This document shows, piece after piece, positions 1-64,000 of a stretch of DNA of 64,000 nt. The notes below the pieces were generated by a model, which searched no databases, was not told where the DNA came from, and saw only the letters and a program-made list of their open reading frames with translations. Position numbers and translations under genes: made by a program. Source of the stretch: Salinigranum halophilum (GTDB lineage Archaea > Halobacteriota > Halobacteria > Halobacteriales > Haloferacaceae). How positions within the stretch are numbered: the stretch's first letter is position 1; the number at the start of each line of letters is the position of its first letter. The stretch is from assembly GCF_007004735.1 (NCBI RefSeq), contig NZ_ML660182.1, positions 1 to 64,000 of the forward strand. The letters are read 5' to 3'.

Positions 1-926
1 TCTTTGGCGCACTGCATCTGCACGCCCGCGTGGGTGTGGACGATTCCCTTGGGCTTGCCCGTGGTGCCCGACGAGTACAGCAGCATCGACTCCTGGTTCG
101 AGGGGAGCGATTTGGTGTCGTACGCGTCGTCTTGCGTCTCGACGGCGTCGGCGAACCACTCGTCTCGGTCGCGCATCGAAATGTCGGCGTCGTCGCCGAG
201 GCGGTCGTAGACGACCGTGTGTTCGACGTAGCCCGCTTCCTCAATGGCGTCGTCCGCACTCTCTTTGAGGGTGAGGGGCTTACCGCGGCGGTAGAAGCCA
301 TCTCCCGTAAAGAGGACCGAACACTCCGAATCCTCGATTCTCGTCGCCGTGGCGTCGACGCCGAAGCCCGAGAAGATGGGGACGGCGATGGCACCGACTT
401 TGAAACAGCCGTAGAGGATGGAGATGACCTCGGGGACCATCGGCATGTAGAGGCCGACGGTGTCGCCGGTGTCGATGCCGACTGATTCGAGATAGTTGGC
501 GACCTTGTTGGACTGGCGGGCGAGTTCGTGGTAGGTTATCTCTCTGATGTCGCCGGGTTCACCCTCCCAGATGCAGGCGACGGTGTTTCTCTTCTCGGCG
601 TCGGCGGCGGCGTGGCGGTCGACGACGTTGTGTGCGAGGTTGAGTTCGCCACCAGGGTACCACTCGGAGAACTGCGGGCCGTCAGAGTCGTCGCGGACTC
701 GGTCGTACTCGGTGTAAAAGTCGATGTCGAGGTAGTCGGGGAGGGTGTCCCAGAACCACTCGACGCCGGAGTCGTCGACGCCTTCGAGATTGGTGGTCGT
801 GCGTTCGATGAGTTCGTCGTAGTCGGCGATTCCATACTCGCGCATGAACTCGGAGACGTTGGTGGAGTCGACGAACTCCGCGCTCGGTTCGTGGACGATG
901 GTCTCTTGCTGTTGCTGGCCGGACAT
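1..926 (-). CDS. acs: Acetyl-CoA synthetase (AMP-forming), N-terminal part, runs off the window
   Basis: About 308 residues are present; the rest lies beyond base 1. The start MSGQQQQETIVHEP is followed by an acetyl-CoA-synthetase-type N-terminal domain (FSEWYPGGELNLAHNVVDRH near residues 80-100) and the adenylate-forming P-loop YSSGTTGKPKG near residue 295, with HTHAG after it. The family activates acetate or other short acyl acids with ATP and CoA through an acyl-adenylate. The order ACAS-type N-domain then AMP-binding core favours acetate over long-chain ligases, but the substrate-pocket residues are missing from the window. It is probably monocistronic; the next gene on this strand starts 590 bases upstream. 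Confidence 0.88.
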   Translation of the reverse strand, partial: MSGQQQQETIVHEPSAEFVDSTNVSEFMREYGIADYDELIERTTTNLEGVDDSGVEWFWDTLPDYLDIDFYTEYDRVRDDSDGPQFSEWYPGGELNLAHNVVDRHAAADAEKRNTVACIWEGEPGDIREITYHELARQSNKVANYLESVGIDTGDTVGLYMPMVPEVISILYGCFKVGAIAVPIFSGFGVDATATRIEDSECSVLFTGDGFYRRGKPLTLKESADDAIEEAGYVEHTVVYDRLGDDADISMRDRDEWFADAVETQDDAYDTKSLPSNQESMLLYSSGTTGKPKGIVHTHAGVQMQCAK

Positions 927-990
927 GGCGTATGCGGGAAGATGACGCGCAACTCACTAAGAGCTACCGAAAACCCGGCATGTCACCGAG

Positions 991-1518
991 TCACTCGAAC
1001 CGCCCGGTCTCTTTGTACCCCCGACTGAGTTCGACGTAGTGTTCGTGGACGCGGTCGATTTCGTCGCGCTGGTCGTCGCTGAGGGGCTTCGTCTGTGCGG
1101 GTGCGCCGTAGGCGAGGTGGCCTTCGGGGACGGTCTGCCCCTGGAGGACGACCGCGCCGGCGGCGACGATACAGTTCGACTCGACGATTGCGTCGCGGAG
1201 GACACAGCTGTTCATACCGACGAGCGAGTGGTCCTCGACGGTGGCGTAGTCGACGACGACACTGTGGCCGACGGTGACGTCGTTCCCGATGTCCGCGCCG
1301 TGTAGCATCGAGAACTCCTGAACGTTCGTCTCGTCGCCGACGATGACGCCCCCGCTCCCGCCGTCACCACGGAGACAGGTAAACGGCCAGAGGCTCGCGC
1401 GCTCGCCGACGGCGACCTCACCGACGAGATACGAGAGTCGCGAGACGAACGCCGAGTCGGCGACCACAGGAGTGTGTCCGAACAGCGATTCGCGCAGGGC
1501 GTCCTCGGAGTGAGACAT
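991..1518 (-). CDS. Gamma-carbonic anhydrase-like left-handed beta-helix protein
   Basis: This 175-residue protein is built of hexapeptide repeats (VGEVAVGERA, IGNDVTVGHS, VVAAGAVV-like turns) and ends with the family tail YGAPAQTKPLSDDQRDEI, as in PaaY/YrdA-type gamma carbonic anhydrases. The first two metal-ligand histidines are visible (MLHGADIG and TVGHSVV). At the place where relatives have LHGC the sequence reads VDYA, so the third ligand appears to be Asp; a nearby His (EDHSLVG) may substitute. I start at the ATG giving MSHSEDALRE; a GTG 15 bases upstream is possible. It may be a carbonic anhydrase or a non-catalytic trimeric relative. Confidence 0.82.
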   Translation of the reverse strand: MSHSEDALRESLFGHTPVVADSAFVSRLSYLVGEVAVGERASLWPFTCLRGDGGSGGVIVGDETNVQEFSMLHGADIGNDVTVGHSVVVDYATVEDHSLVGMNSCVLRDAIVESNCIVAAGAVVLQGQTVPEGHLAYGAPAQTKPLSDDQRDEIDRVHEHYVELSRGYKETGRFE

Positions 1519-1560
1519 ACGCGTCCTGCTCACTGAAGGGCGATAAAACCGAAGGTCAGC

Positions 1561-2712
1561 TCAGGCCGGCCGGGCGAGTCGCCAGCGCGTCGTCGCGACC
1601 ACGACGACCAGTCCGACCATCGCGGGGACGAGTAGCCGCATCCCGGTCACGATGTCGACGCGTTCGGCGACGACGCCGACGACGAGCGGTGCGGCGGTGA
1701 TGCCCACGTAGTTCGCTCCGGTCGCGATGGCGTTGACCGGGCCGCTGTACTCCGCGGCGCTGTCGATGCCGAACGCCGACAGCGTGGGGAAGAAGCCGGC
1801 GACGACGAATCCGAGCGCGAGCGCCCCGGCCGCGAGGACGACCCACGAGCGAGCGGTGAACGCGAGGGCGGTGACGGGGACGCCGACGACGGCGAGGCCG
1901 AGGACGAGTGTCAGCGGTGCGAGGCGGTCACACAGGTGGCTGTAGAGCAGTCGGGCGGGGATGTACGTGACGAGGAACGCCGAGAGCAGGACGTTCGCCC
2001 GTGTCCGCGGGACGAACTCCCCGGCGTAGTAGGCGAACCACGCGAACATCGTCCCCTCGATGGAGCCACTGAGGACGAGCGCGGTGGCCATTCCCAGGAC
2101 GGCGGGCCGCGAGAGGAGCTCGCGCACGGCAGCGAGCGAGATGTTCTGCTCGTTGCGCATCTCGCGCGGTGGTGTCGCCCGCCAGAGCAGGACCACGACG
2201 GGCAGCAACGGCAAAAGGAGGAACACGAACGTCATCCGCCAGTCGGTCACGGAGAGGACCCAGTTGACGAACAGGGGGCCGACGGTCGCGCCGACGGCCC
2301 ACGTGAGCGCGTAGAGGTTGAACAGTCGACCGCGCGCGTCGGGGTAGAGGTGCCCGAGCAGCGGGCGGTCGAGCGCCCGGACGGCACCGATGCCGAGTCC
2401 CTGCAGGAGGAACGAACCGACGAGCACCCAGTACGACTGGACGAGTGCGAGCGACGCGAGCGAGCAGACCGTGAGACCGACCCCGACGAGGAGCGCGCGC
2501 CTGACCCTCACGCGTCCGGCGTTCATCCCGAGGAGGAGTACTGCGAGGAGTAATCCGACAGTCGCGGCGGGAGCGACCGCGCCGAGCAAGCTCTGTGAGA
2601 CCCCGAACGACCGCTCGAAGCTCGCGAGGAGCGGCCCGCGCGTCTGCGAGACGACGCCGTGGCAAGCGACGAAGGAGAAGATGGCGACGGTCCACCGCGT
2701 GCGGGTCTTCAT
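1561..2712 (-). CDS. MFS transporter (major facilitator superfamily)
   Basis: A 383-residue membrane protein with about twelve hydrophobic segments in two halves. The N-terminal half carries QTRGPLLASFERSFGVSQ, a typical first-loop pattern, and MNAGRVRVRRALLVG corresponds to the conserved loop 2-3 motif of the superfamily. A central hydrophilic stretch around residues 185-195 separates the halves. The substrate cannot be read from sequence. A TATA-like ATTTTA about 27 bases upstream of the ATG fits a leaderless promoter, divergent from the universal stress gene. Confidence 0.85.
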   Translation of the reverse strand: MKTRTRWTVAIFSFVACHGVVSQTRGPLLASFERSFGVSQSLLGAVAPAATVGLLLAVLLLGMNAGRVRVRRALLVGVGLTVCSLASLALVQSYWVLVGSFLLQGLGIGAVRALDRPLLGHLYPDARGRLFNLYALTWAVGATVGPLFVNWVLSVTDWRMTFVFLLLPLLPVVVLLWRATPPREMRNEQNISLAAVRELLSRPAVLGMATALVLSGSIEGTMFAWFAYYAGEFVPRTRANVLLSAFLVTYIPARLLYSHLCDRLAPLTLVLGLAVVGVPVTALAFTARSWVVLAAGALALGFVVAGFFPTLSAFGIDSAAEYSGPVNAIATGANYVGITAAPLVVGVVAERVDIVTGMRLLVPAMVGLVVVVATTRWRLARPA

Positions 2713-2767
2713 CGTCTGTCGCTCGTCCGGTGGGTGCTAAAATCGTTTGTTCGCTCCGCGACGGCGT

Positions 2768-2775
2768 GATTTATG
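2768..2775 (+). promoter_or_regulatory. TATA-like box of the universal stress protein gene
   Basis: GATTTATG lies about 28 bases before the GTG start at 2800, the spacing expected for a leaderless haloarchaeal transcript. It shares an 87-base intergenic gap with the divergent MFS gene. Confidence 0.45.
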
Positions 2776-2799
2776 TGCACACCTCCCCAAACGTGAGGC

Positions 2800-3207
2800 G
2801 TGTACCGAGTACTCCTTGCGGTCAGTGACGATGACGACCAAGCACGCGAACAGGCGGACTTCGTCGCCTCCCTGCCTGGAACTGACGAACTCGACGTCAC
2901 GGTGACGCACGCGTACGACGAGTCGGGCGAACGCGACCCCCACGGGGACCCACTGCCTCCAGAGGAGAGCACGGGTGTCCAGGCCGCTCGAGCCCGGCTG
3001 GCAGAGGCAGGACTCACCGTCGAGACGCGCGAGACGTACCAGCCCGTCGCCGAGGGAATCGTCGACCTCGCGGCGGACATCGATGCCGACCTCGTGGTCG
3101 TCGGGGCACGGAAACGGACACCGATCGGCAAGGCGGTGTTCGGCAGCGTCACGCAGTCGGTTGTCTTAGACTCCCCAGTCCCGGTGACCGTGGTCGGTGT
3201 CGAGTGA
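2800..3207 (+). CDS. Universal stress protein (UspA family)
   Basis: A 135-residue single-domain Usp. It begins with the typical strand YRVLLAVSDDDD and ends with the ATP-binding pattern GARKRTPIGKAVFGSV followed by PVPVTVVGVE, i.e. G-x2-G-x9-G-S/T as in nucleotide-binding Usp proteins. The GTG start is chosen because the reading begins directly with the first beta strand and a TATA-like box sits at the right distance. Such proteins are abundant in haloarchaea and bind ATP or AMP under stress; the specific role is unknown. Linker residues 45-60 are acidic. Confidence 0.9.
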   Translation: MYRVLLAVSDDDDQAREQADFVASLPGTDELDVTVTHAYDESGERDPHGDPLPPEESTGVQAARARLAEAGLTVETRETYQPVAEGIVDLAADIDADLVVVGARKRTPIGKAVFGSVTQSVVLDSPVPVTVVGVE

Positions 3208-3313
3208 GGCGTCGCCCCGCCAGCGGGCCCGGGAACCGCGGTAGCATGGGAGGAACTCCCTGACGCCGAGACGACACGGAACGTCCAGTCGAGGCGGTCG
3301 CCGACGCTTCGAC

Positions 3314-3739
3314 TCACCCGCCGAACCCGATCCGACTCCCCGACGATTGGGGCTGGTCGTCCGCCTCGCCGAGGTGCGCAACGGTGTAGCCGTCCTCGGC
3401 GACGAACACCTCCCCGTCGTCGACCGCGACGTCGACGGTCGCGAGGTAGGCCCCTTCACACGGACCGAAGTTACAGTAGCCAGAGTCGGACTCGAACGTC
3501 GCAGCGTGTTTCTGACAGACGATTTCGTCGTTCCGCACGAGCGCACCCGACCCGTTGTCGAGCCGGACGTCGGTCCAATGTTGACAATAGTTCTTGTACG
3601 CAGCCACCTCGCCATCGAGCCGGGTGAGGATGACCTCTTCGAGGTCGTCGCCGCTCTCGTTCGCGTTCCGCACGGTGACCAGGAGCGTCCCGTCCGCGGG
3701 GACGTCCTCGAGCGACGCGACGTGCCGGTCGTCGTCCAT
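3314..3739 (-). CDS. Rieske-type [2Fe-2S] ferredoxin-like protein
   Basis: A 141-residue soluble protein with a Rieske cluster motif: CQHW near residue 52 and CQKH near residue 75, giving the Cys-x-His and Cys-x2-His ligand pairs. The second half (GYCNFGPCEGAYLATVDVAVDDGEVFV) resembles the Rieske base fold of nitrite-reductase small subunit and dioxygenase ferredoxins. Two extra cysteines (CNFGPC) follow the second pair. There is no membrane anchor, so it probably acts as a cytoplasmic electron carrier; no oxygenase or reductase partner is adjacent. Confidence 0.9.
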   Translation of the reverse strand: MDDDRHVASLEDVPADGTLLVTVRNANESGDDLEEVILTRLDGEVAAYKNYCQHWTDVRLDNGSGALVRNDEIVCQKHAATFESDSGYCNFGPCEGAYLATVDVAVDDGEVFVAEDGYTVAHLGEADDQPQSSGSRIGFGG

Positions 3740-3791
3740 ACGCGGCCTTGGGAGGGGACGTAATCAATCGTTGCGGTCTCGCCGCGACGAC

Positions 3792-4724
3792 TCAGTCGAG
3801 GAGGGCGTTCGTGTACAGCGCGTCGACGTCGATTTCGTCCGCAGAGAGCCGGTCACCGTCGAGCGTCTGGACGAGCGACTCGTCCGCCAGCCACTCGACG
3901 AACGCGGCCCACCGCTCGCGGCGCATCCGCCCCCACGTCCCGTCTTCGAGGTAGGCGTCGGCGATACGCCGCTGGCTCTCTCTGAGGAACGTCTCGTCGT
4001 CCAGTCCGGGACCCTCGGCGGTGTCACCGAGTATCGCCGCAGCCCCGTCTGGGTCGGCCGCCGCGAACTCGTACCCTCGACGGGTCGCGTCGAGGAACCG
4101 TTCGAGGTCGTCGCCCCTGTCGTCGATGCGGTCGGGGTGGGCGAGCATCACGGGGGTGTAGCCGTAGGGGACGCCGTAGTCGTCGAGCGCGAACGCGTTC
4201 AGGTCGACGCCGTCGCGCTCGGCTTGAACGCCCTCCCACGGCATGAACACCCAGGTGGCGTCCGCGTCGCCCTCGACGAGGGTGTTCGGGATACCCAGCT
4301 TCGGCGGGGTGAGTATCTCCAACTCGCCCCGTCCCCCGTCGTTGCGAATCAGCTGCCGTACGATGTCGTCCTCGAAGCGTGCGTCGTACGATGCGTAGGT
4401 CGAATTATCCAACTTTTTCGGTCGGTCGATTCCGCTCGATGCGAGTGTGACGATGGCGCTGGTGTCGCGCTGACAGACCGCGGCGATGGCTGTCAGCGAG
4501 GGGTAGTCGGGGTGAGTGTGGTAGCTGATAGCACTCTCGGAGGGCGCGATGGCGACAGTCGCATCGCCCCGCGCGACGCGCTTTGCGGGGGTCGTCTCGT
4601 AGTCGTCGTCGGCCGGCGAGTGAATCGCGAGGTCGACGCTGACCTCGTCGTAGTACCCCTTCGCCTGGGCGACGTAGATTCCCGTGTGGTTCGTGTTCGG
4701 CGTCCAGTCGAGCGCGAGTTTCAT
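3792..4724 (-). CDS. NMT1/THI5-like periplasmic-binding-fold protein without signal peptide
   Basis: A 310-residue protein starting MKLALDWTPNTNHTGIYVAQ, the hallmark opening of the ThiY/THI5/NMT1 family, with GYYDEVSVDL and later FMPWEGVQAE typical of pyrimidine-precursor binders. There is no signal peptide or lipobox, and an in-frame TAG eight bases upstream of the ATG excludes an N-terminal extension. No ABC permease or ATPase gene adjoins it. Unlike fungal THI5 it lacks a cysteine cluster. It could be a cytoplasmic binding or biosynthetic protein in thiamine pyrimidine metabolism, or an orphan binding protein; the former is inference. Confidence 0.8.
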   Translation of the reverse strand: MKLALDWTPNTNHTGIYVAQAKGYYDEVSVDLAIHSPADDDYETTPAKRVARGDATVAIAPSESAISYHTHPDYPSLTAIAAVCQRDTSAIVTLASSGIDRPKKLDNSTYASYDARFEDDIVRQLIRNDGGRGELEILTPPKLGIPNTLVEGDADATWVFMPWEGVQAERDGVDLNAFALDDYGVPYGYTPVMLAHPDRIDDRGDDLERFLDATRRGYEFAAADPDGAAAILGDTAEGPGLDDETFLRESQRRIADAYLEDGTWGRMRRERWAAFVEWLADESLVQTLDGDRLSADEIDVDALYTNALLD

Positions 4725-4791
4725 CGGTGGTACTACTCGGTGTAGCCGCGGTAAAAAGTGCTGGTGCGTCGGCCGGGTTCGCGTCCGGGCC

Positions 4792-5781
4792 TCAGTTCCC
4801 CCGCCCGACGTCCCAGCGACTGTCGACGCCGTCGGCGTGTTCGTCCCGTTCGTCGCGTCCCTCCGTCTCGGGACTCGTCCCGTAACACTCGCGTTCGACG
4901 CGCTCGTCGAACAGCCGCGAGAGCAGCGTCGTCACCGGGCCGCCGCCGCACTCGATACCGTCGACGGTTGCGACGGGTCGTAGTTCCCACGTCGTGTTCG
5001 TCACGAACACCTCGGCGGCGTTGCGGACGTCGTCGGGGGTGAACTGTCCCTCGCGGACGGGGATGTCCTCCTCGCGGGCGAGGTCGACGACGACGTCGCG
5101 GGTGACCCCGGGGAGGACCGGGCCGTCGAGCGACGGCGTACACAGCGCCTGGTCGGAGACGAAGAAGACGTTGCTCGTCGCGCCCTCGGCGACGTAGCCG
5201 TCGGTGTCGAGCACGAGCGCCTCGTCCGCTCCAGTCACGCGGAGTTCCAGCCGCGCGAGGATGCCGTTGAGGTAGTTGTGTGTCTTCGCCTTCGCGGGGA
5301 TGGCGCGGTCCGGCACGCGACGCGTCTTCACCGTCTGGACCGTCGCGGGGTAGTCCCAGACCGGCGTGTGCTCGCGGCCGCCACGCGGGAGTTCCTTCAC
5401 GATGACTACGACGGTCGGGTCCACGTCGGGCTTCGGGGTGAGCGTTCCGGGCTGGACGCCTCTGGTAATCGAGAGCCGGACGTACGCGTCCGCGAGGTCG
5501 TTGGCCGCCAGCGTCTCCTCGACGCGGCCGTAGAGGTCGTCGTCCGAGAGGCCGTGGTCGAGCTGGAGCACCTCGCAGGTCCCCTCGAGCCGACGGGCGT
5601 GTGCGTCCCACGCGAACACGTCACCGCCGTACGCCCGGAGCGTCTCGAACGCCGCGTCGCCGTACATGAACCCCCTGTCGCGGACCGAGACGGTCGCCTC
5701 GCTGGCCGGCACGAGGTCGCCGCCGACGTGATACAGGTATTCGTCGTCCGTCTCCGTCGCGGGCTCGGGGTCCTCCCTCAT
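4792..5781 (-). CDS. pabC: Aminotransferase class IV, likely aminodeoxychorismate lyase
   Basis: A 329-residue fold-type IV PLP enzyme: YHVGGDLVPASEATVSVRD then GFMYGDAAFETLRAY, the PLP lysine in KAKTHNYLNG near residue 170, and EGATSNVFF near residue 200. The start [10 protein letters not shown] is chosen because its ATGA overlaps the stop of the upstream amidotransferase gene. As last gene of a three-gene chorismate operon it most likely splits 4-amino-4-deoxychorismate to p-aminobenzoate; a branched-chain or D-amino-acid aminotransferase role is the alternative. The C-terminal 40 residues are polar and low-complexity. Confidence 0.82.
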   Translation of the reverse strand: MREDPEPATETDDEYLYHVGGDLVPASEATVSVRDRGFMYGDAAFETLRAYGGDVFAWDAHARRLEGTCEVLQLDHGLSDDDLYGRVEETLAANDLADAYVRLSITRGVQPGTLTPKPDVDPTVVVIVKELPRGGREHTPVWDYPATVQTVKTRRVPDRAIPAKAKTHNYLNGILARLELRVTGADEALVLDTDGYVAEGATSNVFFVSDQALCTPSLDGPVLPGVTRDVVVDLAREEDIPVREGQFTPDDVRNAAEVFVTNTTWELRPVATVDGIECGGGPVTTLLSRLFDERVERECYGTSPETEGRDERDEHADGVDSRWDVGRGN

Positions 5782-6350
5782 CGACACGAGTCGACGAACG
5801 CCGCCACCATCGTCTTTCCGGCGTCGGTGAGGATGCTCTCGGGGTGGAACTGGACGCCGACGTGCGGCCGCTCGGTGTGACTGACCGCCATCACGATTCG
5901 CCGTTCGTCGTCGGTCCACGCCGTCTCCACCACCGAGTCGGGCAGGTCGGCGCGCTCGACCGCGAGCGAGTGATACCGGCCCACCTCGACCGGTGAGGGG
6001 ACGTCCGCGAAGAGTCCTGTCCCGTCGTGGCGCACGCGCGAGGGCTTCCCGTGGACCACCTCCGGAGCGTGACCCACTGGCGACCCGTTGGCCGCACAGA
6101 GCGCCTGGTGGCCCAGACACACCCCGAGCGTCGGGTACGAGAGGTCCCGAAAGACCGGGACCGAGACGCCCGCTTCCGCCGGCGTGCCGGGTCCCGGCGA
6201 GACGACGATACCGTCGGGGTCGAGGTCGCCGATGTCCGCGACGTCGACCGCGTCGTTTCGCCGCACGACGACGTCGGCGAACTCGCCCACGTACTGGACG
6301 AGGTTGTACGCGAAGGAGTCGTAGTTGTCGATGACGAGGACCGTGGTCAT
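5778..6350 (-). CDS. pabA: Glutamine amidotransferase subunit (PabA/TrpG type)
   Basis: A 190-residue class I glutamine amidotransferase. [20 protein letters not shown] is the family opening; [10 protein letters not shown] carries the nucleophilic cysteine near residue 80, and GVQFHPESI holds the His-Glu pair of the triad. It supplies ammonia from glutamine to the chorismate-binding subunit. ATGA overlaps at both ends place it between pabB and pabC, so translation is probably coupled. In archaea this subunit can serve anthranilate or aminodeoxychorismate synthase; context favours the latter. Confidence 0.9.
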
Positions 6351-7903
6351 CGCGTTCCCTCCGGGCGACCGCCGTCGGCTGACACGCGCATCGTCGTCTC
6401 CGAGAGCGCCTCGTCGAGCGCGTCCACCAGCGCCTTGCCCTTCGCGAGCGTCTCCTCCCACTCCCGGTCGGGGACCGAGTCGTGGACGATGCCCGCGCCG
6501 ACCCGGAGGTGATACCGCTCGCCCGTCCGGACGAGCGTGCGGATGACGATGTTCAGCGTCGCCCGGTCGTCGAAGCCGAACACGGCCATCGACCCGGTGT
6601 AGGGTCCTCGGCGCGTCGCCTCGACCTCGTCGATGATCTCCATCGTCCGCGGCTTGGGCGCGCCGGTGATGGTCCCGCCCGGGAACGTCGCGGCGACGGC
6701 GTCGACGAGCGACGTCTCCGCTCTCCGCGTCCCTTCGACGAGCGAGACGAGGTGCATCACCTCGGCGTAGCGGTCCACTCGCCGGTACTCCGACACCTCG
6801 ACCGAGCCGTACTCGCACACCTTTCCGAGGTCGTTGCGTTCGAGGTCGACGAGCATCGCGTGCTCGGCGCGTTCTTTCTCGTCGGCCGTGAGGTCGCGCG
6901 CCAGCGCCGCGTCCGCCTCGGGAGTGCCCCCACGCGTCCGCGTGCCTGCGATGGGTTCCGTCTCGAGGTGAGAGCCCTCCACGCGGAGCAGGAGTTCGGG
7001 GCTCGCCGAGACGAGGTCGACGCCCGGGAACTCCAGCAGCCCCGAGTACGGCGCGGGGTTCACCCGGCGGAGCGCCGCGTACGCCGCGACGGGGTGGACG
7101 GCCGCCGGGGCGGACAGCCGCTGGGAGACGTTCGCCTGGAACGTGTCGCCGTCGCGGACGTACTCCTTGACCCGCCGGACCCGCGCTTCGAACGCCGTCT
7201 GCCCGCAGTCGCTCTCGAACTGCACCGCGTCGGCTCGCGCCGGTGCCCGCTCGTCGCCGCCGGCTCCCTCGCGTGCGCGTTCGGCGAGGTCACGGGCGCG
7301 TGCGGACGCCCGGTCGTACACCGCGTCGAGGTCGGCGGCCGATTCGACGCGCGGACACGCCGTGATGCGGAGCGTCGTCTCCCCGTCCCGGGGTTCCTCC
7401 CAGGCAGCGACGCAGTCGTACAGCCCCGCCTGCAACTGCGGCAGGTCCCTGTCGTCGTCGGTCGTCTCGGGCAGCGACTCCAGTTCGCGAGCCACGTCGT
7501 ACGACAGCCAGCCGAACCACCCACAGGGGAAGGGGACGTCACAGTCCCCTCGGGCGAGCGTCTCCTGGGACAAGAGGCCCGCGAGCGTCGAGAGCGTCGG
7601 CGAGCGGGCCGCCGCGGTGGCGACGTCGTCGCGACCGCCGTCCTCGGCAGCGCCGGTCGTGCGTTCTTTGACCACCGCGTCGGCCCCGACGCGCAGTCGC
7701 TGTTCGGGTTCGGTCGCGAAGTAGCCCCAGCCCGCCTGCCCACCGGTCGTCTCGAGGAAGACGCCGCCCGGTCCGGTCCGCGCCCGGCGGTACGCCTCGA
7801 AGGGGTCGTCGACCGCGACGCGAACCTCGACGGGGACGCGCGCGCCAGACGGCGCGGCCTCGGCCGTCTCGCGGAACGCCTCCCGTCCGGTCACCGATTC
7901 CAT
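6347..7903 (-). CDS. pabB: Chorismate-binding synthase component I (PabB-like)
   Basis: A 518-residue anthranilate/aminodeoxychorismate synthase component I. The N-terminal domain has [15 protein letters not shown] near residue 125; the catalytic chorismate-binding half includes [20 protein letters not shown], the motif [10 protein letters not shown] near residue 317, [13 protein letters not shown] and GRYHL-like [10 protein letters not shown]. The motif has Ala where Escherichia coli PabB has its nucleophilic Lys (PIKGT), so residues alone fit TrpE as well as Lys-less PabB. Adjacent pabA and pabC genes, with overlapping frames, favour p-aminobenzoate synthesis. First gene of the operon. Confidence 0.85.
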
Positions 7904-7981
7904 ATCAGTGTGGAACTGGCCGACCTAAGTAACGGTTTCGTGACGCGGTCCGACGCAGACGTCCGCGCCGCCGCGGGCGGG

Positions 7982-8872
7982 TTAGTACTCTTTGGCCCGG
8001 TCGATCCACCGCGAGACGCGCTTCGGGGAGACGTCTATCTCCTCGGCCACCTCGTCGGCGTCCGCGGCGGCCAGCGCCGCGACGGTGTCGATTCCGACGT
8101 CGTCGAGTCGGCGGGCATACGCCGGGCCGATTCCTTTCAGCACCTCGGGCGACTCCTGTGCCTCCGCCGTCGGGGCGTCGGACGCGTCGTCCGCCGCCTC
8201 CTCGACGGTCTCCCCCTCGTCGGTCGCGACCGCTTCCGCGGGCTCGGCTGCGGTGTCGACGTCGTCGGTCGCGTCGACCGCACCCGTCTCGTCTTCGTCG
8301 TCGGCTTCGTCGGCTTCGCCGTCGTCCGCTTCCGGCTCCGCCTCCGCGTCTGCATCTCCCTCGTCGTGCGTCGCTTCCGCGTCCTCGATCTCGTCCATCG
8401 CCTCGACGGCGGCGTCGACGGCCTCGGCGGGTTCGGTCGCCTCGTCGGCGGTGTGTTCGTCGACCATCGACCCGGTCGAAGCGCTCGCGTCCGTCCCGGC
8501 GGCGACGGCCTCCTCGGTCTCGGGAGGCTCGGTGTCGACGTCGCTGTCGCCGTCCGAGTCGCCGCCGACGGCGACGGCTTCGGCGGGCTCTGCGGCACCC
8601 TCGTCGGCGTCGGTGTCGACCATCGACCCGGTCGAGGCACTTGCGTCCGTCCCGGCGGCGACGGCGTCGTCTTCGGCCGTCTCGTCCGCGTCGACGGCTT
8701 CGTCCGCGGGCGCTTTCACCGCCTCTTCTGACGCTGTCTCCGGTTCCGGTTCCGGTTCCGGTTCCGCTGCGTCGCGCGTGTCGCGCTCGACGGTCACGCC
8801 GACGTCGTCGTCGCCGCGGTGGTTGCCGTCGCCCAGCCCGAGGAGCGACTTGATGCTGTCGAGCAGGCCCAT
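7982..8872 (-). CDS. Highly acidic protein with C-terminal helix-hairpin-helix domain
   Basis: A 296-residue protein. Residues 1-14 (MGLLDSIKSLLGLG) form a short amphipathic helix. Residues 20-240 are a disordered-looking Ala/Asp/Glu/Thr linker with an EPEPEPEPE run and two copies of AVAAGTDASASTGSMVD (residues 70-86 and 122-138). Residues 244-296 form a helix-hairpin-helix fold (LKGIGPAYARRLDDVGI then TVAALAAADADEVAEEI) as in DNA-binding and polymerase-helper domains. The amphipathic N-terminus could tether it to membrane or partner; this is inference. It is separate from the pab operon by 78 bases. Confidence 0.8.
   Translation of the reverse strand: MGLLDSIKSLLGLGDGNHRGDDDVGVTVERDTRDAAEPEPEPEPETASEEAVKAPADEAVDADETAEDDAVAAGTDASASTGSMVDTDADEGAAEPAEAVAVGGDSDGDSDVDTEPPETEEAVAAGTDASASTGSMVDEHTADEATEPAEAVDAAVEAMDEIEDAEATHDEGDADAEAEPEADDGEADEADDEDETGAVDATDDVDTAAEPAEAVATDEGETVEEAADDASDAPTAEAQESPEVLKGIGPAYARRLDDVGIDTVAALAAADADEVAEEIDVSPKRVSRWIDRAKEY
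8459..8665 (-). repeat. Internal coding duplication in the helix-hairpin-helix protein gene
   Basis: Bases 8459-8509 and 8615-8665 are two 51-base direct copies differing at only three positions, all synonymous third positions, so both encode the identical 17 residues AVAAGTDASASTGSMVD. Confidence 0.9.
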
Positions 8873-9007
8873 TACCGACCCGCCCCCGTCGTGTCACGTT
8901 CCGCGTGTTCCTTCCAGGCCCGTGTCATGCTTCGCCCTACGCCCGCCCGTATTTAAAACCCTTCGTCGGATTCGTACCTTCCGTCGCGCGGTTCGGCGCG
9001 CCGTCGC

Positions 9008-9808
9008 TCACGAGAGTCGCGCGCGCAGCGCTCCGTTCATCGCGTCGACTGGTGCGTCCTCTCCGGTCCACCGCTCGAAGGCCTCAACCCCCTGGAACAA
9101 CAGCATCCACGCCCCGTCGATGGTGGTCGCGCCGGCCTCGGCCGCCTCGCGCAGGAGCCGCGTTTCGACGGGGCTGTACACCGCGTCCAGGACGGCGAGG
9201 GCCGGATGGAGCACCTCGCGCGGGACGGGCGACTCGTCGGACTCCATGCCGACGCTCGTCGCGTTGACGAGCACGTCCGCGTCCCGCACGCGGTCGAGCG
9301 TGTCGAGCCCACCCGCCGAGACCCCACCCACGGCGTCGGCGAGTTCTGCGGCCGTTTCGGCGGTCCGGTTGGCGATGTGGACGTCACACCCCGAGTCCGC
9401 GAGGGCGAACGCGACCGCTCGCCCCGCGCCGCCAGCGCCGACCACGACGGCGTCGCGTCCGTCGAGGGGAACGTCGTGGTGGGCGAACGAGCGGGTCACC
9501 CCCGCCGCGTCCGTGTTGTACCCCCGCGGCCGCTCGCCGGTGAAGTCGACAGTGTTGACCGCGCCGATACGCGCCGCGAGGGGGTCGGGGTCGACGAGGT
9601 CGAGGACGCGCTGTTTGAACGGGATGGTGACGTTCAGCCCGGTGACACCGAGCGCGTCGGCACCGTCGATGGCCCGACCGATGTCGTCGACGGCCGGTTC
9701 GAACGTGACGTACCGTGCGTCGATGCCGAGCGCGTCGTACGCGGCCTCGTGCATCGGCGGCGACAGCGAGTGACCGACGGGGTTGCCGACGAGTCCGAAC
9801 ACCTGCAT
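9008..9808 (-). CDS. aroE: Shikimate dehydrogenase
   Basis: A 266-residue enzyme reducing 3-dehydroshikimate to shikimate with NADPH in the chorismate pathway. [20 protein letters not shown] is the substrate-binding signature at the N-terminus, NVTIPFKQ carries the catalytic lysine near residue 65, GAVNTV follows, and [15 protein letters not shown] is the dinucleotide fold near residue 125; NATSVGM and DAVYSPVET complete the family pattern. Two ATG codons six bases apart could be the start; I use the one giving MQVFGLV. Divergent from the exchanger gene; it would supply the pab operon upstream with chorismate. Confidence 0.95.
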
Positions 9809-9899
9809 ACTCATGCGTCGGCGGTGTCGGCCCCGGGATAAAAACGGTGTGTTCCCCGCTGTCAGGCGAGGTTTTCTACACCGACGTGATAGAGAGGGT

Positions 9900-10820
9900 A
9901 TGCTCTCTGACCAGGTGGGCCACGCCGTGCTCGTTCTCGCCGGCGTCGCCGGCCTCTATCTCGGCGCCGAGGCGCTCGTTCGCGGGGCCGTCCGACTCGC
10001 GCTCGGTATCGGCCTCCGTGCGGCCGTCGTCGGCGTCACCGTCGTCGCCTTCGCCACGACCACTCCCGAACTGTTCGTCGCGGTGCTCGCGGGTGCGGGC
10101 TACTCTCCCGCCCTCGGCCTCGGGGCCGTCGTCGGCTCGAACATCGCCAACGTCGGCCTCGTCCTCGGCGTCGCCGCGCTCGTCCGTCCCTTCGCGGTCG
10201 ACGCCGAGGTACTCCGCCGGCACGTCCCGTTCATGCTCGGTGCGACCGCCCTCCTGGTGGTGCTCGCGGCCGACGGTCGCATCACTGCCGTCGACGGCGC
10301 GGTTCTCGTCGCGGCGCTCGCGGCGTTCACCCTCTCGCTCCTGCTCCGGTCGCACGGCCGCGGGCTCTCCGCCCGCTCGGCAGCCCCGCGGGACGTCCTC
10401 CTCGTGGTGGTCGGCCTCGTCTTCCTCTTGCTGGGCGCACGCGCGCTCATCGAGGGCGGGACGGGCCTCCTCGCCGGCTTCGGCATCGCCCCGCGAATCG
10501 TCGGCCTGACCGTCCTCGCGCTCGGCACCTCCCTGCCCGAACTGGCCACGTCGGTGGTGAGCGCCCGCCGCGACGAGGGGACCGTCAGTGTCGCGAACGT
10601 CGTCGGGTCGAACATCTACAACGTGCTCGCGGTGCTCGGCGTGCTCGCGCTGTTCGTCCCGGTCGAGGTCCCCGCGTCGGTCGTGACCGTCGACCTCCCC
10701 GTCCTCGTCGCGTTCACCCTCGGCGGGGTCGCACTCATGGTTCACCGCCGCGACGTCTCCCGGCTCGACGGGACGCTGCTGCTCGGTGGCTACGTCGCCT
10801 TCGTCGCCTTCTTGTTCTGA
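9900..10820 (+). CDS. Calcium/sodium antiporter, YrbG-type (CaCA family)
   Basis: A 306-residue protein with about ten membrane helices. Both alpha-repeats of the cation/Ca exchanger family are visible: [13 protein letters not shown] with [13 protein letters not shown] near residues 45-90, and [15 protein letters not shown] with [13 protein letters not shown] near residues 205-245; the acidic residues in TPEL/LPEL and the Asn in GSN are the ion ligands. It probably exchanges Na+ for Ca2+ at the cytoplasmic membrane. The ATG at 9900 is chosen because the first helix starts just after it. A second exchanger of the same superfamily follows 78 bases downstream. Confidence 0.93.
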
Positions 10821-10898
10821 GCGCCGCGGACGGCCGTCACCGTGCCGTCCTGGGCCGATGCGAAAGGTGTAACCTTCCCGCTCGTCCTTGTCCGCACG

Positions 10899-12248
10899 AT
10901 GACGTCGCGACTCCGCCACCCTCTCACGGCTGTCGGGTTCGCCGCCCTGCTCACGCTCCCGTGGCTCGGGTTGCACACCCTTCTTGGCTCTCCGCTCACG
11001 ACCGTGCAGACCGTCTCGCTCAGCGGCCTGAGCGTGCTCGGTGCCTCGTTCCTCCTCGCGTGGGGCGCTGAGACCGCCGAGGAGGACGTCCCCCGAGCGT
11101 TCGCCCTCGCCATCCTCGCGGTCCTCGCTGTCGCCCCGGAGTACGCCGTCGACGCCCTCTACGCGTGGGAAGCAGGCGTCGACCCCGGCTCGCCTGCCTC
11201 CCAGGAGGCCGCCAGCCTCGCTGTCGCGAACATGACCGGCGCCAACCGTATCCTCATCGGTATCGGCTGGTCCGCCATCGCCGTGTTCACCATCCTCCGC
11301 GTCAAGAAGACGCGCGACCAGGCCGTCGAGACGCGAAACGGCCTCCTCGCCGACCGTGTCCGCCTCGACAGGTCGGTCTCGCTCGAGATATTCTTCCTCT
11401 TCGCCGCGACGCTCTTCGCCTTCCTCGTCCCGCTGGGCCCCGGTATCGGTGTCGTCGACATGTTCGTCCTCGTGGGGCTGTACGTGGTCTACATCTTCGT
11501 GGCGCTCAACTCCCCGCACGAGGAGACCGAACAGGTCGGCGTCCCCGCGTACCTCCAGGACCAGACGAAATCCCGACGGGTCGCGACCGCCGTGGGGCTG
11601 TTCGTCTTCTCGGGTGCGACCATCCTCCTCGCCGTCGAGCCGTTCGCACACGGCCTCGAAGCGCTCGGGACGCAGGTCGGCATCCCCCCCTTCTTGATGA
11701 TCCAGTGGGTCGCACCGCTCGCCTCCGAATCGCCCGAACTCATCGTCGTCGCCGTCCTCGTCAACAAGGCGCGCTCCACCGCGGGGTTCAACGCGCTCAT
11801 CTCCTCGAAGCTCAACCAGTGGACACTCCTCATCGGGACGCTCGTGGTCGTCTACAGCGTCTCGCTCGGCTTCTACGGCGCGCTCCCGCTCGACACCCAC
11901 CAGGCGGCCGAGATCTGGCTCACGGCGGCGCAGTCGCTGTTCGCACTCGCCATCCTCATCACGTTCACCATCTCCCTCCGCGAGGCGGTCGCACTGCTCG
12001 GGCTGTTCCTGGCCCAGTTGGTCTACTCCGTCGCCGGCGTCGCGCCGACGCTCACGCTCCCCGTCGTGGGGCGGGTCGTCGCAGACAACCTGTTCGCCCT
12101 CCACGCGTTCACCGTCGTCTACGTCGTCCTCGCCGCGGTCCTCGTCGTCACCCGCTGGCAGCACGTCGTGTTCCTCGTCCGCAGCGCCCGTCGCCGCGTC
12201 GAACCCGACCAGCCTGGCGGCGTCGCCCCGGGCTACCCCGAGGACTGA
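10899..12248 (+). CDS. Second CaCA-family sodium/calcium (cation) exchanger
   Basis: A 449-residue membrane protein with about eleven hydrophobic segments. The two exchanger repeats are more divergent than in the upstream gene: VAPEYAVDALYAWEAG and VANMTGANRILIG in the first half, APLASESPELIVVAVLV and NALISSKLNQWTLLIG in the second. Acidic residues in APE and SPE and the Asn residues of the helix caps are kept. The start MTSRLRHPLTAVGF is 57 bases inside the longest possible frame and places the first helix near the N-terminus. It resembles archaeal sodium:calcium/proton exchangers; the ion pair is unknown. Confidence 0.87.
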   Translation: MTSRLRHPLTAVGFAALLTLPWLGLHTLLGSPLTTVQTVSLSGLSVLGASFLLAWGAETAEEDVPRAFALAILAVLAVAPEYAVDALYAWEAGVDPGSPASQEAASLAVANMTGANRILIGIGWSAIAVFTILRVKKTRDQAVETRNGLLADRVRLDRSVSLEIFFLFAATLFAFLVPLGPGIGVVDMFVLVGLYVVYIFVALNSPHEETEQVGVPAYLQDQTKSRRVATAVGLFVFSGATILLAVEPFAHGLEALGTQVGIPPFLMIQWVAPLASESPELIVVAVLVNKARSTAGFNALISSKLNQWTLLIGTLVVVYSVSLGFYGALPLDTHQAAEIWLTAAQSLFALAILITFTISLREAVALLGLFLAQLVYSVAGVAPTLTLPVVGRVVADNLFALHAFTVVYVVLAAVLVVTRWQHVVFLVRSARRRVEPDQPGGVAPGYPED

Positions 12249-12317
12249 CGACCAGCGCCGGGCGGTAGTCGGCCGGAACCCGACGCGCTTTTGCCGGTCT
12301 CGTTCCTCGCCCCGACC

Positions 12318-13715
12318 GTGATTGGGCTCGTCGTCAGCCGCGCCGACCGCGCCTCCGAACACGTCGGTGAGCACCTCCTCGACCTCGTCCCCTGGGACGA
12401 ACGCGAGGACGACTCGCGCGACGCGGAAGCGGGCGGCGGGACGTACTACACCCGCCCCGGGTTCGAGTTGCGCACCTTCGATGCACTCCACCTCCACCTC
12501 GACGGGGTCGCCAGCGCCTTTGCCGACCCCTCGCTCGTCTGTTTCCTCTCGCGACACTCCGGGGAGACCGGCCCCCTGCTCTCGGCGCACTTCACGGGGA
12601 ACTTCGGCCCCGCGGAGTACGGTGGGGGCGACGGCGAGTTGGCGCGGGCGTGTCCGGCCGCGCAGCAGGCCGTCGTCGCGGCGCTCGCGGACCACGCGCC
12701 CGACGGGTACGGGGTCGGCATCGAGTGCACCCACCACGGTCCCTCCGACGTCGGCGCGCCGTCGATGTTCGTCGAACTCGGGTCGAGCGACGCGGAGTGG
12801 GACGACCCCGCCGGGGCCCGCGCCGTCGCGCGGGCGGTGCTCGACCTCGACGGGGCCGCGGCCGACCACGTCGACGGGGCGCGGACCCGACACGTCGTCG
12901 GCTTCGGCGGTGGCCACTACGCCCCGCGGTTCGCACGCGTCGTCCGCGAGACCGACTGGGCCGTCGGCCACGTCGGCGCGGACTGGCCGCTCGAGGCGAT
13001 GGGGCCCGTCGGCGACAACCACGACGTGCTCCGGGCGGCCTTCGAGGAGAGCGCCGCGGACCTCGCGCTCGTCGACGGGGACCGCCCGCGACTCGTCGAC
13101 GCCGTCGAATCCCTCGGCTACCGGGTCGTGAGCGAGACGTACCTCCGCGCTACGGACGGGGTCCCGCGGTCGCTCGCCGACCGCGTCGAGGACGGACTGG
13201 GGCCCGTCGACGAGGGGGTACGCTTTGGGGCGCACGCCCGGGTCGGTGCCGGGAATCGGACGTCGGACGCGTCCGAGCGGCCAGCCGTCGCCTTCGACGT
13301 CGCCGACCTCTCGCGGGAATTCGTCGACGCGGCCCTCGGTGTCGACGCCGCCGCGGCGCGGGCGGCCGTCGCAGACCACACTGTCGCCTTCCACACCGAG
13401 GAGAACGGGCGGCGACCGACCGGACGCGTGGCGCTTCCGACCGCCGCCGACGCCGACGGGGTCTCGGCGTCGTTCGACCGCCTCGTCGACGCCATCTGTA
13501 ACCTCCTCCGGACGCGCTACGACGAGGTGTCCCGGGAGGACGAGGCCGTCGTCGCTCGCGAGCGCGCGTTCGACGCGGCGGCCGCTGCCGACCTCGGCGT
13601 TCCCGAGGGCCCGGCGTTCGGCCGACTCGCCGGCGGGGAACCCGTCGAGGTCGACGGCCGGGAGGTCACACCCGAAGACGTCCATCGCGACAGAACGGTT
13701 CGGTTCTCGGTATAA
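12318..13715 (+). CDS. dtdA: D-aminoacyl-tRNA deacylase (DTD2/DtdA)
   Basis: A 465-residue protein hydrolysing D-aminoacyl-tRNA, the archaeal/plant DTD2 type. Signatures are [19 protein letters not shown] at the N-terminus, [20 protein letters not shown] near residue 80, [19 protein letters not shown] near residue 140, and [11 protein letters not shown] near residue 200. The GTG start gives [10 protein letters not shown], the usual opening, with a T-rich CGCTTTTGCC about 25 bases before it. Haloarchaeal members carry a long extra C-terminal region, seen here from about residue 290 onward, rich in Ala and Asp. Apparently monocistronic. Confidence 0.92.
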
Positions 13716-13804
13716 TCGGCGAAATCGCCCCAGATGCCGTCAGACGGGCGTATGACGCAGGGGGAAAGGTAATGAGGCTCCGTCGGGAAGGGGTCCTCAT
13801 ACGT

Positions 13805-14938
13805 ATGGACTCCATCGTCGACAGCGCGATCGAGGAGGCCGAGAAGATGGAGGATGGGACGACAAACGGTGTCGACGATCCATCGTCTTCGACTGGGCCA
13901 ACGGGAACGATGACTGACGAACAACTCCAGGACGTCCTCAAGGACCTCCAGACCAACATCACCGTCGTCGGCTGCGGCGGGGCCGGTGGGAACACGGTCA
14001 ATCGGATGGCGGAGGAGGGAATCAAGGGGGCGAAACTCGTCGCGGCCAACACGGACGTACAGCACCTCGTGAACGTGCAGGCCGACACGAAGATCCTCAT
14101 CGGCGAGCAGAAGACGCAGGGGCGCGGTGCCGGGTCGCTCCCGCAGGTCGGCGAGGAGGCGGCCCTTGAGTCCCAGGAGGACATCCACGACTCCATCCAG
14201 GGCTCGGACATGGTGTTCGTCACGGCGGGTCTCGGTGGCGGGACGGGCACGGGCTCGGCCCCCGTGGTCGCGAAGGCCGCACGCGAGGCCGGCGCGCTCA
14301 CCATCGCCATCGTCACGACCCCCTTCACCGCCGAGGGCGAGGTTCGGCGGACGAACGCCGAAGCGGGGCTGGAGCGGCTCCGCGACGTGGCCGACACCGT
14401 CATCGTCGTCCCGAACGACCGGCTGCTGGACGCGGTGGGGAAACTCCCCGTCAAGCAGGCGTTCAAAGTCAGTGACGAGGTGCTGATGCGTTCGGTCAAG
14501 GGCATCACGGAGCTCATCACGAAGCCCGGCCTCGTCAACCTCGACTTCGCCGACGTCAAGACGGTCATGGAGCGCGGCGGCGTCGCCATGATCGGCCTCG
14601 GCGAGTCCGACTCCGAGCAGAAGGCACAGGACTCGGTCAAGAGCGCGCTCCGCTCTCCCCTCCTGGACGTGGACATCTCCGGCGCGAACTCCGCGCTGGT
14701 GAACGTCACGGGCGGGTCGGACATGAGCATCGAGGAGGCCGAGGGCGTCGTCGAGGAGATCTACGAGCGCATCGACCCCGAGGCGCGCATCATCTGGGGG
14801 ACCTCTATCGACGAGGAGCTCGACGGCTCGATGCGGACGATGATCGTCGTCACCGGCGTCGACTCGCCGCAGATCTACGGCCGGACCGACGTCCAGCCGC
14901 AGGCCGGCACCGCCGACGACATCGACTTCGTCGAGTAA
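13805..14938 (+). CDS. ftsZ1: Cell division protein FtsZ
   Basis: A 377-residue tubulin-superfamily GTPase that forms the division ring. After an acidic N-terminal extension (residues 1-40) come [27 protein letters not shown], the tubulin signature [16 protein letters not shown] near residue 140, and [11 protein letters not shown] (T7 loop) near residue 240. The closing residues TADDIDFVE are haloarchaeal. [13 protein letters not shown] is the usual FtsZ1 start, so I reject the ATG 33 bases upstream. The FtsZ1-SecE-Spt5 order is conserved in haloarchaea. The window also holds a CetZ, so both families coexist. Confidence 0.95.
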
Positions 14939-15072
14939 CCGGGGCGCTCGCACGCGCTTTTTGCGGGGGATTCACCGGCCAGCGACGGGCAGCGTCCGGA
15001 CACGCTCGCGTCGGCGGACGCGAAGTCATCAATAGATAGAAAAAGCCCGACACCCTAGCGCCGGCAACAACC

Positions 15073-15246
15073 ATGGACGTCAAATACGATCTCACCAGCT
15101 ACGTTCGCGTGCTGAAGCTCGCGTCGACGCCGTCGTGGGAGGAGTTCTCCCAGATCTCGAAGATTGCGGGTGCAGGCATCTTCCTCGTCGGCTTCCTCGG
15201 CTTCGTCATCTTCGCGGTCATGAGCTTCCTCCCCGGGGGCGTGTAG
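15073..15246 (+). CDS. secE: Protein translocase subunit SecE (Sec61 gamma)
   Basis: A 57-residue protein: a cytoplasmic amphipathic helix ([20 protein letters not shown]) followed by one membrane helix ([18 protein letters not shown]). This is the size and layout of the archaeal SecE/Sec61-gamma subunit that clamps SecY in the protein-conducting channel. It ends 2 bases before the spt5 start, matching the conserved secE-spt5 pair. The ATG lies after an AT-rich CATCAATAGATAGAAAAAG likely to be the promoter. Confidence 0.93.
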
Positions 15247-15248
15247 CG

Positions 15249-15701
15249 ATGCCCATCTTCGCCGTCAAGACCACCGCGAGCCAGGAGCGAACCGTCGCCG
15301 ACATGATTGCGAACCGTGAGGAGCCGGAGATTCACGCCGTCCTCGCCCCCGACTCGCTGACCTCGTACGTGATGGTCGAGGCCGACAACAACGCGGTCAT
15401 CGAGCGCGTGCTGGAGGAGATTCCGCACGCCCGCGGGCTCGTCGGCTCCGGTGGGGCTGCCGGCCAGTCGTCGATGGCCGAGGTGGAGCACTTCCTCTCG
15501 CCGACGCCCGACGTCGAGGGTATCGCCGAGGGCGACATCGTCGAACTCGTCTCCGGGCCGTTCAAAGGCGAGAAGGCCCGCGTTCAGCGAATCGACGAGG
15601 GCAAAGACCAGGTCACCGTCGAACTGTACGAGGCGACCGTGCCGATTCCCGTCACCGTCCGCGGCGACCAGATTCGCGTGCTCGACAGCGAGGAGCGGTA
15701 G
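15249..15701 (+). CDS. spt5: Transcription elongation factor Spt5 (NusG homologue)
   Basis: A 150-residue protein with an NGN domain ([20 protein letters not shown] to roughly residue 85) and a C-terminal KOW domain ([20 protein letters not shown] near residues 95-145). It binds the RNA polymerase clamp with Spt4 and raises processivity. Its start lies two bases after secE, so the two genes are surely co-transcribed. Two strong inverted repeats follow the stop. Confidence 0.95.
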
Positions 15702-15718
15702 CTCCTCGGGCCGTACGA

Positions 15719-15767
15719 ACGGCGCGTCGCGCCGTGAGTAGATTCCCAAGAACGCGTCAGCGTTCTT
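15719..15767. terminator. Two adjacent palindromes downstream of spt5
   Basis: ACGGCGCG-T-CGCGCCGT (15719-15735) is a perfect 8-base-arm palindrome around one base; 12 bases on, AAGAACGC-GTCA-GCGTTCTT (15748-15767) is a perfect 8-base stem with a 4-base loop. They lie 18 bases after the spt5 stop. They could be transcript-end hairpins or protein sites; neither is followed by a clear T-tract. Confidence 0.4.
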
Positions 15768-15886
15768 CGACGTCCGTTTCACGTCGTTCACGAGGCCCAG
15801 CGACCGCTCTCGACGACCGGCCCCGTGTGCCGTCTCCCGGCCCCACAGCACGGCCACCGGGTGTCCGTTCTCGGGCCGGTCGCCCG

Positions 15887-16189
15887 TCAGAGCCGTCCAT
15901 TGGCTTCGAGCCTGTCGGCCACCGTCGAGACGTCGACCGTCGCCTCGACCGCCGCCCGGATCGTCTCGCGCTCGCGGATGTCGTCCGGACCCGCGTCGTA
16001 CGCCCGGACGTACTCCGCACGACTGTGTTCTTCGAGCGCGTGACGGATGGCGAAGTAGCCCTCGGGGACCTCCGCCGAACAGATCTCACAGACGTGCGGG
16101 TCGTGCTCTGTGGCCTGGTGGACGAGCACGTCTTCGGCGTCGGCGAAGTGCGTACCGCACCCGCGGATGGCACACTGCCAGGGGGACAT
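15887..16189 (-). CDS. Small two-finger C2H2-type zinc protein
   Basis: A 100-residue protein with two consecutive finger-like patterns: C6-x4-C11-x12-H24-x4-H29 (CAIRGCGTHF ... HQATEH) and C34-x2-C37-x12-H50-x4-H55 (CEICSAEV ... HALEEH). The C-terminal 45 residues form acidic helices. The start MSPWQCAIRGC is preferred over an upstream frame extension of nine residues. Proteins of this kind are conserved in haloarchaea with unknown function; DNA, RNA or protein binding are all possible. Confidence 0.85.
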   Translation of the reverse strand: MSPWQCAIRGCGTHFADAEDVLVHQATEHDPHVCEICSAEVPEGYFAIRHALEEHSRAEYVRAYDAGPDDIRERETIRAAVEATVDVSTVADRLEANGRL

Positions 16190-16366
16190 GCACCCACGGT
16201 CGCGGGCGGGCGACAAAACGGTTTCGTGGCGTGCGGCGCACGGCCGGGCTCGCGACGGGACGTGGGCGAACTCGTTCCTCCCTCGAGACCCGGCTACGTG
16301 CTCCCGCCGTGACGCGATTCACCACGAATAGCAACCACTAACTTTCGACTCCCCATCGCATTGGGT

Positions 16367-17146
16367 GTGACGCGCGAGGCCCCGCCCGCCGAGGAGGAGA
16401 CCCGGGTCGACATGCACGTGAAGATACTCGACGACCGCGTCGCCGCGCGGGCGAAAGCCCGCGGTATCGACGTCCTCGTCTACGCGCCACACTTCACCCG
16501 CCTCCCCGACATCCGTGCCCGCGCCAGCGAGTACACCGACGACGAACTGCTCGTCGTCCCCGCCCGCGAGGTGTTCACCGGGTCGTGGCGCGAGCGCAGA
16601 CACGTCCTCGCCGTGGGACTCACCGACCCGATTCCCGACTTCATCACCCTCGACGCCGCCCTGGCCGAGTGTGACAGACAGGACGCGGCCGTCCTCGTCC
16701 CCCACCCCGACCTCCTGAACGTGAGCCTCGGCCTCGAGGACGTCCGGCGCTATCGCGACCGGGTCGACGGCGTCGAGCGGTACAACGCGAAGTGTCTCCC
16801 GTGGCAGAACGCGGCGATGGGGCGCGTCGCTCGGGAGGCGGGCGTGCCCGTGTTCGGGTCGTCGTACGCGCACCTCCGGCGCACGGTCGGCGAGGTGTGG
16901 ACGACGTTTCGGACGCGTCTCGACGACGAGACGGACCTCGTGAGCGCCCTCCGGGACGAGGTTCCCCGGACGGTGATGCGCCGGTCGGGGGTCGGACACA
17001 GAGTCCGCGGGGCCGTCGAGTTCTCCCACCTCGGCTACGAGAACAGCTGGCAGAAGATCGATAGACTCCTCCTCTCGGGGATGGAGCCGACCCACCCCGA
17101 CCACATCGCCTATCGCGGGCGATTCGACGACGTCTCGGTGTACTGA
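16367..17146 (+). CDS. PHP-superfamily metal-dependent phosphoesterase-like protein
   Basis: A 259-residue protein. After a short acidic lead, RVDMHVKILD matches the PHP opening D-x-H-x-(H/K), YAPHFTRLPDI follows, VVPAREVFTG corresponds to the Glu-containing motif, and AVLVPHPDLLN and VFGSSYAHLR supply later His ligands. Residue changes relative to classical PHP (K for H in the first motif, S-Y-A-H for D-x-H) suggest altered metal use. Family members hydrolyse phosphoesters. GTG at 16367 is the likely start; a TTG two codons upstream is possible. Confidence 0.75.
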   Translation: MTREAPPAEEETRVDMHVKILDDRVAARAKARGIDVLVYAPHFTRLPDIRARASEYTDDELLVVPAREVFTGSWRERRHVLAVGLTDPIPDFITLDAALAECDRQDAAVLVPHPDLLNVSLGLEDVRRYRDRVDGVERYNAKCLPWQNAAMGRVAREAGVPVFGSSYAHLRRTVGEVWTTFRTRLDDETDLVSALRDEVPRTVMRRSGVGHRVRGAVEFSHLGYENSWQKIDRLLLSGMEPTHPDHIAYRGRFDDVSVY

Positions 17147-17182
17147 ACCGTCGGTTCGGAGCGAGTAGTCGGTGCCGGGTAC

Positions 17183-17734
17183 TCAGACGACGAGCGCGAG
17201 CCACGCGAACGACGCCATCGACGCCGTCACGAGTTCCTGCACGCCCGCGACGCCCGCGTCGAGCGGAACGGCGAGGAAGTGCACGGCACCGAGGACGGCC
17301 AGTTCGAGGGCGGTGATGACCACCGTCACCGCGTCGGCGTGTCTGTGGCTCGTCGTCACGCCCGTCGGGAAGCCGTACTCGGTCTTCGAGAAGGGGTAAA
17401 ACAACGCGATGCCGCGACGGCTCCCGACGATGTCGAGGAGGTAGTGAGTCCCGACGCCGATCCAGACGAACTGGAGGTTCCCGAAGACGAAGGGGAACGC
17501 GAGAAACAGCCCCAGCACGGGGAGGTTGTGGAGGGTCTTGCGGTGCTTGCCGAAGGCCGTGTCGACGTCGGGAAAGAGCGCGCCGAGCGTCACGGGGACC
17601 GAGAGTTCGACGATGCGCGTGAGTCCCTCGACGGCGAGGGCAGTCGTCGGCTCCGTGGTCGGGTCGACGGTGAGGATGAGCCCCAGGCCGACCCCGAGGA
17701 GCACCGCGTTCAGGACGTGTCCCTTCTTGTTCAC
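17183..17734 (-). CDS. Membrane-bound metal-dependent hydrolase (YdjM/DUF457 type)
   Basis: A 183-residue integral membrane protein starting with VNKKGHVLNAVLLGVGLG from a GTG codon. It has four to five hydrophobic segments, LFPDVDTAFGKHRKTLHN near residues 55-75, and GTHYLLDIVGSRRGIALFYPF near residues 95-115, patterns of the YdjM family whose conserved His and Asp residues bind metal at the membrane. The biochemical substrate is unknown. A longer frame upstream has no membrane features and is rejected as start. Divergent from the aminotransferase gene. Confidence 0.8.
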   Translation of the reverse strand: MNKKGHVLNAVLLGVGLGLILTVDPTTEPTTALAVEGLTRIVELSVPVTLGALFPDVDTAFGKHRKTLHNLPVLGLFLAFPFVFGNLQFVWIGVGTHYLLDIVGSRRGIALFYPFSKTEYGFPTGVTTSHRHADAVTVVITALELAVLGAVHFLAVPLDAGVAGVQELVTASMASFAWLALVV

Positions 17735-17841
17735 GACTCCCGGTGCAGCCGCGGGGGACTCAAGCGTTTCGCCCTCACGTGGTCGATTGATACTCACGTC
17801 CAGGACGAAAACGCCAACACCCTCCTGTGCCATCGAGGGGT

Positions 17842-18942
17842 ATGGACTACGACGAGCCGCTGTTCTTCCACGTCATCCAGTACGCGACCAACGCGGACAG
17901 GGACGTCGTCGACATGGTGAGCGGTAACCCCGACTGGGACCCGCCCGCCGCCCTCCGGGAGGGGCTGCACGAGTACGCCGACGCGCCAACCGCGGCGTTT
18001 CAGTACCCGCCGAGTGACGGGCTCAGGGAGTTGAGAGAGGAAATCGCCGAGCGCCGGAACGTCGACGTCTCCCGCGTCATCGTCTCCATCGGCGGTGGCG
18101 AGGCGAACTACCTCGCGATGGCCCGCGCCATGGAGCGCGACACGGGCGACGAGTTCGTCCTCACCGACCCCGTCTACCCGTACTATCCGGGCAAGGCGCA
18201 GATGCTCGGCGGCCGGACGACGATGGTCCCGGTCCACGAGGACGGCCAGCTCGACATGCCCGCGATGCGCGAGGCGATCTCCGACGAGACGGCCTGTATC
18301 GTCGTGAACACGCCGAACAACCCCACCGGGGCGGTGTACCCGCGCGAGGTCATCGAGGAACTCGCCGACCTCGCGGCGGCCCACGACGCGCTCCTCGTGG
18401 TGGACGAGGTGTACGACCACTTCGACTTCTCCGGCGAGTTCGAGTCGGCGCTCACCGTCGACTCCGACCACACCGTCGTCACCTCGTCGTACTCGAAGAC
18501 GTTCGCCATCACGGGCTTCCGCGTCGGCTACGCGGTGTTCCCCGAGGCGCTCGTCGAGCAGGCGCGGACCAGACACATGCTCGTCAACGTCACCGGCGCG
18601 CGCCCCTCTCAGGCGGCCGTGCTCGCGGCGCTACGGAGCGCCGGCCCCGAGTACTACGAGGGCGTCCGCGACTCGCTCCGGACCAGAATCGACGCCTTCT
18701 GTGACGCGCTCGACGCGGCCGGGGCGGACTACACCCGACCCGAGGGGGCGTTCTACGTCCTTGCGCGCTTCGACGGCTTCCCGGGCACGATGGAGAACGT
18801 GAAGCGGCTCATCGACGAGGCGGGCGTGGCCGGGATGCCAGGCGAGGCGTTCGGCGAGGCACGCGACGAGTGGATCCGCTTCGCGCTGTGTACCCCGCGG
18901 GCACAGGAAGCGGCCGAGCGACTGGCCGAGTACTTCGCCTGA
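17842..18942 (+). CDS. Pyridoxal-phosphate aminotransferase class I/II
   Basis: A 366-residue fold-type I enzyme. Markers: VDMVSGNPDWDPP near residue 20, QYPPSDGLRELREEIA, GGGEANYLAMARAM, NTPNNPTGAVYP near residue 160, VVDEVYDHFDF, the PLP lysine in SSYSKTFAITGFRVGY near residue 218, and a C-terminal Arg in WIRFALC. Transfers an amino group between an amino acid and a 2-oxo acid; aspartate- or aromatic-type specificity cannot be chosen by eye. The ATG giving MDYDEPLFF is used. Next gene is 57 bases downstream. Confidence 0.92.
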   Translation: MDYDEPLFFHVIQYATNADRDVVDMVSGNPDWDPPAALREGLHEYADAPTAAFQYPPSDGLRELREEIAERRNVDVSRVIVSIGGGEANYLAMARAMERDTGDEFVLTDPVYPYYPGKAQMLGGRTTMVPVHEDGQLDMPAMREAISDETACIVVNTPNNPTGAVYPREVIEELADLAAAHDALLVVDEVYDHFDFSGEFESALTVDSDHTVVTSSYSKTFAITGFRVGYAVFPEALVEQARTRHMLVNVTGARPSQAAVLAALRSAGPEYYEGVRDSLRTRIDAFCDALDAAGADYTRPEGAFYVLARFDGFPGTMENVKRLIDEAGVAGMPGEAFGEARDEWIRFALCTPRAQEAAERLAEYFA

Positions 18943-18999
18943 CCCCGTGTCGCTCCCGAGACCGACGGGTACACAAGGCTCGGCGGTCGAGAGCGAGAC

Positions 19000-20244
19000 A
19001 TGACGAACATCGACGTCGAGGCGGTCGACTCCGTGGACGAGGAGGGGGACGACGACCACGTTCACGACGCCACGGACGGGGCGACCGGCGCGGCCGACGG
19101 CGACGCCATCGAGGTGGAGATCGGTCCCATCGAGGACAGCGACACCGACCTGCCCGTCGGCGTCGACGCCCCCGAGTACGTCCTCTACGGGGGGAAAGGC
19201 GGCGTCGGCAAGACGACGATGGCGGCGGCGACGGCGCTCGCCTCCGCGGCCGACGGGACGGCCACGCTCGTCGTCTCGACCGACCCGGCGCACTCGTTAT
19301 CCGATACGCTCGAGGTCGACGTCCCGCCGCGGCCGACTCAGGTTCGCGACGACGTGCCGCTTTACGCCGCCGAAATCGACCCCGAGGCGGTCGCACAGGG
19401 ACCATTCGCCGGCGGGGAGTTCGACCCCGGTTTCGGCGCGGCCGACGCCGATGGTGGCCCCACGGGGGCGGCCGCCGGCCCGGGCGGAGTTTCCGGGAGC
19501 GACGAGAACCCATTCACCGGCGGCGCGGGCGACGACCCGATGGGGATGGGTGGGCTCGGCGACCTCTTCGGCGGTGAGTCCCCGCTGAGCGGACCGATGC
19601 CCGGTGCGGACGAGGCGGCGGCGATGCAGCAACTCATCGAGTACCTCGACGACCCACGCTTCGAGCGCGTCGTCGTCGACACCGCGCCGACGGGCCACAC
19701 GCTCCGCCTCCTGGAACTCCCCGAGGTGATGGACTCGATGGCCGGCCGCCTCCTGAAGATGCGCGAGCAGTTCTCCGGGCTGATGGACGGCCTCAAGGGG
19801 ATGTTCGGCGGTGGCTCCGAGCCGGAGAGACCGATGGCCCAACTGGAAGAACTCGCAGAGCGCGTCGAGCGCCTCCGGACGGTCCTTCGGGACCCGACGA
19901 AGACGGACTTCCGGGTGGTGATGGTTCCCGAGAAGATGAGCGTCCTCGAATCGGGGCGTCTCATCCGGCGGCTGGACGAGTTCGGGATCCCGGTCCAGAC
20001 CGTCGTCGTGAACCAGGTGATGGAGAACCTGACGGAGGTCACGACCGAGGTCGACCCCGAGTGGGTCGTCTCGCCGGACCTCGACGGCTGCGAGTTCTGT
20101 CAACGGCGCTGGAAGGTCCAGCAGGGCGCGCTCTCGGAGGCGATGGAGATCTTCCGCGGACACGACGTCAAGCGCGTGCCGCTGCTGGCCGACGAGGTGC
20201 AGGGCGAGGCCGCGCTCCGGGTCGTGGCGGCCTGTCTGCAGTGA
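19000..20244 (+). CDS. Get3/ArsA-family ATPase with acidic N-terminus and Gly-rich insertion
   Basis: A 414-residue protein. Residues 1-58 are an acidic extension. YVLYGGKGGVGKTTMAA (residues 62-78) is the deviant Walker A of the ArsA/Get3 group, with STDPAHSLSDTL, VVDTAPTGHTLRLLELPEVM and VVVNQVMEN following. A Cys pair C364-x2-C367 (CEFCQRRW) matches the dimer zinc site of Get3 proteins. Residues about 140-200 are a low-complexity Gly/Ala/Pro/Asp insertion (ADADGGPTGAAAGPGG). Get3 targets tail-anchored membrane proteins; no arsenite genes are nearby, so that role is favoured. Confidence 0.9.
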   Translation: MTNIDVEAVDSVDEEGDDDHVHDATDGATGAADGDAIEVEIGPIEDSDTDLPVGVDAPEYVLYGGKGGVGKTTMAAATALASAADGTATLVVSTDPAHSLSDTLEVDVPPRPTQVRDDVPLYAAEIDPEAVAQGPFAGGEFDPGFGAADADGGPTGAAAGPGGVSGSDENPFTGGAGDDPMGMGGLGDLFGGESPLSGPMPGADEAAAMQQLIEYLDDPRFERVVVDTAPTGHTLRLLELPEVMDSMAGRLLKMREQFSGLMDGLKGMFGGGSEPERPMAQLEELAERVERLRTVLRDPTKTDFRVVMVPEKMSVLESGRLIRRLDEFGIPVQTVVVNQVMENLTEVTTEVDPEWVVSPDLDGCEFCQRRWKVQQGALSEAMEIFRGHDVKRVPLLADEVQGEAALRVVAACLQ

Positions 20245-20254
20245 GCGGTCGAGG

Positions 20255-21085
20255 TCAGGAGAGTTTCCGCAACAGGCCGAACGCGCTGTCGCGCAGCGAG
20301 TCGGGGACGAACCGACCCAGGACGGCGACGGCGGCGACGGTTCCGACCGGGTAGCGCGCGGCGGGTTTCGTCGCCGACGCCGCGTTGACGATGTCGTCAG
20401 CGACCCGTTCCGGTGATTCCTCCCAGAACCCGCCCCCACCGACGGCCTGCATGTCGTCGAACGCCTTGTAGAACGAGTCGTACGCCTCCGAGCGGTCGAG
20501 TTCTTCCGCGGTGACCTCGTCGGCCGCCCGCTGGTCGAACTGCGTGTCGACCGGGCCGGGTTCGACGAGGACGACGTCGATGTCGTACTCGTCGACCTCG
20601 ACGCGGAGCGCGTCGCTCATGGCCTCGAGCGCGAACTTCGAGGCGCAGTAGACGCCGCCGCCGGGAAACGAGAGCCGCCCGGCCACGCTGGAGACGTTGA
20701 CGATGGTCCCCGACTCCTGCTCGCGCATGTGCGGCAGGACGGCGCGTGTGAGCCGGTGTGGGCCGTAGACGTTGACGTCGAACTGGTCGTGGACCTTCTC
20801 GGTGGGGACGTCCTCGACGGGGCCGAACTGCGCGTAGCCGGCGTTGTTGACCAAGCAGTCGATACGGCCGTGTTCGTCGACGATGCGGGAGACGACGCGG
20901 TCGACGTCCTCGGGGTCGGTGACGTCGAGCGTCGAGATGTCACAGCCACGGTCGCCCAGCGTCTCGATGTCGGCGGGGTTGCGAGCGGTGGCGTACACCT
21001 CCCACTCCTCGTCGAGGAAGGCGAGCGCCGTCGCGCGGCCGATTCCTGACGAACAACCGGTGATGAGGACCGTCTTGGGATGCAC
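20255..21085 (-). CDS. Short-chain dehydrogenase/reductase
   Basis: A 276-residue classical SDR. LITGCSSGIGRATALAF at residue 6 is the cofactor glycine motif, VNNAGYAQFGPVED near residue 85, NVSSVAGRLSFPGG holds the catalytic Ser, and VYCASKFALEAMSDALR contains the Tyr-x3-Lys pair. The pattern of LVEPGPVDTQF and helix-rich C-terminus resembles oxidoreductases acting on lipids or retinoid-like alcohols. Convergent with the Get3-like gene, with ten bases between stops. Confidence 0.92.
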   Translation of the reverse strand: MHPKTVLITGCSSGIGRATALAFLDEEWEVYATARNPADIETLGDRGCDISTLDVTDPEDVDRVVSRIVDEHGRIDCLVNNAGYAQFGPVEDVPTEKVHDQFDVNVYGPHRLTRAVLPHMREQESGTIVNVSSVAGRLSFPGGGVYCASKFALEAMSDALRVEVDEYDIDVVLVEPGPVDTQFDQRAADEVTAEELDRSEAYDSFYKAFDDMQAVGGGGFWEESPERVADDIVNAASATKPAARYPVGTVAAVAVLGRFVPDSLRDSAFGLLRKLS

Positions 21086-21153
21086 GGCGGTACGTCGGAA
21101 CGCGGACAGTTAAGTGCCACCGATTGCGGAGGTTCGGTCGCGTTCTCCTGCCG

Positions 21154-21960
21154 TCACGCGTCTTCGAGGTACTCGGCTTTCACTTCGTCCGCGTACGCGT
21201 CCGCGAGTCGCGTCGGCTCCGGCAGTTTGTACCCGTCACAGCAGCGGACGACGAGGTCGGCCGCGGTCCCCGCGGAGACGCGGTGGCCGGGACTGACGTA
21301 CAGGGGATTGATCTTTCGACTCGACGCGTACTGTCTCGACTGGACGGCGTAGCCGATGACGCGGCCGTCGGGGGCGTCGACGTCGCTGTCCGCGAGAATT
21401 GGCGTCCGCCACCCCTCGGGCCGGCCGTCGACGGACTCGCGGGGGCGACCACAGAGGAGCGACTTCGCGATGCCGACGCTCGGGCGGTCGAAGACGACGC
21501 CCATGTGCGTCGCGAGCCCGGCCTGTCGGTAGTGGATGCGGCCGCTCCCGTCGAAGAAGAGGAGGTCCGGGTCGGTCTCCAGTTCGGCGAGGGCGTCGAC
21601 GATGGGGCCCCCCTCGCGGAACGAGAGCAGACCGGGGACGTACGGAATCGAGAGCGGGGAGACGGCGTGTGCGCGCTCGACCACTTCCCCACCCTGGAGA
21701 CAGACCACGGCGCTGACGGCCGCGTCGTCGAGGAACGCCTGGTCGATACCGGCGACGACGGGCGCGTCCGGCCCGGTTCGGTCCCGGCCGCCGGGCCCGA
21801 GTGTCGACTGCGGTCCGTCGACACCGCTCCCGATGCGTGTGGGGTCGAAAGTGAACTCGTCGGCGAACGAGGCGGCCTCGGCGACCCGTCGCTGGAGCGT
21901 TTTCATCTCCTCGCGCGTCGCCGAGGCGTCGGGCAGGTACTGGGGGAAGTGCGGCTCCAT
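21154..21960 (-). CDS. nfi: Endonuclease V
   Basis: A 268-residue DNA-repair nuclease that nicks near deoxyinosine. GIDQAF near residue 70 supplies the first catalytic Asp, PYVPGLLSFREGGP the conserved wedge region, LLFFDGSGRIHYRQAGLATHMG the second catalytic Asp and neighbours, and VGIAKSLLCGRP the usual end of the core. The ATG giving MEPHFPQYLPD lies one base after the rhomboid stop codon, so the two are an operon with the rhomboid first. The N-terminal 60 residues are haloarchaeal, with MKTLQRRVAEAASF. Confidence 0.92.
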   Translation of the reverse strand: MEPHFPQYLPDASATREEMKTLQRRVAEAASFADEFTFDPTRIGSGVDGPQSTLGPGGRDRTGPDAPVVAGIDQAFLDDAAVSAVVCLQGGEVVERAHAVSPLSIPYVPGLLSFREGGPIVDALAELETDPDLLFFDGSGRIHYRQAGLATHMGVVFDRPSVGIAKSLLCGRPRESVDGRPEGWRTPILADSDVDAPDGRVIGYAVQSRQYASSRKINPLYVSPGHRVSAGTAADLVVRCCDGYKLPEPTRLADAYADEVKAEYLEDA

Positions 21961-21961
21961 C

Positions 21962-22885
21962 TCAGAACCGACCGCGACCCGGGCCGCCCGCGCCGCCGCC
22001 CCCACCGAACTGGAGCGACTTCGGCACGCCGACTTTCCCCTTCACACGGCCGCCGTACGCGAGTCCGACGACGAGGCCGACGAGGTGGGCGAAGTGGGCG
22101 ACGTTGCCGCCGAGGGCCCCGACGCCGTTCGCGGCACCGAAGCCGGCGACGAGGCTGAACGCGGCGAAGCCGAAGGTGAGCACCCACAGTGGCATGGGGA
22201 TGATGAAGTAGAGGTACACCTTCAGGTTCGGGTTCAACACGGTGAGCACGCCGAGGACGCCCATAATCGCGCCGGAGGCACCGACGACGCCGGGACCGAA
22301 CGGGCCCGTCGTGACCAGCGTCGTCCCCACCTGCGCGAGCCCTGCGAGGATGCCCGCGCCGAAAAAGAGCGCCGTGAACCGCTTCGTGTTGAGGTAGCGC
22401 TCGACGACGGGGCCGAAGAAGTACAGCGCGATGCTGTTGAACGCGATGTGGGTGAAGCCGCCGTGGGCGAACACCGAGGTGACCCACGTCCACACGTACT
22501 CGATGCTCCCGGGGTTGAGGACGAACACGGCCTGCCACACGCCCGAGCGGGGCCCGAACCCGAGGACGAACGGGAAGAGGAAGTACTGCAGGGCGAACGT
22601 GATCCACATCAGCCCCAAAAAGAGGTAGCTCATGTTCCCGCGGAAGTAGCCGAGCGGGCCGCCCGTCGACGTCACCCGGTCGAGGACGCCCTTCGAGCGA
22701 CCGCCCCGATTCTCGACCGAGTCGTCGAAGTCGCTCTCGAAGACGCCGGCGGGGTCGTTCCAGTCGTTCAGCCCGGGACAGTTGTGGTTCTCCGGGAGGC
22801 GATGCTCCCCGCAGAACGTCTGCCCACAGCGCCGACACTGGTACGGCAAGTTCTCCTCCTTGCCGCACGCGTCACACTTCGCCAT
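21962..22885 (-). CDS. Rhomboid intramembrane serine protease with N-terminal AN1-type zinc finger
   Basis: A 307-residue protein. Residues 4-36 fit the AN1 zinc-finger spacing exactly: C4, C7, C17, C20, C25, H28, H34, C36. Residues 85-290 have six or seven membrane helices with WTWVTSVFAHGGFTHIAFNS (rhomboid His/Asn region), the catalytic Ser in GVVGASGAIMGVLG and the partner His in NVAHFAHLVG. The C-terminus is a Gly-rich tail GGGGGAGGPGRGRF. It would cleave substrates within the membrane; the finger might recognise ubiquitin-like or other partners, which is inference. Confidence 0.92.
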   Translation of the reverse strand: MAKCDACGKEENLPYQCRRCGQTFCGEHRLPENHNCPGLNDWNDPAGVFESDFDDSVENRGGRSKGVLDRVTSTGGPLGYFRGNMSYLFLGLMWITFALQYFLFPFVLGFGPRSGVWQAVFVLNPGSIEYVWTWVTSVFAHGGFTHIAFNSIALYFFGPVVERYLNTKRFTALFFGAGILAGLAQVGTTLVTTGPFGPGVVGASGAIMGVLGVLTVLNPNLKVYLYFIIPMPLWVLTFGFAAFSLVAGFGAANGVGALGGNVAHFAHLVGLVVGLAYGGRVKGKVGVPKSLQFGGGGGAGGPGRGRF

Positions 22886-22950
22886 TACGCAGGGTTAACG
22901 GCGTGGTGCTAAAAGGGATTGCCCTCCTGGGCACGCGTAGAACACACGAC

Positions 22951-23112
22951 TCACGCGTCGTCTGGCTCGGTGTCGGCCGTCGACCGGGCGTCTTCGTCCG
23001 CTGCTGCCGGGGCCGGTGCGGGGACGACGGTCCGGTGGTCGATGCCGACGCGGGGACGGGTGGAACTCATCTCGGCTTCGACTACGTCGTTCGGCCACAA
23101 AAGATTACCCAT
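22951..23112 (-). CDS. Small unrecognised protein, 53 residues
   Basis: A short open frame reading MGNLLWPNDVVEAEMSSTRP at the N-terminus, then a Pro/Ala/Asp/Glu-rich C-terminus ending EPDDA. Codon use has the G/C third-position bias of neighbouring genes and the acidic tail is typically haloarchaeal. The ATG follows an AT-rich ATGAATTATGCGC, compatible with a leaderless promoter. A second in-frame ATG at 23070 would give 39 residues. No motif is recognised. It lies alone between the pyrophosphatase and the rhomboid operon, same strand as both. Confidence 0.5.
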   Translation of the reverse strand: MGNLLWPNDVVEAEMSSTRPRVGIDHRTVVPAPAPAAADEDARSTADTEPDDA

Positions 23113-23243
23113 GCGCATAATTCATCGTGCGGTTCCGCGGGAATAACCGAGACACATGACTCTCGAGGTCGGTCGTCCGACCGATGGGTCGGGCGTCGGC
23201 TCCCGCAGCCCCGACTCGCGGTGAGAAGATCCGGGTGTCGGGC

Positions 23244-23777
23244 TTACGCGAAGTTCTCCTCGTAGAGGTCCATCGCGTGCTCGATGGCGTCCTTGGCGGC
23301 CTGGGCGTCCTCCCAGCCGAGCGTCTCGACCTCTTTGCCCTCCTCGAGGTTCTTGTACGTCTCGAAGAACTCCGCGATCTCGGCTCTCGTCTGCGCGGTG
23401 AGGTCGTCGACGTCGGTGATGTGGTCGTAGCGGGGGTCCTCGGTGGGGACGGCGATGACCTTGTCGTCCTGTTCGCCGTCGTCGTCCATCCCCATCAGGG
23501 CGACGGGACGGGCCTCGATGATGCACCCGGGGAAGGTCTGGTCCTCGACGAGGACGAGCACGTCGAACGGGTCGCCGTCGTCGTAGTAGGTCTGCGGCAT
23601 GAAGCCGTAGTCGGAGGGGTAGTGGACGTTCGAGTGGAGGACGCGGTCGAGGACGACACCGGGGACGTCCTTGTCGTACTCGTACTTGTTTCGCTCTCCC
23701 TTCAAACACTCCACGACGGCGTAGACGACGTCCGGGGCGTCCGGTCCGGTCTCCATGTCTTCCCAGAGATTGACCAT
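23244..23777 (-). CDS. ppa: Inorganic pyrophosphatase
   Basis: A 177-residue soluble family I pyrophosphatase hydrolysing PPi to phosphate and pulling biosynthetic reactions forward. NKYEYDKDVPGVVLDRVL carries early substrate-binding Lys/Glu/Arg, HYPSDYGFMPQTYYDDGDPFDV holds the Tyr and the signature Asp triplet (DGDPFDVLV) that binds Mg2+, and VPTEDPRYDHITDVDDL the later acidic and Lys-type region. Full length. Single gene with an A/T-rich upstream gap. Confidence 0.95.
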   Translation of the reverse strand: MVNLWEDMETGPDAPDVVYAVVECLKGERNKYEYDKDVPGVVLDRVLHSNVHYPSDYGFMPQTYYDDGDPFDVLVLVEDQTFPGCIIEARPVALMGMDDDGEQDDKVIAVPTEDPRYDHITDVDDLTAQTRAEIAEFFETYKNLEEGKEVETLGWEDAQAAKDAIEHAMDLYEENFA

Positions 23778-23852
23778 ACGTCTCCGTCCGCTGAGTAGCG
23801 CAAAAATCCGTCGGTATCGGTAGACGACCGGTTGACGGGCCGAGCGCGTCCG

Positions 23853-23860
23853 TTTATAAC
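23853..23860 (+). promoter_or_regulatory. Strong TATA-like box at the edge of an AT-rich pocket
   Basis: TTTATAAC stands 25 bases before an ATG at 23882 that opens a 49-codon frame to 24031. The spacing is exactly that of a leaderless haloarchaeal gene, but the frame has low G/C third positions and no haloarchaeal acidic bias, so the promoter could instead drive the PadR gene with a long leader. Confidence 0.45.
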
Positions 23861-23900
23861 AGTCGGCGACCTGTCTTATTCATGACTACAAACATCACTC

Positions 23901-23917
23901 GTGACCGAACCGGTCAC
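23901..23917. repeat. Short perfect inverted repeat in the PadR upstream region
   Basis: GTGACCG-AAC-CGGTCAC: 7-base arms and a 3-base centre, about 140 bases upstream of the PadR start and about 45 bases past the TATA-like box. It is a candidate operator or small hairpin. Confidence 0.4.
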
Positions 23918-24037
23918 TATCTGCCGAAAACGCTGGAACACGGGCGTATACTGGATAAATTCTACTCACACACGTACTGTTTTAGCACTGAAAATACCGA
24001 AATAAATAATGGTACAAGAAGTGTTAAGTAGTCCGAT

Positions 24038-24057
24038 GACATGTCCAGATATATGTC
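24038..24057. promoter_or_regulatory. Candidate autoregulatory palindrome over the PadR start codon
   Basis: GACAT and ATGTC flank a 10-base centre, and the left half is itself the palindrome GACATGTC. The site overlaps the likely start codon at 24053, where a repressor could block transcription start or translation. No other copy was looked for systematically. Confidence 0.3.
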
Positions 24058-24412
24058 AGAGGCACAAACCCTGGGCACAGAGTCTGGCATGGCGCGGGAC
24101 CTCACCGCGTTCCAACAGAACATCCTCGTCATTCTCGCCGAGGAGCCGATGTATGGACTTGCAATCAAGCGACACCTCGAAGATTACTACGGTACCGAGG
24201 TCAACCACGGGCGACTGTACCCGAACCTCGACGACCTCGTCGAGATGGGGCTCGTGAACAAGAGCGAACTCGACAAGCGGACGAACCAGTACGAACTCAC
24301 CGACGACGGTCACCAGACCGTCCTCGACCGGTTCAACTGGATGCTGTCGAAGTTCGTCACGAGCGAGGAGCGCGCGGACGAGGTCCGCGAGCTCGTCGAC
24401 GGTCACCTGTAG
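24053..24412 (+). CDS. PadR-family winged-helix transcriptional regulator
   Basis: A 119-residue protein: FQQNILVILAEEPMYGLAIK at residue 18 and LEDYYGTEVNHGRLYPNLDD near residue 40 are the PadR winged-helix core, followed by VNKSELDKRTNQYELTDDG (wing) and a C-terminal helix for dimer formation. PadR proteins usually repress nearby or own genes. I start at the ATG giving MSEAQTLG; another ATG 12 bases upstream would add MSRY. The gene sits in an unusually AT-rich pocket. Its stop overlaps by ten bases the stop of the convergent gene. Confidence 0.9.
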   Translation: MSEAQTLGTESGMARDLTAFQQNILVILAEEPMYGLAIKRHLEDYYGTEVNHGRLYPNLDDLVEMGLVNKSELDKRTNQYELTDDGHQTVLDRFNWMLSKFVTSEERADEVRELVDGHL

Positions 24413-24957
24413 CTGGGTCGGTCACACCCAGCGGCGTCGAACAGGAGTCTCAACGACTCCTCTATCACCGCCTTTTGCTCCGCAGTCGGCCACGCGTTGC
24501 GCGGATAGTACTCCTCGAGGAACTCCTTCACCTCGCGGCCGGAGGCCGCTTCGATACGCCGCGTGTAGTGGTTCCCCATGAAGTCGGCGAACGCCCGGGC
24601 GTTCGCCGCGTGGACGACCCCGTGTTCCTCGCCGAGCCGTTCGACGAGGTCGGCGTTGTCGGCTTCGACAGCCTGCCACTCGTCGTCCGCGCCCGCGCCG
24701 GAGAGCGAACGTTCGACCGCACGCGAGAGGTCGTCCATCCGCTCGGTGCGTGCGACTCCGTCCTCGAACCAGTCAGACGGGTTCAACACGAGCGTGTCGT
24801 CGTCCTCACGGTAGCGGGCCGTGTAGCCGTGTTCGGCCAGGAGTTCGTCGCGACGGTCGCGGTGAGCCGCCGCCTCCTCGGGGTTCGGCACGTCACGTGC
24901 GAGTCGGGTCAGCCGTTCGGCCTCGTCGAGCAGTTCGTCTGGAAGGTCGTCAGCCAT
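24403..24957 (-). CDS. Conserved haloarchaeal protein downstream of RNase HI
   Basis: A 184-residue acidic helical protein starting MADDLPDELLDEAERLTRLA. Recognisable stretches are RRDELLAEHGYTARYRED, LVLNPSDWFEDG and FMGNHYTRRIEAAS; it ends EESLRLLFDAAGCDRPSYR. No catalytic motif is evident. Its start overlaps the end of rnhA by eight bases, so translation is coupled and a role with RNase HI or in nucleic-acid metabolism is plausible but unproven. I recall it as a haloarchaeal DUF family companion of rnhA. Confidence 0.8.
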   Translation of the reverse strand: MADDLPDELLDEAERLTRLARDVPNPEEAAAHRDRRDELLAEHGYTARYREDDDTLVLNPSDWFEDGVARTERMDDLSRAVERSLSGAGADDEWQAVEADNADLVERLGEEHGVVHAANARAFADFMGNHYTRRIEAASGREVKEFLEEYYPRNAWPTAEQKAVIEESLRLLFDAAGCDRPSYR

Positions 24958-25543
24958 CGTCGAGCGCCTCGTTCGCTAGGGAGTCGGCGCGGTCGTTTAT
25001 CTCCCGCGGAACGTGTTCGAGCGACCAGCGGTCGAACCCCGAGAGCAGTTCGAGTGCGGTGACGCGCCGCTCGCGCAGGTCGGGGTCGTTCGTGTTCCAC
25101 TCGCCGCGGACCTGCTTGACGATGAGTTCGGCGTCGCCGCGGACGTCCACTTCGTCGAAGCCGTGGTCGCGGGCGACCTCCAGCGCGCGAATCAACGCCT
25201 CGTACTCCGCGCGGTTGTTGGTCGACTCGCCGATGCGCTCGCTCCCTTCGGCGACGACTCCGTCGGCCGTGACGATGGCGTACCCCACCGACGCCGGGCC
25301 GGGATTACCGCGACACGCCCCGTCGAAGTAGACGTGCGCACGACCGCCACTCTCGCGGAGGTGTCCGAGGAGGTCGACGGGTGTCGCCCCCTGCACGACC
25401 ACCTTGTCGTCGTAAGCGACGGCGACGGCCCCCCCGTGCGACGCTCGCCACCGTTCGTACTCGGTGTTGCCGGGTTCGACGTCGACGCCGGCGGCTTCGA
25501 GCCGTCGGCGAGCCTTCTCTGGGTCACACGCAACGCTTGGCAT
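24950..25543 (-). CDS. rnhA: Ribonuclease HI
   Basis: A 197-residue enzyme cutting the RNA of RNA-DNA hybrids. Catalytic residues are visible as D74 (YFDGACRGNPGP), E113 (NNRAEYEAL), D137 (VRGDAELIV) and D187 (NDRADSLAN). Residues 1-62 form an extra N-terminal domain with WRASHGGAVAVAYDDKVVVQ, common in haloarchaeal RNase HI and reminiscent of a TBP-like substrate-binding module; the latter is a guess. The ATG giving MPSVACDPEK is used. First of a two-gene operon, divergent from tfb. Confidence 0.93.
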   Translation of the reverse strand: MPSVACDPEKARRRLEAAGVDVEPGNTEYERWRASHGGAVAVAYDDKVVVQGATPVDLLGHLRESGGRAHVYFDGACRGNPGPASVGYAIVTADGVVAEGSERIGESTNNRAEYEALIRALEVARDHGFDEVDVRGDAELIVKQVRGEWNTNDPDLRERRVTALELLSGFDRWSLEHVPREINDRADSLANEALDDG

Positions 25544-25659
25544 CGTCCCCGCTTCGGGAACCACGTATTAAGTGCGTTCGTCCTCGCCGACACCGTGTGC
25601 CGCGTTCGCACGCCGGCCCCCACGCTTAAGTGTCAGTGGAGGTGGTAGTGAAAAATGTG

Positions 25660-26640
25660 ATGACACGGCCCACCCGCCAACGGGAGCGCGACGGTGACCG
25701 TCGCCGATGGACCGCGGATGCGGACGAGGAGGAGGCGGACTCTGACGAGATCGACCTCGACGAGGTAGACTCGGACGAGATCATCCGCACGGGGGACGGC
25801 GAACTCATTCACGAACCGACGGGGCTCATCATCGAGGAGGAACAGATCGACCCGGGACCGGAGTGGCGGGCGTTCAACCACTCAGAGCGACAGCAGAAGT
25901 CCCGGGTCGGCGCGCCGACGACCCAGACGATGCACGACAAGGGGTTGACGACGACCATCGACTGGAAGGACAAAGACGCCTACGGCCGCTCCATCTCCTC
26001 GAAGAAACGCTCGCAGATGCACCGCCTGCGGAAGTGGCAAGAGCGCATCCGGACGAAGGACGCGGGCGAGCGTAACCTCCAGTTCGCGCTGAGCGAGATC
26101 GACCGGATGGCGAGTGCGCTCGGCGTGCCGCGGTCGGTGCGCGAGGTCGCGTCGGTCATCTACCGCCGCGCGCTCTCTGAGGACCTCATCCGTGGGCGAA
26201 GTATCGAGGGTGTCGCCACCAGCGCGCTCTACGCCGCCTGTCGCAAGGAGGGCATCCCGCGGTCGCTCGAGGAGATCGCCGAGGTCTCCCGCGTCGAGCG
26301 CAAGGAGATCGGTCGTACCTACCGGTACATCTCCCAGGAACTCGGCCTCGAGATGAAACCCGTCGACCCGAAGCGGTACGTCCCACGCTTCTGTTCGGAA
26401 CTCGACCTCTCGAAGGAGGTCCAGTCGAAAGCCGAAGAGATCATCGAGACCACCGCCGAGAAGGGCCTGCTCTCGGGGAAGTCGCCCACCGGCTTCGCAG
26501 CCGCGGCCATCTACGCGGCCTCGCTCCTCTGTAACGAGAAGAAGACCCAGCGTGAGGTCGCCGACGTCGCGCAGGTGACCGAGGTCACCATCCGCAACCG
26601 GTATCAAGAACAGATTGAAGCGATGGGCATCCACAACTGA
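25660..26640 (+). CDS. tfb: Transcription initiation factor TFB lacking zinc-ribbon cysteines
   Basis: A 326-residue TFIIB homologue. Residues 80-125 contain the reader/linker ([32 protein letters not shown]), and two cyclin repeats follow, the first with [20 protein letters not shown] and the second with [20 protein letters not shown], ending [17 protein letters not shown]. The N-terminal 75 residues should carry a Cys4 zinc ribbon, but they contain no cysteine: where relatives read LVCxxCGLV this protein reads LIHEPTGLI. The ribbon normally docks on RNA polymerase. Start [11 protein letters not shown] fits haloarchaeal TFBs; a CTTAAG box lies about 33 bases before. Confidence 0.92.
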
Positions 26641-26847
26641 GTGGTCTCTCCTCTGTTCCCGTCGGCGAACCTTCTTGTGTGAGGACGGGCCCACCCCGGT
26701 CCATGCTGTGACCGTCCACCCGGACCGGCCCGCGGAGCGTGGTGCACCGGTTCACGGGCTACGATTCGCGCCACCGGCTCGCCAACGAGAGCGTTCGCCA
26801 CCCGCGGACGAGTAAGGCTCAAGCCTCCGCTCGCACTACCTTCGCTG

Positions 26848-28113
26848 ATGCGTCTCGACGAGTATCTCGACATCGAGGAGAACGAGCGTGCCGAGCGCCG
26901 TCGCCTCGTCGAGGAGAAGTCCTACGCCATCCTCGACCACCTCGAGACCTTTCAGGACCGATTCGACGAGGTGGTCCAGGGTGACTCGCTGTACGGCGGC
27001 GTCTCCCCCTCGATATTCGTCGGCCGTTCGAACTACCCCCGGGTCTCGACGGGCATCCTCTCGCCCGTCGGCCACGACGAGGACGCCGCGACGTTCGAGA
27101 CCTCGGCGGGGTGGTACGACGAGGGGGTCTCCATCTCCGACGTGTTCGCGAGACGGACCTCGCTGCTCAACTCGAACCAGTCCACCACGGTCGATTCGGT
27201 CCACGACACGTGGGACGGCTTCCTCGGCGTCCAGCGTGAGGTCGCCATCTCGGACCGCCCCGTCACCGTCGAAATCGGACTGGACGGGAGACCCGACGTG
27301 GACCTCGACCCTGGTCGCGACGATATCGCCACGCCAACCGGTCCGCGTGCGCGGGCTCGGTCCGCACAGTTGGGTGAGAACCCCCACGTCCCCCGTCCGG
27401 TCGAGAAGACGCTGGAGGACGACGACTGGAACGCACAGGGGGCGATGACGTACCTGTACAGACGCGGCTTCGACGTCTACGACGTCAACACTATCCTCTC
27501 GGCGGGGGCGCTCGGACGGGGGGAGAACCGACGCCTGGTCCCGACGCGGTGGTCGATTACGGCCGTCGACGACACCGTGGGGCAGTATCTCCGTGGCCGC
27601 ATCCGTGACGCTCCCTCCGTCGACACCGTAGAGGTGTACCGCAACGAGTTCCTCGGCAACGCCTTCTGGGTCGTTCTCCTCCCCGGCACGTGGGAGTTCG
27701 AACTCGTCGAACTGAAGGCGCCGGGCAGCGTCTGGAACCCCGACCCCGAAGCGGGCGTCTGGCTCGCCGCCGACCACGAGGGCCACGAGGGCCGAACCGG
27801 TTACGTCGAGGAGACGGCCGGCGCGTACCACGCCTCCCGCCTCGGCGTCCTCGAACATCTCGAGTCGCGGGGCCGGCAGGCGAAGGCGCTCGTCCTCAGA
27901 CACGTCTCCGACGACTACTGGGGGCCGTGTGGGGTGTGGCAGGTCAGAGAGAGCGTCCGCAACGCCTTCGACGAGGGGGGGACGGCGGAGACGCTCGGCG
28001 AGGCAGTGCGCTCTGTCGCGCCGTACCTGCCGGTCTCGCTCGACCGTCTCCGGCGCACGTCGACGATGGTGTCGGGTGTCCAGGCGACGCTGGGAGACTT
28101 CTCCACCGAGTGA
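26848..28113 (+). CDS. nreA: Archaeal DNA-repair protein NreA
   Basis: A 421-residue protein of the archaeal Nre family, linked genetically to DNA repair and PCNA. The signature SPSIFVGRSNYPRVSTGILS is near residue 52, QREVAISDRPVTVEI near residue 130, YRNEFLGNAFWVVLLPGTWE near residue 270 and GPCGVWQVRESVRNAF near residue 365. The C-terminus VQATLGDFSTE is a PCNA-interacting (PIP) motif of the form Q-x2-L-x2-F. No nuclease motif is evident. A TAAGGCTCAAG box lies about 30 bases before the ATG. Confidence 0.88.
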   Translation: MRLDEYLDIEENERAERRRLVEEKSYAILDHLETFQDRFDEVVQGDSLYGGVSPSIFVGRSNYPRVSTGILSPVGHDEDAATFETSAGWYDEGVSISDVFARRTSLLNSNQSTTVDSVHDTWDGFLGVQREVAISDRPVTVEIGLDGRPDVDLDPGRDDIATPTGPRARARSAQLGENPHVPRPVEKTLEDDDWNAQGAMTYLYRRGFDVYDVNTILSAGALGRGENRRLVPTRWSITAVDDTVGQYLRGRIRDAPSVDTVEVYRNEFLGNAFWVVLLPGTWEFELVELKAPGSVWNPDPEAGVWLAADHEGHEGRTGYVEETAGAYHASRLGVLEHLESRGRQAKALVLRHVSDDYWGPCGVWQVRESVRNAFDEGGTAETLGEAVRSVAPYLPVSLDRLRRTSTMVSGVQATLGDFSTE

Positions 28114-28166
28114 GTCGGCCGCCGCGGGCTCAAAGCCTATGTCGACGGCGACTCGTACCCTCCCTC

Positions 28167-28427
28167 ATGGTCCCACTGTTCCCCGGTGTTCCGGGCGGGC
28201 CGGAACTCCTCGTCGTTCTCTTGCTCGCTGTCGCGCTGTTCGGCGTGCCGGTCGTCGTCGCGGTGCTCGGCTGGCGACACCTCCGTGGCTCCGGTCGCGT
28301 CGACGAACTCGAGGCACGGGTCCGTGAGCTGGAGTCGGAACTCGAAGACGTCGACGACGAACGAACCGAACACGGTCGTCCCGACGACGGCGGGGGACGG
28401 GGCACCGACGACGAGCCACCGCGCTGA
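28167..28427 (+). CDS. TatA-like small membrane protein with coiled coil
   Basis: An 86-residue protein: MVPLFPGVPGGPELLVVLLL opens like haloarchaeal TatA, and the membrane helix ends in LFG, the conserved Phe-Gly hinge. Instead of the usual TatA amphipathic helix there is a second hydrophobic run (VPVVVAVLGW) and then a charged coiled coil (VDELEARVRELESELEDVDD) with an acidic tail. It might be a diverged Tat translocase component or a TatA-derived membrane anchor. The ATG lies 53 bases after nreA; codon use is typical. Converges on the DUF302 gene. Confidence 0.72.
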   Translation: MVPLFPGVPGGPELLVVLLLAVALFGVPVVVAVLGWRHLRGSGRVDELEARVRELESELEDVDDERTEHGRPDDGGGRGTDDEPPR

Positions 28428-28437
28428 GCCGTCGGCG

Positions 28438-28908
28438 TCAGTCGTCGGCTTCGGTCTCGACCGCCGTGTCGAGGTTCCCCCACGCCTCCTCGACCATCTC
28501 GCCCGTCGTGGCGACGATGTCGGCCATCTCGTCGTCGTCGGGTGCCATCCCGACCAGGCGAGCGATGCGCATGATGCTCACGTGGTAGACCTCCTGGACG
28601 CCGGGTTCGGTCTGCCAGACGACGACGTTACACGGCATCAGGCCGCCGAGCGTGTTGTCGCTGGCGTCGAGGGCGCGGTCCGCGACCGCGGGACTGCACG
28701 CACCGAGCACGTAGTAGGGGTCGCGGTCGGCCCCGATTTTCTCGTTGAGGAGGTCCGAGACGGAGAACTCGACGGCCGTCCCGAAGCCCGCCTGCGCGAA
28801 CGCCTCGCGGACGTGCTCGATCGCCTCCTCGTGTTCCATCTGGAGTGTCGTCCGGTGCTCACCGATGTCCTCACCCGTGAGGACGGACGGATCGATTGGG
28901 AGCGTCAT
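28438..28908 (-). CDS. DUF302 domain protein
   Basis: A 156-residue soluble protein with the DUF302 pattern: EEAIEHVREAFAQAGFGTAV near residue 30, DLLNEKIG, YYVLGACSPAVADRAL near residue 67 and GLMPCNVVVWQTEPG near residue 88. A cysteine occurs in each of the last two segments. The fold is known but the biochemical role is not. The ATG giving MTLPIDPSVL is selected; an upstream extension is basic and unlike the family. It ends ten bases from the convergent TatA-like gene. Confidence 0.88.
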   Translation of the reverse strand: MTLPIDPSVLTGEDIGEHRTTLQMEHEEAIEHVREAFAQAGFGTAVEFSVSDLLNEKIGADRDPYYVLGACSPAVADRALDASDNTLGGLMPCNVVVWQTEPGVQEVYHVSIMRIARLVGMAPDDDEMADIVATTGEMVEEAWGNLDTAVETEADD

Positions 28909-29007
28909 CGCCCGTCTCTTGGACAGCGACCGACGAAAAGGTATGGTAGTGTACCGTTCGTGCACGTATCTTCGGCTGAGTCGGCGCGACGCCGAACCGA
29001 CCGTCAC

Positions 29008-29700
29008 TCACAGCGGAATCGGCAGGAACGAGAACCACTCGATGACTCGCTCGGGGGGGAGAATCGGCGGGTGGAGGACGAGCCAGTCGAGGAGCACGAG
29101 GCCGAGCCCGTGGGCGACGATGGACGGAAGGATGGAGTTGGCGTCGTAGTCGACCGCACCGAAGAGGACGTCTGTCGGCCCCGACAGGAGCAGTTCGATG
29201 GGCGGCTTGCCGACGTGGTGGAGGGCGTACACGACCGGCGAGATGAAGACGCTCTTGAATCCGAGTTCGTCCCGGACGCCGACACAGAGGAGGCCGCGGT
29301 AGTACGTCTCGGCGGCGACCACGACCACGAACTGCTGGAGTGCGTGCGGGAGAAACGCCGAGAGCGCCGTCGACGTCTCCCACATCGGGTAGTACGCGCG
29401 GATGCTCGGGAGCGACGAGCCGACCAGATAGAAGGGGAGGACGAACAGCGCGATGAGCACGGCGTTTCGGAGCGCACGGCGGTCGACGCGCCATCCGAGA
29501 TGCCGCCCGTGCGTGATGGCGAGCGCGGCCGGGAGGGCGATGAAGACCACCGTGTCACGCAGGGCGCGCATCGTGAGGTTTCCCCGGGGGACCTGCCACG
29601 CGCTCCAGAGGACCGAGAGGACGAGTCCGACGAGGAGCGTCCGCTGGACCCACGAGAGTTCCTCGAGTCGAGCGAGAGAGAACCGTTCGAGTCGCGGCAC
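29008..29700 (-). CDS. CPBP-family intramembrane metalloprotease-like protein
   Basis: A 230-residue membrane protein with about six helices. FVVVVAAETYYRGLLCVGVR near residues 125-145 corresponds to the first CPBP/Abi motif (EExxxR), here E-T-Y-Y-R with the second Glu changed to Thr; VYALHHVGKPP near residue 160 and SIVAHGLGLVLLDWL near residue 190 supply the later His motifs. Members resemble CAAX proteases. Loss of one acidic residue may alter catalysis. Its start follows the DUF5789 stop by four bases, so the two genes are co-transcribed. Confidence 0.8.
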   Translation of the reverse strand: MPRLERFSLARLEELSWVQRTLLVGLVLSVLWSAWQVPRGNLTMRALRDTVVFIALPAALAITHGRHLGWRVDRRALRNAVLIALFVLPFYLVGSSLPSIRAYYPMWETSTALSAFLPHALQQFVVVVAAETYYRGLLCVGVRDELGFKSVFISPVVYALHHVGKPPIELLLSGPTDVLFGAVDYDANSILPSIVAHGLGLVLLDWLVLHPPILPPERVIEWFSFLPIPL

Positions 29701-29704
29701 GCCC

Positions 29705-29989
29705 CTACTCGGTCTGGATGGGCGCGTCTCCGACCGCCTCGGTGACGGCCGCCACGAAGGACTGCCGCGTGTCGAAGTACGTGACGTCGACGTCTCCGAG
29801 GACGTCCGCGAGCGACTGGGGACCGGCGGGCGTGCGGATGACGCTGTCGCCTTCCTTCTCGATGACGCGGCTCTTCTCGTGTGGCCAGGTCAGTCGAGCG
29901 GCGACGCGCGCGAGTGGCTGCCCCTCGACCGCCTCGCCCTCGCCGAGTTCGACGACAGGCTCCTCCGCTGCTTCTTCGTCGTCTGCCAT
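29705..29989 (-). CDS. DUF5789-type small acidic protein
   Basis: A 94-residue protein beginning with an acidic segment (MADDEEAAEEPVVELGEG), then a conserved-looking core ARVAARLTWPHEKSRVIE, IRTPAGPQSLADVLGDVD and YFDTRQSFVAAVTEAVG. I recognise it as the haloarchaeal DUF5789 family, of unknown function. It heads a two-gene unit with the CPBP protein and is divergent from the membrane protein gene at 30167. Confidence 0.8.
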   Translation of the reverse strand: MADDEEAAEEPVVELGEGEAVEGQPLARVAARLTWPHEKSRVIEKEGDSVIRTPAGPQSLADVLGDVDVTYFDTRQSFVAAVTEAVGDAPIQTE

Positions 29990-30166
29990 GCGCGTCGCTT
30001 GGCCATCACCGACAGTAAACTCTTCCCTTCCGTCCCGATTGGGGTGGTCTCGCTCGCGTCCCTGCCGTCGGCTCTCGGGGGCCACACACCCGCCGAGGGG
30101 AGACGTCGCCAACGTCTTGCGGACGTCTGACGTATCGTTTTGTGTCCGGGCAGTGTACTCGCGCCC

Positions 30167-31150
30167 ATGACCAGTCTCTCGGAGGTGTACACAGGGGAGG
30201 GACGGTCGGGCGAACACCGCCCGGACCTCCGGCGGCTGTACGCAGGCGTCAGCCTCTTCCTCGTCGGCGCGCTCCTCGTACTGAGCGGGATTCTCGTCGC
30301 GGCGACGGACCTTCTCTACACGACGGCGACGCTCGAAGGCATCACGAACAGCCGCCACGTCGGCGGCGTCCTCGGCGGCCTCGGCGTCCCTGCGGTCTTC
30401 CTCGGTGTGTTGACGATTCTCCCCTCGGCGAAACGGACGCGGCTGGCCGCGCTCGTCGGGGCCGCTATCGCCGTCCTCGGTGTCGGTATGTTCTGGCACG
30501 CCTACCCGTGTCAGTGGTCCGGGTCGAACTGTGGAGCCGGGCTGATGGACCTCACGCTCCCCACCGTCGGTGTCTACTTCTTCGGCGTCATCACGACGTT
30601 CTGGTGGCTCTTCGTCGGCATCGCCAACTTCAAGACGCGGAACGCGCCCGGCGGCACCGTCCGGATGGAGGTCACCCGCCAGGGCGAGACGAAGGTCGTC
30701 GAGGTGCCACAGCCCGGTCCGGGCAGCGTCGGCCTCTTCGGCTCCCAGCCCGACGGCGGCGTCGAGACCCAGACGGGCTCCGAGGGGACCGGCGACGGCG
30801 CCTCGTGGAGTTCGGCGATGTTCTCCCCGACGGCCGACTCGTCGTCCGCTTCGACTGCTGCCTCGCGCTCGCAACCGGCGCCGTCGCGCTCGCCGACCTC
30901 CCCGGCGTCAGACGGCGGCGCGACCACCACCGACATCCGCTCGCCGCTCGACGGGAGCGGGGACGACGGCACCGAGTTCGTCCCCAACCCAGGAGACGAG
31001 CCCACCCCCCGGCAGGTCGGCGACCGCTACTGCGGGAGCTGTCAGCACTTCGATTACGTCCGGACCGGACAGGGCATCCAGCCGTACTGCGGCCTCCACG
31101 ACGACCTGATGGACGACATGGACGCCTGCGACGAGTGGACGGCCCGCTGA
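30167..31150 (+). CDS. Four-helix membrane protein with Cys-rich C-terminal domain
   Basis: A 327-residue protein. Residues 25-160 contain four membrane helices (LYAGVSLFLVGALLVLSGI being the first), with a CQWSGSNC pair in the loop before the last. Residues 165-270 are a Ser/Thr/Pro/Gly-rich linker. Residues 285-325 form a probable metal-binding module: RYCGSCQHFDYV, PYCGLHDDLMDD, ACDEW. The ATG giving MTSLSEVYTG is chosen with the first helix 25 residues later. Seen widely in haloarchaea as far as I recall; function unknown. Confidence 0.82.
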   Translation: MTSLSEVYTGEGRSGEHRPDLRRLYAGVSLFLVGALLVLSGILVAATDLLYTTATLEGITNSRHVGGVLGGLGVPAVFLGVLTILPSAKRTRLAALVGAAIAVLGVGMFWHAYPCQWSGSNCGAGLMDLTLPTVGVYFFGVITTFWWLFVGIANFKTRNAPGGTVRMEVTRQGETKVVEVPQPGPGSVGLFGSQPDGGVETQTGSEGTGDGASWSSAMFSPTADSSSASTAASRSQPAPSRSPTSPASDGGATTTDIRSPLDGSGDDGTEFVPNPGDEPTPRQVGDRYCGSCQHFDYVRTGQGIQPYCGLHDDLMDDMDACDEWTAR

Positions 31151-31178
31151 CGGCCCCGGTTCTGTTCGCCCCTCCGAC

Positions 31179-31643
31179 TCACTCCGTCTCGTCTTTCACC
31201 CGCCTCAGCCGTGCCCGGACGTCGTCCCAGTGGCTCCCCTTCCAGAACACCTGCCCGCAGTCACGACACCGGTGACACGGCGTCTCCGTGGGGTCCGGCG
31301 CGTACGCGGGGACCGTTTCGTCCTCACCGACCGGGGCGACCCGACCGTTACACCGTCCACACCGTGCCGGCTCGTCCGCGAGCGAGAGGTCGAAGCCGTC
31401 CGCCAGCAGTTCACGGAGCTGGTCGTCTATCTCCCGGGCGTCGATGCGGACGCCGGCGGGCGCTCTGTCGGCTAGCTGTCTGTCTCTCGTCAGGAGCTGT
31501 CGCCCTTCGTCGCGAGCCACGGCGAGCAGGTCCTCGTCGGCCTCGAGCCCGCGGTCGAGCGCGTACGCCGCGTCGTACCCGCACATCCGAAGGTAGCGCG
31601 CCAGCTTGCCGAGCATCGCGTCGACGAGGAGTCGTCGGGCCAT
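31179..31643 (-). CDS. Mut7-C family RNase-like (PIN-fold) protein
   Basis: A 154-residue protein. RRLLVDAMLGKLARYLRMCG at the N-terminus with the first Asp, and LLTRDRQLADR near residue 50, are the Mut7-C PIN-like nuclease pattern. From residue 92 a zinc-ribbon pattern appears: CGRCNGRV, then CHRCRDCGQVFWKGSHW, a typical Mut7-C tail. It may cut RNA. The ATG overlaps the polX stop (ATGA), making it the third gene of a repair-like operon. Confidence 0.88.
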   Translation of the reverse strand: MARRLLVDAMLGKLARYLRMCGYDAAYALDRGLEADEDLLAVARDEGRQLLTRDRQLADRAPAGVRIDAREIDDQLRELLADGFDLSLADEPARCGRCNGRVAPVGEDETVPAYAPDPTETPCHRCRDCGQVFWKGSHWDDVRARLRRVKDETE

Positions 31644-33394
31644 CAGCCGTCGAGGAACGCCCGAACCTCGTCGACGTTCCAGGTGTTGAGCACGTCGGCG
31701 GCCTCGGCCCAGCCTCGGCGCGCCGTGTGGACGCCGTAGCGGACGTTGTCGAACTCGCTCGGCGCGTGTGCGTCGGTGTTCACGACGACGACCGCGCCGG
31801 CGTCGACGGCTGCCCGGACGCCCGAGCCGTCGAGGTCGAGCCGGTGCGGGTTGGCGTTCACCTCCAGCGCCGTGCCCGCCTCCGCCGCGGCCGCCGCGAT
31901 TCGCTCGTCGTCGAGTTCCATCCCCTTCCGGCGGTTCAACAGTCGGCCAGTCGGGTGGCCGAGCACGTCCACCGCGGGGTGTTCGATGGCGGCGACGAGT
32001 CGTTCGGTCGCCTCCTCGCGGCCTTGGTCGAGCGCGGCGTGCGGCGAGGCGACCACGATGTCCAGGTCGTCGAGGAGGGCGTCGTCCACCGAGAGGCCGC
32101 CGTCGGCGTCGATGTTCGCTTCGACGCCGTGGAACACTTCGATGTCGAACGCGTCGGCCGCCTCGGCGACGACCGATGCCTGCTCTCTCAGCTCCGCGTC
32201 CGAGAGGCCCACGCCGCCGACCATCCCCGCACCCGTCGCGTGGTCGGTGACCGCGTGGTAGTCGTAGCCCCGTTCTTCGGCCCCCGCGAGCATCGCTTCG
32301 AGCGTGGCGCGCCCGTCCGACCAGTCCGTGTGGGTGTGGAGGTCGCCGCGGACCTCGTCCGTGGTGACGAGGTCCGGGAGGTCGCCGGCGGCCGCCGCGT
32401 CGACCTCGCCGGTGTCCTCGCGCATCTCGGGTTCGATCCACGCGAGCTCCAACGCCGCGTACATCTCCTCTTCGGTGCGCCCCGCGACCCGTTCGCCGAC
32501 GCGCTGGCCGGCGTCGGGGTCATCTACGTCGGAGACGTCGAACACGCCGTACTCGTTCATCTTCAGCCCGCGGGCGATGGCGCGGTTGCGAAGGGTGACG
32601 TTGTGCTCTTTGCTCCCGGTGAAGTATTGCAGGGCCGCCCCGTACTCGTCGGGGACGACGACACGGAGGTCGACCCGCTCGCCGTTGGCGCGGACGGCCG
32701 CCTTCTTCGTCCCCGATTCGATGACGCCCGTCGCGCCGTCCCAGTCGGCGAAGGCGGCGACGACACGGTTCGGCTCGTCGGACGCGACCAGCACGTCGAT
32801 GTCACCGACCGTCTCGCGCCACCGCCGGATGGACCCGGCGACGTCGGCCTCGGCGACGGCGTCGTTGCCGCGCAGGTACGCGAGGAGGTCGTCCGCGACA
32901 GGGCGGGCCTCCCCCAGGAGCGCCCGTTCGCGCGACTGCCGGGCGAAGGGGATGTTCTCGAGGATGTTTTCCTCGGTCTTCTTCCCGAACCCCTTCACCT
33001 CCCGAATCCGGCCGTCCTCGGCGGCGGCTTCGAGGTCGTCGAGCGTCTCGACACCGAGTGCCTCGTACAGCTTCCCGACGGTCTTCGGTCCCACGCCCTC
33101 GACGCGCGTCAGTCCGGCCATGTCGACCGGGAGGTCCGCGCGGGCCTCCTCGAGTTCCTCGATTTCCCCGGTCTCGAAGTACTCGAGTATCTTCGCGGAG
33201 ATGGCCTCGCCGACACCGTCGATGTCCTCCAACGCGTCGGCTCCCTCGGCGGCGACGTCCTCGATTGGTCGGGGGTCCTCCCGGATGTTCTCGGCCGCCC
33301 TGCGGTACGAGTTGGGCTTGTACGAGACGTCCTGTGCCTCGAGTAAGTCGGCGAACTCCTCGAACAGCGCCGACACCTCGTCGTTCCGGCTCAT
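31643..33394 (-). CDS. polX: DNA polymerase X with PHP domain
   Basis: A 583-residue family X polymerase. Residues 1-130 have helix-hairpin-helix repeats (EDIDGVGEAISAKILEYFET, RVEGVGPKTVGKLYEALGV, VKGFGKKTEENIL). The palm has GSIRRWRETVGDIDVLV near residue 205, the nucleotidyltransferase Asp-x-Asp. The C-terminal PHP domain starts GDLHTHTDWSDGRATLEA near residue 345 with DYHAVTDH, ANIDADG, SPHAALDQ and NTDAHAP as metal motifs, giving 3'-exonuclease/AP-endonuclease activities in relatives. Base-excision repair is likely. Start overlaps DUF5788, stop overlaps the Mut7-C gene. Confidence 0.95.
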   Translation of the reverse strand: MSRNDEVSALFEEFADLLEAQDVSYKPNSYRRAAENIREDPRPIEDVAAEGADALEDIDGVGEAISAKILEYFETGEIEELEEARADLPVDMAGLTRVEGVGPKTVGKLYEALGVETLDDLEAAAEDGRIREVKGFGKKTEENILENIPFARQSRERALLGEARPVADDLLAYLRGNDAVAEADVAGSIRRWRETVGDIDVLVASDEPNRVVAAFADWDGATGVIESGTKKAAVRANGERVDLRVVVPDEYGAALQYFTGSKEHNVTLRNRAIARGLKMNEYGVFDVSDVDDPDAGQRVGERVAGRTEEEMYAALELAWIEPEMREDTGEVDAAAAGDLPDLVTTDEVRGDLHTHTDWSDGRATLEAMLAGAEERGYDYHAVTDHATGAGMVGGVGLSDAELREQASVVAEAADAFDIEVFHGVEANIDADGGLSVDDALLDDLDIVVASPHAALDQGREEATERLVAAIEHPAVDVLGHPTGRLLNRRKGMELDDERIAAAAAEAGTALEVNANPHRLDLDGSGVRAAVDAGAVVVVNTDAHAPSEFDNVRYGVHTARRGWAEAADVLNTWNVDEVRAFLDG

Positions 33395-33828
33395 CGTCGG
33401 CTCGGTTTGTTGGCGTCTTCGCGTCCGAGCGCCTGCCGGAGGAACTTCATCCATCGCTTCTGGTCGGCTGCGTACTGGGCCTTCGCCTCGTTCTCGAGGT
33501 CGGCGGGTCGGAGCTGTTCGAGGGCGTTCAGCGCCCGGTCGATGCCGATGACGCTCTCGACGAGTGCTTCACCCTCTTCGTAGCTCACCTCGTTTCGCTC
33601 GATCTGCTGGACGCGCTGGAGGCGCTCGCGGCGGAGGTTCTTCTTCGCCTGCTCGACCCGGTCGCGCTCGCCGGGTGGGATGGTGTCCCGGCGTTTGATC
33701 TCGAAGACGAACTCTCGGAGGTTCACCTCCTCCCCCTGGACGACGATGCGGTCGGGGATGTCCGCGCCGACCGTCGCGCCCTCCCGGTTGACGCGTTCCA
33801 ACAGCTGTTTCTGCTGGTACTCTTTCAC
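33391..33828 (-). CDS. DUF5788-type protein, first gene of the polX operon
   Basis: A 145-residue, helix-rich charged protein: VKEYQQKQLLERVNREGATV, IPDRIVVQGEEVNLREFVFE, then IERNEVSYEEGEALVESVIG and a basic tail. No catalytic motif is seen. The GTG start is chosen because upstream codons come from low-complexity repeat DNA. Its stop overlaps the polX start by four bases, so a DNA-repair-linked role is suggested by context only. Confidence 0.82.
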   Translation of the reverse strand: MKEYQQKQLLERVNREGATVGADIPDRIVVQGEEVNLREFVFEIKRRDTIPPGERDRVEQAKKNLRRERLQRVQQIERNEVSYEEGEALVESVIGIDRALNALEQLRPADLENEAKAQYAADQKRWMKFLRQALGREDANKPSRR

Positions 33829-33935
33829 ACCTGTTCTACTGACGGGTCGGACTTTGCTCCTTCGCCGCCAGACGGGTGCAACGACGGTCGCGCCGGCACT
33901 GGTTCCGCGAGTCGTACCGAAGGGACGGACAGCAA

Positions 33936-34024
33936 CGACCGACCGCACGAACACCGCACGCGACCGACCGCACGAACACCGCACGCGACCGACCGCACGA
34001 ACACCGCACGCGACCGACCGCACG
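33936..34024 (+). repeat. Tandem repeat, 25-base unit, three full copies plus partial
   Basis: The unit starts CGACCGACCGCACG and ends AACACCGCACG. Copies at 33936-33960, 33961-33985 and 33986-34010 are identical; a fourth (34011-34024) stops after 14 bases. Copies abut with no spacer, so it is a minisatellite and not a CRISPR array. Confidence 0.93.
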
Positions 34025-34041
34025 GCGCACGGACGCGGTGA

Positions 34042-34267
34042 AGCCACATCCTCCCCAGCCGACTGCGCTCCTCGCCGCGCACGTCCGTTCGCGGCTCCGG
34101 TGCTCGTCCCTCGCGCGGGTCGCGGACCGACGTCCGCGACGCCACGCGCTGGCACGCTCCCGGAGCGGTCGGCGCGCGACGAACGAGCGAACGCCAGTGA
34201 GCGAGTGAGCGTGCGAGGGTCTCGGCCGGGCTCCGTCCCGGCCGGACCGGCTGGGGAGGAAGAGGCT
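34042..34267. repeat. Element bounded by 20-base inverted repeats
   Basis: AGCCACATCCTCCCCAGCCG at 34042-34061 faces CGGCTGGGGAGGAAGAGGCT at 34248-34267; 18 of 20 positions pair. The enclosed 186 bases are GC-rich and contain further short palindromic pieces (CTCGGCCGGG, CCCGGCCGG). It could be a small non-autonomous element, a structured RNA, or a family of intergenic repeats. I recall similar CCTCCCCAGCCG text between genes of other haloarchaea, unverified. Confidence 0.6.
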
Positions 34268-34466
34268 GCGGTCCATCACGCCCGTGTGTCGTGCGGTCCT
34301 CATGTTGTTCGAAGACACCCGCCCCCGTCGGCGTGGGACCACTTCGACCCGACGCGCCGCCGACTCTCGGTCAGTAATCGACGCTTCACCCACCAGGTCT
34401 CCGAGGCCGCCGCAAGAACGTCACTGGAAAAGAAGCTTCTTGGGGCCCCCCTCGGTATGGTCGGGT

Positions 34467-35852
34467 ATGGGATTGTTCGACCGACTGCGCGGAACCGACC
34501 ACCCGCGCGTCGCCTTCATCGGAATCGACGGGGTTCCATTCACGCTCCTCTCGGAGCACCCCGACGAGTTCCCCAACGTCGCCTCGCTCATCGAGGAGGG
34601 GAGCGCCGGCCCCATCGACAGTATCGTGCCCCCCGAGTCCAGCGCCTGCTGGCCCGCGCTCACCACCGGCGTGAACCCGGGCGAGACCGGCGTCTACGGC
34701 TTCCAGGACCGCGAGGTCGGCTCGTACGACACGTACGTCCCGATGGGCCGTGACGTCCAGGCGACCCGGCTGTGGGACCGTGTCAGCCAGGACGGCCGCG
34801 ACGCCACCGTGCTCAACGTCCCGGTCACGTTCCCCCCTCAGCGGAACGTCCAGCGGATGGTGTCGGGCTTCCTCTCACCCTCCGTCGACAAGGCGGCGTA
34901 CCCCGACGAACTCGCCGACTACCTCCAGTCCATCGACTACGCCATCGACGTCAACGCCAAACTCGGCCACAAAGAGGACAAGGGAGAGTTCATGGACGAC
35001 GCCCACCGCACCCTCGACACGCGGTTCGAGGCGTTCAGCCACTACCTCTCCGCGGACGACTGGGACCTCTTCTTCGGCGTCTTCATGACCACCGACCGGG
35101 TCAACCACTTCCTGTTCAAGGACTACGAGCGCCTCGCGCCCGGTGCGTCCGGCGACACCGAGGGGCTGAAACAGGAGAACCGCGAGCTGTTCTTGGAGTT
35201 CTACCGCAAGGTCGACGAGTACCTGGGGAAGATCCGTTCGATGCTCCCCGACGACGTGACGCTCGTCGTCGCCTCCGACCACGGCTTCACCTCGCTGGAC
35301 CACGAGGTCAACTGCAACGCCTGGCTCGAAGAGAACGGGTGGCTCTCGTACGCCACGGACGACCACGACGGACTCGACGACATCTCCGACGACACCCGGG
35401 CGTACTCGCTCATTCCCGGGCGCTTCTACGTCAACCTCGAGGACCGCGAGCCGCGCGGGTCGGTCCCGCAAGCGGAGTACGAGGCGGTTCGGAACGAACT
35501 CAAAGCCGAACTGGAAGCGTGGGAAGGCCCCGACGGGAAGAAGGTCGCCGCGCAGGTCGTCGAGAAGGAGGAGGCGTTCCGTGGCGAACACGACGCCATC
35601 GCCCCGGACCTCGTGGTCGTGCCGAACCACGGCTTCGACCTCAAGTCGGGGTTCAAAGACAAGGAGTCGGTGTTCGCACAGGGGCCCCGCAACGGCATGC
35701 ACTCGTTCGACAACGCGACGCTCCTCGTCGACGACCCCGACGTCGCCATCGAGGACGCGGACCTCTACGACATCGCGCCGACCATCCTCGACCTGATGGA
35801 ACTCGACTTCACGCGGACGGATTTCGACGGCGCGAGTCTCGTCCGGCAGTAA
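34467..35852 (+). CDS. Alkaline-phosphatase-superfamily phosphodiesterase/nucleotide pyrophosphatase
   Basis: A 461-residue protein with no signal peptide. VAFIGIDGVPFTLLSEHP near residue 16 gives the first metal Asp, SIVPPESSACWPALTTGVNP the nucleophile Ser/Thr region near residue 60, FFGVFMTTDRVNHFLF near residue 205 and VVASDHGFTSLDHEVN near residue 270 the further Asp/His ligands, and FRGEHDAIAPDLVVVPNHG near residue 375 the final motif. The pattern is that of type I phosphodiesterases (AP superfamily). Substrate unknown. Start MGLFDRLRGTD; a palindromic A/T segment lies 26-37 bases before. Confidence 0.88.
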   Translation: MGLFDRLRGTDHPRVAFIGIDGVPFTLLSEHPDEFPNVASLIEEGSAGPIDSIVPPESSACWPALTTGVNPGETGVYGFQDREVGSYDTYVPMGRDVQATRLWDRVSQDGRDATVLNVPVTFPPQRNVQRMVSGFLSPSVDKAAYPDELADYLQSIDYAIDVNAKLGHKEDKGEFMDDAHRTLDTRFEAFSHYLSADDWDLFFGVFMTTDRVNHFLFKDYERLAPGASGDTEGLKQENRELFLEFYRKVDEYLGKIRSMLPDDVTLVVASDHGFTSLDHEVNCNAWLEENGWLSYATDDHDGLDDISDDTRAYSLIPGRFYVNLEDREPRGSVPQAEYEAVRNELKAELEAWEGPDGKKVAAQVVEKEEAFRGEHDAIAPDLVVVPNHGFDLKSGFKDKESVFAQGPRNGMHSFDNATLLVDDPDVAIEDADLYDIAPTILDLMELDFTRTDFDGASLVRQ

Positions 35853-35875
35853 CTGTCCGCACCCGCGCTGTGCGG

Positions 35876-36982
35876 TCAGGTGAGGTCGTCGAGTTCGTCG
35901 ACGGCCCACCCGTTCGCCCCGCTCGAACCCGTCGTGTCGCGGCCGTCGTCGTCGGCTGCCGTGCCTGCACGACTCGCTTCTCTCGCCCGCTCGAAGAACG
36001 TCTCGACGCGCGGCGTCCGCTCGATTCCGCTCAACAGCACGAGCGACGCGATCTTCTCTGAACGCAGCGGGAAGTCACCGCCGCGGACCTGCATACACCC
36101 GGTCTCGTCTTCGACCCACCGACGGGCGCGCTCGACGCCCTTCCGCGGGATGGCCGCCGGGCGGCCCGCGACCACCACGAGCGCCGCCTCGGCACTGTCG
36201 GCCTCGATGCTTGTTCCGGTCAAGAGCGCTTGGCGGGTCGTGCTCGTCACGACGTTGACGTTCTCCCCGGCGTCGCGCGCGGCCGACGCGTCCGCGTAGC
36301 CGACGGTCGCGAGCGTGCCGTTCCGGAGGGTGTTGATGAGCTCCGACGCGTCGACGACGCTCTCGGCGACTTCACTCCCGGCGTCGACCTCTCCCGCCGC
36401 GAGCAGGAGCCCCAGCCGACGGGCGATGGCCTCGTTGACCCGTTCGTAGCCCGATTCGAGACTGTCGCCAGTCCTTCGAAACGCGTCGTTGTCGACGAGG
36501 AGCACCGCGTCAGCCTCGCGCGCGAGTGTCTTCAACGACCGGCCCGCGTTCACCTGGTACAACGCCCCCTCGTCTCGGCCGGGGAGCACGCCGATGGCGT
36601 AGACGGGCCTGTCGTAGACGCGGTTCAGTTCCTGGACGAGGACGGGCGCACCGCCCGACCCCGTGCCGCCGCCGAGGCCGGCGACGACGAAGACGGCCTC
36701 CGCGGCCGCCTCGACGACGACCGCGTCGAGCACCGCTTCGATGTCCTCGCGCATCACCTGCGCGCCGAGTTCGTTGTCGCCGCCGACGCCGTGGCCGGAG
36801 ACGCGTGACTGGCCGATGAGAAGCGACTGTACCGTGTCGGGGAGGGCGCGGAGGTCGGCCGTCGCGGTGTTGACCGCGACTGCGCGGCGGACGGCATCGT
36901 GACGCTCGCCAGCATCGAACGCCTGGAGGGCGCTGACGAGTTTCCCGCCCGCCTGACCGACGCCGATCAGGACGGACTGCAT
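35876..36982 (-). CDS. cetZ: Tubulin-like GTPase, CetZ family
   Basis: A 368-residue tubulin/FtsZ homologue. MQSVLIGVGQAGGKLVSALQ opens the GTP-binding domain, AVNTATADLRAL matches the nucleotide loop, and [20 protein letters not shown] near residue 100 is the tubulin signature. VYAIGVLPGRDEGALYQVNA follows. Unlike FtsZ1 it lacks the long N-terminal extension and has an acidic tail (DELDDLT). CetZ proteins shape haloarchaeal cells and affect motility. The gene is divergent, 90 bases away, from a pilus-like cluster. Confidence 0.9.
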   Translation of the reverse strand: MQSVLIGVGQAGGKLVSALQAFDAGERHDAVRRAVAVNTATADLRALPDTVQSLLIGQSRVSGHGVGGDNELGAQVMREDIEAVLDAVVVEAAAEAVFVVAGLGGGTGSGGAPVLVQELNRVYDRPVYAIGVLPGRDEGALYQVNAGRSLKTLAREADAVLLVDNDAFRRTGDSLESGYERVNEAIARRLGLLLAAGEVDAGSEVAESVVDASELINTLRNGTLATVGYADASAARDAGENVNVVTSTTRQALLTGTSIEADSAEAALVVVAGRPAAIPRKGVERARRWVEDETGCMQVRGGDFPLRSEKIASLVLLSGIERTPRVETFFERAREASRAGTAADDDGRDTTGSSGANGWAVDELDDLT

Positions 36983-37035
36983 GACCGTGTCGAACACCTG
37001 TCCGTCAATGATGTTTTCGATGTTTCACCTCGCGG

Positions 37036-37052
37036 CGAGCGTTTTTATCCGA
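37036..37052 (+). promoter_or_regulatory. Promoter core of the pilus-like cluster (copy 1)
   Basis: CGAGCGTTTTTATCCGA with the TATA-like TTTTTATC about 27 bases before the ATG at 37073. The same 17 bases recur at 41792-41808 before another gene of the cluster. Confidence 0.6.
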
Positions 37053-37072
37053 GGAGGCGGCCACCGCCCCGC

Positions 37073-37585
37073 ATGACGGACGACCTTCGGACCCGGCTCG
37101 AAGCGGTCGAACGGGCCGTCGCCGGCGGCGAGACCGACCTCGCTCACGTCGCCGACGCGGCCGCCCTGGAAGCACGTCTCACGACGGTCGAAGAACGGCT
37201 CGACGCTCTCGAGACACGACTCGACGACCTCGATGCGACGACGCAGGCGGTTCGCGGCTATCTCGGCGGCGTCGACGACGTCACCGCGGACGTCGAACGA
37301 CAGGCGTCGCTGGCGCTTGCGAAGGCCGAGCGCGTCGAGTCCCGCGTGTCCGACACCGACGAGGGCCTCTCGGTCGAGCGGCTTCCGGCGGCGTCGACCG
37401 ACCGGCAGGTCGCCGACGGCGCGCACGACACCCGTTCGGATGCGCGTCCGGGCCGGCCGGAGCGTGTTTCGGCGACGCCCGATGGCGCTGGTCGGCCAGC
37501 CCCGCCAGACGCCGCCGACGGGAGCCGTGGAACCGACCACGGGCCCGAGGAGTCACTCGTCGCGCGGCTCCGGGACGCGCTGTGA
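37073..37585 (+). CDS. Coiled-coil protein, first gene of pilus-like cluster
   Basis: A 170-residue soluble protein. Residues 1-85 are a long coiled coil (LEARLTTVEERLDALETRLD with Leu heptads); residues 100-155 are polar and Pro/Gly/Asp-rich; the C-terminus ESLVARLRDAL forms a short helix. No catalytic motif. It heads the cluster and its stop overlaps the next start (GTGA), so it is probably a structural or adaptor component. I recall it as the haloarchaeal DUF7310 family, not verified. Confidence 0.78.
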   Translation: MTDDLRTRLEAVERAVAGGETDLAHVADAAALEARLTTVEERLDALETRLDDLDATTQAVRGYLGGVDDVTADVERQASLALAKAERVESRVSDTDEGLSVERLPAASTDRQVADGAHDTRSDARPGRPERVSATPDGAGRPAPPDAADGSRGTDHGPEESLVARLRDAL

Positions 37586-38055
37586 CGGCGGTTCGAACGC
37601 TCCTCACCGTGGTCGTCGCGACCGCGTTGCTCGGTGCGTCGCTGCCAGCCCTCGACGACGCTCGCGTCGACCGGACCGAGCGTCGCCTCGACGCGAGTGC
37701 GACTCGGCTGACAGACGTCGCCGCCGGCCTCGTCGCCACCGACGACCCGGTCCCCGTGGGCGCGCGCGGCGCGAGTCGGACCGTCGTCGTCACCCTTCCG
37801 TCGGCCGGCGTCGCAGACGCCCGCGCGGCGTCTCTCTCCGTCGGCGGCCTCCCGAACGCGTCGCACCCGTCCACGGTCGGCTACCGCGTCGCCGGACAGC
37901 CGCCGCGACGGCTCGACACCGGCGTCCGGTTCGTCACTGGTGAACGCCCGCTCGTCCTCTCTCCGGGGCGGCACACGCTCCGACTGACGCTCGTCCGAGT
38001 CGAGGGACGCGTGGGCGTCCACGTTCGCGTCGCCGAGTCGACCTCGCTCCGCTGA
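37582..38055 (+). CDS. Signal-anchored protein of pilus-like cluster
   Basis: A 157-residue protein with an N-terminal hydrophobic signal/anchor (VRTLLTVVVATALLGASLPA) and a beta-rich exterior domain containing SRTVVVTLPSAGVADARAAS and LSPGRHTLRLTLVRVEGRVG. The GTG start overlaps the preceding stop. The exported part is rich in Arg, Val and Thr and has no Cys. Likely held at the outer membrane face beside the ATPase-platform machine encoded next; function unknown (DUF7311 from memory). Confidence 0.75.
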   Translation: MTAVRTLLTVVVATALLGASLPALDDARVDRTERRLDASATRLTDVAAGLVATDDPVPVGARGASRTVVVTLPSAGVADARAASLSVGGLPNASHPSTVGYRVAGQPPRRLDTGVRFVTGERPLVLSPGRHTLRLTLVRVEGRVGVHVRVAESTSLR

Positions 38056-38110
38056 CCGTGGACTCGTCTCGGACGAACGTTCAAATACCGGTACGAGGCC
38101 AGAGCGGCCC

Positions 38111-40066
38111 ATGACGCTCCTCACCACACTCGTCGACCGCTCACGGGCGCTCTTCGGAACGGACGACGACGACGCGGCCTGTGCCTGTGGGCTCTCCTTC
38201 GAGACCCCGGCCGGCACCCACGCCGAGTGCGGCACCGAACTCCGCGTCGCCGCGGACGACTGTCCGGGGAACGGTGACCTCGCCGCGTCGGCCGACTGTC
38301 GGGCGACGGTGACCGGGGCACTGACCGAACGCGACGCGGACCTCGTTCGCAGCCGCGCCGGCGGCGTCGACCGACTGTACACCGACGACGCCTGTGCGCT
38401 CCTCGTCGCCGCCGGACGGTTCGCCGAGCGCGCCGCCCACCACGATGCCCGTCTCGCTGCGCGCGCGCTGTGTGACCCGCTGGGTGCCGCTCACGAGGCG
38501 ACGGGACGCGCCGGCCCCGTCGCCCGAATCGCGGCCGAGACGGGGCTCGAGATGGGCGCCCAGCGTGCCGACGGCGACGGGTACGAGACGGTGCTCCGGG
38601 CGCTCACCGCACCGACCGTCGCCCGCTGTCGTGTCGGCGTCGACCCTCCCGTCGGCGCGACGCTCGTCGACGCGTGGGAACTCGACACCGGTGCACGCGT
38701 CAGGCTGTACGACGTCGACGAACGACACTCGTCATGCCGGCAGGCGGCGGCCGACGACAGCGACGGCCGGCAGTGGTACCACCTCGTCCCGGCGTGGCAG
38801 CGTCTCGACGAGTCGGCACTCGAGACGCTCGCCGCCGCGCGGCGACTTCTCGCCACCGGGGGCGTCACGGGAGGCCCGCGCGCACCATACCGGGCGGTTC
38901 GACGAAGCGCCGACGACAGCGACCCGGTCGAACGGCTCGGCGCGCTCTTGGCCAAGCACACGCGGGGCCACGGTGTCTTGGACGACGTCTTCGCCGACGA
39001 GCGTGTGACCGACGTCTTCGTCACGAGCCCCGTCGACGAGAACCCCGTCCGCGTCGTCGTCGACGGCCGACGGCTCGAGACGAACGTCCACCTGTCGCAC
39101 GCGGGTGCGGCGGCGCTTGCCTCACGGCTCAGGCGGGCATCGGGCCGCGCCTTCTCGCGGTCGACGCCGACGCTCGACGCGACGGTCGACACGTCGACGG
39201 ACCGCCGGATTCGGCTCGCTGGCGTCGCACCCCCCGCCAGCGACGGCCTCGGCTTCGCGTTCCGGGCACACGACGAGACCGTCTGGACGCTCTCCCGACT
39301 CGTCGCCCTGGGGACTCTCCCGGCCGCCGCGGCCGGCCTCCTCTCTTTCGCTGTCGAGCGTGGAGCGGCGACACTCGTCGCCGGGCCGCGCGGCGCGGGG
39401 AAGACGACCACCCTCGGCGCGCTCCTCTGGGAACTCCCCACGACGACGCGGGCCGTCGTCGTCGAGGACACGCCCGAACTCCCCGTCTCGGCGTTACAAC
39501 GGCACGGCCGCGACGTCCAGTCGATCTACACGGGGCTCGACGACGGTGCCGCGCTCTCGCCCACCGATGCCCTGCGCGCGGCACTTCGACTCGGCGACGG
39601 CGCTCTCGCAATCGGCGAAGTCCGCGGCGAGGAGGCTCGGGCGCTCTACGAGGCGATGCGAGTGGGAGCGGCCGACGGTGCGGTCCTGGGGACGGTCCAC
39701 GGGGTCGGCGGCGACGGGGTAAAAGCGCGGATGGTGACGGACCTCGCGGTCTCCGAGCAAGCGTTCGGCGCGACAGACCTGGTGGTGACGCTCACCGCCG
39801 AGGCCGGGCGCCGGGTGACGCGTATCGAGGAGGTCCGGTCGACGAGCGAGAGTGTGCACTTCACCGCGCTGTTCGAGATGAGCGACGACTCCGACCGGCT
39901 CGAGCCCACCGGTGTGATCGACCGCGGCGAGAGTGCCATCCTCCCGACGCTCGCCCTCCCCGGGGAGTCGTACGCCGACGTTCGAACCACGCTCTCGGAG
40001 CGCACCGCAGCCATCGACCGACGCGCCGCGGCGGGCCTCACGGCTCCCGACGCGCGGGGGGACTGA
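38111..40066 (+). CDS. Type II/IV secretion-type ATPase (GspE/TadA/PilB-like)
   Basis: A 651-residue assembly motor. Residues 20-65 form a Cys-rich module (CACGLSF, AECGTE, DDCPGN, ADCRA) unusual for the family. The N-terminal domain covers about 100-300; the Rec-like core has GPRGAGKTTT (Walker A, residues 423-432), VVEDTPELPVSALQRH (Asp box), ALAIGEVRGEEARALYEAMR (Walker B near 497) and GTVHGVGGD (His box near 525). It should power extrusion or retraction of a pilus-like structure with the TadC-like protein two bases downstream. A TATA-like AAATACC is about 25 bases before the ATG. Confidence 0.9.
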   Translation: MTLLTTLVDRSRALFGTDDDDAACACGLSFETPAGTHAECGTELRVAADDCPGNGDLAASADCRATVTGALTERDADLVRSRAGGVDRLYTDDACALLVAAGRFAERAAHHDARLAARALCDPLGAAHEATGRAGPVARIAAETGLEMGAQRADGDGYETVLRALTAPTVARCRVGVDPPVGATLVDAWELDTGARVRLYDVDERHSSCRQAAADDSDGRQWYHLVPAWQRLDESALETLAAARRLLATGGVTGGPRAPYRAVRRSADDSDPVERLGALLAKHTRGHGVLDDVFADERVTDVFVTSPVDENPVRVVVDGRRLETNVHLSHAGAAALASRLRRASGRAFSRSTPTLDATVDTSTDRRIRLAGVAPPASDGLGFAFRAHDETVWTLSRLVALGTLPAAAAGLLSFAVERGAATLVAGPRGAGKTTTLGALLWELPTTTRAVVVEDTPELPVSALQRHGRDVQSIYTGLDDGAALSPTDALRAALRLGDGALAIGEVRGEEARALYEAMRVGAADGAVLGTVHGVGGDGVKARMVTDLAVSEQAFGATDLVVTLTAEAGRRVTRIEEVRSTSESVHFTALFEMSDDSDRLEPTGVIDRGESAILPTLALPGESYADVRTTLSERTAAIDRRAAAGLTAPDARGD

Positions 40067-40067
40067 G

Positions 40068-41780
40068 ATGTCGTCGGCGCTCACGAGGCTGCTCACCGCG
40101 CTCGCTCAGCCCTGGCCGGGTGCGGTCGCGACTGACGAGACGCTCGCCCGCCAGTTGTCCTTTCTCGGTTCGTCGGTGTCGGCGGACGTGGTCGTTCGGG
40201 GCGGCTACACGGCTGGCGTTCTCGGTGCCGTCCTCGTCGGTTTCGGTGGGTTCGCGCTCGGAATCGACGCCGGGGCTGCCGCGCTCGTCGCCGCGACTGT
40301 CGGCACCGTCGTCGTCCACGTCGTCCACCGGGCACCGGCGGCGTTCGCCGCCGTCGAGCGGACGCGCGCGCTGTGTGCGGCGAGCGACCTCGTCGGTCGC
40401 CTCGTGCTTCACGCGCGGTTCACACCCGCCGTCGAACCGGCGGTCGTCTTCGCCGCCCGGACGGGGACGGGTCCGCTCGCGCGGAGTCTCGACGACCACG
40501 TCCGCCGGGCGGCCGGGACGCCCGCGACGGGGCTCGACAGCTTCGTCGCGGCGTGGCGACCGTGGTTTCCGGCGCTCGAACGCGCCGCGGACCTGGTCGC
40601 GACGGCCGTCGACGCGCCTCCGTCGGAGCGGTCGACGCTGCTCGACCACGCGCGGTCGACCGTCGTCGAGGCGACCCAGGAGCGGATGGCGTCGTTCGCG
40701 GCCGACGTCCGCGGCCCGGCGACGGCGGTGTACGCGTTCGGCGTCCTGTTGCCGCTGGCGCTCGTCGGAATCCTCCCGGCGGCGGGCGTCGCCGGGGCGT
40801 CGATATCGCTCACCGCGCTCGCGCTCGGGTACGACGTCCTGCTTCCGCTCGCGCTGTTCGGTGCGTCGGGGTGGCTCCTCGCTCGTCGTCCGGTCACCTT
40901 CGCGACGCCATCGGTGTCGCGCAGCCACCCCGATGCACAGGTCCCGTGGTGGCGACCCGCGCTCGCCGGCCTCGTGACCGCCGGGACGTTCTGGGTCGTC
41001 GCGACCGTCGTCGTCGGGGACTGGGCCGCTCCGGTGGTCGTCGTCGGGACGGGCGTCGGTTCGGTGTTCGTGGTCCGGTTCCATCCGGCCGTCACCGTCC
41101 GGCGGCGTGCGCGCGCCGTCGAAGACGGCTTGCCAGAGGCGCTCTCGCTCGTCGGCCGGCACGTCCGCGACGGGACGGCCGTCGAGGCCGCTGTCGAACG
41201 CGTCGGCACGGAACTGTCGAGCGAGACCGGTACGCTGTTCGCGGCGGCCGCGGGCGTCCAGCGACGGCTCGGTGTCACTCTCGACGAGGCGTTCCTGGGT
41301 GAGTTCGGCGTGCTCGCCGACCTGCCGAGCCCGCGCACTCGCGCGGCCGCGACGCTGCTCTCGGTGGCCGCTGTCGAGGGACGGCCCGCGGGCGAGACCG
41401 TCGTGGCGATGGCCGAGCAACTGCGCGACCTCGAACGCGCCGAACGGGCCGGACGGCGAGAGCTCGCGGCGGTGAGCGGGACGCTCGCCAACACTGCGGC
41501 CGTCTTCGGACCACTCGTCGGCGGCGCGACGGTCGCGCTCGCGGCGCGCATCGCCAGTGTCGACGCGGGCGCGGCTGTCGGGCCCGCCTTCTCCGTCTCT
41601 GGGCTCGGGACCGTCCTCGGCGGCTACGTCTTCCTCATGGCGGCGACGTTGACCGCGCTGGCGACCGGGCTCGAATCCGGGCTCGACCCGACGCGCGTCG
41701 GCTACCGGGTCGGTATCGCACTCGTGCTGGCCGGCGTGTCGTTCCTCGTCGGGGTCGTCGCCGCCGGCCTGCTACTCTGA
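40068..41780 (+). CDS. TadC/GspF-type inner-membrane platform protein
   Basis: A 570-residue protein with a duplicated type II secretion F layout: two helical cytoplasmic domains (AAFAAVERTRALCAASDLVG near 85-120 and RARAVEDGLPEALSLVGRHV near 345-380) and about eight membrane helices in pairs. Ends in a hydrophobic helix pair (FLVGVVAAGLLL). Starts two bases after the ATPase stop, the usual TadA-TadC partnership. It anchors pilin-like subunits during assembly. Confidence 0.88.
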   Translation: MSSALTRLLTALAQPWPGAVATDETLARQLSFLGSSVSADVVVRGGYTAGVLGAVLVGFGGFALGIDAGAAALVAATVGTVVVHVVHRAPAAFAAVERTRALCAASDLVGRLVLHARFTPAVEPAVVFAARTGTGPLARSLDDHVRRAAGTPATGLDSFVAAWRPWFPALERAADLVATAVDAPPSERSTLLDHARSTVVEATQERMASFAADVRGPATAVYAFGVLLPLALVGILPAAGVAGASISLTALALGYDVLLPLALFGASGWLLARRPVTFATPSVSRSHPDAQVPWWRPALAGLVTAGTFWVVATVVVGDWAAPVVVVGTGVGSVFVVRFHPAVTVRRRARAVEDGLPEALSLVGRHVRDGTAVEAAVERVGTELSSETGTLFAAAAGVQRRLGVTLDEAFLGEFGVLADLPSPRTRAAATLLSVAAVEGRPAGETVVAMAEQLRDLERAERAGRRELAAVSGTLANTAAVFGPLVGGATVALAARIASVDAGAAVGPAFSVSGLGTVLGGYVFLMAATLTALATGLESGLDPTRVGYRVGIALVLAGVSFLVGVVAAGLLL

Positions 41781-41791
41781 ACGCGTCTCGC

Positions 41792-41808
41792 CGAGCGTTT
41801 TTATCCGA
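41792..41808 (+). promoter_or_regulatory. Promoter core inside the pilus-like cluster (copy 2)
   Basis: CGAGCGTTTTTATCCGA, identical over 17 bases to the promoter at 37036-37052, with its TATA-like part 25 bases before the ATG at 41828. The shared flanks (GCGGCCA before the ATG) suggest co-regulated transcripts. Confidence 0.6.
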
Positions 41809-41827
41809 AGACGCGGCCAGACCGCCC

Positions 41828-42325
41828 ATGTTCGACACCCCGATAGACACGTGGTACGCGTGGCTCGGCCTCGCGGCGGCGACGCTCGTCGTCTTCGGCG
41901 TCGTGTCGTCGCTCCCGACGACCCCCGCGCCGGACGCTCCGGCCGTTGCCGAGACGGTCGACGCCGTCGCGACGAGCGAGTACGAGACGACGGCGACCCG
42001 CGCGCTCGACGCGCGGGCCGTTCGCATCGGCCCGCGGCGCATCGGTCTGCGAACCGACGCCGGGACGGCACACGCGACGCTCGGCTACCGCGTCGTCCCG
42101 GTCGAGCCGGGCACGACACTCGCCCGCGTGCTCCGCGGGCAGCCGCCGGCGGCCGTCTTCACCTCCCGGGCGACGTTCGAGCGCGCCGTCGACACCGCCC
42201 GTGACCGCGCTCGCGACCCCGCGTGGCGGCCCGCCGGTCGACACCTCGTCGTCCGCCGCCTCTCGTGGGACGGCGTCGACGTCACGCTCGTCGGGACGCT
42301 CGATTCGAGACCGGGGGGTGTCTGA
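41828..42325 (+). CDS. Membrane-anchored small protein of pilus-like cluster (1)
   Basis: A 165-residue protein. One membrane helix at residues 10-28 (YAWLGLAAATLVVFGVVSSL) follows a short cytoplasmic lead, with an Ala/Thr/Pro stalk and a beta-rich domain (GPRRIGLRTDAGTAHATLGY, RHLVVRRLSWDGVDVTLVG). No prepilin-peptidase motif. The next gene starts two bases after the stop. Family unknown in function; I recall it as DUF7283. Confidence 0.75.
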   Translation: MFDTPIDTWYAWLGLAAATLVVFGVVSSLPTTPAPDAPAVAETVDAVATSEYETTATRALDARAVRIGPRRIGLRTDAGTAHATLGYRVVPVEPGTTLARVLRGQPPAAVFTSRATFERAVDTARDRARDPAWRPAGRHLVVRRLSWDGVDVTLVGTLDSRPGGV

Positions 42326-42327
42326 GC

Positions 42328-42708
42328 GTGTCTCGCCTCCGCGGACAGGTCGAGCCGCTCGCGGCGCTCGCGGCTCTGTTCGCCGTCTGCGTCGGGCTCT
42401 CGACGTACGCGGTCGTCCTCGTCGACACCGGTGGCCCAACCGACCGTGACCTCGCCGAGCCGACGCTCGCGGCCGTCCACGACGACGTCACGGTTCGGGG
42501 GGTCGTCCATCCCGCGCGCCTCGACCGCACACCCGGCGACGGGCCGGCCGGCGCACGGCTCAACGTCTCGCTCGCGACGGGCGAGCGGCGGTGGGCAGTC
42601 GGACCCGTGGTTTCGGCGCACGGTGACCGTGCGTCCCGGCCCGTGAGTGTCCGACTCGGCCCGGGACGCGTGCGTGCGGGGAATCTCCGGGTGGTGGTGT
42701 GGCGATGA
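42328..42708 (+). CDS. Membrane-anchored small protein of pilus-like cluster (2)
   Basis: A 126-residue protein starting from GTG: RLRGQVEPLAALAALFAVCVG provides a basic lead and a membrane helix with a pilin-like Glu after the basic residues (VEPLAALAALF). The exterior part has short beta strands (ARLNVSLATGERRWAVG, SVRLGPGRVRAGNLRVVVW). The Glu placement recalls the Glu-5 of pseudopilins but the peptidase Gly is displaced, so a minor pseudopilin role is possible only. Its stop overlaps the next ATG (ATGA). Confidence 0.7.
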   Translation: MSRLRGQVEPLAALAALFAVCVGLSTYAVVLVDTGGPTDRDLAEPTLAAVHDDVTVRGVVHPARLDRTPGDGPAGARLNVSLATGERRWAVGPVVSAHGDRASRPVSVRLGPGRVRAGNLRVVVWR

Positions 42709-43559
42709 CACGGCGGAACGAACGGGGAATCAGTACCGTCGTCGACGTGTCCGTCTTCCTCCTCCTCGTCGGGGCGGCCGTGTTCTCCGTCGCGACTGCC
42801 GCGGATGCGAGCGCCGACGACACCGTCTCGATCACTGCCGACCGTGACGAGGCGACCGTCGAGACGCTCGCGACGACGACCGCGACGGTCCAGTACGACC
42901 TCGGCGTCGACGACCGGACCGGTGAACCCATCGAGCGGGCTCGCCACGGGACGCTGGCCGAACTGCTCGCGGACGCCGCCGTGGCGAACGCCACTGTCGA
43001 CGGCGCACCCCTGTCACCGTACGCGGTCGGTTTCGTCGACGCCGTCGAGACCACCGTCTCACCCCTGCTCGACGGGCGGACGCAGGTCGCCGCCACGTGG
43101 CGTCCGATTCCGGGAAGCACCCTCGCCGGCCAGGTCCGACTCGGTCCCGACCCCCCGACCGATTCGACCGTTCACGCCGCGACGTTGACCGTCGACAGCG
43201 GGATTCCGCCGACCAGTGACCGCGCGCGTTCCGCCTCCGTCGGCGGGTACGGCCACGTCGCGGACGTCGTCGCCCGCGGGACCGTCGACGGGCTGTTCCC
43301 GCCGCGCCGAACGCGGGTCGCGCTGGACGGCGACGGGGCCGACGCCGTCGTCGCCCGGGAGCAGTTCGCCTCGATGCGGTCGGCGTACGACTCCGAGACG
43401 ACGTTCGAAGCGGGCGTCGAGCCCGCGCGGGCCGACCTCACCGCGGCCGTCTCGAACCGCACCACACGAACGCTCGCATCGCAGTTCGAGACGCCGCGCG
43501 CGGCGGCCGCGGCAGTCCGGACCGGCAGCGTGCACATCGTCGTCAGGACGTGGTCGTGA
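42705..43559 (+). CDS. Pilin-like exported protein of pilus-like cluster
   Basis: A 284-residue protein with a class III-type signal: RRNERG then ISTVVDVSVFLLLVGAAVFS, matching a prepilin-peptidase site (R-G before a hydrophobic helix). The exterior 240 residues are Thr/Ala/Asp/Arg-rich with strands such as ATVQYDLGVDD and TVHAATLTVDSGIPPT. Longer than usual haloarchaeal pilins. ATGA overlaps at both ends tie it to its neighbours. It could be a major or minor subunit of the assembled structure. Confidence 0.75.
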   Translation: MTRRNERGISTVVDVSVFLLLVGAAVFSVATAADASADDTVSITADRDEATVETLATTTATVQYDLGVDDRTGEPIERARHGTLAELLADAAVANATVDGAPLSPYAVGFVDAVETTVSPLLDGRTQVAATWRPIPGSTLAGQVRLGPDPPTDSTVHAATLTVDSGIPPTSDRARSASVGGYGHVADVVARGTVDGLFPPRRTRVALDGDGADAVVAREQFASMRSAYDSETTFEAGVEPARADLTAAVSNRTTRTLASQFETPRAAAAAVRTGSVHIVVRTWS

Positions 43560-46500
43560 TGCGGCTGGCAGACGACACCCGTGGACGGGTCCCGTTCGCG
43601 CTCATCTACTCCTCCTCGGGAGCACGACCTACGCGAGCACGCTCGCGACCGACGAACTGCGCGTCGACCGCGACGTCGAGGCGGCGATGGACCGGGCGAC
43701 GGCCGCCTCGGAGACGGCGCTTCGGACCGCGGTGTCTCGCGCCGCCCGAGACGCCGCGCGGACCCCGGTCGTCGAGCCGGCGTCGAGCAACTGGGGTGAC
43801 GTACTGGACGAGGACCGTCCGTTCCGCGACAGCCTCCGGGTTCGGATCTACGTCGCGGCGCGCGAGAGCTTCGAGCGCGCCGCGTACAGCCGCGGCGACG
43901 TCACGGCCGCCGCCTCGCTCCCGGCGACGCCGACGCCGGCAGCCCTCGAACGCAGGCTCGACCGCATCAGCGTTCGGGGCGTCGAGAACGGAACCGCCCT
44001 CGAGGTGCGGCTTCGGAACGTCTCCGTCGTCGCCCGACAGGACGGTGACGTCGTCGCCCGCGAGACGGCGAACTGGACCGTCACCGTCGCGACGCCCGTG
44101 CTCGCGCTCCACGACCGGACGGTCCGGTTCGAACAGTCGCTCGCGCGTGGTCCGCTCAAGGGGCCGGGGCTCGGTCGGCGACTTACAGCCCGCCTCTACC
44201 CGGTCGCCTGGGCGCGCGGCTACGGCCAGTGGGGCGGGTTACCCGTCAGTAACGTCGTCGGCACCCGGCACGTCGGCGTGGCGACCAACGGCGCTGTCCT
44301 CGACCTCCAGCGGGCGGCGTTCGGGCGCGCCGACCCGACTGGTCGAACGGCCCAAACGCGGGCGCTAGGGCGACTGCTCCTGGACGACTCCCGCGCGGGG
44401 CTGAGCACGCCCGAAACGAGCCTGCTCGCGAGCGTCGCACCGCTTCCGACGCCCGACCCCGACGACGCCGAACAGCGGATTCCGCGGCTCGCTCGCCCCG
44501 ACGCGCCGACCCCGGACAAGCGGGTCGAGCTCGGTGTCGACGACACGGCCGACCGGGCGTTTGTCGCGTTCCACGCGGGCGAGAGAGGCCCGTCGCTCGA
44601 CGCGGTACTCGAACGCGCGTACCGGGTGAATCTCACCCTGCGAACGCACGCGAGGCTCGTCGAGTCGGAGCCGTGGCCCCAACCGCGAGCACCCAGCGCC
44701 GGCGCCGCCCTGGTGAACGAGACAGTGACGGCCAGCGCCACGGTCGACGGCGGCTCGGCGTCGCTTCCACCACACCCCGCCACCGCGACTCGGTTCCGAA
44801 CCGCGACCCGACACGTCACGGTCCGTCATCGAGTCGAACGAACCTGGCGACGTGGAAACACGACGTTCGAGACGACAGCGACGACGACCGAGCGGTACGC
44901 CGTCGGCATCGCCGTCGACGGATCGCTGGCGTCGCTGGCGGGCACGCCGACGCGCCCCGTCGTCCCCGTCTTCGAACCGGGTGGTGCGCTCGACGGTCCG
45001 AACCTCGCGGACGTCCCCCCGATGGCGGACACGTTCCTCACCCGTCGCGGCGGTGTCGAACACGTCGCCGCGCAGCGGGTCCTCGAGGGTCCCGAAGCAC
45101 TCGACCGGAACGGGAGCGTCACCGGAGCACAACCGCCGGACCTCCGCGAGTGGGTCGAAGCGGACGTCCTCGACCTCCACCGTACGGTGCGGAACACCTC
45201 GACACCGGTTCGGATGGGTGACGCCGCCACGGGACGAGCGAACCCGTCGGCGCAGCTCCGAGAACGACTCGACACCGGACGGGACGCACTCGTCGACGCG
45301 CCGTCCCAGTACGACGGCGCGGCCGACCGTGCCCGGGTCGCCGTCCGGGCTGCGTACCTTGCACGGGTCGAGGCACGACTCTCGGACCGTTCGAACGCGA
45401 CCGTGCGAGCGAACGACCGACTCGCCGACGCGCTCCGGAAGCGTCACATCGACCTCGACGGCCGGGCGACGGACATCATGTCGGTTCGGCGTCCGACGCC
45501 CCCTAGCCACCGACCCGTCGGCGGCCCACTCGGCGGCGAGGACGTGTTCGTCCCGCAGGGTGGCCCACCGTATCTCGACGTAGCGGGCGTCGACCGCGCC
45601 GACAGGGCCTGGAGCGACCGGTACGGGACGGCGTACCCCCTGCGGACCCGGAACGTCAACGTGTTCACCGCGCCCTACGGCGACGCCGTCGACGCCGTCT
45701 TCGGGGCGAACGAGGAGAACACGGTCAGGCTCCACACCGCTGCCACCACGCTCCGCGCGCTCGAGACCGCCGGCTCGGACACACCCGACCTGGCGGCCCG
45801 GCGTGACGCGCTTCGGACCGGGGTTGCGACATCGCTCGCCCACGTCCGTACCCGAACGACGGACGTCCTCGCCGACGAGACCACGCTCTCGGAACCGGAG
45901 CGTGAACGGGCCGTCACCGATGCTTTCTCGACGTGGAACCGGACGTCGGCGAAGGCGCTCGCCGTCACGAACGGCTCGTTCGTCCCCCGTGTCGTCCGCG
46001 CGGCCGGCCTCGAAGGCGACGAGGCCGCCCGGGTGAGCGCCCACCTGCGGGTCGCCGTCGCCGAGGCGCGAAACAGTGAGACGACGCGCGTCGACCTCGA
46101 GGTGGTCGACCGTGGGGCTGACGCGGTCCGTCAGCTCTCCAAGACGGCGGCCACCGAGGCGCTCGGGACGGTCGTCGCCAACGGTACCGACCGGCTCGCC
46201 AGTCGAACGAAGGGAAAGGCGGTCGTGCTTCCGGCGGGGCTCCCGCTCCTTCCGACACCGACCAACTGGTACGCCACGGTGAACGTCTGGGACGTCCACG
46301 TCCAGGGGTACTATCCGCGGTTCGCCGTTCGGACCCGACGGGGCCTCCCCGGGGAGACGGTGACGTACGTCCGTGACGGCGGTGACGCGGCCGTCGACAT
46401 CGACGGCGACGGCGTCGACGAGCCGCTCGGTCGCGCGTCGCGCATCCGGTTCTCGGTTCAGACCGTCGTCTTGGTCGCGGTCCCGCCCGGCAAGACGGGT

Positions 46501-46587
46501 GTCGGCGACACTGATGGCCAGGGCGTCGAGGACTCACCCGGCTGGGGTGAGCCGATCCCTCAGCCACGATCCCGTGTGGCGGGCTGA
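43559..46587 (+). CDS. Large surface-type protein of pilus-like cluster, frameshifted near its start
   Basis: The ATG at 43559 gives MRLADDTRGRVPFALI, then the frame runs into unrelated Arg/Ser text. From base 43606 the next frame continues a proper membrane helix (LLLLGSTTYASTLATDEL) and stays open for about 993 residues to 46587. One missing base in AT(C)CTA would restore a continuous protein of about 1,009 residues with an N-terminal anchor. The long exterior region is rich in Arg, Thr, Ala and Asp, with helical segments at 120-200 and 720-860 and a late beta-rich part (NWYATVNVWDVHVQGYYPRF). No start codon suits the downstream frame at the helix. Error, pseudogene or recoding are all possible. 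Confidence 0.75.
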
Positions 46588-46680
46588 GACACTCGACTCG
46601 TGAGCAGTGGCGACGCGACTCGACCCGGGCCCGCTGCGAAAGTGACAACCGTTTTCATCCCCCCAGAACCACACTCCGGT

Positions 46681-47109
46681 ATGTTCTACGACGTTGTCGA
46701 CGACCCAGCATCGCACGGCGCAGGAGAACTCCGCGCCGCGTACGAGCGAGCGCTCGCGGACGTCATCGACGCTCACGGCGCCGAGACCGTCGCCGCCGAG
46801 TCGGGCGTCGACGCCGACCGCCTCGAGACGCTCGCCGCGGGCGAGTCGGCCGAACTCAGCGTCGAGGAGGCGATGGCCGTCCTCGCCGTCGACGCCGACC
46901 TCGACGCCGAGACCATGGCGCTCGAACTCCGCGACCGCCTCCTCATGGGGATGACGACCGGTGTCCTGGACGTCGACACGCTCGCCGCCGAGACCGACCT
47001 CGACATCTCGGGGCAGGAGGTCCAACAGTCGCTCGAAGGCCGCCGCCGGACGACGCTCGCCGAACTCGCGGCGATTCACCGCGTCATCGCCGTCCGGAAC
47101 GACCGCTGA
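46681..47109 (+). CDS. DUF5791-type acidic helical protein
   Basis: A 142-residue protein beginning MFYDVVDDPASHGAGELRAA, with short helices arranged like regulatory antitoxin or DNA-binding repeats (VIDAHGAETVAAESGVDADR, LDVDTLAAETDLDISGQEVQ) and an end TLAELAAIHRVIAVRNDR. I associate it with haloarchaeal DUF5791; function unknown. The ATG is preceded at the right distance by GTTTTCATCC. The epimerase gene starts 13 bases after its stop, so they may be co-transcribed. Confidence 0.8.
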   Translation: MFYDVVDDPASHGAGELRAAYERALADVIDAHGAETVAAESGVDADRLETLAAGESAELSVEEAMAVLAVDADLDAETMALELRDRLLMGMTTGVLDVDTLAAETDLDISGQEVQQSLEGRRRTTLAELAAIHRVIAVRNDR

Positions 47110-47122
47110 GGGGACGACGAAG

Positions 47123-47998
47123 ATGAAGGTAGTCGTCCTCGGCTGTGGGTACGTGGGGCTCGAACTCGGCCGCCAGCTCACCGCAGCGGGACACGACGTC
47201 GTCGGAGTCCGTCGGTCCGATTCGGGACTGGAGGCCGTCGCCGACGCGGGACTCGACCCCGTCCGTGCGGACGTCACGGAGTCGGAGACGCTCGCCGACG
47301 TCCCCGACGCGGACTGGGTGGTCTTCGCGGCCAGTTCGGGCGGCCGCGGTGCCGACGCCGCCCGACGGGTGTTCGTCGACGGCCTCCAGAACGCCGTCGA
47401 CGCGTTCGCGGCTCGCGAGTCGCCACCGGAGCGACTCGTGTACACCTCCTCGACGGGGGTCTATGGCGACCACGACGGCGACTGGGTGGACGAGGCCACC
47501 TCGCTCGACCCGACGACGGACAAGACACGCGTCCTCGCACGAGCGGAGGAGGTCGCGCTCTCGGCACCCTTCTCCTCGACGGTCACGCGCTTTGCCGGTC
47601 TCTACGGTCCCGACAGATACCGGCTCGAACGCTACCTCGAGGGGCCGGTGACGGAGGGGTATCTCAACATGGTCCATCGCGACGACGCCGCCGGTGCCGT
47701 GCGGTTCGCCCTCGAGCGGGACGTCGACGACGTCCTCCTGGTCGTCGACGACGAACCCGTCTCGAAGTGGGAGTTCGCGGATTGGCTCGCCGACGCGTGC
47801 GGGGTCGCCCGTCCGGAGAAGCGTACGAAAGCGGAACGGCTCGCTGCGGGCGACCTCTCGGAGGCCGCGCGGCGGCGCATCCTGACGAGCAAGCGCTGTT
47901 CCAACGAGCGGCTTCGAACCCTGGGGTACGAGTTCGTCTATCCGACGTTTCGCGCGGGCTACCGGGCCGCAATCGACGCGTATCGGCGTGACGTGTGA
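47123..47998 (+). CDS. NAD-dependent epimerase/dehydratase family protein
   Basis: A 291-residue extended SDR-type protein. MKVVVLGCGYVGLELGRQL is the dinucleotide motif, VVFAASSGGRGADAARRVFV replaces the usual second strand region, LVYTSSTGVYGDHDGDWVDE near residue 103 holds the conserved Ser/Thr and Tyr, and TRFAGLYGPDRYRLERYL follows. It lacks the classical Tyr-x3-Lys, which is common in this atypical group. Nucleotide-sugar or other epimerase/dehydratase activity is likely; substrate unknown. Confidence 0.87.
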   Translation: MKVVVLGCGYVGLELGRQLTAAGHDVVGVRRSDSGLEAVADAGLDPVRADVTESETLADVPDADWVVFAASSGGRGADAARRVFVDGLQNAVDAFAARESPPERLVYTSSTGVYGDHDGDWVDEATSLDPTTDKTRVLARAEEVALSAPFSSTVTRFAGLYGPDRYRLERYLEGPVTEGYLNMVHRDDAAGAVRFALERDVDDVLLVVDDEPVSKWEFADWLADACGVARPEKRTKAERLAAGDLSEAARRRILTSKRCSNERLRTLGYEFVYPTFRAGYRAAIDAYRRDV

Positions 47999-48068
47999 CT
48001 GATTTGTGTCCCCGCAGCGGAGACCGAATGTGGGAATCTTCATGACCCACCGCACAGACTGGGTGGGT

Positions 48069-49265
48069 ATGTCCGCGAGAAGCGAGCGCCTCGTGCTCCT
48101 GCAGGACACCGGGTCGGTTCTCGACGGGGCCGAGTCGTTCGTGCGGACGTATCCAGAACTCGCGGTAGCGGTGGCGTTCGCCGCCGTCTCACTCGTCGGC
48201 GGAGCGTACGCCCTCCTGCGGTTCAAACGGCCCCTGGGGACGCGATTTCTGGAGGCGCTCGCGAGCCGTGACGAGATCGTGGTGCTGATGCACCCCAACC
48301 CGGACCCGGACGCGATGGCCGCGGCCATCGGTGTCGCTTGCCTCGCGCGCCAGGTCGACACCGCGGCGACCCTCCAGTACACCGGGCAGATTCGCCACCA
48401 GGAGAACCGCGCGTTCCGCACGGTGCTCGACCTCGACATGGACCCCATCGAACACGTCTCCGAACTCGCGGCGGAGGCCGTCGTCCTCGTCGACCACAAC
48501 GAACCGCGGGGGTTCGCGGGCGCGGAGGGCGTCCTCCCGTTCGCCGTCGTCGACCATCACCCCGGCAACGGGACGGGCGAGGCGTTCACCGACGTCCGGA
48601 CCGGGTACGGCTCGTGTTCGAGCATCGTCGCGGAGTACTTCCGCGACGTCGGCGCGACGCCCGTCCCGCCCGAGATGCACGCCTCGGAGGTCGGCGCGGA
48701 GTACACCCTCCCCTCGGAGGTGTCGACCGGCCTGCTGTACGGCATCCTCACCGACACCAGTCGGCTCACCGCCGGCTGTTCGGCCGCGGACTTCTCGGCC
48801 GCCGGTTATCTGTACCCCGGCATCGACGAGGACCGCCTCAACCGTATCGCCAACCCGGAGGTGTCGAAGGAGGTCCTCGAAGCGAAAGCGCGCGCCATCG
48901 CCGGCCGGCAGGTCCAGGGGCCGTTCCTCGTCAGCGACGTCGGCGCGCTGTCGAACCTCGACGCCATCCCGCAGGCGGCGGACGAACTCATCAAGATGGA
49001 GGGCGTGACCGCCACCGTCGTCGTCGGCGAGAAGAACGGCAACATCTACCTCTCGGGGCGCTCGCGCGACGACCGCGTCCACATGGGTCGCACGCTGAAG
49101 TCGGCGCTGGCCGACCTTCCCGGGTCGTCGGCTGGCGGGCACGCGCGCATGGGCGGCGCACAGATCACCCGCAGCGACGGCATCGTCGACACGGACGGCG
49201 GCCTGCGTATCGAGCGCGAGGCGCTCGTCGAGCGGCTGTTCGAGTCGATGTCCGGCGAGACGTAA
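48069..49265 (+). CDS. Membrane-anchored DHH/DHHA1 phosphoesterase
   Basis: A 398-residue protein. A membrane helix lies at residues 28-46 (LAVAVAFAAVSLVGGAYALL). The DHH domain has VVLMHPNPDPDAMAAAIGVA near residue 75, AVVLVDHNEPRG near residue 140 and FAVVDHHPGNGTG near residue 162, the motif that names the family. A DHHA1-like end includes GNIYLSGRSRDDRVHMGRTL and GSSAGGHARMGGAQI, the Gly-rich binding loop. Relatives degrade cyclic dinucleotides, nanoRNA or act as exopolyphosphatases. ATG at 48042 is an alternative start. Confidence 0.88.
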   Translation: MSARSERLVLLQDTGSVLDGAESFVRTYPELAVAVAFAAVSLVGGAYALLRFKRPLGTRFLEALASRDEIVVLMHPNPDPDAMAAAIGVACLARQVDTAATLQYTGQIRHQENRAFRTVLDLDMDPIEHVSELAAEAVVLVDHNEPRGFAGAEGVLPFAVVDHHPGNGTGEAFTDVRTGYGSCSSIVAEYFRDVGATPVPPEMHASEVGAEYTLPSEVSTGLLYGILTDTSRLTAGCSAADFSAAGYLYPGIDEDRLNRIANPEVSKEVLEAKARAIAGRQVQGPFLVSDVGALSNLDAIPQAADELIKMEGVTATVVVGEKNGNIYLSGRSRDDRVHMGRTLKSALADLPGSSAGGHARMGGAQITRSDGIVDTDGGLRIEREALVERLFESMSGET

Positions 49266-49570
49266 GGGAGCGCTCGGAGTCGGCTGGTTCGAGCGACCCG
49301 ACGGACTCCGTGGCGTGACAGTCCGTCGTCGTGCGGTCGGTCACGGTGTGGACACGAAATGCTCCTTCGCGACGTCCGCACCGGTTTCGGCGATGACCGC
49401 GCGGGACACGGCCACGATGTGACCGCAACCTCACCCCCCCAGCCGCCTCGCACGAGTCCTGTTTCGCACACGCCTGCCGTCAGGGCGTCGGGGCGTTCCT
49501 GCTCGTCACCCGCCGTCCTCCCGTACTCGGAACACGAACCCCTATCCATCCCCACACCCTCTCACCTCAC
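49266..49570. other. Intergenic stretch of 305 bases, no gene seen
   Basis: Lies between the DHH protein and the aldo/keto reductase gene. Frames through it are low-complexity. A CCTATCC box 26 bases before 49571 is the probable promoter. The text ACCTCACCCCCCCAGCCGCC near 49428-49447 faintly resembles the CCTCCCCAGCCG ends of the element at 34042-34267. Confidence 0.5.
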
Positions 49571-50656
49571 ATGGCCACCCGTGAGGGCACCTGGCGCTAC
49601 CGGAACCGGTTCGGTGAGAGCTTCGGACGCACCTACTTCCGGCGGTTTCCTCCCGGCGTCGTCTCCTCGCTCGGGCTCGGAACCTACCTCGGCGACGCCA
49701 CCGACGCCGTCGACGCCCGCTACCACGACGCGCTCGTGGCGGCGTTCGAGAGCGGCGTCAACCTCGTCGATACGGCGGTCAACTACCGCTGTCAGCGCGC
49801 CGAGCGGGTCGTCGGTCGGGCGCTCGCCGACGCCGACGTCGACCGCGACGAGGTCGTGGTCACGACCAAGGGCGGGTTCGTCCCGTTCGACGGGACGCCG
49901 CCCGAGGACCCCTCGGCGTACGTCCGCCGGGAGTTCCTCCAGACGGGCCTGCTCGCCGCCGGCGAGTTGGCGCGCGGCAGCCACGCGCTCTCCCCCGCAT
50001 ACCTGGACGCGATGCTCGACCGTTCCCTGTCGAACCTCGACCTCGACCGCGTCGACTGCTACTACGTCCACAACCCCGAGACGCAACTCCACGCCCGCTC
50101 GCGGGCGGCGGTGTACGACCTCCTCGAAGCCGCGTTCGAACGGCTCGAACGCCGCCGGGCAGACGGGGATGTCGGTGCCTATGGCGTCGCCACCTGGAGC
50201 GCCTTTCGGGTGCCGCCGGACCACGACCAGTACCTCTCGCTCGCGGAGGTCGTCGCCCGCGCGGCGGCGGCGGCCGACGCCGTCGGCGCGGACGAATCCG
50301 GACTAGCGGCCATCCAGTTGCCGTTCAACGTGGCGATGGCCGACGCGTTCACCCGTGCGGCCCACGGTCCCGACCACGGACAGAGCGCGCTCGAGTACGC
50401 CCACGAGCAGGGATTACACGTCTTTACCTCCGCGAGTCTCGGCCAGGGCGATCTCGCCCGGTCGCTCCCTCGAGCGGTCGACGCCGAACTCGCGGGCGAC
50501 ACCCCCGCACAGCGCGCGCTCAACTTCGCTCGTTCGGCACCCGGCGTGACCGCGTCGCTCGTCGGTACGTCGACGCAGCAACACGTCGCCGAGAACGTCG
50601 CGGCGGGGACGTTCGACCCGCTCGGTGCGCGGGCGTTCGACGCGGTCTTCGAGTGA
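49571..50656 (+). CDS. Aldo/keto reductase
   Basis: A 361-residue TIM-barrel oxidoreductase. GLGTYLGDATDAVD near residue 36, NLVDTAVNYRCQRAERVVGR near residue 65 with the catalytic Asp and Tyr, VVVTTKGGFVPFDG with the Lys, and DCYYVHNPE with the His give the full tetrad. ASLGQGDLARSLPRAVD and VTASLVGTSTQQHVAENVA close the NADP-binding region. It reduces an unknown carbonyl. An extra 25-residue insertion (LLAAGELARGSHALSPAYLD) distinguishes it from common members. Confidence 0.92.
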   Translation: MATREGTWRYRNRFGESFGRTYFRRFPPGVVSSLGLGTYLGDATDAVDARYHDALVAAFESGVNLVDTAVNYRCQRAERVVGRALADADVDRDEVVVTTKGGFVPFDGTPPEDPSAYVRREFLQTGLLAAGELARGSHALSPAYLDAMLDRSLSNLDLDRVDCYYVHNPETQLHARSRAAVYDLLEAAFERLERRRADGDVGAYGVATWSAFRVPPDHDQYLSLAEVVARAAAAADAVGADESGLAAIQLPFNVAMADAFTRAAHGPDHGQSALEYAHEQGLHVFTSASLGQGDLARSLPRAVDAELAGDTPAQRALNFARSAPGVTASLVGTSTQQHVAENVAAGTFDPLGARAFDAVFE

Positions 50657-50827
50657 CTATCTGAGCTCTTTCCACTGCCGCCCACACTCGGGGCAGGTCC
50701 GGACCGAAAACACCTCGTCGGGGTCGTTCTTCTTCTTCAGCGTCTTCTCACACTCGCTGCAGTTGAGACGCTCGTAGTTGTCCTTGTAGAGTTCACCCTC
50801 ACGAAGACCCTTCCGCGTCGATTTCAT
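50657..50827 (-). CDS. Zinc-finger microprotein, HVO_0758-like
   Basis: A 56-residue protein with two Cys pairs, C23-x2-C26 (NCSECEKTL) and C45-x2-C48 (TCPECGRQW), separated by a lysine-rich linker. The opening MKSTRKGLREGELYKDNYER and the closing WKELR match, from memory, the Haloferax volcanii zinc-finger microprotein HVO_0758. Binding of one Zn2+ is expected; the cellular role is open. Convergent with the aldo/keto reductase, no gap between the stops. Confidence 0.9.
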   Translation of the reverse strand: MKSTRKGLREGELYKDNYERLNCSECEKTLKKKNDPDEVFSVRTCPECGRQWKELR

Positions 50828-51028
50828 ACGCGGCCGTTCGAGACGGCGGGGGAAAAAGACCCCACCCCGCGTCTGACAGCCGGCCGACGCGGGCCGTGTC
50901 CGGCAGTTATCGGCCGACTGCCACGATGGCCGGTGCCGGCCGACAGCACGACGCTCGACTGCTGTCACCGTGGCGCACTCACACCGCGGAGTCGGAACGT
51001 TTGTCGTCTTCTCGCGACAACCGCGACT

Positions 51029-52243
51029 GTGAGCAGACGTCCCCTCTTCGGCACCCTCTGTGCGATGGTGTTCCTCGTGAACCTCGCACGCGTCATCTTC
51101 GCCCCGCTCGTCGGCGAGTTCATCACCGTCTTCGACGTCGGCGAGGCCACCGCCGGCGCCATCGCGACGGCGGTCTGGTTCGGTAGCGCCCTCCCTCGCC
51201 TCCCGGCCGGGTGGCTCCTCACGCGGGTCCCGCGACACCGGGTCATCCTCGGGACGGGCCTCGTCCTCACGGGCGCGTCGGCGTTCACCGCGACGGCCGA
51301 CACCGTCCTCACGCTCGCCGCTGGCGCGCTGTTGATGGGGCTATCCTCCGGCGTCTACTTCGTCGCCGCCAACCCGCTCGTGAGCGAACTCTACCCCCAG
51401 GGCGTCGGGCGTGCGATGGGCATCCACGGGATGGCCTCGCAGGTCGCTGCGGTCATCGCCGCCCCGCTGGTGACGCTCGCACTCGTGTACTCGTGGCGCG
51501 TCGCGTTCGTCTGTATCGGCGTCGCCGCCTTCGTGGTCACCGTCGCCCTGTTCGTGACCGCCCGGCGGACGGACCTCCCCACGGCCGGCGTGGACGACCG
51601 TGACCTCCTCGCGGGTATCAAGCGCGAGTGGCGGCTCGTCGTCGTCGGCGTCGTCATCCTCGGAACGACCGGCTTCGTCTGGCAGGGGCTGTTCAACTTC
51701 TACGAACTGTACATGCGCACGAAGGGGCTCTCGCCCGCGATGGCGAAGAACACCCTCACCGTGGTGTTCGCCGCGGGCGTCCCCGCCTTCTTCGTCTCCG
51801 GACGCCTCGCCGACCGCCTCCCCCACGTCCCGTACCTCCTGGGAATCGTGGCCACGTTCGCGGCCTGTGTGTTCCTCCTGACGACGACGACGGGCTTTCT
51901 CGCGCTCTTCGTCGTCACGGCCGCCATCGGCTACGTCATCCACAGCCTCTTCCCGGCGATGGACACCTTCCTGCTCGACACTATGCCCGACGAGACGCGC
52001 GGGAGCGCCTACGCCGCGTACTCGACGGGGATGATGTTCTCGCAGGCCGGCGGCTCCGGGACCGTCGGGACGCTCGTCGAGCGCGGCATCGCGTACGACA
52101 CGGTGTTCGCTGGCTTCGCGCTCTGTCTCGTCGGCATCGTCGCCGTCCTCGGCGCGCTCCGACTCCTCGGTCGACTCCCAGGGACGGCGGGCGGGTCGGT
52201 CGTCGCCGACCGACTCGGCGAGCGGGAGAGCGACTGTGACTGA
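51029..52243 (+). CDS. MFS transporter
   Basis: A 404-residue protein with about twelve membrane helices. GTLCAMVFLVNLARVIFAPL begins helix 1, WFGSALPRLPAGWLLTRVPR fits the loop 2-3 motif, and GLSPAMAKNTLTVVFAAGVP and VSGRLADRLPHVPYLLG repeat the pattern in the second half. The GTG start follows directly from the reading of the first helix. Sequence does not reveal the substrate; it is not close to the MFS protein at 1561. Confidence 0.87.
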   Translation: MSRRPLFGTLCAMVFLVNLARVIFAPLVGEFITVFDVGEATAGAIATAVWFGSALPRLPAGWLLTRVPRHRVILGTGLVLTGASAFTATADTVLTLAAGALLMGLSSGVYFVAANPLVSELYPQGVGRAMGIHGMASQVAAVIAAPLVTLALVYSWRVAFVCIGVAAFVVTVALFVTARRTDLPTAGVDDRDLLAGIKREWRLVVVGVVILGTTGFVWQGLFNFYELYMRTKGLSPAMAKNTLTVVFAAGVPAFFVSGRLADRLPHVPYLLGIVATFAACVFLLTTTTGFLALFVVTAAIGYVIHSLFPAMDTFLLDTMPDETRGSAYAAYSTGMMFSQAGGSGTVGTLVERGIAYDTVFAGFALCLVGIVAVLGALRLLGRLPGTAGGSVVADRLGERESDCD

Positions 52244-52303
52244 CTGGCCCCTCGAACGCACCCGGTCGCGGGACTTTTGCCGCTCGGTTCCCTGAAGCAG
52301 GTG

Positions 52304-53398
52304 ATGGAGTACGTCCAAGAGCGCATCACGACGCTCCACGACCTCGGGGACGCCACACCGGCGGCACCGGTCGACCGGGCCGCCGTGGTCGTGCCGATGA
52401 CGGAGCGCGAGTACGCCGGACTCGCGGCCGAGCGCGTGCTCTCGGCGCTCGAACGCGTCGCCCCCGCCCGCGTCGTCGTGCCCCTCCGCGCCTCGGCCGA
52501 ACGGGCCGGCGCTTTCACCGAGTGGCTCGCCGAGTACGACCTCCCGCTCACCGTGGTCTGGTGCGATGGCCCACGGATCGAGTCACTGCTGACGGAACAC
52601 GGCCTCGACGGTCCCCGCGGCAAGGGTCGCGACGTGTGGCTCGCGCTCGGCGCTGCGCTCTCCGAGGAGTTCGTCGTGTTCCACGACGCCGACACGAAGA
52701 CGTACGACGCCACGTACGTCCCCCGGCTCCTGTTCCCGCTCGCGCACGGTCACGCGTTCTCGAAGGGCTACTACGCCCGCGTGGAGGACCGGCGGCTCTA
52801 CGGGCGGCTCTTCCGCCTCTTCTACGCGCCGCTGGTCCGCGCGCTCGGCGAGGCGCACGACCACGACGTCCTCGACTATCTCGCCGCCTTCCGCTACGCG
52901 CTCGCCGGGGAGTTCGCCGCGACGAGCGACCTCGCCGCGAGCCTCCGCGTGGAGCGCTCTTGGGGGCTCGAGGTCGGGACGCTCGGTGACGCGTTCGCCC
53001 ACGCTGGGTTCGACGGCAGCGCGCAGGTCGACCTCGGCGCGTACGAACACGACCACCGTTCGGTCTCCGGCCCCACCGGGCTCTCGGACATGTCCCGTGG
53101 CGTCGGTCGGGCGCTCTTTACGGCCGTCGAAGCACACGGTGTCACCCCCGAGTACGCCACGCTCCCCGACCGCTACCGCGAGACGGCGCGCCGGTTCGTC
53201 CGCGCGTACGGCCTCGATGCGGCCTTCAACGGCTTCGAACACCCCTCCGACGAGGAGCGCTCACAGGTGGACCGCTACGCCGAGGCGGTCGTCTCGCCCA
53301 CCGGTGACGACCGCCTCCCGGCGTGGGCGGACGCCCCCATCACGCCGCGTGACGTGCGCGAGTGCGCCGACGCGGACCTCCGGGAGGTCCGAGAGTGA
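52304..53398 (+). CDS. GT-A glycosyltransferase, glucosyl-3-phosphoglycerate synthase-like (GT81)
   Basis: A 364-residue glycosyltransferase. GKGRDVWLALGAALSEEFVV near residue 105 and FHDADTKTYDATYVPRLLFP near residue 127 match the GpgS/MPGS pattern, including the Asp-x-Asp metal site. AFSKGYYARVEDRRLYGRLF and SWGLEVGTLGDAFAHAG follow. Related enzymes make glucosyl- or mannosyl-phosphoglycerate, precursors of charged compatible solutes; a phosphatase partner is not adjacent. Its stop overlaps the next gene's start (GTGA). Confidence 0.82.
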   Translation: MEYVQERITTLHDLGDATPAAPVDRAAVVVPMTEREYAGLAAERVLSALERVAPARVVVPLRASAERAGAFTEWLAEYDLPLTVVWCDGPRIESLLTEHGLDGPRGKGRDVWLALGAALSEEFVVFHDADTKTYDATYVPRLLFPLAHGHAFSKGYYARVEDRRLYGRLFRLFYAPLVRALGEAHDHDVLDYLAAFRYALAGEFAATSDLAASLRVERSWGLEVGTLGDAFAHAGFDGSAQVDLGAYEHDHRSVSGPTGLSDMSRGVGRALFTAVEAHGVTPEYATLPDRYRETARRFVRAYGLDAAFNGFEHPSDEERSQVDRYAEAVVSPTGDDRLPAWADAPITPRDVRECADADLREVRE

Positions 53399-53970
53399 GC
53401 ACGTCCACTCCGTTCGACACCGGTGCGCTGCCCGTCGCCGACGCCGACGAACTCGCGGGCGTCGTCGACTTGTTCGGCGCGCTCACGTCCACGCAGGTGG
53501 TCGCCGCGCTCGTCGAACTCGCCTACCGCCAGCGCGGGAGCGTCGACGAGGCGGCTGTCCAGGCGGCGGCCGACCGCGCGGTCGGATGGGCCGTCGAGCG
53601 ATACTACCTGGTCGAGTACGCGTCGAGTGATGCCACAGCGCGCGCTGACGACGGCGACGGCAGCGGCGACGTCGACCCGCTCCTCACCGTCGGGCCGGTC
53701 GCGTTCCCGACGCTCCCCGAGGCGGCCGAGGACCTCCCGCACATCCTCGACGTCGAGACGCGCTCGGTGTCGCGGGAGTCGCTGGCGCGGGCCGTCGAGA
53801 CGCGACTGCGGGGCGACGCGGCCCGGGCGGTCGTCGCCGAGGACGAGGCGCGCATCCAGCACCTGTTCGACGTCACCTACGACCTGGAGGCGTGGGCACC
53901 CGTCGACGTAAGCGAAGTCCGCGAGCGACTCGAGGACGCGCTGGCGTCCGCCGGCGACTCGTCGCCGTAA
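53395..53970 (+). CDS. Conserved haloarchaeal protein, coupled to the GT81-like gene
   Basis: A 191-residue protein, GTG start overlapping the preceding stop by four bases. Segments ADELAGVVDLFGALTSTQVV, VELAYRQRGSVDEAAVQAAA and HILDVETRSVSRESLARAVE are helix-rich and look like a duplicated HTH/regulatory fold, with an Asp/Ala loop in the middle (DDGDGSGD). I recall a DUF7109-like family but cannot confirm. It may regulate or assist the glycosyltransferase. Confidence 0.78.
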   Translation: MSTSTPFDTGALPVADADELAGVVDLFGALTSTQVVAALVELAYRQRGSVDEAAVQAAADRAVGWAVERYYLVEYASSDATARADDGDGSGDVDPLLTVGPVAFPTLPEAAEDLPHILDVETRSVSRESLARAVETRLRGDAARAVVAEDEARIQHLFDVTYDLEAWAPVDVSEVRERLEDALASAGDSSP

Positions 53971-54086
53971 TCGCCGTCGCCGCCACAGTCGCTGTCGTCG
54001 TCATCGTGACGGTCGTCGCGGGACCGCGGGCGTCGAGTGTTGCCCGATGCATACAGGGTTAAGACGTTCGGCCCGCTGTGTCGTGT

Positions 54087-54686
54087 ATGGACCTCTCCGG
54101 CGTCGGCCGTCACACGCCCGCCTCGCTCGAGGGGATGTCGCGGCAGGCGGCGGTCGTCGCCCCCGTCGTCGCCCGCGACGGTGAAGACCACCTCCTGTTC
54201 ACCAAGCGCGCGGACCACCTCGGCGAACACGCCGGGCAGATGAGCTTCCCGGGTGGCGGCCGCGAGCCGAGCGACGAGTCGCTCGAGGCGACGGCGCTCC
54301 GGGAGGCGAACGAGGAGATCGGACTCCGACCCGAAGAGACCGAACTGTACGGCCGCCTCGACGACATCGAGACGGTCACCGACTACTCGGTTCGCCCGTT
54401 CGTCGGCCGCATCCCCGACCGCGAGTACACCCCCGACGAGCGCGAGGTCGCCGAGATAACCGTCCTCCCGGTCGCGGCGCTCGCCGACGACGCCAACTAC
54501 GAGTCCGAACTCCGCGACCACCCCCACTACGGCGAGATACGCATCCACTTCTTCCACGTCGACGGCTACACCGTCTGGGGCGCGACGGGACGGATGCTCG
54601 TCCAACTGCTGGAACTCACGACCGACTGGCGGATGCCGCCGGAGGTCGACCGCGTGGTCGGCCCCGACGCGGACCTGCCGGTCTGA
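54087..54686 (+). CDS. Nudix hydrolase, CoA pyrophosphatase type
   Basis: A 199-residue Nudix protein. LFTKRADHLGEHAGQMSFPG precedes the Nudix box GREPSDESLEATALREANEE near residue 58-80 (G-x5-E-x7-R-E-x2-E-E). The UPF0035-like lead (H...GQMSFPGG) is typical of enzymes that split CoA to phosphopantetheine and 3',5'-ADP. The ATG giving MDLSGVGRH is used. A TTAAGAC box at about 28 bases upstream is the likely promoter. Confidence 0.9.
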   Translation: MDLSGVGRHTPASLEGMSRQAAVVAPVVARDGEDHLLFTKRADHLGEHAGQMSFPGGGREPSDESLEATALREANEEIGLRPEETELYGRLDDIETVTDYSVRPFVGRIPDREYTPDEREVAEITVLPVAALADDANYESELRDHPHYGEIRIHFFHVDGYTVWGATGRMLVQLLELTTDWRMPPEVDRVVGPDADLPV

Positions 54687-54728
54687 GGCGTGTGCGGACG
54701 GAAAAACGAGCACCGGCTCGGATGTCGG

Positions 54729-55262
54729 TCACCCGAGCAGGTACTTCAGTGCCGGCCGTTCCTTCACGAGCGTGGTCGCCTCGAAGACCCGGTCGAGACC
54801 GATGATGCGTCCTGCGGCGAGGGTGCCGACGATGACGAACATCAAGAACCCGAACAGGTCCCCGTTGACGTAGCCGTGCGCCCAGTCGGCGTTGCCGAGG
54901 TAGAAGAACACCATCAGGAACGCGCCCCAGAAGGCGGCGAACCGGGTGAACGCCCCGAGGATGAGTGCGAGGCCGATGAGCGTCTGGCCGACGGGCATGG
55001 CGAGGTTCGTGAAGCTGAGCAGCCACGGCGTCTCCGCCGCGAAGAGGAAGAAGCCGTGAATCGGGCTGCCGGCCGTCCCGTTGGCGAGCCAGCCGGCCGC
55101 GTTGAACGCCTCACCCGAGACGAAGGCGTACTTGCTCACGCCGGCGTTGAGGAACCAGTAGCCGGTGACGAGCCGCACGATGACCGTTACGTATCCAGTG
55201 AGCGATTCCGCGTACGCGAACTCGATGGGCTTGCCAAGCCACTCGACGCTGTTGGTAGTCAT
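54729..55262 (-). CDS. DoxX-family membrane protein
   Basis: A 177-residue protein with four membrane helices: VTVIVRLVTGYWFLNAGVSK, MPVGQTLIGLALILGAFTRF, AAFWGAFLMVFFYLGNADWA and FGFLMFVIVGTLAAGRIIGL. The Tyr/Phe-rich first helix and the GAFTR turn are typical of DoxX/TQO small subunits, which may act with quinone oxidoreductases. Start ATG giving MTTNSVEWLGKP, preceded by an AGGAGGAAG run that is a possible Shine-Dalgarno site. A palindrome surrounds its TATA-like box. Confidence 0.9.
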   Translation of the reverse strand: MTTNSVEWLGKPIEFAYAESLTGYVTVIVRLVTGYWFLNAGVSKYAFVSGEAFNAAGWLANGTAGSPIHGFFLFAAETPWLLSFTNLAMPVGQTLIGLALILGAFTRFAAFWGAFLMVFFYLGNADWAHGYVNGDLFGFLMFVIVGTLAAGRIIGLDRVFEATTLVKERPALKYLLG

Positions 55263-55568
55263 GATCGTTCTCCACTTCCTCCTTCTCCGGTCGTGAGAGT
55301 ATAACCGGTCTGTGGCTCTCACAACCCGAGAAACGGGTGATTCGAGGCTCCTCTCGCACGCGAACCGGCTCACCGTCCGTTAATCCGTCCGGTTCCGACC
55401 CGCTCTCGGTCGTTCCAGCGGGCTCCGACTACGTCTCGACAGAGGGCATCCCTCGGCGGAGAACGACAGCGTTTTGTCCCGAACGTCGGTACGACGGTCA
55501 TGGTCGCACAGACGATTGATCGCGTTCCGCGACGACTGTGAGTTCTCCGCCGACAGAGGTGTCTCGAG
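55263..55568. other. 306-base divergent intergenic region
   Basis: Between the DoxX gene and the luciferase-like gene. It holds the DoxX promoter and operator-like palindrome; in the right part a GCGTTTTGTCCC segment near 55470 is the only A/T-rich block on the plus strand. No coding frame with haloarchaeal bias was seen. Confidence 0.55.
55293..55322. promoter_or_regulatory. Inverted repeat flanking the DoxX TATA-like box
   Basis: GTGAGAG and CTCTCAC, 16 bases apart, enclose the minus-strand TATA-like GGTTATAC. A repressor dimer bound here would block TFB/TBP access. The TATA lies about 40 bases upstream of the ATG, so a short leader with AGGAGG is expected. Confidence 0.4.
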
Positions 55569-56351
55569 ATGTTGACCGGTGAGCGTGCCGTCTCGGAGAC
55601 GGGCCTCGACGCCGTCGCACTGAAGCCCACCGAGTGCGACGTGCGCCGCGCGCTCGACGTACCGCTCTCGACCGTCGCAATCGACTACGAGGGTCCCGAC
55701 TCGCTGCCGGACGGGGCGGTCCTCGAACGGCTGGCCGCCGAACGGACGGTCAGGCTCACGACTCCCGTCCGGGCCGACGGCTTCGACCCGCTCGGCGACG
55801 ACTCGCGCTGGGCGTCGATTCCGGCCGGTGTCGACCAGGTGCTCGTGGCCGGGCACGGCGCGTATCTCACGGACGACGAAACACAGCGTGCCGTCGCCCC
55901 ACGGCTCCGTGCGGCGCGCGAGCGGGCACCCGATGCGTGGGTCGGCACCGAGGGAATCGAACGCATCGCGCTCGCCGCCGGAGGGACGCAGTACGAACTG
56001 CTCTCGCGGTCGACGCGCCGCGACGTCCGCGCGCTCCGGGCGACAGGCTTCGACGGCGAAGTCGCCCTCTACGCGCCAACGGTGTTGACCGACGACGAGG
56101 ACACGATGCTCGACGCGGTGGGCGCGTACGCGGCCCGCCGTCGCCCCGTCGCCCGCGCGCTCCCCGAGGGCGCTTCGACCGATGCGACCGCTTCGGGCCG
56201 GGCGCGCGACGTCCTCTCCGCGGCGGTCCGTGACTACGCGCTCGTCGGCACGCCCGAGGTGGTGTCCGAGCGGATTCGCGAACTGAAGGGGGCCGGCGTC
56301 GACCTCGTCGTCGGGTACCCCGCCCGGGGCGTCGACGAGTTCTGCGGCTGA
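55569..56351 (+). CDS. Luciferase-like (F420/FMN) fold-related haloarchaeal protein
   Basis: A 260-residue protein. The last 40 residues (ALVGTPEVVSERIRELKGAG then VDLVVGYPARG) match the end of luciferase-like monooxygenases, and the middle helices (AVAPRLRAARERAPDAWVGT) are consistent with a barrel, but the N-terminal half is reduced and rearranged (LDVPLSTVAIDYEGPDSLPD). Cofactor-binding residues are not obvious. I recall a haloarchaeal DUF7388 family here. Likely a non-canonical or degenerate relative. Confidence 0.75.
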   Translation: MLTGERAVSETGLDAVALKPTECDVRRALDVPLSTVAIDYEGPDSLPDGAVLERLAAERTVRLTTPVRADGFDPLGDDSRWASIPAGVDQVLVAGHGAYLTDDETQRAVAPRLRAARERAPDAWVGTEGIERIALAAGGTQYELLSRSTRRDVRALRATGFDGEVALYAPTVLTDDEDTMLDAVGAYAARRRPVARALPEGASTDATASGRARDVLSAAVRDYALVGTPEVVSERIRELKGAGVDLVVGYPARGVDEFCG

Positions 56352-56451
56352 GGCACGCTCTGTGACTGGTTCGCCGAACGGGAGTTCGCGTCACTGTCCT
56401 GCTCCCGGCGTCTCATCGCGCACGCTGCGCCGAGGCCGTCGGAGGGGTGGC

Positions 56452-56886
56452 TCAGGACTCGTCGGACACGTCGTCCGCTTCGTCTCGGACCTCGACGTCC
56501 GTCGCGCGGTCGTCCTTGGGGATGCGGATGCGGAGGGTGCCGTTGTCGGCGAGCGTCGCGGAGGCGCCGTCAGCGTCGACGGCCGCGTCGTCGGGGAGCG
56601 TCACCTCGCCGTCGAGCGAGAGGCCGCGGCCGGGGAAGCGCATCTCGAAGCCGTCGTAGAACTCTCGGAAGCGGTCGATGCGAATCTGTACCTGTCCATC
56701 GAGGAAACGGACCTGCACGTCGGAGCGCTGGACGCCCGGGCTGTCGAAGACGACCAGATACGCGTCCTCGCTCTCGAGGAGGTCGTGCGGGAGGGGTTTT
56801 CGTTCCTGCACCCGGCTCATCCCGCGACCGACCCGCTCTAGGACCGTGTTGGCCACCGACTCTCCGATCTCGCGAATGCCTGTCAT
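56452..56886 (-). CDS. Hsp20/alpha-crystallin small heat-shock protein
   Basis: A 144-residue chaperone. ESEDAYLVVFDSPGVQRSDV starts the alpha-crystallin domain; GRGLSLDGEVTLPDDAAVDA and ATLADNGTLRIRIPKDD form its end with the I-x-I motif (RIRI) used for oligomer assembly. The N-terminus is helical (MTGIREIGESVANTVLERVG) and the C-terminus very acidic. It would hold unfolded proteins during heat or salt stress. Confidence 0.9.
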   Translation of the reverse strand: MTGIREIGESVANTVLERVGRGMSRVQERKPLPHDLLESEDAYLVVFDSPGVQRSDVQVRFLDGQVQIRIDRFREFYDGFEMRFPGRGLSLDGEVTLPDDAAVDADGASATLADNGTLRIRIPKDDRATDVEVRDEADDVSDES

Positions 56887-56965
56887 CGTTCGTGTTCGAG
56901 GCTAGTGGCCCGCGGGAGAAAAGCGTTGTTCGACGTCGGCGTTGGTGGTGCTGCCGCCGCTTCCC

Positions 56966-57124
56966 TCAGAGTTCGATGCGTTCGAGCGTGTCGGTCTCCC
57001 CACAGTACGGACACTGCAGGTCCGTCACAGAGAGGTCTTCGGGGACGTCGTAGGTGTAGTGGTTCTCGAACATGTCCAACTCACAGTCCGGGTTGAGACA
57101 TCTGATCTCCTCTGTTTTCGGCAT
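56966..57124 (-). CDS. Small zinc-ribbon-like protein, 52 residues
   Basis: Starts MPKTEEIRCLNPDCELDMFE; the four cysteines C9, C14, C38 and C41 (CLNPDC and CPYCG) form a compact metal site around a NHYTYDVPED segment. Strong haloarchaeal codon bias, closely followed by the Hsp20 gene on the same strand (79 bases). Function unknown; similar two-pair zinc microproteins are abundant in haloarchaea. Confidence 0.85.
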   Translation of the reverse strand: MPKTEEIRCLNPDCELDMFENHYTYDVPEDLSVTDLQCPYCGETDTLERIEL

Positions 57125-57260
57125 GGCCCACGCTTGCGGCGAGAGGGGGATACGCTTTTCGGACCCCCCGCCGCCGACCCGACCACGCGGCACTGACGCC
57201 GGCGTTTCCGCCGGCCAGAGCCAGCACCGTTAAGTAGATGTGACGTATCAACCCTGAGAA

Positions 57261-58139
57261 ATGTGTGGAGAGTTCACACCGCCGTCTGTCGTCTACGGCG
57301 TCGTCTACGGCAGGAATCGCCGCGGGGTCGCGGACCAGGGCGTGAGTGAGACGTGGGTCTGTCGGGCCGTCGTCACCGACGACACGCTCACCGTCGACCG
57401 GTGTGCCCCCGTCGAGGACTGGTTCGACGACCCGGAGTCCCCCGACACGACAGCGTCGTCCTCCTCGGACGCGCCCGACGGCAGACTGCCGCTCACGACG
57501 TTCCTCGCGGACCTCCCACCAACGGCCGCCGCCGGCATCGATTTTCCCTTCGGACTCCCCGAGCGCGTCGTCGCCGAGGACACCTGGACGGAGTTTCTCC
57601 GCACGCTCCCCACGTGGTGTACCAGTCCGGCCGACCTCCGCTGGCGGTGTGAACGCCGGGTTCGACTGGTCGACGGGTCGTCCGACATCCGCGTCCGGGC
57701 GACGGACGCGCCGCTGAGTGCGCTGTCACCGTTCGACGACCGTATCGTGGCGTCGACGTTCTTCGGCCTCCGCGATGTGCTTCGCCCGCTCGTCCTGACT
57801 GACCGGGTTCGCGTGCCGCCGATGACCGCTCCGCAGTCGGACCGGCCGTTCGTCATCGAGGTGTACCCCGCGGGCACGCTCGTCGACCTCGAACTGTTCT
57901 CCGACGACTCGGACGAGGCGTCGGACCCGGTGCGTCGCGAGGCGACGGTCGACGGCCTCGCGGAGGCGGCCGACTGCGTCCTCGACGTCGACCGTACGGC
58001 GCACGAACGAATCGTCGGCGACGACGCGGCGCTCGAGAGTCTCGTCGCGGCCTACGCCGTCTACCGGAACACCCGCACGGCCGCGTCGCTGCGCGTCTCC
58101 GACCCTCGGCGACACATCGAGGGGCAGGTCTTCGTCTGA
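57261..58139 (+). CDS. DUF429-family (predicted RNase H-like) protein
   Basis: A 292-residue protein: VVYGVVYGRNRRG opens like DUF429, TAAAGIDFPFGLPERVVAED near residue 92 holds the conserved GIDFPxG, and DRPFVIEVYPAGTLVDLEL near residue 195 the EVYP motif. The fold is RNase H-like and a nuclease role is predicted from the family only. The first Asp of the typical VGVD opening is replaced here (YGVVYG). A GTTAAGTA box lies 25-32 bases before the ATG. Confidence 0.83.
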   Translation: MCGEFTPPSVVYGVVYGRNRRGVADQGVSETWVCRAVVTDDTLTVDRCAPVEDWFDDPESPDTTASSSSDAPDGRLPLTTFLADLPPTAAAGIDFPFGLPERVVAEDTWTEFLRTLPTWCTSPADLRWRCERRVRLVDGSSDIRVRATDAPLSALSPFDDRIVASTFFGLRDVLRPLVLTDRVRVPPMTAPQSDRPFVIEVYPAGTLVDLELFSDDSDEASDPVRREATVDGLAEAADCVLDVDRTAHERIVGDDAALESLVAAYAVYRNTRTAASLRVSDPRRHIEGQVFV

Positions 58140-58247
58140 GTGCCGAAGGCCTCACCGTCGTCCGGAGCGCGGGCGACGCGTCGACCCGCCCACCGAGACC
58201 GAGGGCGGACCGTGCGGTTTACCCACGCCGGGAGCGAACGCCGGGCC

Positions 58248-59999
58248 ATGACAGAGGCACCAGCATCGACGCCGGCCGGAGGGACACACGACCCGGCGTC
58301 GCTTCACGTCGTCATCGTCGACGGCTACGTCGACGAGCCTGCGCACTTCGGGGTGCCGCCGTACGTCTCCACGTATCCGCGCTACACCGCCGGTGCGCTC
58401 GTCGACGCCGGCGTGCCGCCCCAGCAGATCACCTACCACACGATCGACGAACTCCGCGACGAGCGACGGAAGTGGCGGGCCGTCGCCGACGCCGACCTGA
58501 TGGTGTACGTCGGGGGGATGACGGTCCCCGGGAAGTACGTCGGCGGGACGCCCGCCGAACCCGACGAGGTGAAGGAACTGGCGTGGACCGCCGACGGGAC
58601 GACGCTGATGGGCGGTCCCGTGAAGTTCGGTGTCGGCGAGAAGAACGAGGGCGCCTCCGACATGGAGCGCAAGGACCTCGACTACGACTTCGTCGCGAAG
58701 GGTGACGTCGAGGCCGCCGCGTACGACCTCGTCTCCTCGGGACTCGAGGGGTTCGGCGACCGCATGCGTGGCTACGACGAAGTGGAACGCTGGGCCTCGA
58801 AAGGGGCGTTCGTCGTCGAACAGCACCCCAACCACCCCGACTACCTCATCGCCGAACTGGAGACGTCTCGCGGCTGTGCGTACCGGTGTTCGTTCTGCAC
58901 CGAACCGCTCTACGGCGACCCGAACTTTCGAACGCCGGCGTCCGTCGTCAGAGAGGTCGACCGCCTCTCCGACGCCGGCGTTCGGCACTTCCGTCTCGGC
59001 CGCCAGGCGGACATCCTCGCCTTCGGCGGTGACGGCGAGGCGCCCAACCCCGACGCGCTCCGCGAGTTGTACGCCGGTATCCGTGAGGTGGTGCCCGACC
59101 TCGGCACCTTGCACCTGGACAACATGAACCCGGTGACCATCGTCGACTACCCCGAGCAGTCGCGCGAGGCCATCCGAGTCATCGCCGAGCACAACACGCC
59201 GGGCGACACGGCGGCGTTCGGCCTCGAATCCGCCGACCCCGTCGTTCAGGAGGAGAACAACCTCCTCGTCTCGGCGGAGGAGTGTCTCGAAGCCGTCCGC
59301 GTCGTCAACGAGGAGGGCGGGTGGCGTCCCGGCGACGAGGAGCAGCGCGGCCCGAGTCTCGAGGGTGACCGCCTCCCGAAACTGCTCCCCGGCATCAACC
59401 TCGTCCACGGCCTCATGGGCGAGCGGCCCGAGACGTACGAGCACAACAAGCGCTTCCTGAAACGAGTGTACGACGAGGGGCTGATGCTCCGCCGCATCAA
59501 CATCCGGCAGGTGATGGCGTTCGCGGGCACGGAGATGTCCGAAACCGGTGCGGACATCGCGAAGGAGCACAAACAGCAGTTCAAACCCTACAAACGGGAG
59601 ATTCGCGAGGAGGTCGACCGACCGATGCTGCGGCGGGTCCTCCCCCCGGGGACGGTCCTCGAGGGCGTCCACCTCGAGTACCACCAGGACGGGAAGACGT
59701 TCGGCCGCCAACTGGGGACGTACTCCCTGCTCGTGGCGATTCCCGGCGAACGCCCCCTGGGTGAGACGCTCGACGTCGCCATCGTCGACTACGGTTATCG
59801 GTCGGTCACCGGGGTGCCGTACCCGCTCGACCTGAACGCGGCGTCGCTCGACGAACTCACGTCGATTCCGGGAATCGGCTCGCGTACCGCCGGCGACATC
59901 GTCGTCGGACGACCCTACGCCGCCGTCGAAGAGGCCCCCGCGAGCGCCGACGTCGACCTCTCGCGGTTCGTGACTGTCTCGGCCGCCCGGGGCGACTGA
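58248..59999 (+). CDS. Radical SAM protein with B12-binding-like N-domain and C-terminal helix-hairpin-helix
   Basis: A 583-residue protein. Residues 17-190 resemble a cobalamin-binding/Rossmann domain (VVIVDGYVDEPAHFGVPPYV). The radical SAM cluster motif CAYRCSFC is near residue 210 (SRG-C-x3-C-x2-C), followed by PVTIVDYPEQSREAIRVIAE and GINLVHGLMGERPETYEHNK. Residues about 425-500 include a TRAM-like or linker strand region, and LNAASLDELTSIPGIGSRTA near residue 530 is a helix-hairpin-helix. Widely conserved in euryarchaea as far as I know; substrate unknown, RNA or protein modification possible. Confidence 0.87.
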   Translation: MTEAPASTPAGGTHDPASLHVVIVDGYVDEPAHFGVPPYVSTYPRYTAGALVDAGVPPQQITYHTIDELRDERRKWRAVADADLMVYVGGMTVPGKYVGGTPAEPDEVKELAWTADGTTLMGGPVKFGVGEKNEGASDMERKDLDYDFVAKGDVEAAAYDLVSSGLEGFGDRMRGYDEVERWASKGAFVVEQHPNHPDYLIAELETSRGCAYRCSFCTEPLYGDPNFRTPASVVREVDRLSDAGVRHFRLGRQADILAFGGDGEAPNPDALRELYAGIREVVPDLGTLHLDNMNPVTIVDYPEQSREAIRVIAEHNTPGDTAAFGLESADPVVQEENNLLVSAEECLEAVRVVNEEGGWRPGDEEQRGPSLEGDRLPKLLPGINLVHGLMGERPETYEHNKRFLKRVYDEGLMLRRINIRQVMAFAGTEMSETGADIAKEHKQQFKPYKREIREEVDRPMLRRVLPPGTVLEGVHLEYHQDGKTFGRQLGTYSLLVAIPGERPLGETLDVAIVDYGYRSVTGVPYPLDLNAASLDELTSIPGIGSRTAGDIVVGRPYAAVEEAPASADVDLSRFVTVSAARGD

Positions 60000-60056
60000 C
60001 ACCGCCGCGCGGTCCCCCAGCACCCACGCTGTGCCCGCGGAACCGCCGCGACGCGT

Positions 60057-60455
60057 TCAGAAGTCCTCTTCGATGATCTCGCCGACGGCGAAGTTCGATT
60101 TGACCTCCGTCACCTCGACCTTCACCCGTTCGCCGACCTCCGCGCCGGGGACGATGATGACGTAGCCGCGCTCGACGCGGGCGATGCCGTCCCCCTGCTT
60201 GCCGATGTCCTCGATTTCGACGTAGCGGAGTTCGCCGACCTCGACCGGCGGCTGTGGCTCCGACGTGTCGGTCTGCTTTCGCTCCGAGCGGGACTCCGTT
60301 GCCTCCCGACGAGAGATGAGGGCGACGCGATAGATCTCGCCCGGGTCGACGCTTCCCGTCTCGACCTCCCGACGGGGGATTTCGACGACGTACCTGTCGT
60401 CTTCGGACCGAACCTCGGCGTTGAACAAACACATGAGCTTATCTGAGATTTCCAT
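60057..60455 (-). CDS. TRAM-domain RNA-binding protein
   Basis: A 132-residue protein with a short N-terminal region (MEISDKLMCLFNAEVRSEDD) and a C-terminal TRAM domain: EIEDIGKQGDGIARVERGYV then VIIVPGAEVGERVKVEVTEV and NFAVGEIIEEDF. A Glu/Ser/Gln-rich linker (SRSERKQTDTSEPQPPVEVG) separates them. Archaeal TRAM proteins act as RNA chaperones. The start codon is taken as the ATG giving MEISDKLM, after an upstream sequence unlike the family. Confidence 0.9.
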   Translation of the reverse strand: MEISDKLMCLFNAEVRSEDDRYVVEIPRREVETGSVDPGEIYRVALISRREATESRSERKQTDTSEPQPPVEVGELRYVEIEDIGKQGDGIARVERGYVIIVPGAEVGERVKVEVTEVKSNFAVGEIIEEDF

Positions 60456-60572
60456 AGTGAGAGCTCCACCACTACGCACACCGGCTGTCATCAAAGATGT
60501 ACCGACCATCGCGGGCGCTTCGGCGGGGGCAGACACGGGCGCTCGGTCGGTTCGTCTGTCGGCCCGTGGCGA

Positions 60573-61310
60573 CTAGTCGACGTCCAGTGGCCGTCCGTCG
60601 GGCCGCTTCTGGCCCTCGGAGTCGTGGACGACCACGCCCTCCACGTTCGTCGGCTCGTAGGTGTCGCGCACGCCGATTGCTTCCTCCAGTTCGCGCACCG
60701 CCCGCTGTTTCAACGCCGCCGCCAACTCCTCCGCGTCCGCCCGTGAGATGTCGCGGCCCAGTCCCTCACACTCGTGGGCGCGGACCATCCCCTCTTCGTC
60801 GACCGCCTCGCCCATCGGCTGGCTCGTCCCGCCGAGCGCGACGCTGAAGGGGTACGTCCGACAGACGAGCGGTCGGGCGTCGTGGACCGCACACGCCCCC
60901 TGCCCGTCCACCTCGCGGTAGAAGGTGCAGTCACCGCAGCCGGTCGTCTGCAGCGCCCATTCGAAGGTCTCGCCTTCGAGTCCGTCCGCGCCCTCGCTGA
61001 GTCCGTACGGCATCGGCCGGGCGACGTCGCGCCAGTCGTACGCTGTCCGCTCCCCGGCCGTCCCCATCAGGCGTCGAACCTCGTCGGGGAACACCGTCGC
61101 CGTGTGCGGCTCCCGTTCGCCCGCTCGTTCCCCCTCGCTTTCGTCTCCGCCACCCTCGCTGCCGCACGTCTCGTACCCCTTACAGCACGCGCCACAGCGC
61201 GTACACTCGAAGCCGATGGACTCGACGGCGTCGGCGAGTGCGGCGACGTCGAGGGCGCGGGCACGGGCGAGTTCCTCCTCCAGCGACGGCGGGGACGACT
61301 CCGTGGACAC
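60573..61310 (-). CDS. YkgJ-family cysteine-cluster protein
   Basis: A 245-residue protein. IGFECTRCGACCKGYETCGS near residue 33 and TTGCGDCTFYREVDGQGACA near residue 122, with DARPLVCRTYPFSVAL, are the Cys clusters that bind an Fe-S or zinc centre in this family. An acidic insertion (GGGDESEGERAGERE) follows the first cluster. GTG start giving VSTESSPPSLEEEL is chosen. The gene is 23 bases downstream of the MBL-fold gene and likely co-transcribed with it. Function unknown. Confidence 0.87.
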   Translation of the reverse strand: MSTESSPPSLEEELARARALDVAALADAVESIGFECTRCGACCKGYETCGSEGGGDESEGERAGEREPHTATVFPDEVRRLMGTAGERTAYDWRDVARPMPYGLSEGADGLEGETFEWALQTTGCGDCTFYREVDGQGACAVHDARPLVCRTYPFSVALGGTSQPMGEAVDEEGMVRAHECEGLGRDISRADAEELAAALKQRAVRELEEAIGVRDTYEPTNVEGVVVHDSEGQKRPDGRPLDVD

Positions 61311-61333
61311 ATCCGTTCTCGTGGCGGTGTGGA

Positions 61334-62140
61334 CTAAACCCCGTCGCTCGCGCCGTCCTCGTCGCTGCCGATGGGTCGGGTCGCCGAGGGGTTCCACTGG
61401 ACCACCCCTTCGACGGCGAGCTTCTCGAGGTGTGCGCGGACCGTCGCGACGGCGAGGTCCCGCACCGCCGACACGTCCTTGTCGTAGGCCGCATCGACCA
61501 CGTCGTCGAGGTCACGAACTCCCTCGTCGACGACCGCACGCCGCACGCGTTCCTCCCGGTCGAGGCGGTGGTCGACGAGTCGGTCGAGCGTCGCGCGCGG
61601 GTCGTCTGCGGGCGGACCGTGTCCCGGAAAGAGCCGGGCGGGCCTCCGCGCCCGCAGGCGACGGAGGCTCGTCAGGTACGCTCGCATGTCTCCCTCCGGT
61701 GCCCCGACGACGACACTCCCCTCGGCGACGGCGAGGTCGCCACAGACGACGCGTCCCTCGACCTCGAACGCGACGTGGTCGGGCGCGTGTCCGGGCGTGT
61801 CGAGGACCGTCACCCGCCCGCCGTCGGTGTCGAGCACGGTCCCTTCGCGCATCGTCCGGTCGGGGGTGACGCCCGTGGCGGCCTCGAACTCCCGCTCCCG
61901 GCCGCGGCGCGCCCACACCGTCGCGCCCGTCTCCGCCGCGTAGTGGGCGACGCCGCCGACGTGGTCCGGGTGGGTGTGGGTCACCGCGAGGTGGTCGACG
62001 TCGTGCTGTTCGACGAGCGCATCGAGGGCAGGATGTCGCGTCGGCGGGTCGACGAGCAGTGCGCCGTCGGACCCGAGGAGGTAGGCGTTGGTGGCACCCG
62101 TCGGAACGGCACGGGTGACTGGGACGGCGATTCGCTGCAC
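61334..62140 (-). CDS. MBL-fold metallohydrolase
   Basis: A 268-residue enzyme. LAVTHTHPDHVGGVAHYAAE near residue 53 is the metal-binding HxHxDH motif; VLDTPGHAPDHVAFEVEGRV near residue 112 gives the next His, VCGDLAVAEGSVVV the Asp, and PARLFPGHGPPADDP the last His. The C-terminal winged-helix-like tail (VRDLAVATVRAHLEKLAVEG) is as in LACTB2-like nucleases/hydrolases. RNA or thioester substrates are possible. Confidence 0.92.
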   Translation of the reverse strand: MQRIAVPVTRAVPTGATNAYLLGSDGALLVDPPTRHPALDALVEQHDVDHLAVTHTHPDHVGGVAHYAAETGATVWARRGREREFEAATGVTPDRTMREGTVLDTDGGRVTVLDTPGHAPDHVAFEVEGRVVCGDLAVAEGSVVVGAPEGDMRAYLTSLRRLRARRPARLFPGHGPPADDPRATLDRLVDHRLDREERVRRAVVDEGVRDLDDVVDAAYDKDVSAVRDLAVATVRAHLEKLAVEGVVQWNPSATRPIGSDEDGASDGV

Positions 62141-62194
62141 GGGAAGAGGGTGGTGCTTGGTCAGTCGTGCGTGCGGTTCGTCGGCGTCCCCGGC

Positions 62195-62467
62195 TCAGGT
62201 GTTGAGGTAGTACACCTGCTTCCGAGCGTCCTTGAAGCTGTACCGCGAGGAGACGAGTTCGGACTCCTCGAGACGGTTGAGTGCGTACCGGACGGTCCGG
62301 TCGGGCAGGAGCGACTCCTCGGCGAGCTGTCCCTGTGAGAGCGGTGCGTCCATCTGCAGGACCTTGGCGACGAGCTTCGCGCTCGGCGGAAGCTCGCGGA
62401 GCCGCTCGCGGAACTCGGTCTCGGATAACAGCTCTTCGGCTTCCCGCTCTGCGGTACTGGTGCTCAT
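62195..62467 (-). CDS. Winged-helix transcriptional regulator (MarR/TrmB-like)
   Basis: A 90-residue one-domain regulator. ELPPSAKLVAKVLQMDAPLS and QGQLAEESLLPDRTVRYALN form the HTH, followed by a wing (SSRYSFKDARKQVYYLNT). The ATG giving MSTSTAERE is chosen. A TTTACCATA segment 25-30 bases upstream of it is a TATA-like site. Divergent from the methyltransferase with A/T-rich intergenic DNA, where it may bind. Confidence 0.9.
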   Translation of the reverse strand: MSTSTAEREAEELLSETEFRERLRELPPSAKLVAKVLQMDAPLSQGQLAEESLLPDRTVRYALNRLEESELVSSRYSFKDARKQVYYLNT

Positions 62468-62701
62468 ACCGATGGGTGGCCGTGGCGTATGGTAAAGGTT
62501 AGCTACATGTGTGACAAAACAATCCGTACACCTTAAACACATAATATGTCTCACCGGGGCCAGCGCCGGTCGACCCGATTCTCGGCCACAGGAGCCGGTG
62601 ACACGAGCCGGAAACGCACGGCGGCACCCCGAGCGGTGGGTCGGCGCGTGTCAGTCCGTTCCAGTACGTTCATAGTGGAGGCGCGCACAGAGCCGGTACG
62701 A

Positions 62702-63451
62702 GTGAAAGGAAAAGAGTGGTACAAGGCGGACGACGTCGCCGAAGAGTACGACTCGAAACGCTTCTCCCGCGGCGGTCGGCTCATCGACCGCCGGGAGAAG
62801 GGCGCCGTCCTCACGGCGCTCTCGCCAGTCGAGGGGAAGCGTGTCCTCGAGATCGCCTGCGGCACCGGCCGGTTCACCGTCATGCTCGCCGAGCGCGGCG
62901 CGGACGTCGTCGGGCTGGACATCTCGCGGGCGATGCTCGCGCAGGGCCGCGAGAAGGCCCGCGAGGCGGGCGTCGCCGAGCGTATCTCGTTCCTGCTCGG
63001 CGACGCCGCCCGGTTGCCCTTCCCCGACAACCACTTCGACGCCGTCTTCGCGATGCGATTCTTCCACCTCGCGGACACACCCGCGCGGTTCCTCGCGGAG
63101 ATGGCCCGTGTCTCCAAGGGGCAGGTCTTCTTCGACACGTTCAACGACTTCTCGACCCGGGTCGTCTACAACTGGCTCCTTCCGATGGGTTCGCACCTGT
63201 ACTCCCGCGACGACGTCGAACAGCTCGTCGCCGATGCCGGTCTCTCGCTCGCGTCGGAGTCGCACGACTTCGTCGTCCCGTACGGGTTGTACCGGAAGAT
63301 ACCCAACACCATCGCCTCCGACATCCGTTCCGTCGACACCGCCGTCGGTGACACGAGCGTCGGCGAGCGACTCGCCTCGGTGTCGTACTGGAACGCGTCG
63401 GTTCCCGGCGCGGACGGCGACGCGGCACGCCGGGCCAGCGAGGCCGAGTGA
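62702..63451 (+). CDS. Class I SAM-dependent methyltransferase
   Basis: A 249-residue enzyme. GKRVLEIACGTGRFTVMLAE near residue 41 is motif I for AdoMet binding, VVGLDISRAMLAQGREKARE motif II, GDAARLPFPDNHFDAVFAMR motif III, with a small insert LYSRDDVEQLVADAGLSLAS later. GTG start giving VKGKEWYKADDVAEEYDSKR is preferred; upstream text is Arg-rich and unlike the family. A ubiquinone/UbiE-like or tRNA/lipid target cannot be distinguished. Confidence 0.88.
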   Translation: MKGKEWYKADDVAEEYDSKRFSRGGRLIDRREKGAVLTALSPVEGKRVLEIACGTGRFTVMLAERGADVVGLDISRAMLAQGREKAREAGVAERISFLLGDAARLPFPDNHFDAVFAMRFFHLADTPARFLAEMARVSKGQVFFDTFNDFSTRVVYNWLLPMGSHLYSRDDVEQLVADAGLSLASESHDFVVPYGLYRKIPNTIASDIRSVDTAVGDTSVGERLASVSYWNASVPGADGDAARRASEAE

Positions 63452-63497
63452 GGACGAGAGCGACCGGATTTAAGTGTTCGCTCGCCGACCTCCGGGT

Positions 63498-64000
63498 ATG
63501 GACCTCTCGGTAGTCGTCCCGACGCTCAACGGGCGCGACAGGCTGGCCACCAGTCTCGACTCGCTGGCCACCCACGCTCCCGACGCCGAGGTCGTCGTGG
63601 TCAACGGCCCCTCGGCGGACGGGACGACCGGGATGGTGCGCGACCGCGACGACGTTGACGTCCTCGTCGAACTCTCCGCGCGAACGCTGAACGTCGCGCG
63701 GAACGCCGGCATCCAGGCCGCCACCGGCGACGCCGTCGCCTTTCTCGGCTACGACTTCGCCGTCGGGCCCGAGTGGGCCGAGGGCGTCCGGACACGACTG
63801 GTCGAAGACGCCGTCGTGACCGGTCCGACCCGACGCCGTGTCTACGGCGGGCAGACCGCCGACGCGCCCGAACGCCGGCGCGTCTGTAAACGCGACATCA
63901 CGTACTTCGACGGCGGGAACGTCGCCTTCCGAACCGGGGTCCTCGACGACCTCGACGGCTTCGACGAGTACCTCCAGACCGGCGGCGCTCGCGACGCGGC
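63498..64000 (+). CDS. Family 2 glycosyltransferase, N-terminal part, runs off the window
   Basis: 168 residues are present. MDLSVVVPTLNGRDRLATSL and AEVVVVNGPSADGTTGMVRD are the GT2 GT-A opening; LNVARNAGIQAATGDAVAFL follows and GYDFAVG replaces the usual D-x-D. DGGNVAFRTGVLDDLDGFDE is the acceptor-side motif. Acts on a nucleotide sugar, likely for glycoprotein or glycolipid synthesis. A TTTAAG box is 24-29 bases before the ATG. Confidence 0.9.
   Translation, partial: MDLSVVVPTLNGRDRLATSLDSLATHAPDAEVVVVNGPSADGTTGMVRDRDDVDVLVELSARTLNVARNAGIQAATGDAVAFLGYDFAVGPEWAEGVRTRLVEDAVVTGPTRRRVYGGQTADAPERRRVCKRDITYFDGGNVAFRTGVLDDLDGFDEYLQTGGARDA

Follow-up and report, generated by a model that had tools for sequence, protein, structure and literature searches.

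The window analysed here is a stretch of 64,000 nucleotides of Salinigranum halophilum DNA (contig NZ_ML660182.1). A cetZ gene on its minus strand lies 90 bp from eight plus-strand genes (Table 1). This spacing, already given in the sequence-only reading, takes cetZ2 to start at its most likely ATG, at 36982, and the DUF7310 gene at 37073. The gene content and order of that reading held when the coordinates were re-checked, and Pfam identifies the parts; the idea of orphan small proteins is rejected, since every one belongs to a Pfam DUF family. DUF7310 is probably arCOG07564 of the literature, judging by description and position. Matched by description, the phosphodiesterase flank is probably arCOG01377, the DUF5791 flank possibly arCOG04674 and the epimerase/dehydratase flank, whose true start is likely near 47120, probably arCOG03095.

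The seven junctions among the plus-strand genes measure -4, 55, 1, 47, 2, -4 and -1 bp. The sequence-only reading had nearly all of these genes overlapping or at most two bases apart, which is right for five junctions; at the remaining two, genuine spacers of about 50 bp separate the genes, and a TATA-like element is present in each. Of the relatives, 49% have AT-rich 8-mers ahead of PilB (3% of control stretches), and 61 of 68 have an AT-rich 7-mer (6 or 7 of 7) before DUF7283, usually at -31/-30 (0.6% of control stretches). N-termini were read directly, as the home-made profiles for DUF7310, DUF7311 and DUF7283 overrun the true starts on the upstream side; the positions of DUF7310 in the gene-order comparison are unreliable for this reason.

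Table 1. Features of the cetZ2 and pilus-type gene cluster and its flanks (window coordinates).
Feature	Coordinates	Strand	Evidence or remark
Flank: type I phosphodiesterase/nucleotide pyrophosphatase, conserved cetZ2 neighbour	34284..35852	+	PF01663 E=2e-49
cetZ2, tubulin/FtsZ-family GTPase, CetZ2 subfamily	35876..36982	-	Tubulin and CetZ_C Pfam domains
Divergent intergenic region, 90 bp	36983..37072		TTTTTAT 24 nt upstream of DUF7310 start; putative TATA box
DUF7310 coiled-coil protein	37073..37585	+	PF23991 E=7e-27
DUF7311 single-pass membrane protein	37582..38055	+	PF23993 E=2e-36; one N-terminal hydrophobic segment
55-bp gap, putative promoter	38056..38110	+	TTCAAATA 23 nt upstream of pilB2 start
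PilB2-type assembly ATPase, N-terminal Cys cluster	38111..40066	+	T2SSE E=7e-18
PilC2/TadC-type multi-pass membrane platform	40068..41780	+	T2SSF in relatives; seven hydrophobic segments predicted
47-bp gap, putative promoter	41781..41827	+	TTTTTAT 23 nt upstream of DUF7283 start
DUF7283 single-pass membrane protein	41828..42325	+	PF23954 E=1e-50; hydrophobic segment 8-31
DUF7285 prepilin-like protein, RLRG/QVEPLAALAALFAV	42328..42708	+	PF23956 E=7.5e-34
DUF7284, N-terminal helix and globular domain, NERG/ISTVVDV	42705..43559	+	PF23955 E=1e-76
DUF7286, ~1,000-residue extracellular protein, prepilin-like N-terminal helix; frame broken	43559..46587	+	PF23957, 1053 bits
Flank: DUF5791, conserved neighbour	46600..47109	+	PF19104 E=5e-44
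Flank: NAD-dependent epimerase/dehydratase	46961..47998	+	PF01370 E=3e-11, PF13460 E=1e-12

The motor is that of a type IV pilus-like assembly machine, as had been proposed, with both an assembly ATPase and a PilC/TadC platform. Profile searches place the archaeal type II secretion ATPase 2oap and CpaF/TadA closest to PilB2 among solved structures, with FlaI also matched, which together with the T2SSE match confirms the GspE/TadA assignment. Across 30 sequences the Walker-A residues are invariant and the Cys-rich N-terminal extension is conserved (C26 invariant; C24, C51 and C63 in at least 90%). The platform is recognised through its relatives: T2SSF is matched in 13 of 24 (best 8e-9), the window copy itself giving a sub-threshold E of 0.085, and a search of the PDB with the PilC profile led nowhere. 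The same genome has one Peptidase_A24 match (PibD-type), on contig C6.

No Pilin_N gene is detected by Pfam inside the cluster, in keeping with the sequence-only reading, which saw no typical short pilin there; the genome has six Pilin_N matches, all outside the cluster. With a home-made pattern, a class-III-like N-terminus is found in 112 of 119 relatives of DUF7285 and 119 of 121 of DUF7286. Relatives of DUF7284 are mixed, and DUF7283 and DUF7311 are unmatched, although the signal-peptide counts for these two are unreliable because their profiles extend upstream of the true starts. AlphaFold2 models of DUF7284 (pLDDT 90.8) and DUF7286 (pLDDT 83) have no fold match in the PDB by Foldseek at E<=0.001, so that neither appears to be an ordinary pilin. 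Sequence-profile searches of the PDB with the two families gave nothing below 0.001 beyond one stretch of ribosomal uL16 (6.9e-4), which we judge to be chance. A scan of genome contigs with DUF7284 alone led nowhere, and searching the literature by DUF number found none. The globular parts of DUF7284 and DUF7286 match no solved pilin, an observation that speaks against a pilus.

The window CetZ carries the GTPase motif GLGGGTGSGG. Its best solved match is 4b45 (1e-133), far better than 4b46 (1.4e-95). About 23 residues of 4b46 (238-260), which the window protein lacks, are skipped in the alignment, whilst 4b45 aligns through; taking this region as the M-loop, after PMC9856176, the window protein has a short one. 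The protein clusters with other pil-adjacent CetZ proteins and apart from both paralogs of its own genome (support 100/100). On these sequence comparisons it is assigned to CetZ2, not CetZ1.

Among the 106 motor-complete regulons with upstream sequence, cetZ2 is the divergent neighbour in 81, spread over 28 genera and 7 families, and most DUF7286 loci share the gene order of the window. CetZ and gene order thus recur together, and a sporadic or chance arrangement is rejected. CetZ2 is nevertheless not obligatory for the regulon, and either can exist alone: eight of the 106 regulons are in genomes that lack CetZ2, one of these genomes (G129, one contig, 98% complete) having a complete regulon and no CetZ of any kind, and of the 194 genomes that lack the regulon, 64 have CetZ2. 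On the tree, regulon-adjacent and non-adjacent CetZ2 intermix with 12 state changes and form no separate clades. PilB inheritance is mostly vertical. Deletion scars left in place speak for loss of the regulon over its recent acquisition. The phosphodiesterase, DUF5791 and epimerase flanks are kept beside cetZ2 even at regulon-less loci; in G124 and G174, where the locus is split, the half with the motor has stayed next to cetZ2.

We regard the cluster as probably the haloarchaeal pilB2/C2 (pil-2) type IV pilus regulon beside cetZ2, subclade 4F of Makarova et al.; the placement of the window ATPase in subclade 4F and arCOG01818 rests on gene context. The system and its pairing with cetZ2 are already known. 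The adjacent FtsZ-like gene was published in 2016 (PMC4858521), and Brown and Duggin identified it as cetZ2 in 2023 (PMC9856176). The window cluster agrees with subclade 4F in its coiled-coil protein, the Cys-rich N-terminus of its ATPase and its FtsZ-like neighbour, but has no PilA-family gene. DUF7286 is the candidate for the large S-layer-like protein described for subclade 4F; its model lacks a PDB match and its frame is broken in the window. The regulon of Brown and Duggin, described from Haloferacales and Halobacteriales, also has CetZ2 beside pilB2/pilC2, several predicted pilins, one surface protein, and an epimerase and a phosphodiesterase nearby; the window copy differs in its broken DUF7286 frame. 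Those authors considered the regulon a possibly recent mobile acquisition, whereas our larger sampling finds mostly vertical PilB and in-place scars. In Halobacterium salinarum R1, pil-2 comprises pilB2, pilC2 and genes for three predicted prepilins, shown in 2015 to be one transcription unit, with an arCOG01818 ATPase (Losensky et al., PMC4292770); there, unlike here, pilC2 has an in-frame stop. In attached cells its pilB2 rises 8.5-fold, at a very low absolute transcript level; no pilB2 mutant phenotype was found reported. Compared with the bacterial Tad pilus, the cluster shares a CpaF-related ATPase and a T2SSF-type platform, but no homologues of Tad pseudopilins were found, and DUF7283-7286 and DUF7311 are separate families. 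As the association is published, what is added here is mainly wider sampling, evidence of an ancestral presence followed by repeated losses, and two confident models that have no relative among solved structures.

Gene content, order, conservation and the unmatched folds are observed here; assembly, the role of each subunit, adhesion and any link with CetZ2 are inferred in the following scheme, which we hold most likely. Subunits resembling prepilins (DUF7285 and DUF7286 clearly, DUF7284 probably, DUF7283 and DUF7311 with less certainty) would insert in the membrane by their N-terminal helices. The one PibD-type peptidase, which is encoded elsewhere, would trim them. PilB2, acting on PilC2, would then pull them out of the membrane into a short adhesive filament or pseudopilus, on which the large glycosylatable DUF7286 would be exposed as a tip or surface module. 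Major pilins of the PilA type may be supplied by genes elsewhere in the genome, and DUF7310 may be a cytoplasmic regulator. CetZ2, an apparently ancestral divergent neighbour, may help to place the machine, which would not require it. No filament from this locus was found reported in the literature consulted.

Instead of a filament on the cell surface, the product could be a secretion pseudopilus: a short piston that pushes proteins, DUF7286 or others, across the S-layer. The cluster has no major pilin, its subunits are few and mutually dissimilar with folds unlike solved pilins, and DUF7286, at about 1,000 residues, carries 12 glycosylation sequons. Yet the genome has Pilin_N genes at other places, haloarchaeal motors work with pilins in trans (PMC4858521, PMC6491452), there is no linked gene for a secreted substrate, and the prepilin-like N-terminus of DUF7286 makes it look like a part and not cargo. 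We consider this possible, at perhaps a one-in-four level of belief.

The locus joins CetZ2, an archaeal tubulin about which particularly little is understood, to a pilus machine whose subunits are uncharacterised, and a functional link, if proved, would give CetZ2 a job. In one such link, CetZ2 would serve this pilus as its own scaffold or positioning factor: polymers beneath the membrane would bring in PilB2/PilC2, with the coiled-coil DUF7310 perhaps as the bridge, and so tie surface filaments to cell shape. Brown and Duggin proposed a link of this kind (PMC9856176). The frequent divergent adjacency and the split loci are consistent with this, as is a report that Thermococcales CetZ adjoin another type IV locus (PMC9856176). 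However, the complete regulons without CetZ2, the CetZ2 genes without a regulon and the intermixed tree make strict dependence unlikely, and since the other flanks stay beside cetZ2 too, neighbourhood alone proves little. We consider the scaffold unlikely, and the coupling to cell shape implied by the sequence-only reading is not supported by the comparative data. It is doubtful that pil-2 builds a surface organelle from DUF7284 and DUF7286, subunits with folds unlike solved pilins, and that CetZ2 polymers, where CetZ2 is present, place or regulate it; were it so, an archaeal tubulin-family protein would be steering a type IV machine. Genomes with the regulon and no CetZ2, and the reverse, are natural experiments that show which species to compare.

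The large surface-type protein of the sequence-only reading is DUF7286, but its frame is interrupted near the start. The break, at 43603-43608, splits the N-terminal membrane helix over two frames, and the PF23957 match covers profile positions 15-1000 only. Programmed frameshifting is rejected, as relatives read the region (...RVPFALIGVLLLV...) in one frame; either a recent mutation or a mistake in the assembly would account for the break, and this copy may not work. That the locus is decaying here, with DUF7286 a pseudogene and cetZ2 fast-evolving, is rather improbable. The position of the break in a conserved helix points that way, and the CetZ of the window scores lowest against the profile among 84 linked CetZ and ranks last of 53 in its family for mean identity (z=-2.6). 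So do the scars of repeated loss, the Hbt. salinarum pilC2 stop and an insertion in NRC-1 pilB2. Set against this, a single break could be an assembly error, the GTPase and ATPase motifs are intact, and DUF7286 and all the other regulon genes are conserved as elsewhere (z -0.7 to 2.1).

The pilus cluster beside cetZ2 in Salinigranum halophilum is genuine and conserved, and has been reported before. Subclade 4F type IV pili in Halobacteria, marked by a coiled-coil protein, an S-layer-like protein, a Cys-rich ATPase N-terminus and an adjoining FtsZ-like gene, were described by Makarova et al. 2016 (PMC4858521). Brown and Duggin 2023 (PMC9856176) recognised cetZ2 as that neighbour and pilB2/C2 as the system, and also placed an epimerase, a phosphodiesterase and arCOG04674 in the neighbourhood. 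The flanks found here, a phosphodiesterase, DUF5791 and an epimerase, are consistent with these, and we infer that the flank proteins correspond to the published arCOG numbers. In Hbt. salinarum R1, seven pil-2 genes, including three for predicted prepilins, are co-transcribed, and pilB2 rises 8.5-fold in relative terms in attached cells, at a low absolute level (Losensky et al., PMC4292770). What stands out beyond this is the putative CetZ2 link and the folds without solved relatives.

Eight plus-strand genes (the pil-2 regulon) and a divergent cetZ lie where the sequence-only reading had placed them. That reading described nearly all the genes as overlapping or at most two bases apart, which holds for five of the seven junctions (in order -4, 55, 1, 47, 2, -4 and -1 bp) and fails at 55 and 47 bp. 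In the window, the platform protein (PilC2) falls short of the usual Pfam threshold; 13 of 24 relatives match T2SSF.

Features of the cetZ2-pil-2 locus in the window
Feature	Position	Strand	Basis
CetZ	35876-36982	-	Pfam
TATA-like upstream stretch	37042-37072		sequence
DUF7310	37073-37585	+	Pfam
DUF7311	37582-38055	+	Pfam
TATA-like upstream stretch	38080-38110		sequence
T2SSE ATPase	38111-40066	+	Pfam
Platform protein	40068-41780	+	T2SSF in relatives
TATA-like upstream stretch	41797-41827		sequence
DUF7283	41828-42325	+	Pfam
DUF7285	42328-42708	+	Pfam
DUF7284	42705-43559	+	Pfam
DUF7286	43559 (ATG) to 46587	+	Pfam

The window CetZ matches 4b45 at 1e-133 and 4b46 at 1.4e-95, and lacks the extra loop of 4b46. 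It groups on the tree with other pil-adjacent CetZ and is split (100/100) from two paralogs in its own genome, whose CetZ2-profile scores are far lower (408 and 398 bits versus at least 484). Among 84 sampled CetZ linked to the regulon, it has diverged furthest by profile score, and its branch is long.

DUF7286 is present in 151 of 194 genomes of the class. Regions of ~20 kb around 120 DUF7286 matches were retrieved and searched with profiles built in this analysis, giving 106 motor-complete loci (PilB, PilC and DUF7286, with available upstream sequence). The sequence-only reading had proposed checking the order, CetZ included, for conservation, and cetZ2 is encoded on the opposite strand, no more than 3 kb away, at 81 of the 106 (28 genera, 7 families). 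CetZ2 is elsewhere in the genome for 17 and absent for eight, a genome counting as lacking it when nothing matched the window CetZ at an E-value below 1e-100. Locus L099 (G129; one contig, 98% complete) has the entire regulon in a genome with no CetZ_C match anywhere. CetZ2 is not needed by the regulon in some lineages. Conversely, CetZ2 occurs in 64 genomes that lack a motor-complete regulon; the two show a weak positive association (odds ratio 2.9, Fisher p=0.017, uncorrected for kinship). Three loci (L115, L119, L120 in G045, G175, G046) combine cetZ2 with DUF7310, DUF7285, DUF7284 and DUF7286, and PilB, PilC, DUF7311 and DUF7283 are absent there.

Where the regulon is absent, the order phosphodiesterase, cetZ2, DUF5791, epimerase is often retained. 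Four such loci hold remnants between cetZ2 and DUF5791: 240-250 C-terminal DUF7286 residues (L219, L220), a DUF7311 fragment with the last 46 DUF7286 residues (L221) and DUF7286 fragments (L222). These scars show in-place loss. The PilB tree tracks families except f3 (8 family-label changes); one f3 group, from a single genus (L121, L124 in G089, G050), nests inside f4, which suggests horizontal transfer of the regulon. Regulon-adjacent and non-adjacent members are mixed on the CetZ2 tree (12 changes). An old neighbourhood from which the regulon was lost repeatedly fits the evidence better than recent mobile acquisition, a reading that rests mainly on scars and shared flanks because both trees are unrooted.

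A type IV assembly machine is the best-supported account of the cluster. Class III prepilin-like N-termini occur in nearly all relatives of DUF7285 and DUF7286; for DUF7284 the likeness is partial. Structures were predicted, as had been proposed, for DUF7284 (pLDDT 90.8; N-terminal helix plus alpha/beta domain) and DUF7286 (pLDDT 83.3, pTM 0.72; several domains), the latter from Halogranum rubrum since the window copy is broken. Neither model has a PDB match at E<=0.001, and profile searches of the PDB gave no convincing relatives. A tandem pair of strong Pilin_N genes at a distant site (G000:C2:290638-291342) provides candidates for a major pilin acting in trans.

We propose that PilB2 would turn on PilC2 and prepilin-like subunits would be extruded into a short adhesive filament or pseudopilus exposing DUF7286; adhesion and the subunit roles are presumed. 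CetZ2 may aid placement of the machine. Deletion of H. volcanii cetZ2 leaves planktonic shape unaffected and alters early-biofilm cell length (PMC10606840). Under mating/biofilm conditions the gene's expression is reduced at most time points (PMC7749143), the reverse of what pilB2 does in attached Hbt. salinarum, a contrast that is weak evidence because species and conditions differ.

Three similar TATA-like elements lie 23-24 nt upstream of the DUF7310, pilB2 and DUF7283 starts, and GAGCGTTTTTATCCGA occurs ahead of both DUF7310 and DUF7283. Among relatives, 61 of 68 have an AT-rich 7-mer (6 or 7 of 7) ahead of DUF7283, usually at -31/-30, versus 0.6% of control stretches; AT-rich 8-mers precede PilB in 49% versus 3%. 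Two genomes, G124 and G174, have their motor genes next to cetZ2 and DUF7283-7285-7284-7286 elsewhere (L223 with L118, L224 with L107), so the break falls at one TATA-like point. From these elements and this break point, the regulon appears to fall into three blocks: DUF7310-7311, pilB2-pilC2 and the four membrane proteins. The Hbt. salinarum RT-PCR result does not conflict with internal promoters. G033 (L228 with L128) is likewise split, its motor half at cetZ2 and its membrane-protein half elsewhere.

Relatives of DUF7286 read ...RVPFALIGVLLLV... within one frame. In the window, MRLADDTRGRVPFALI shares the frame of ATG 43559 and LLLLGSTTYAS lies in a different one, from 43606, placing the break (window stretch 43559-43660) at 43603-43608, inside the conserved N-terminal membrane helix. 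Elsewhere in the gene, conservation matches that in other genomes, so either the frame was broken recently or the assembly contains an error here. Two more sampled genomes have breaks in DUF7286: G100 (stop) and G153 (two frames).
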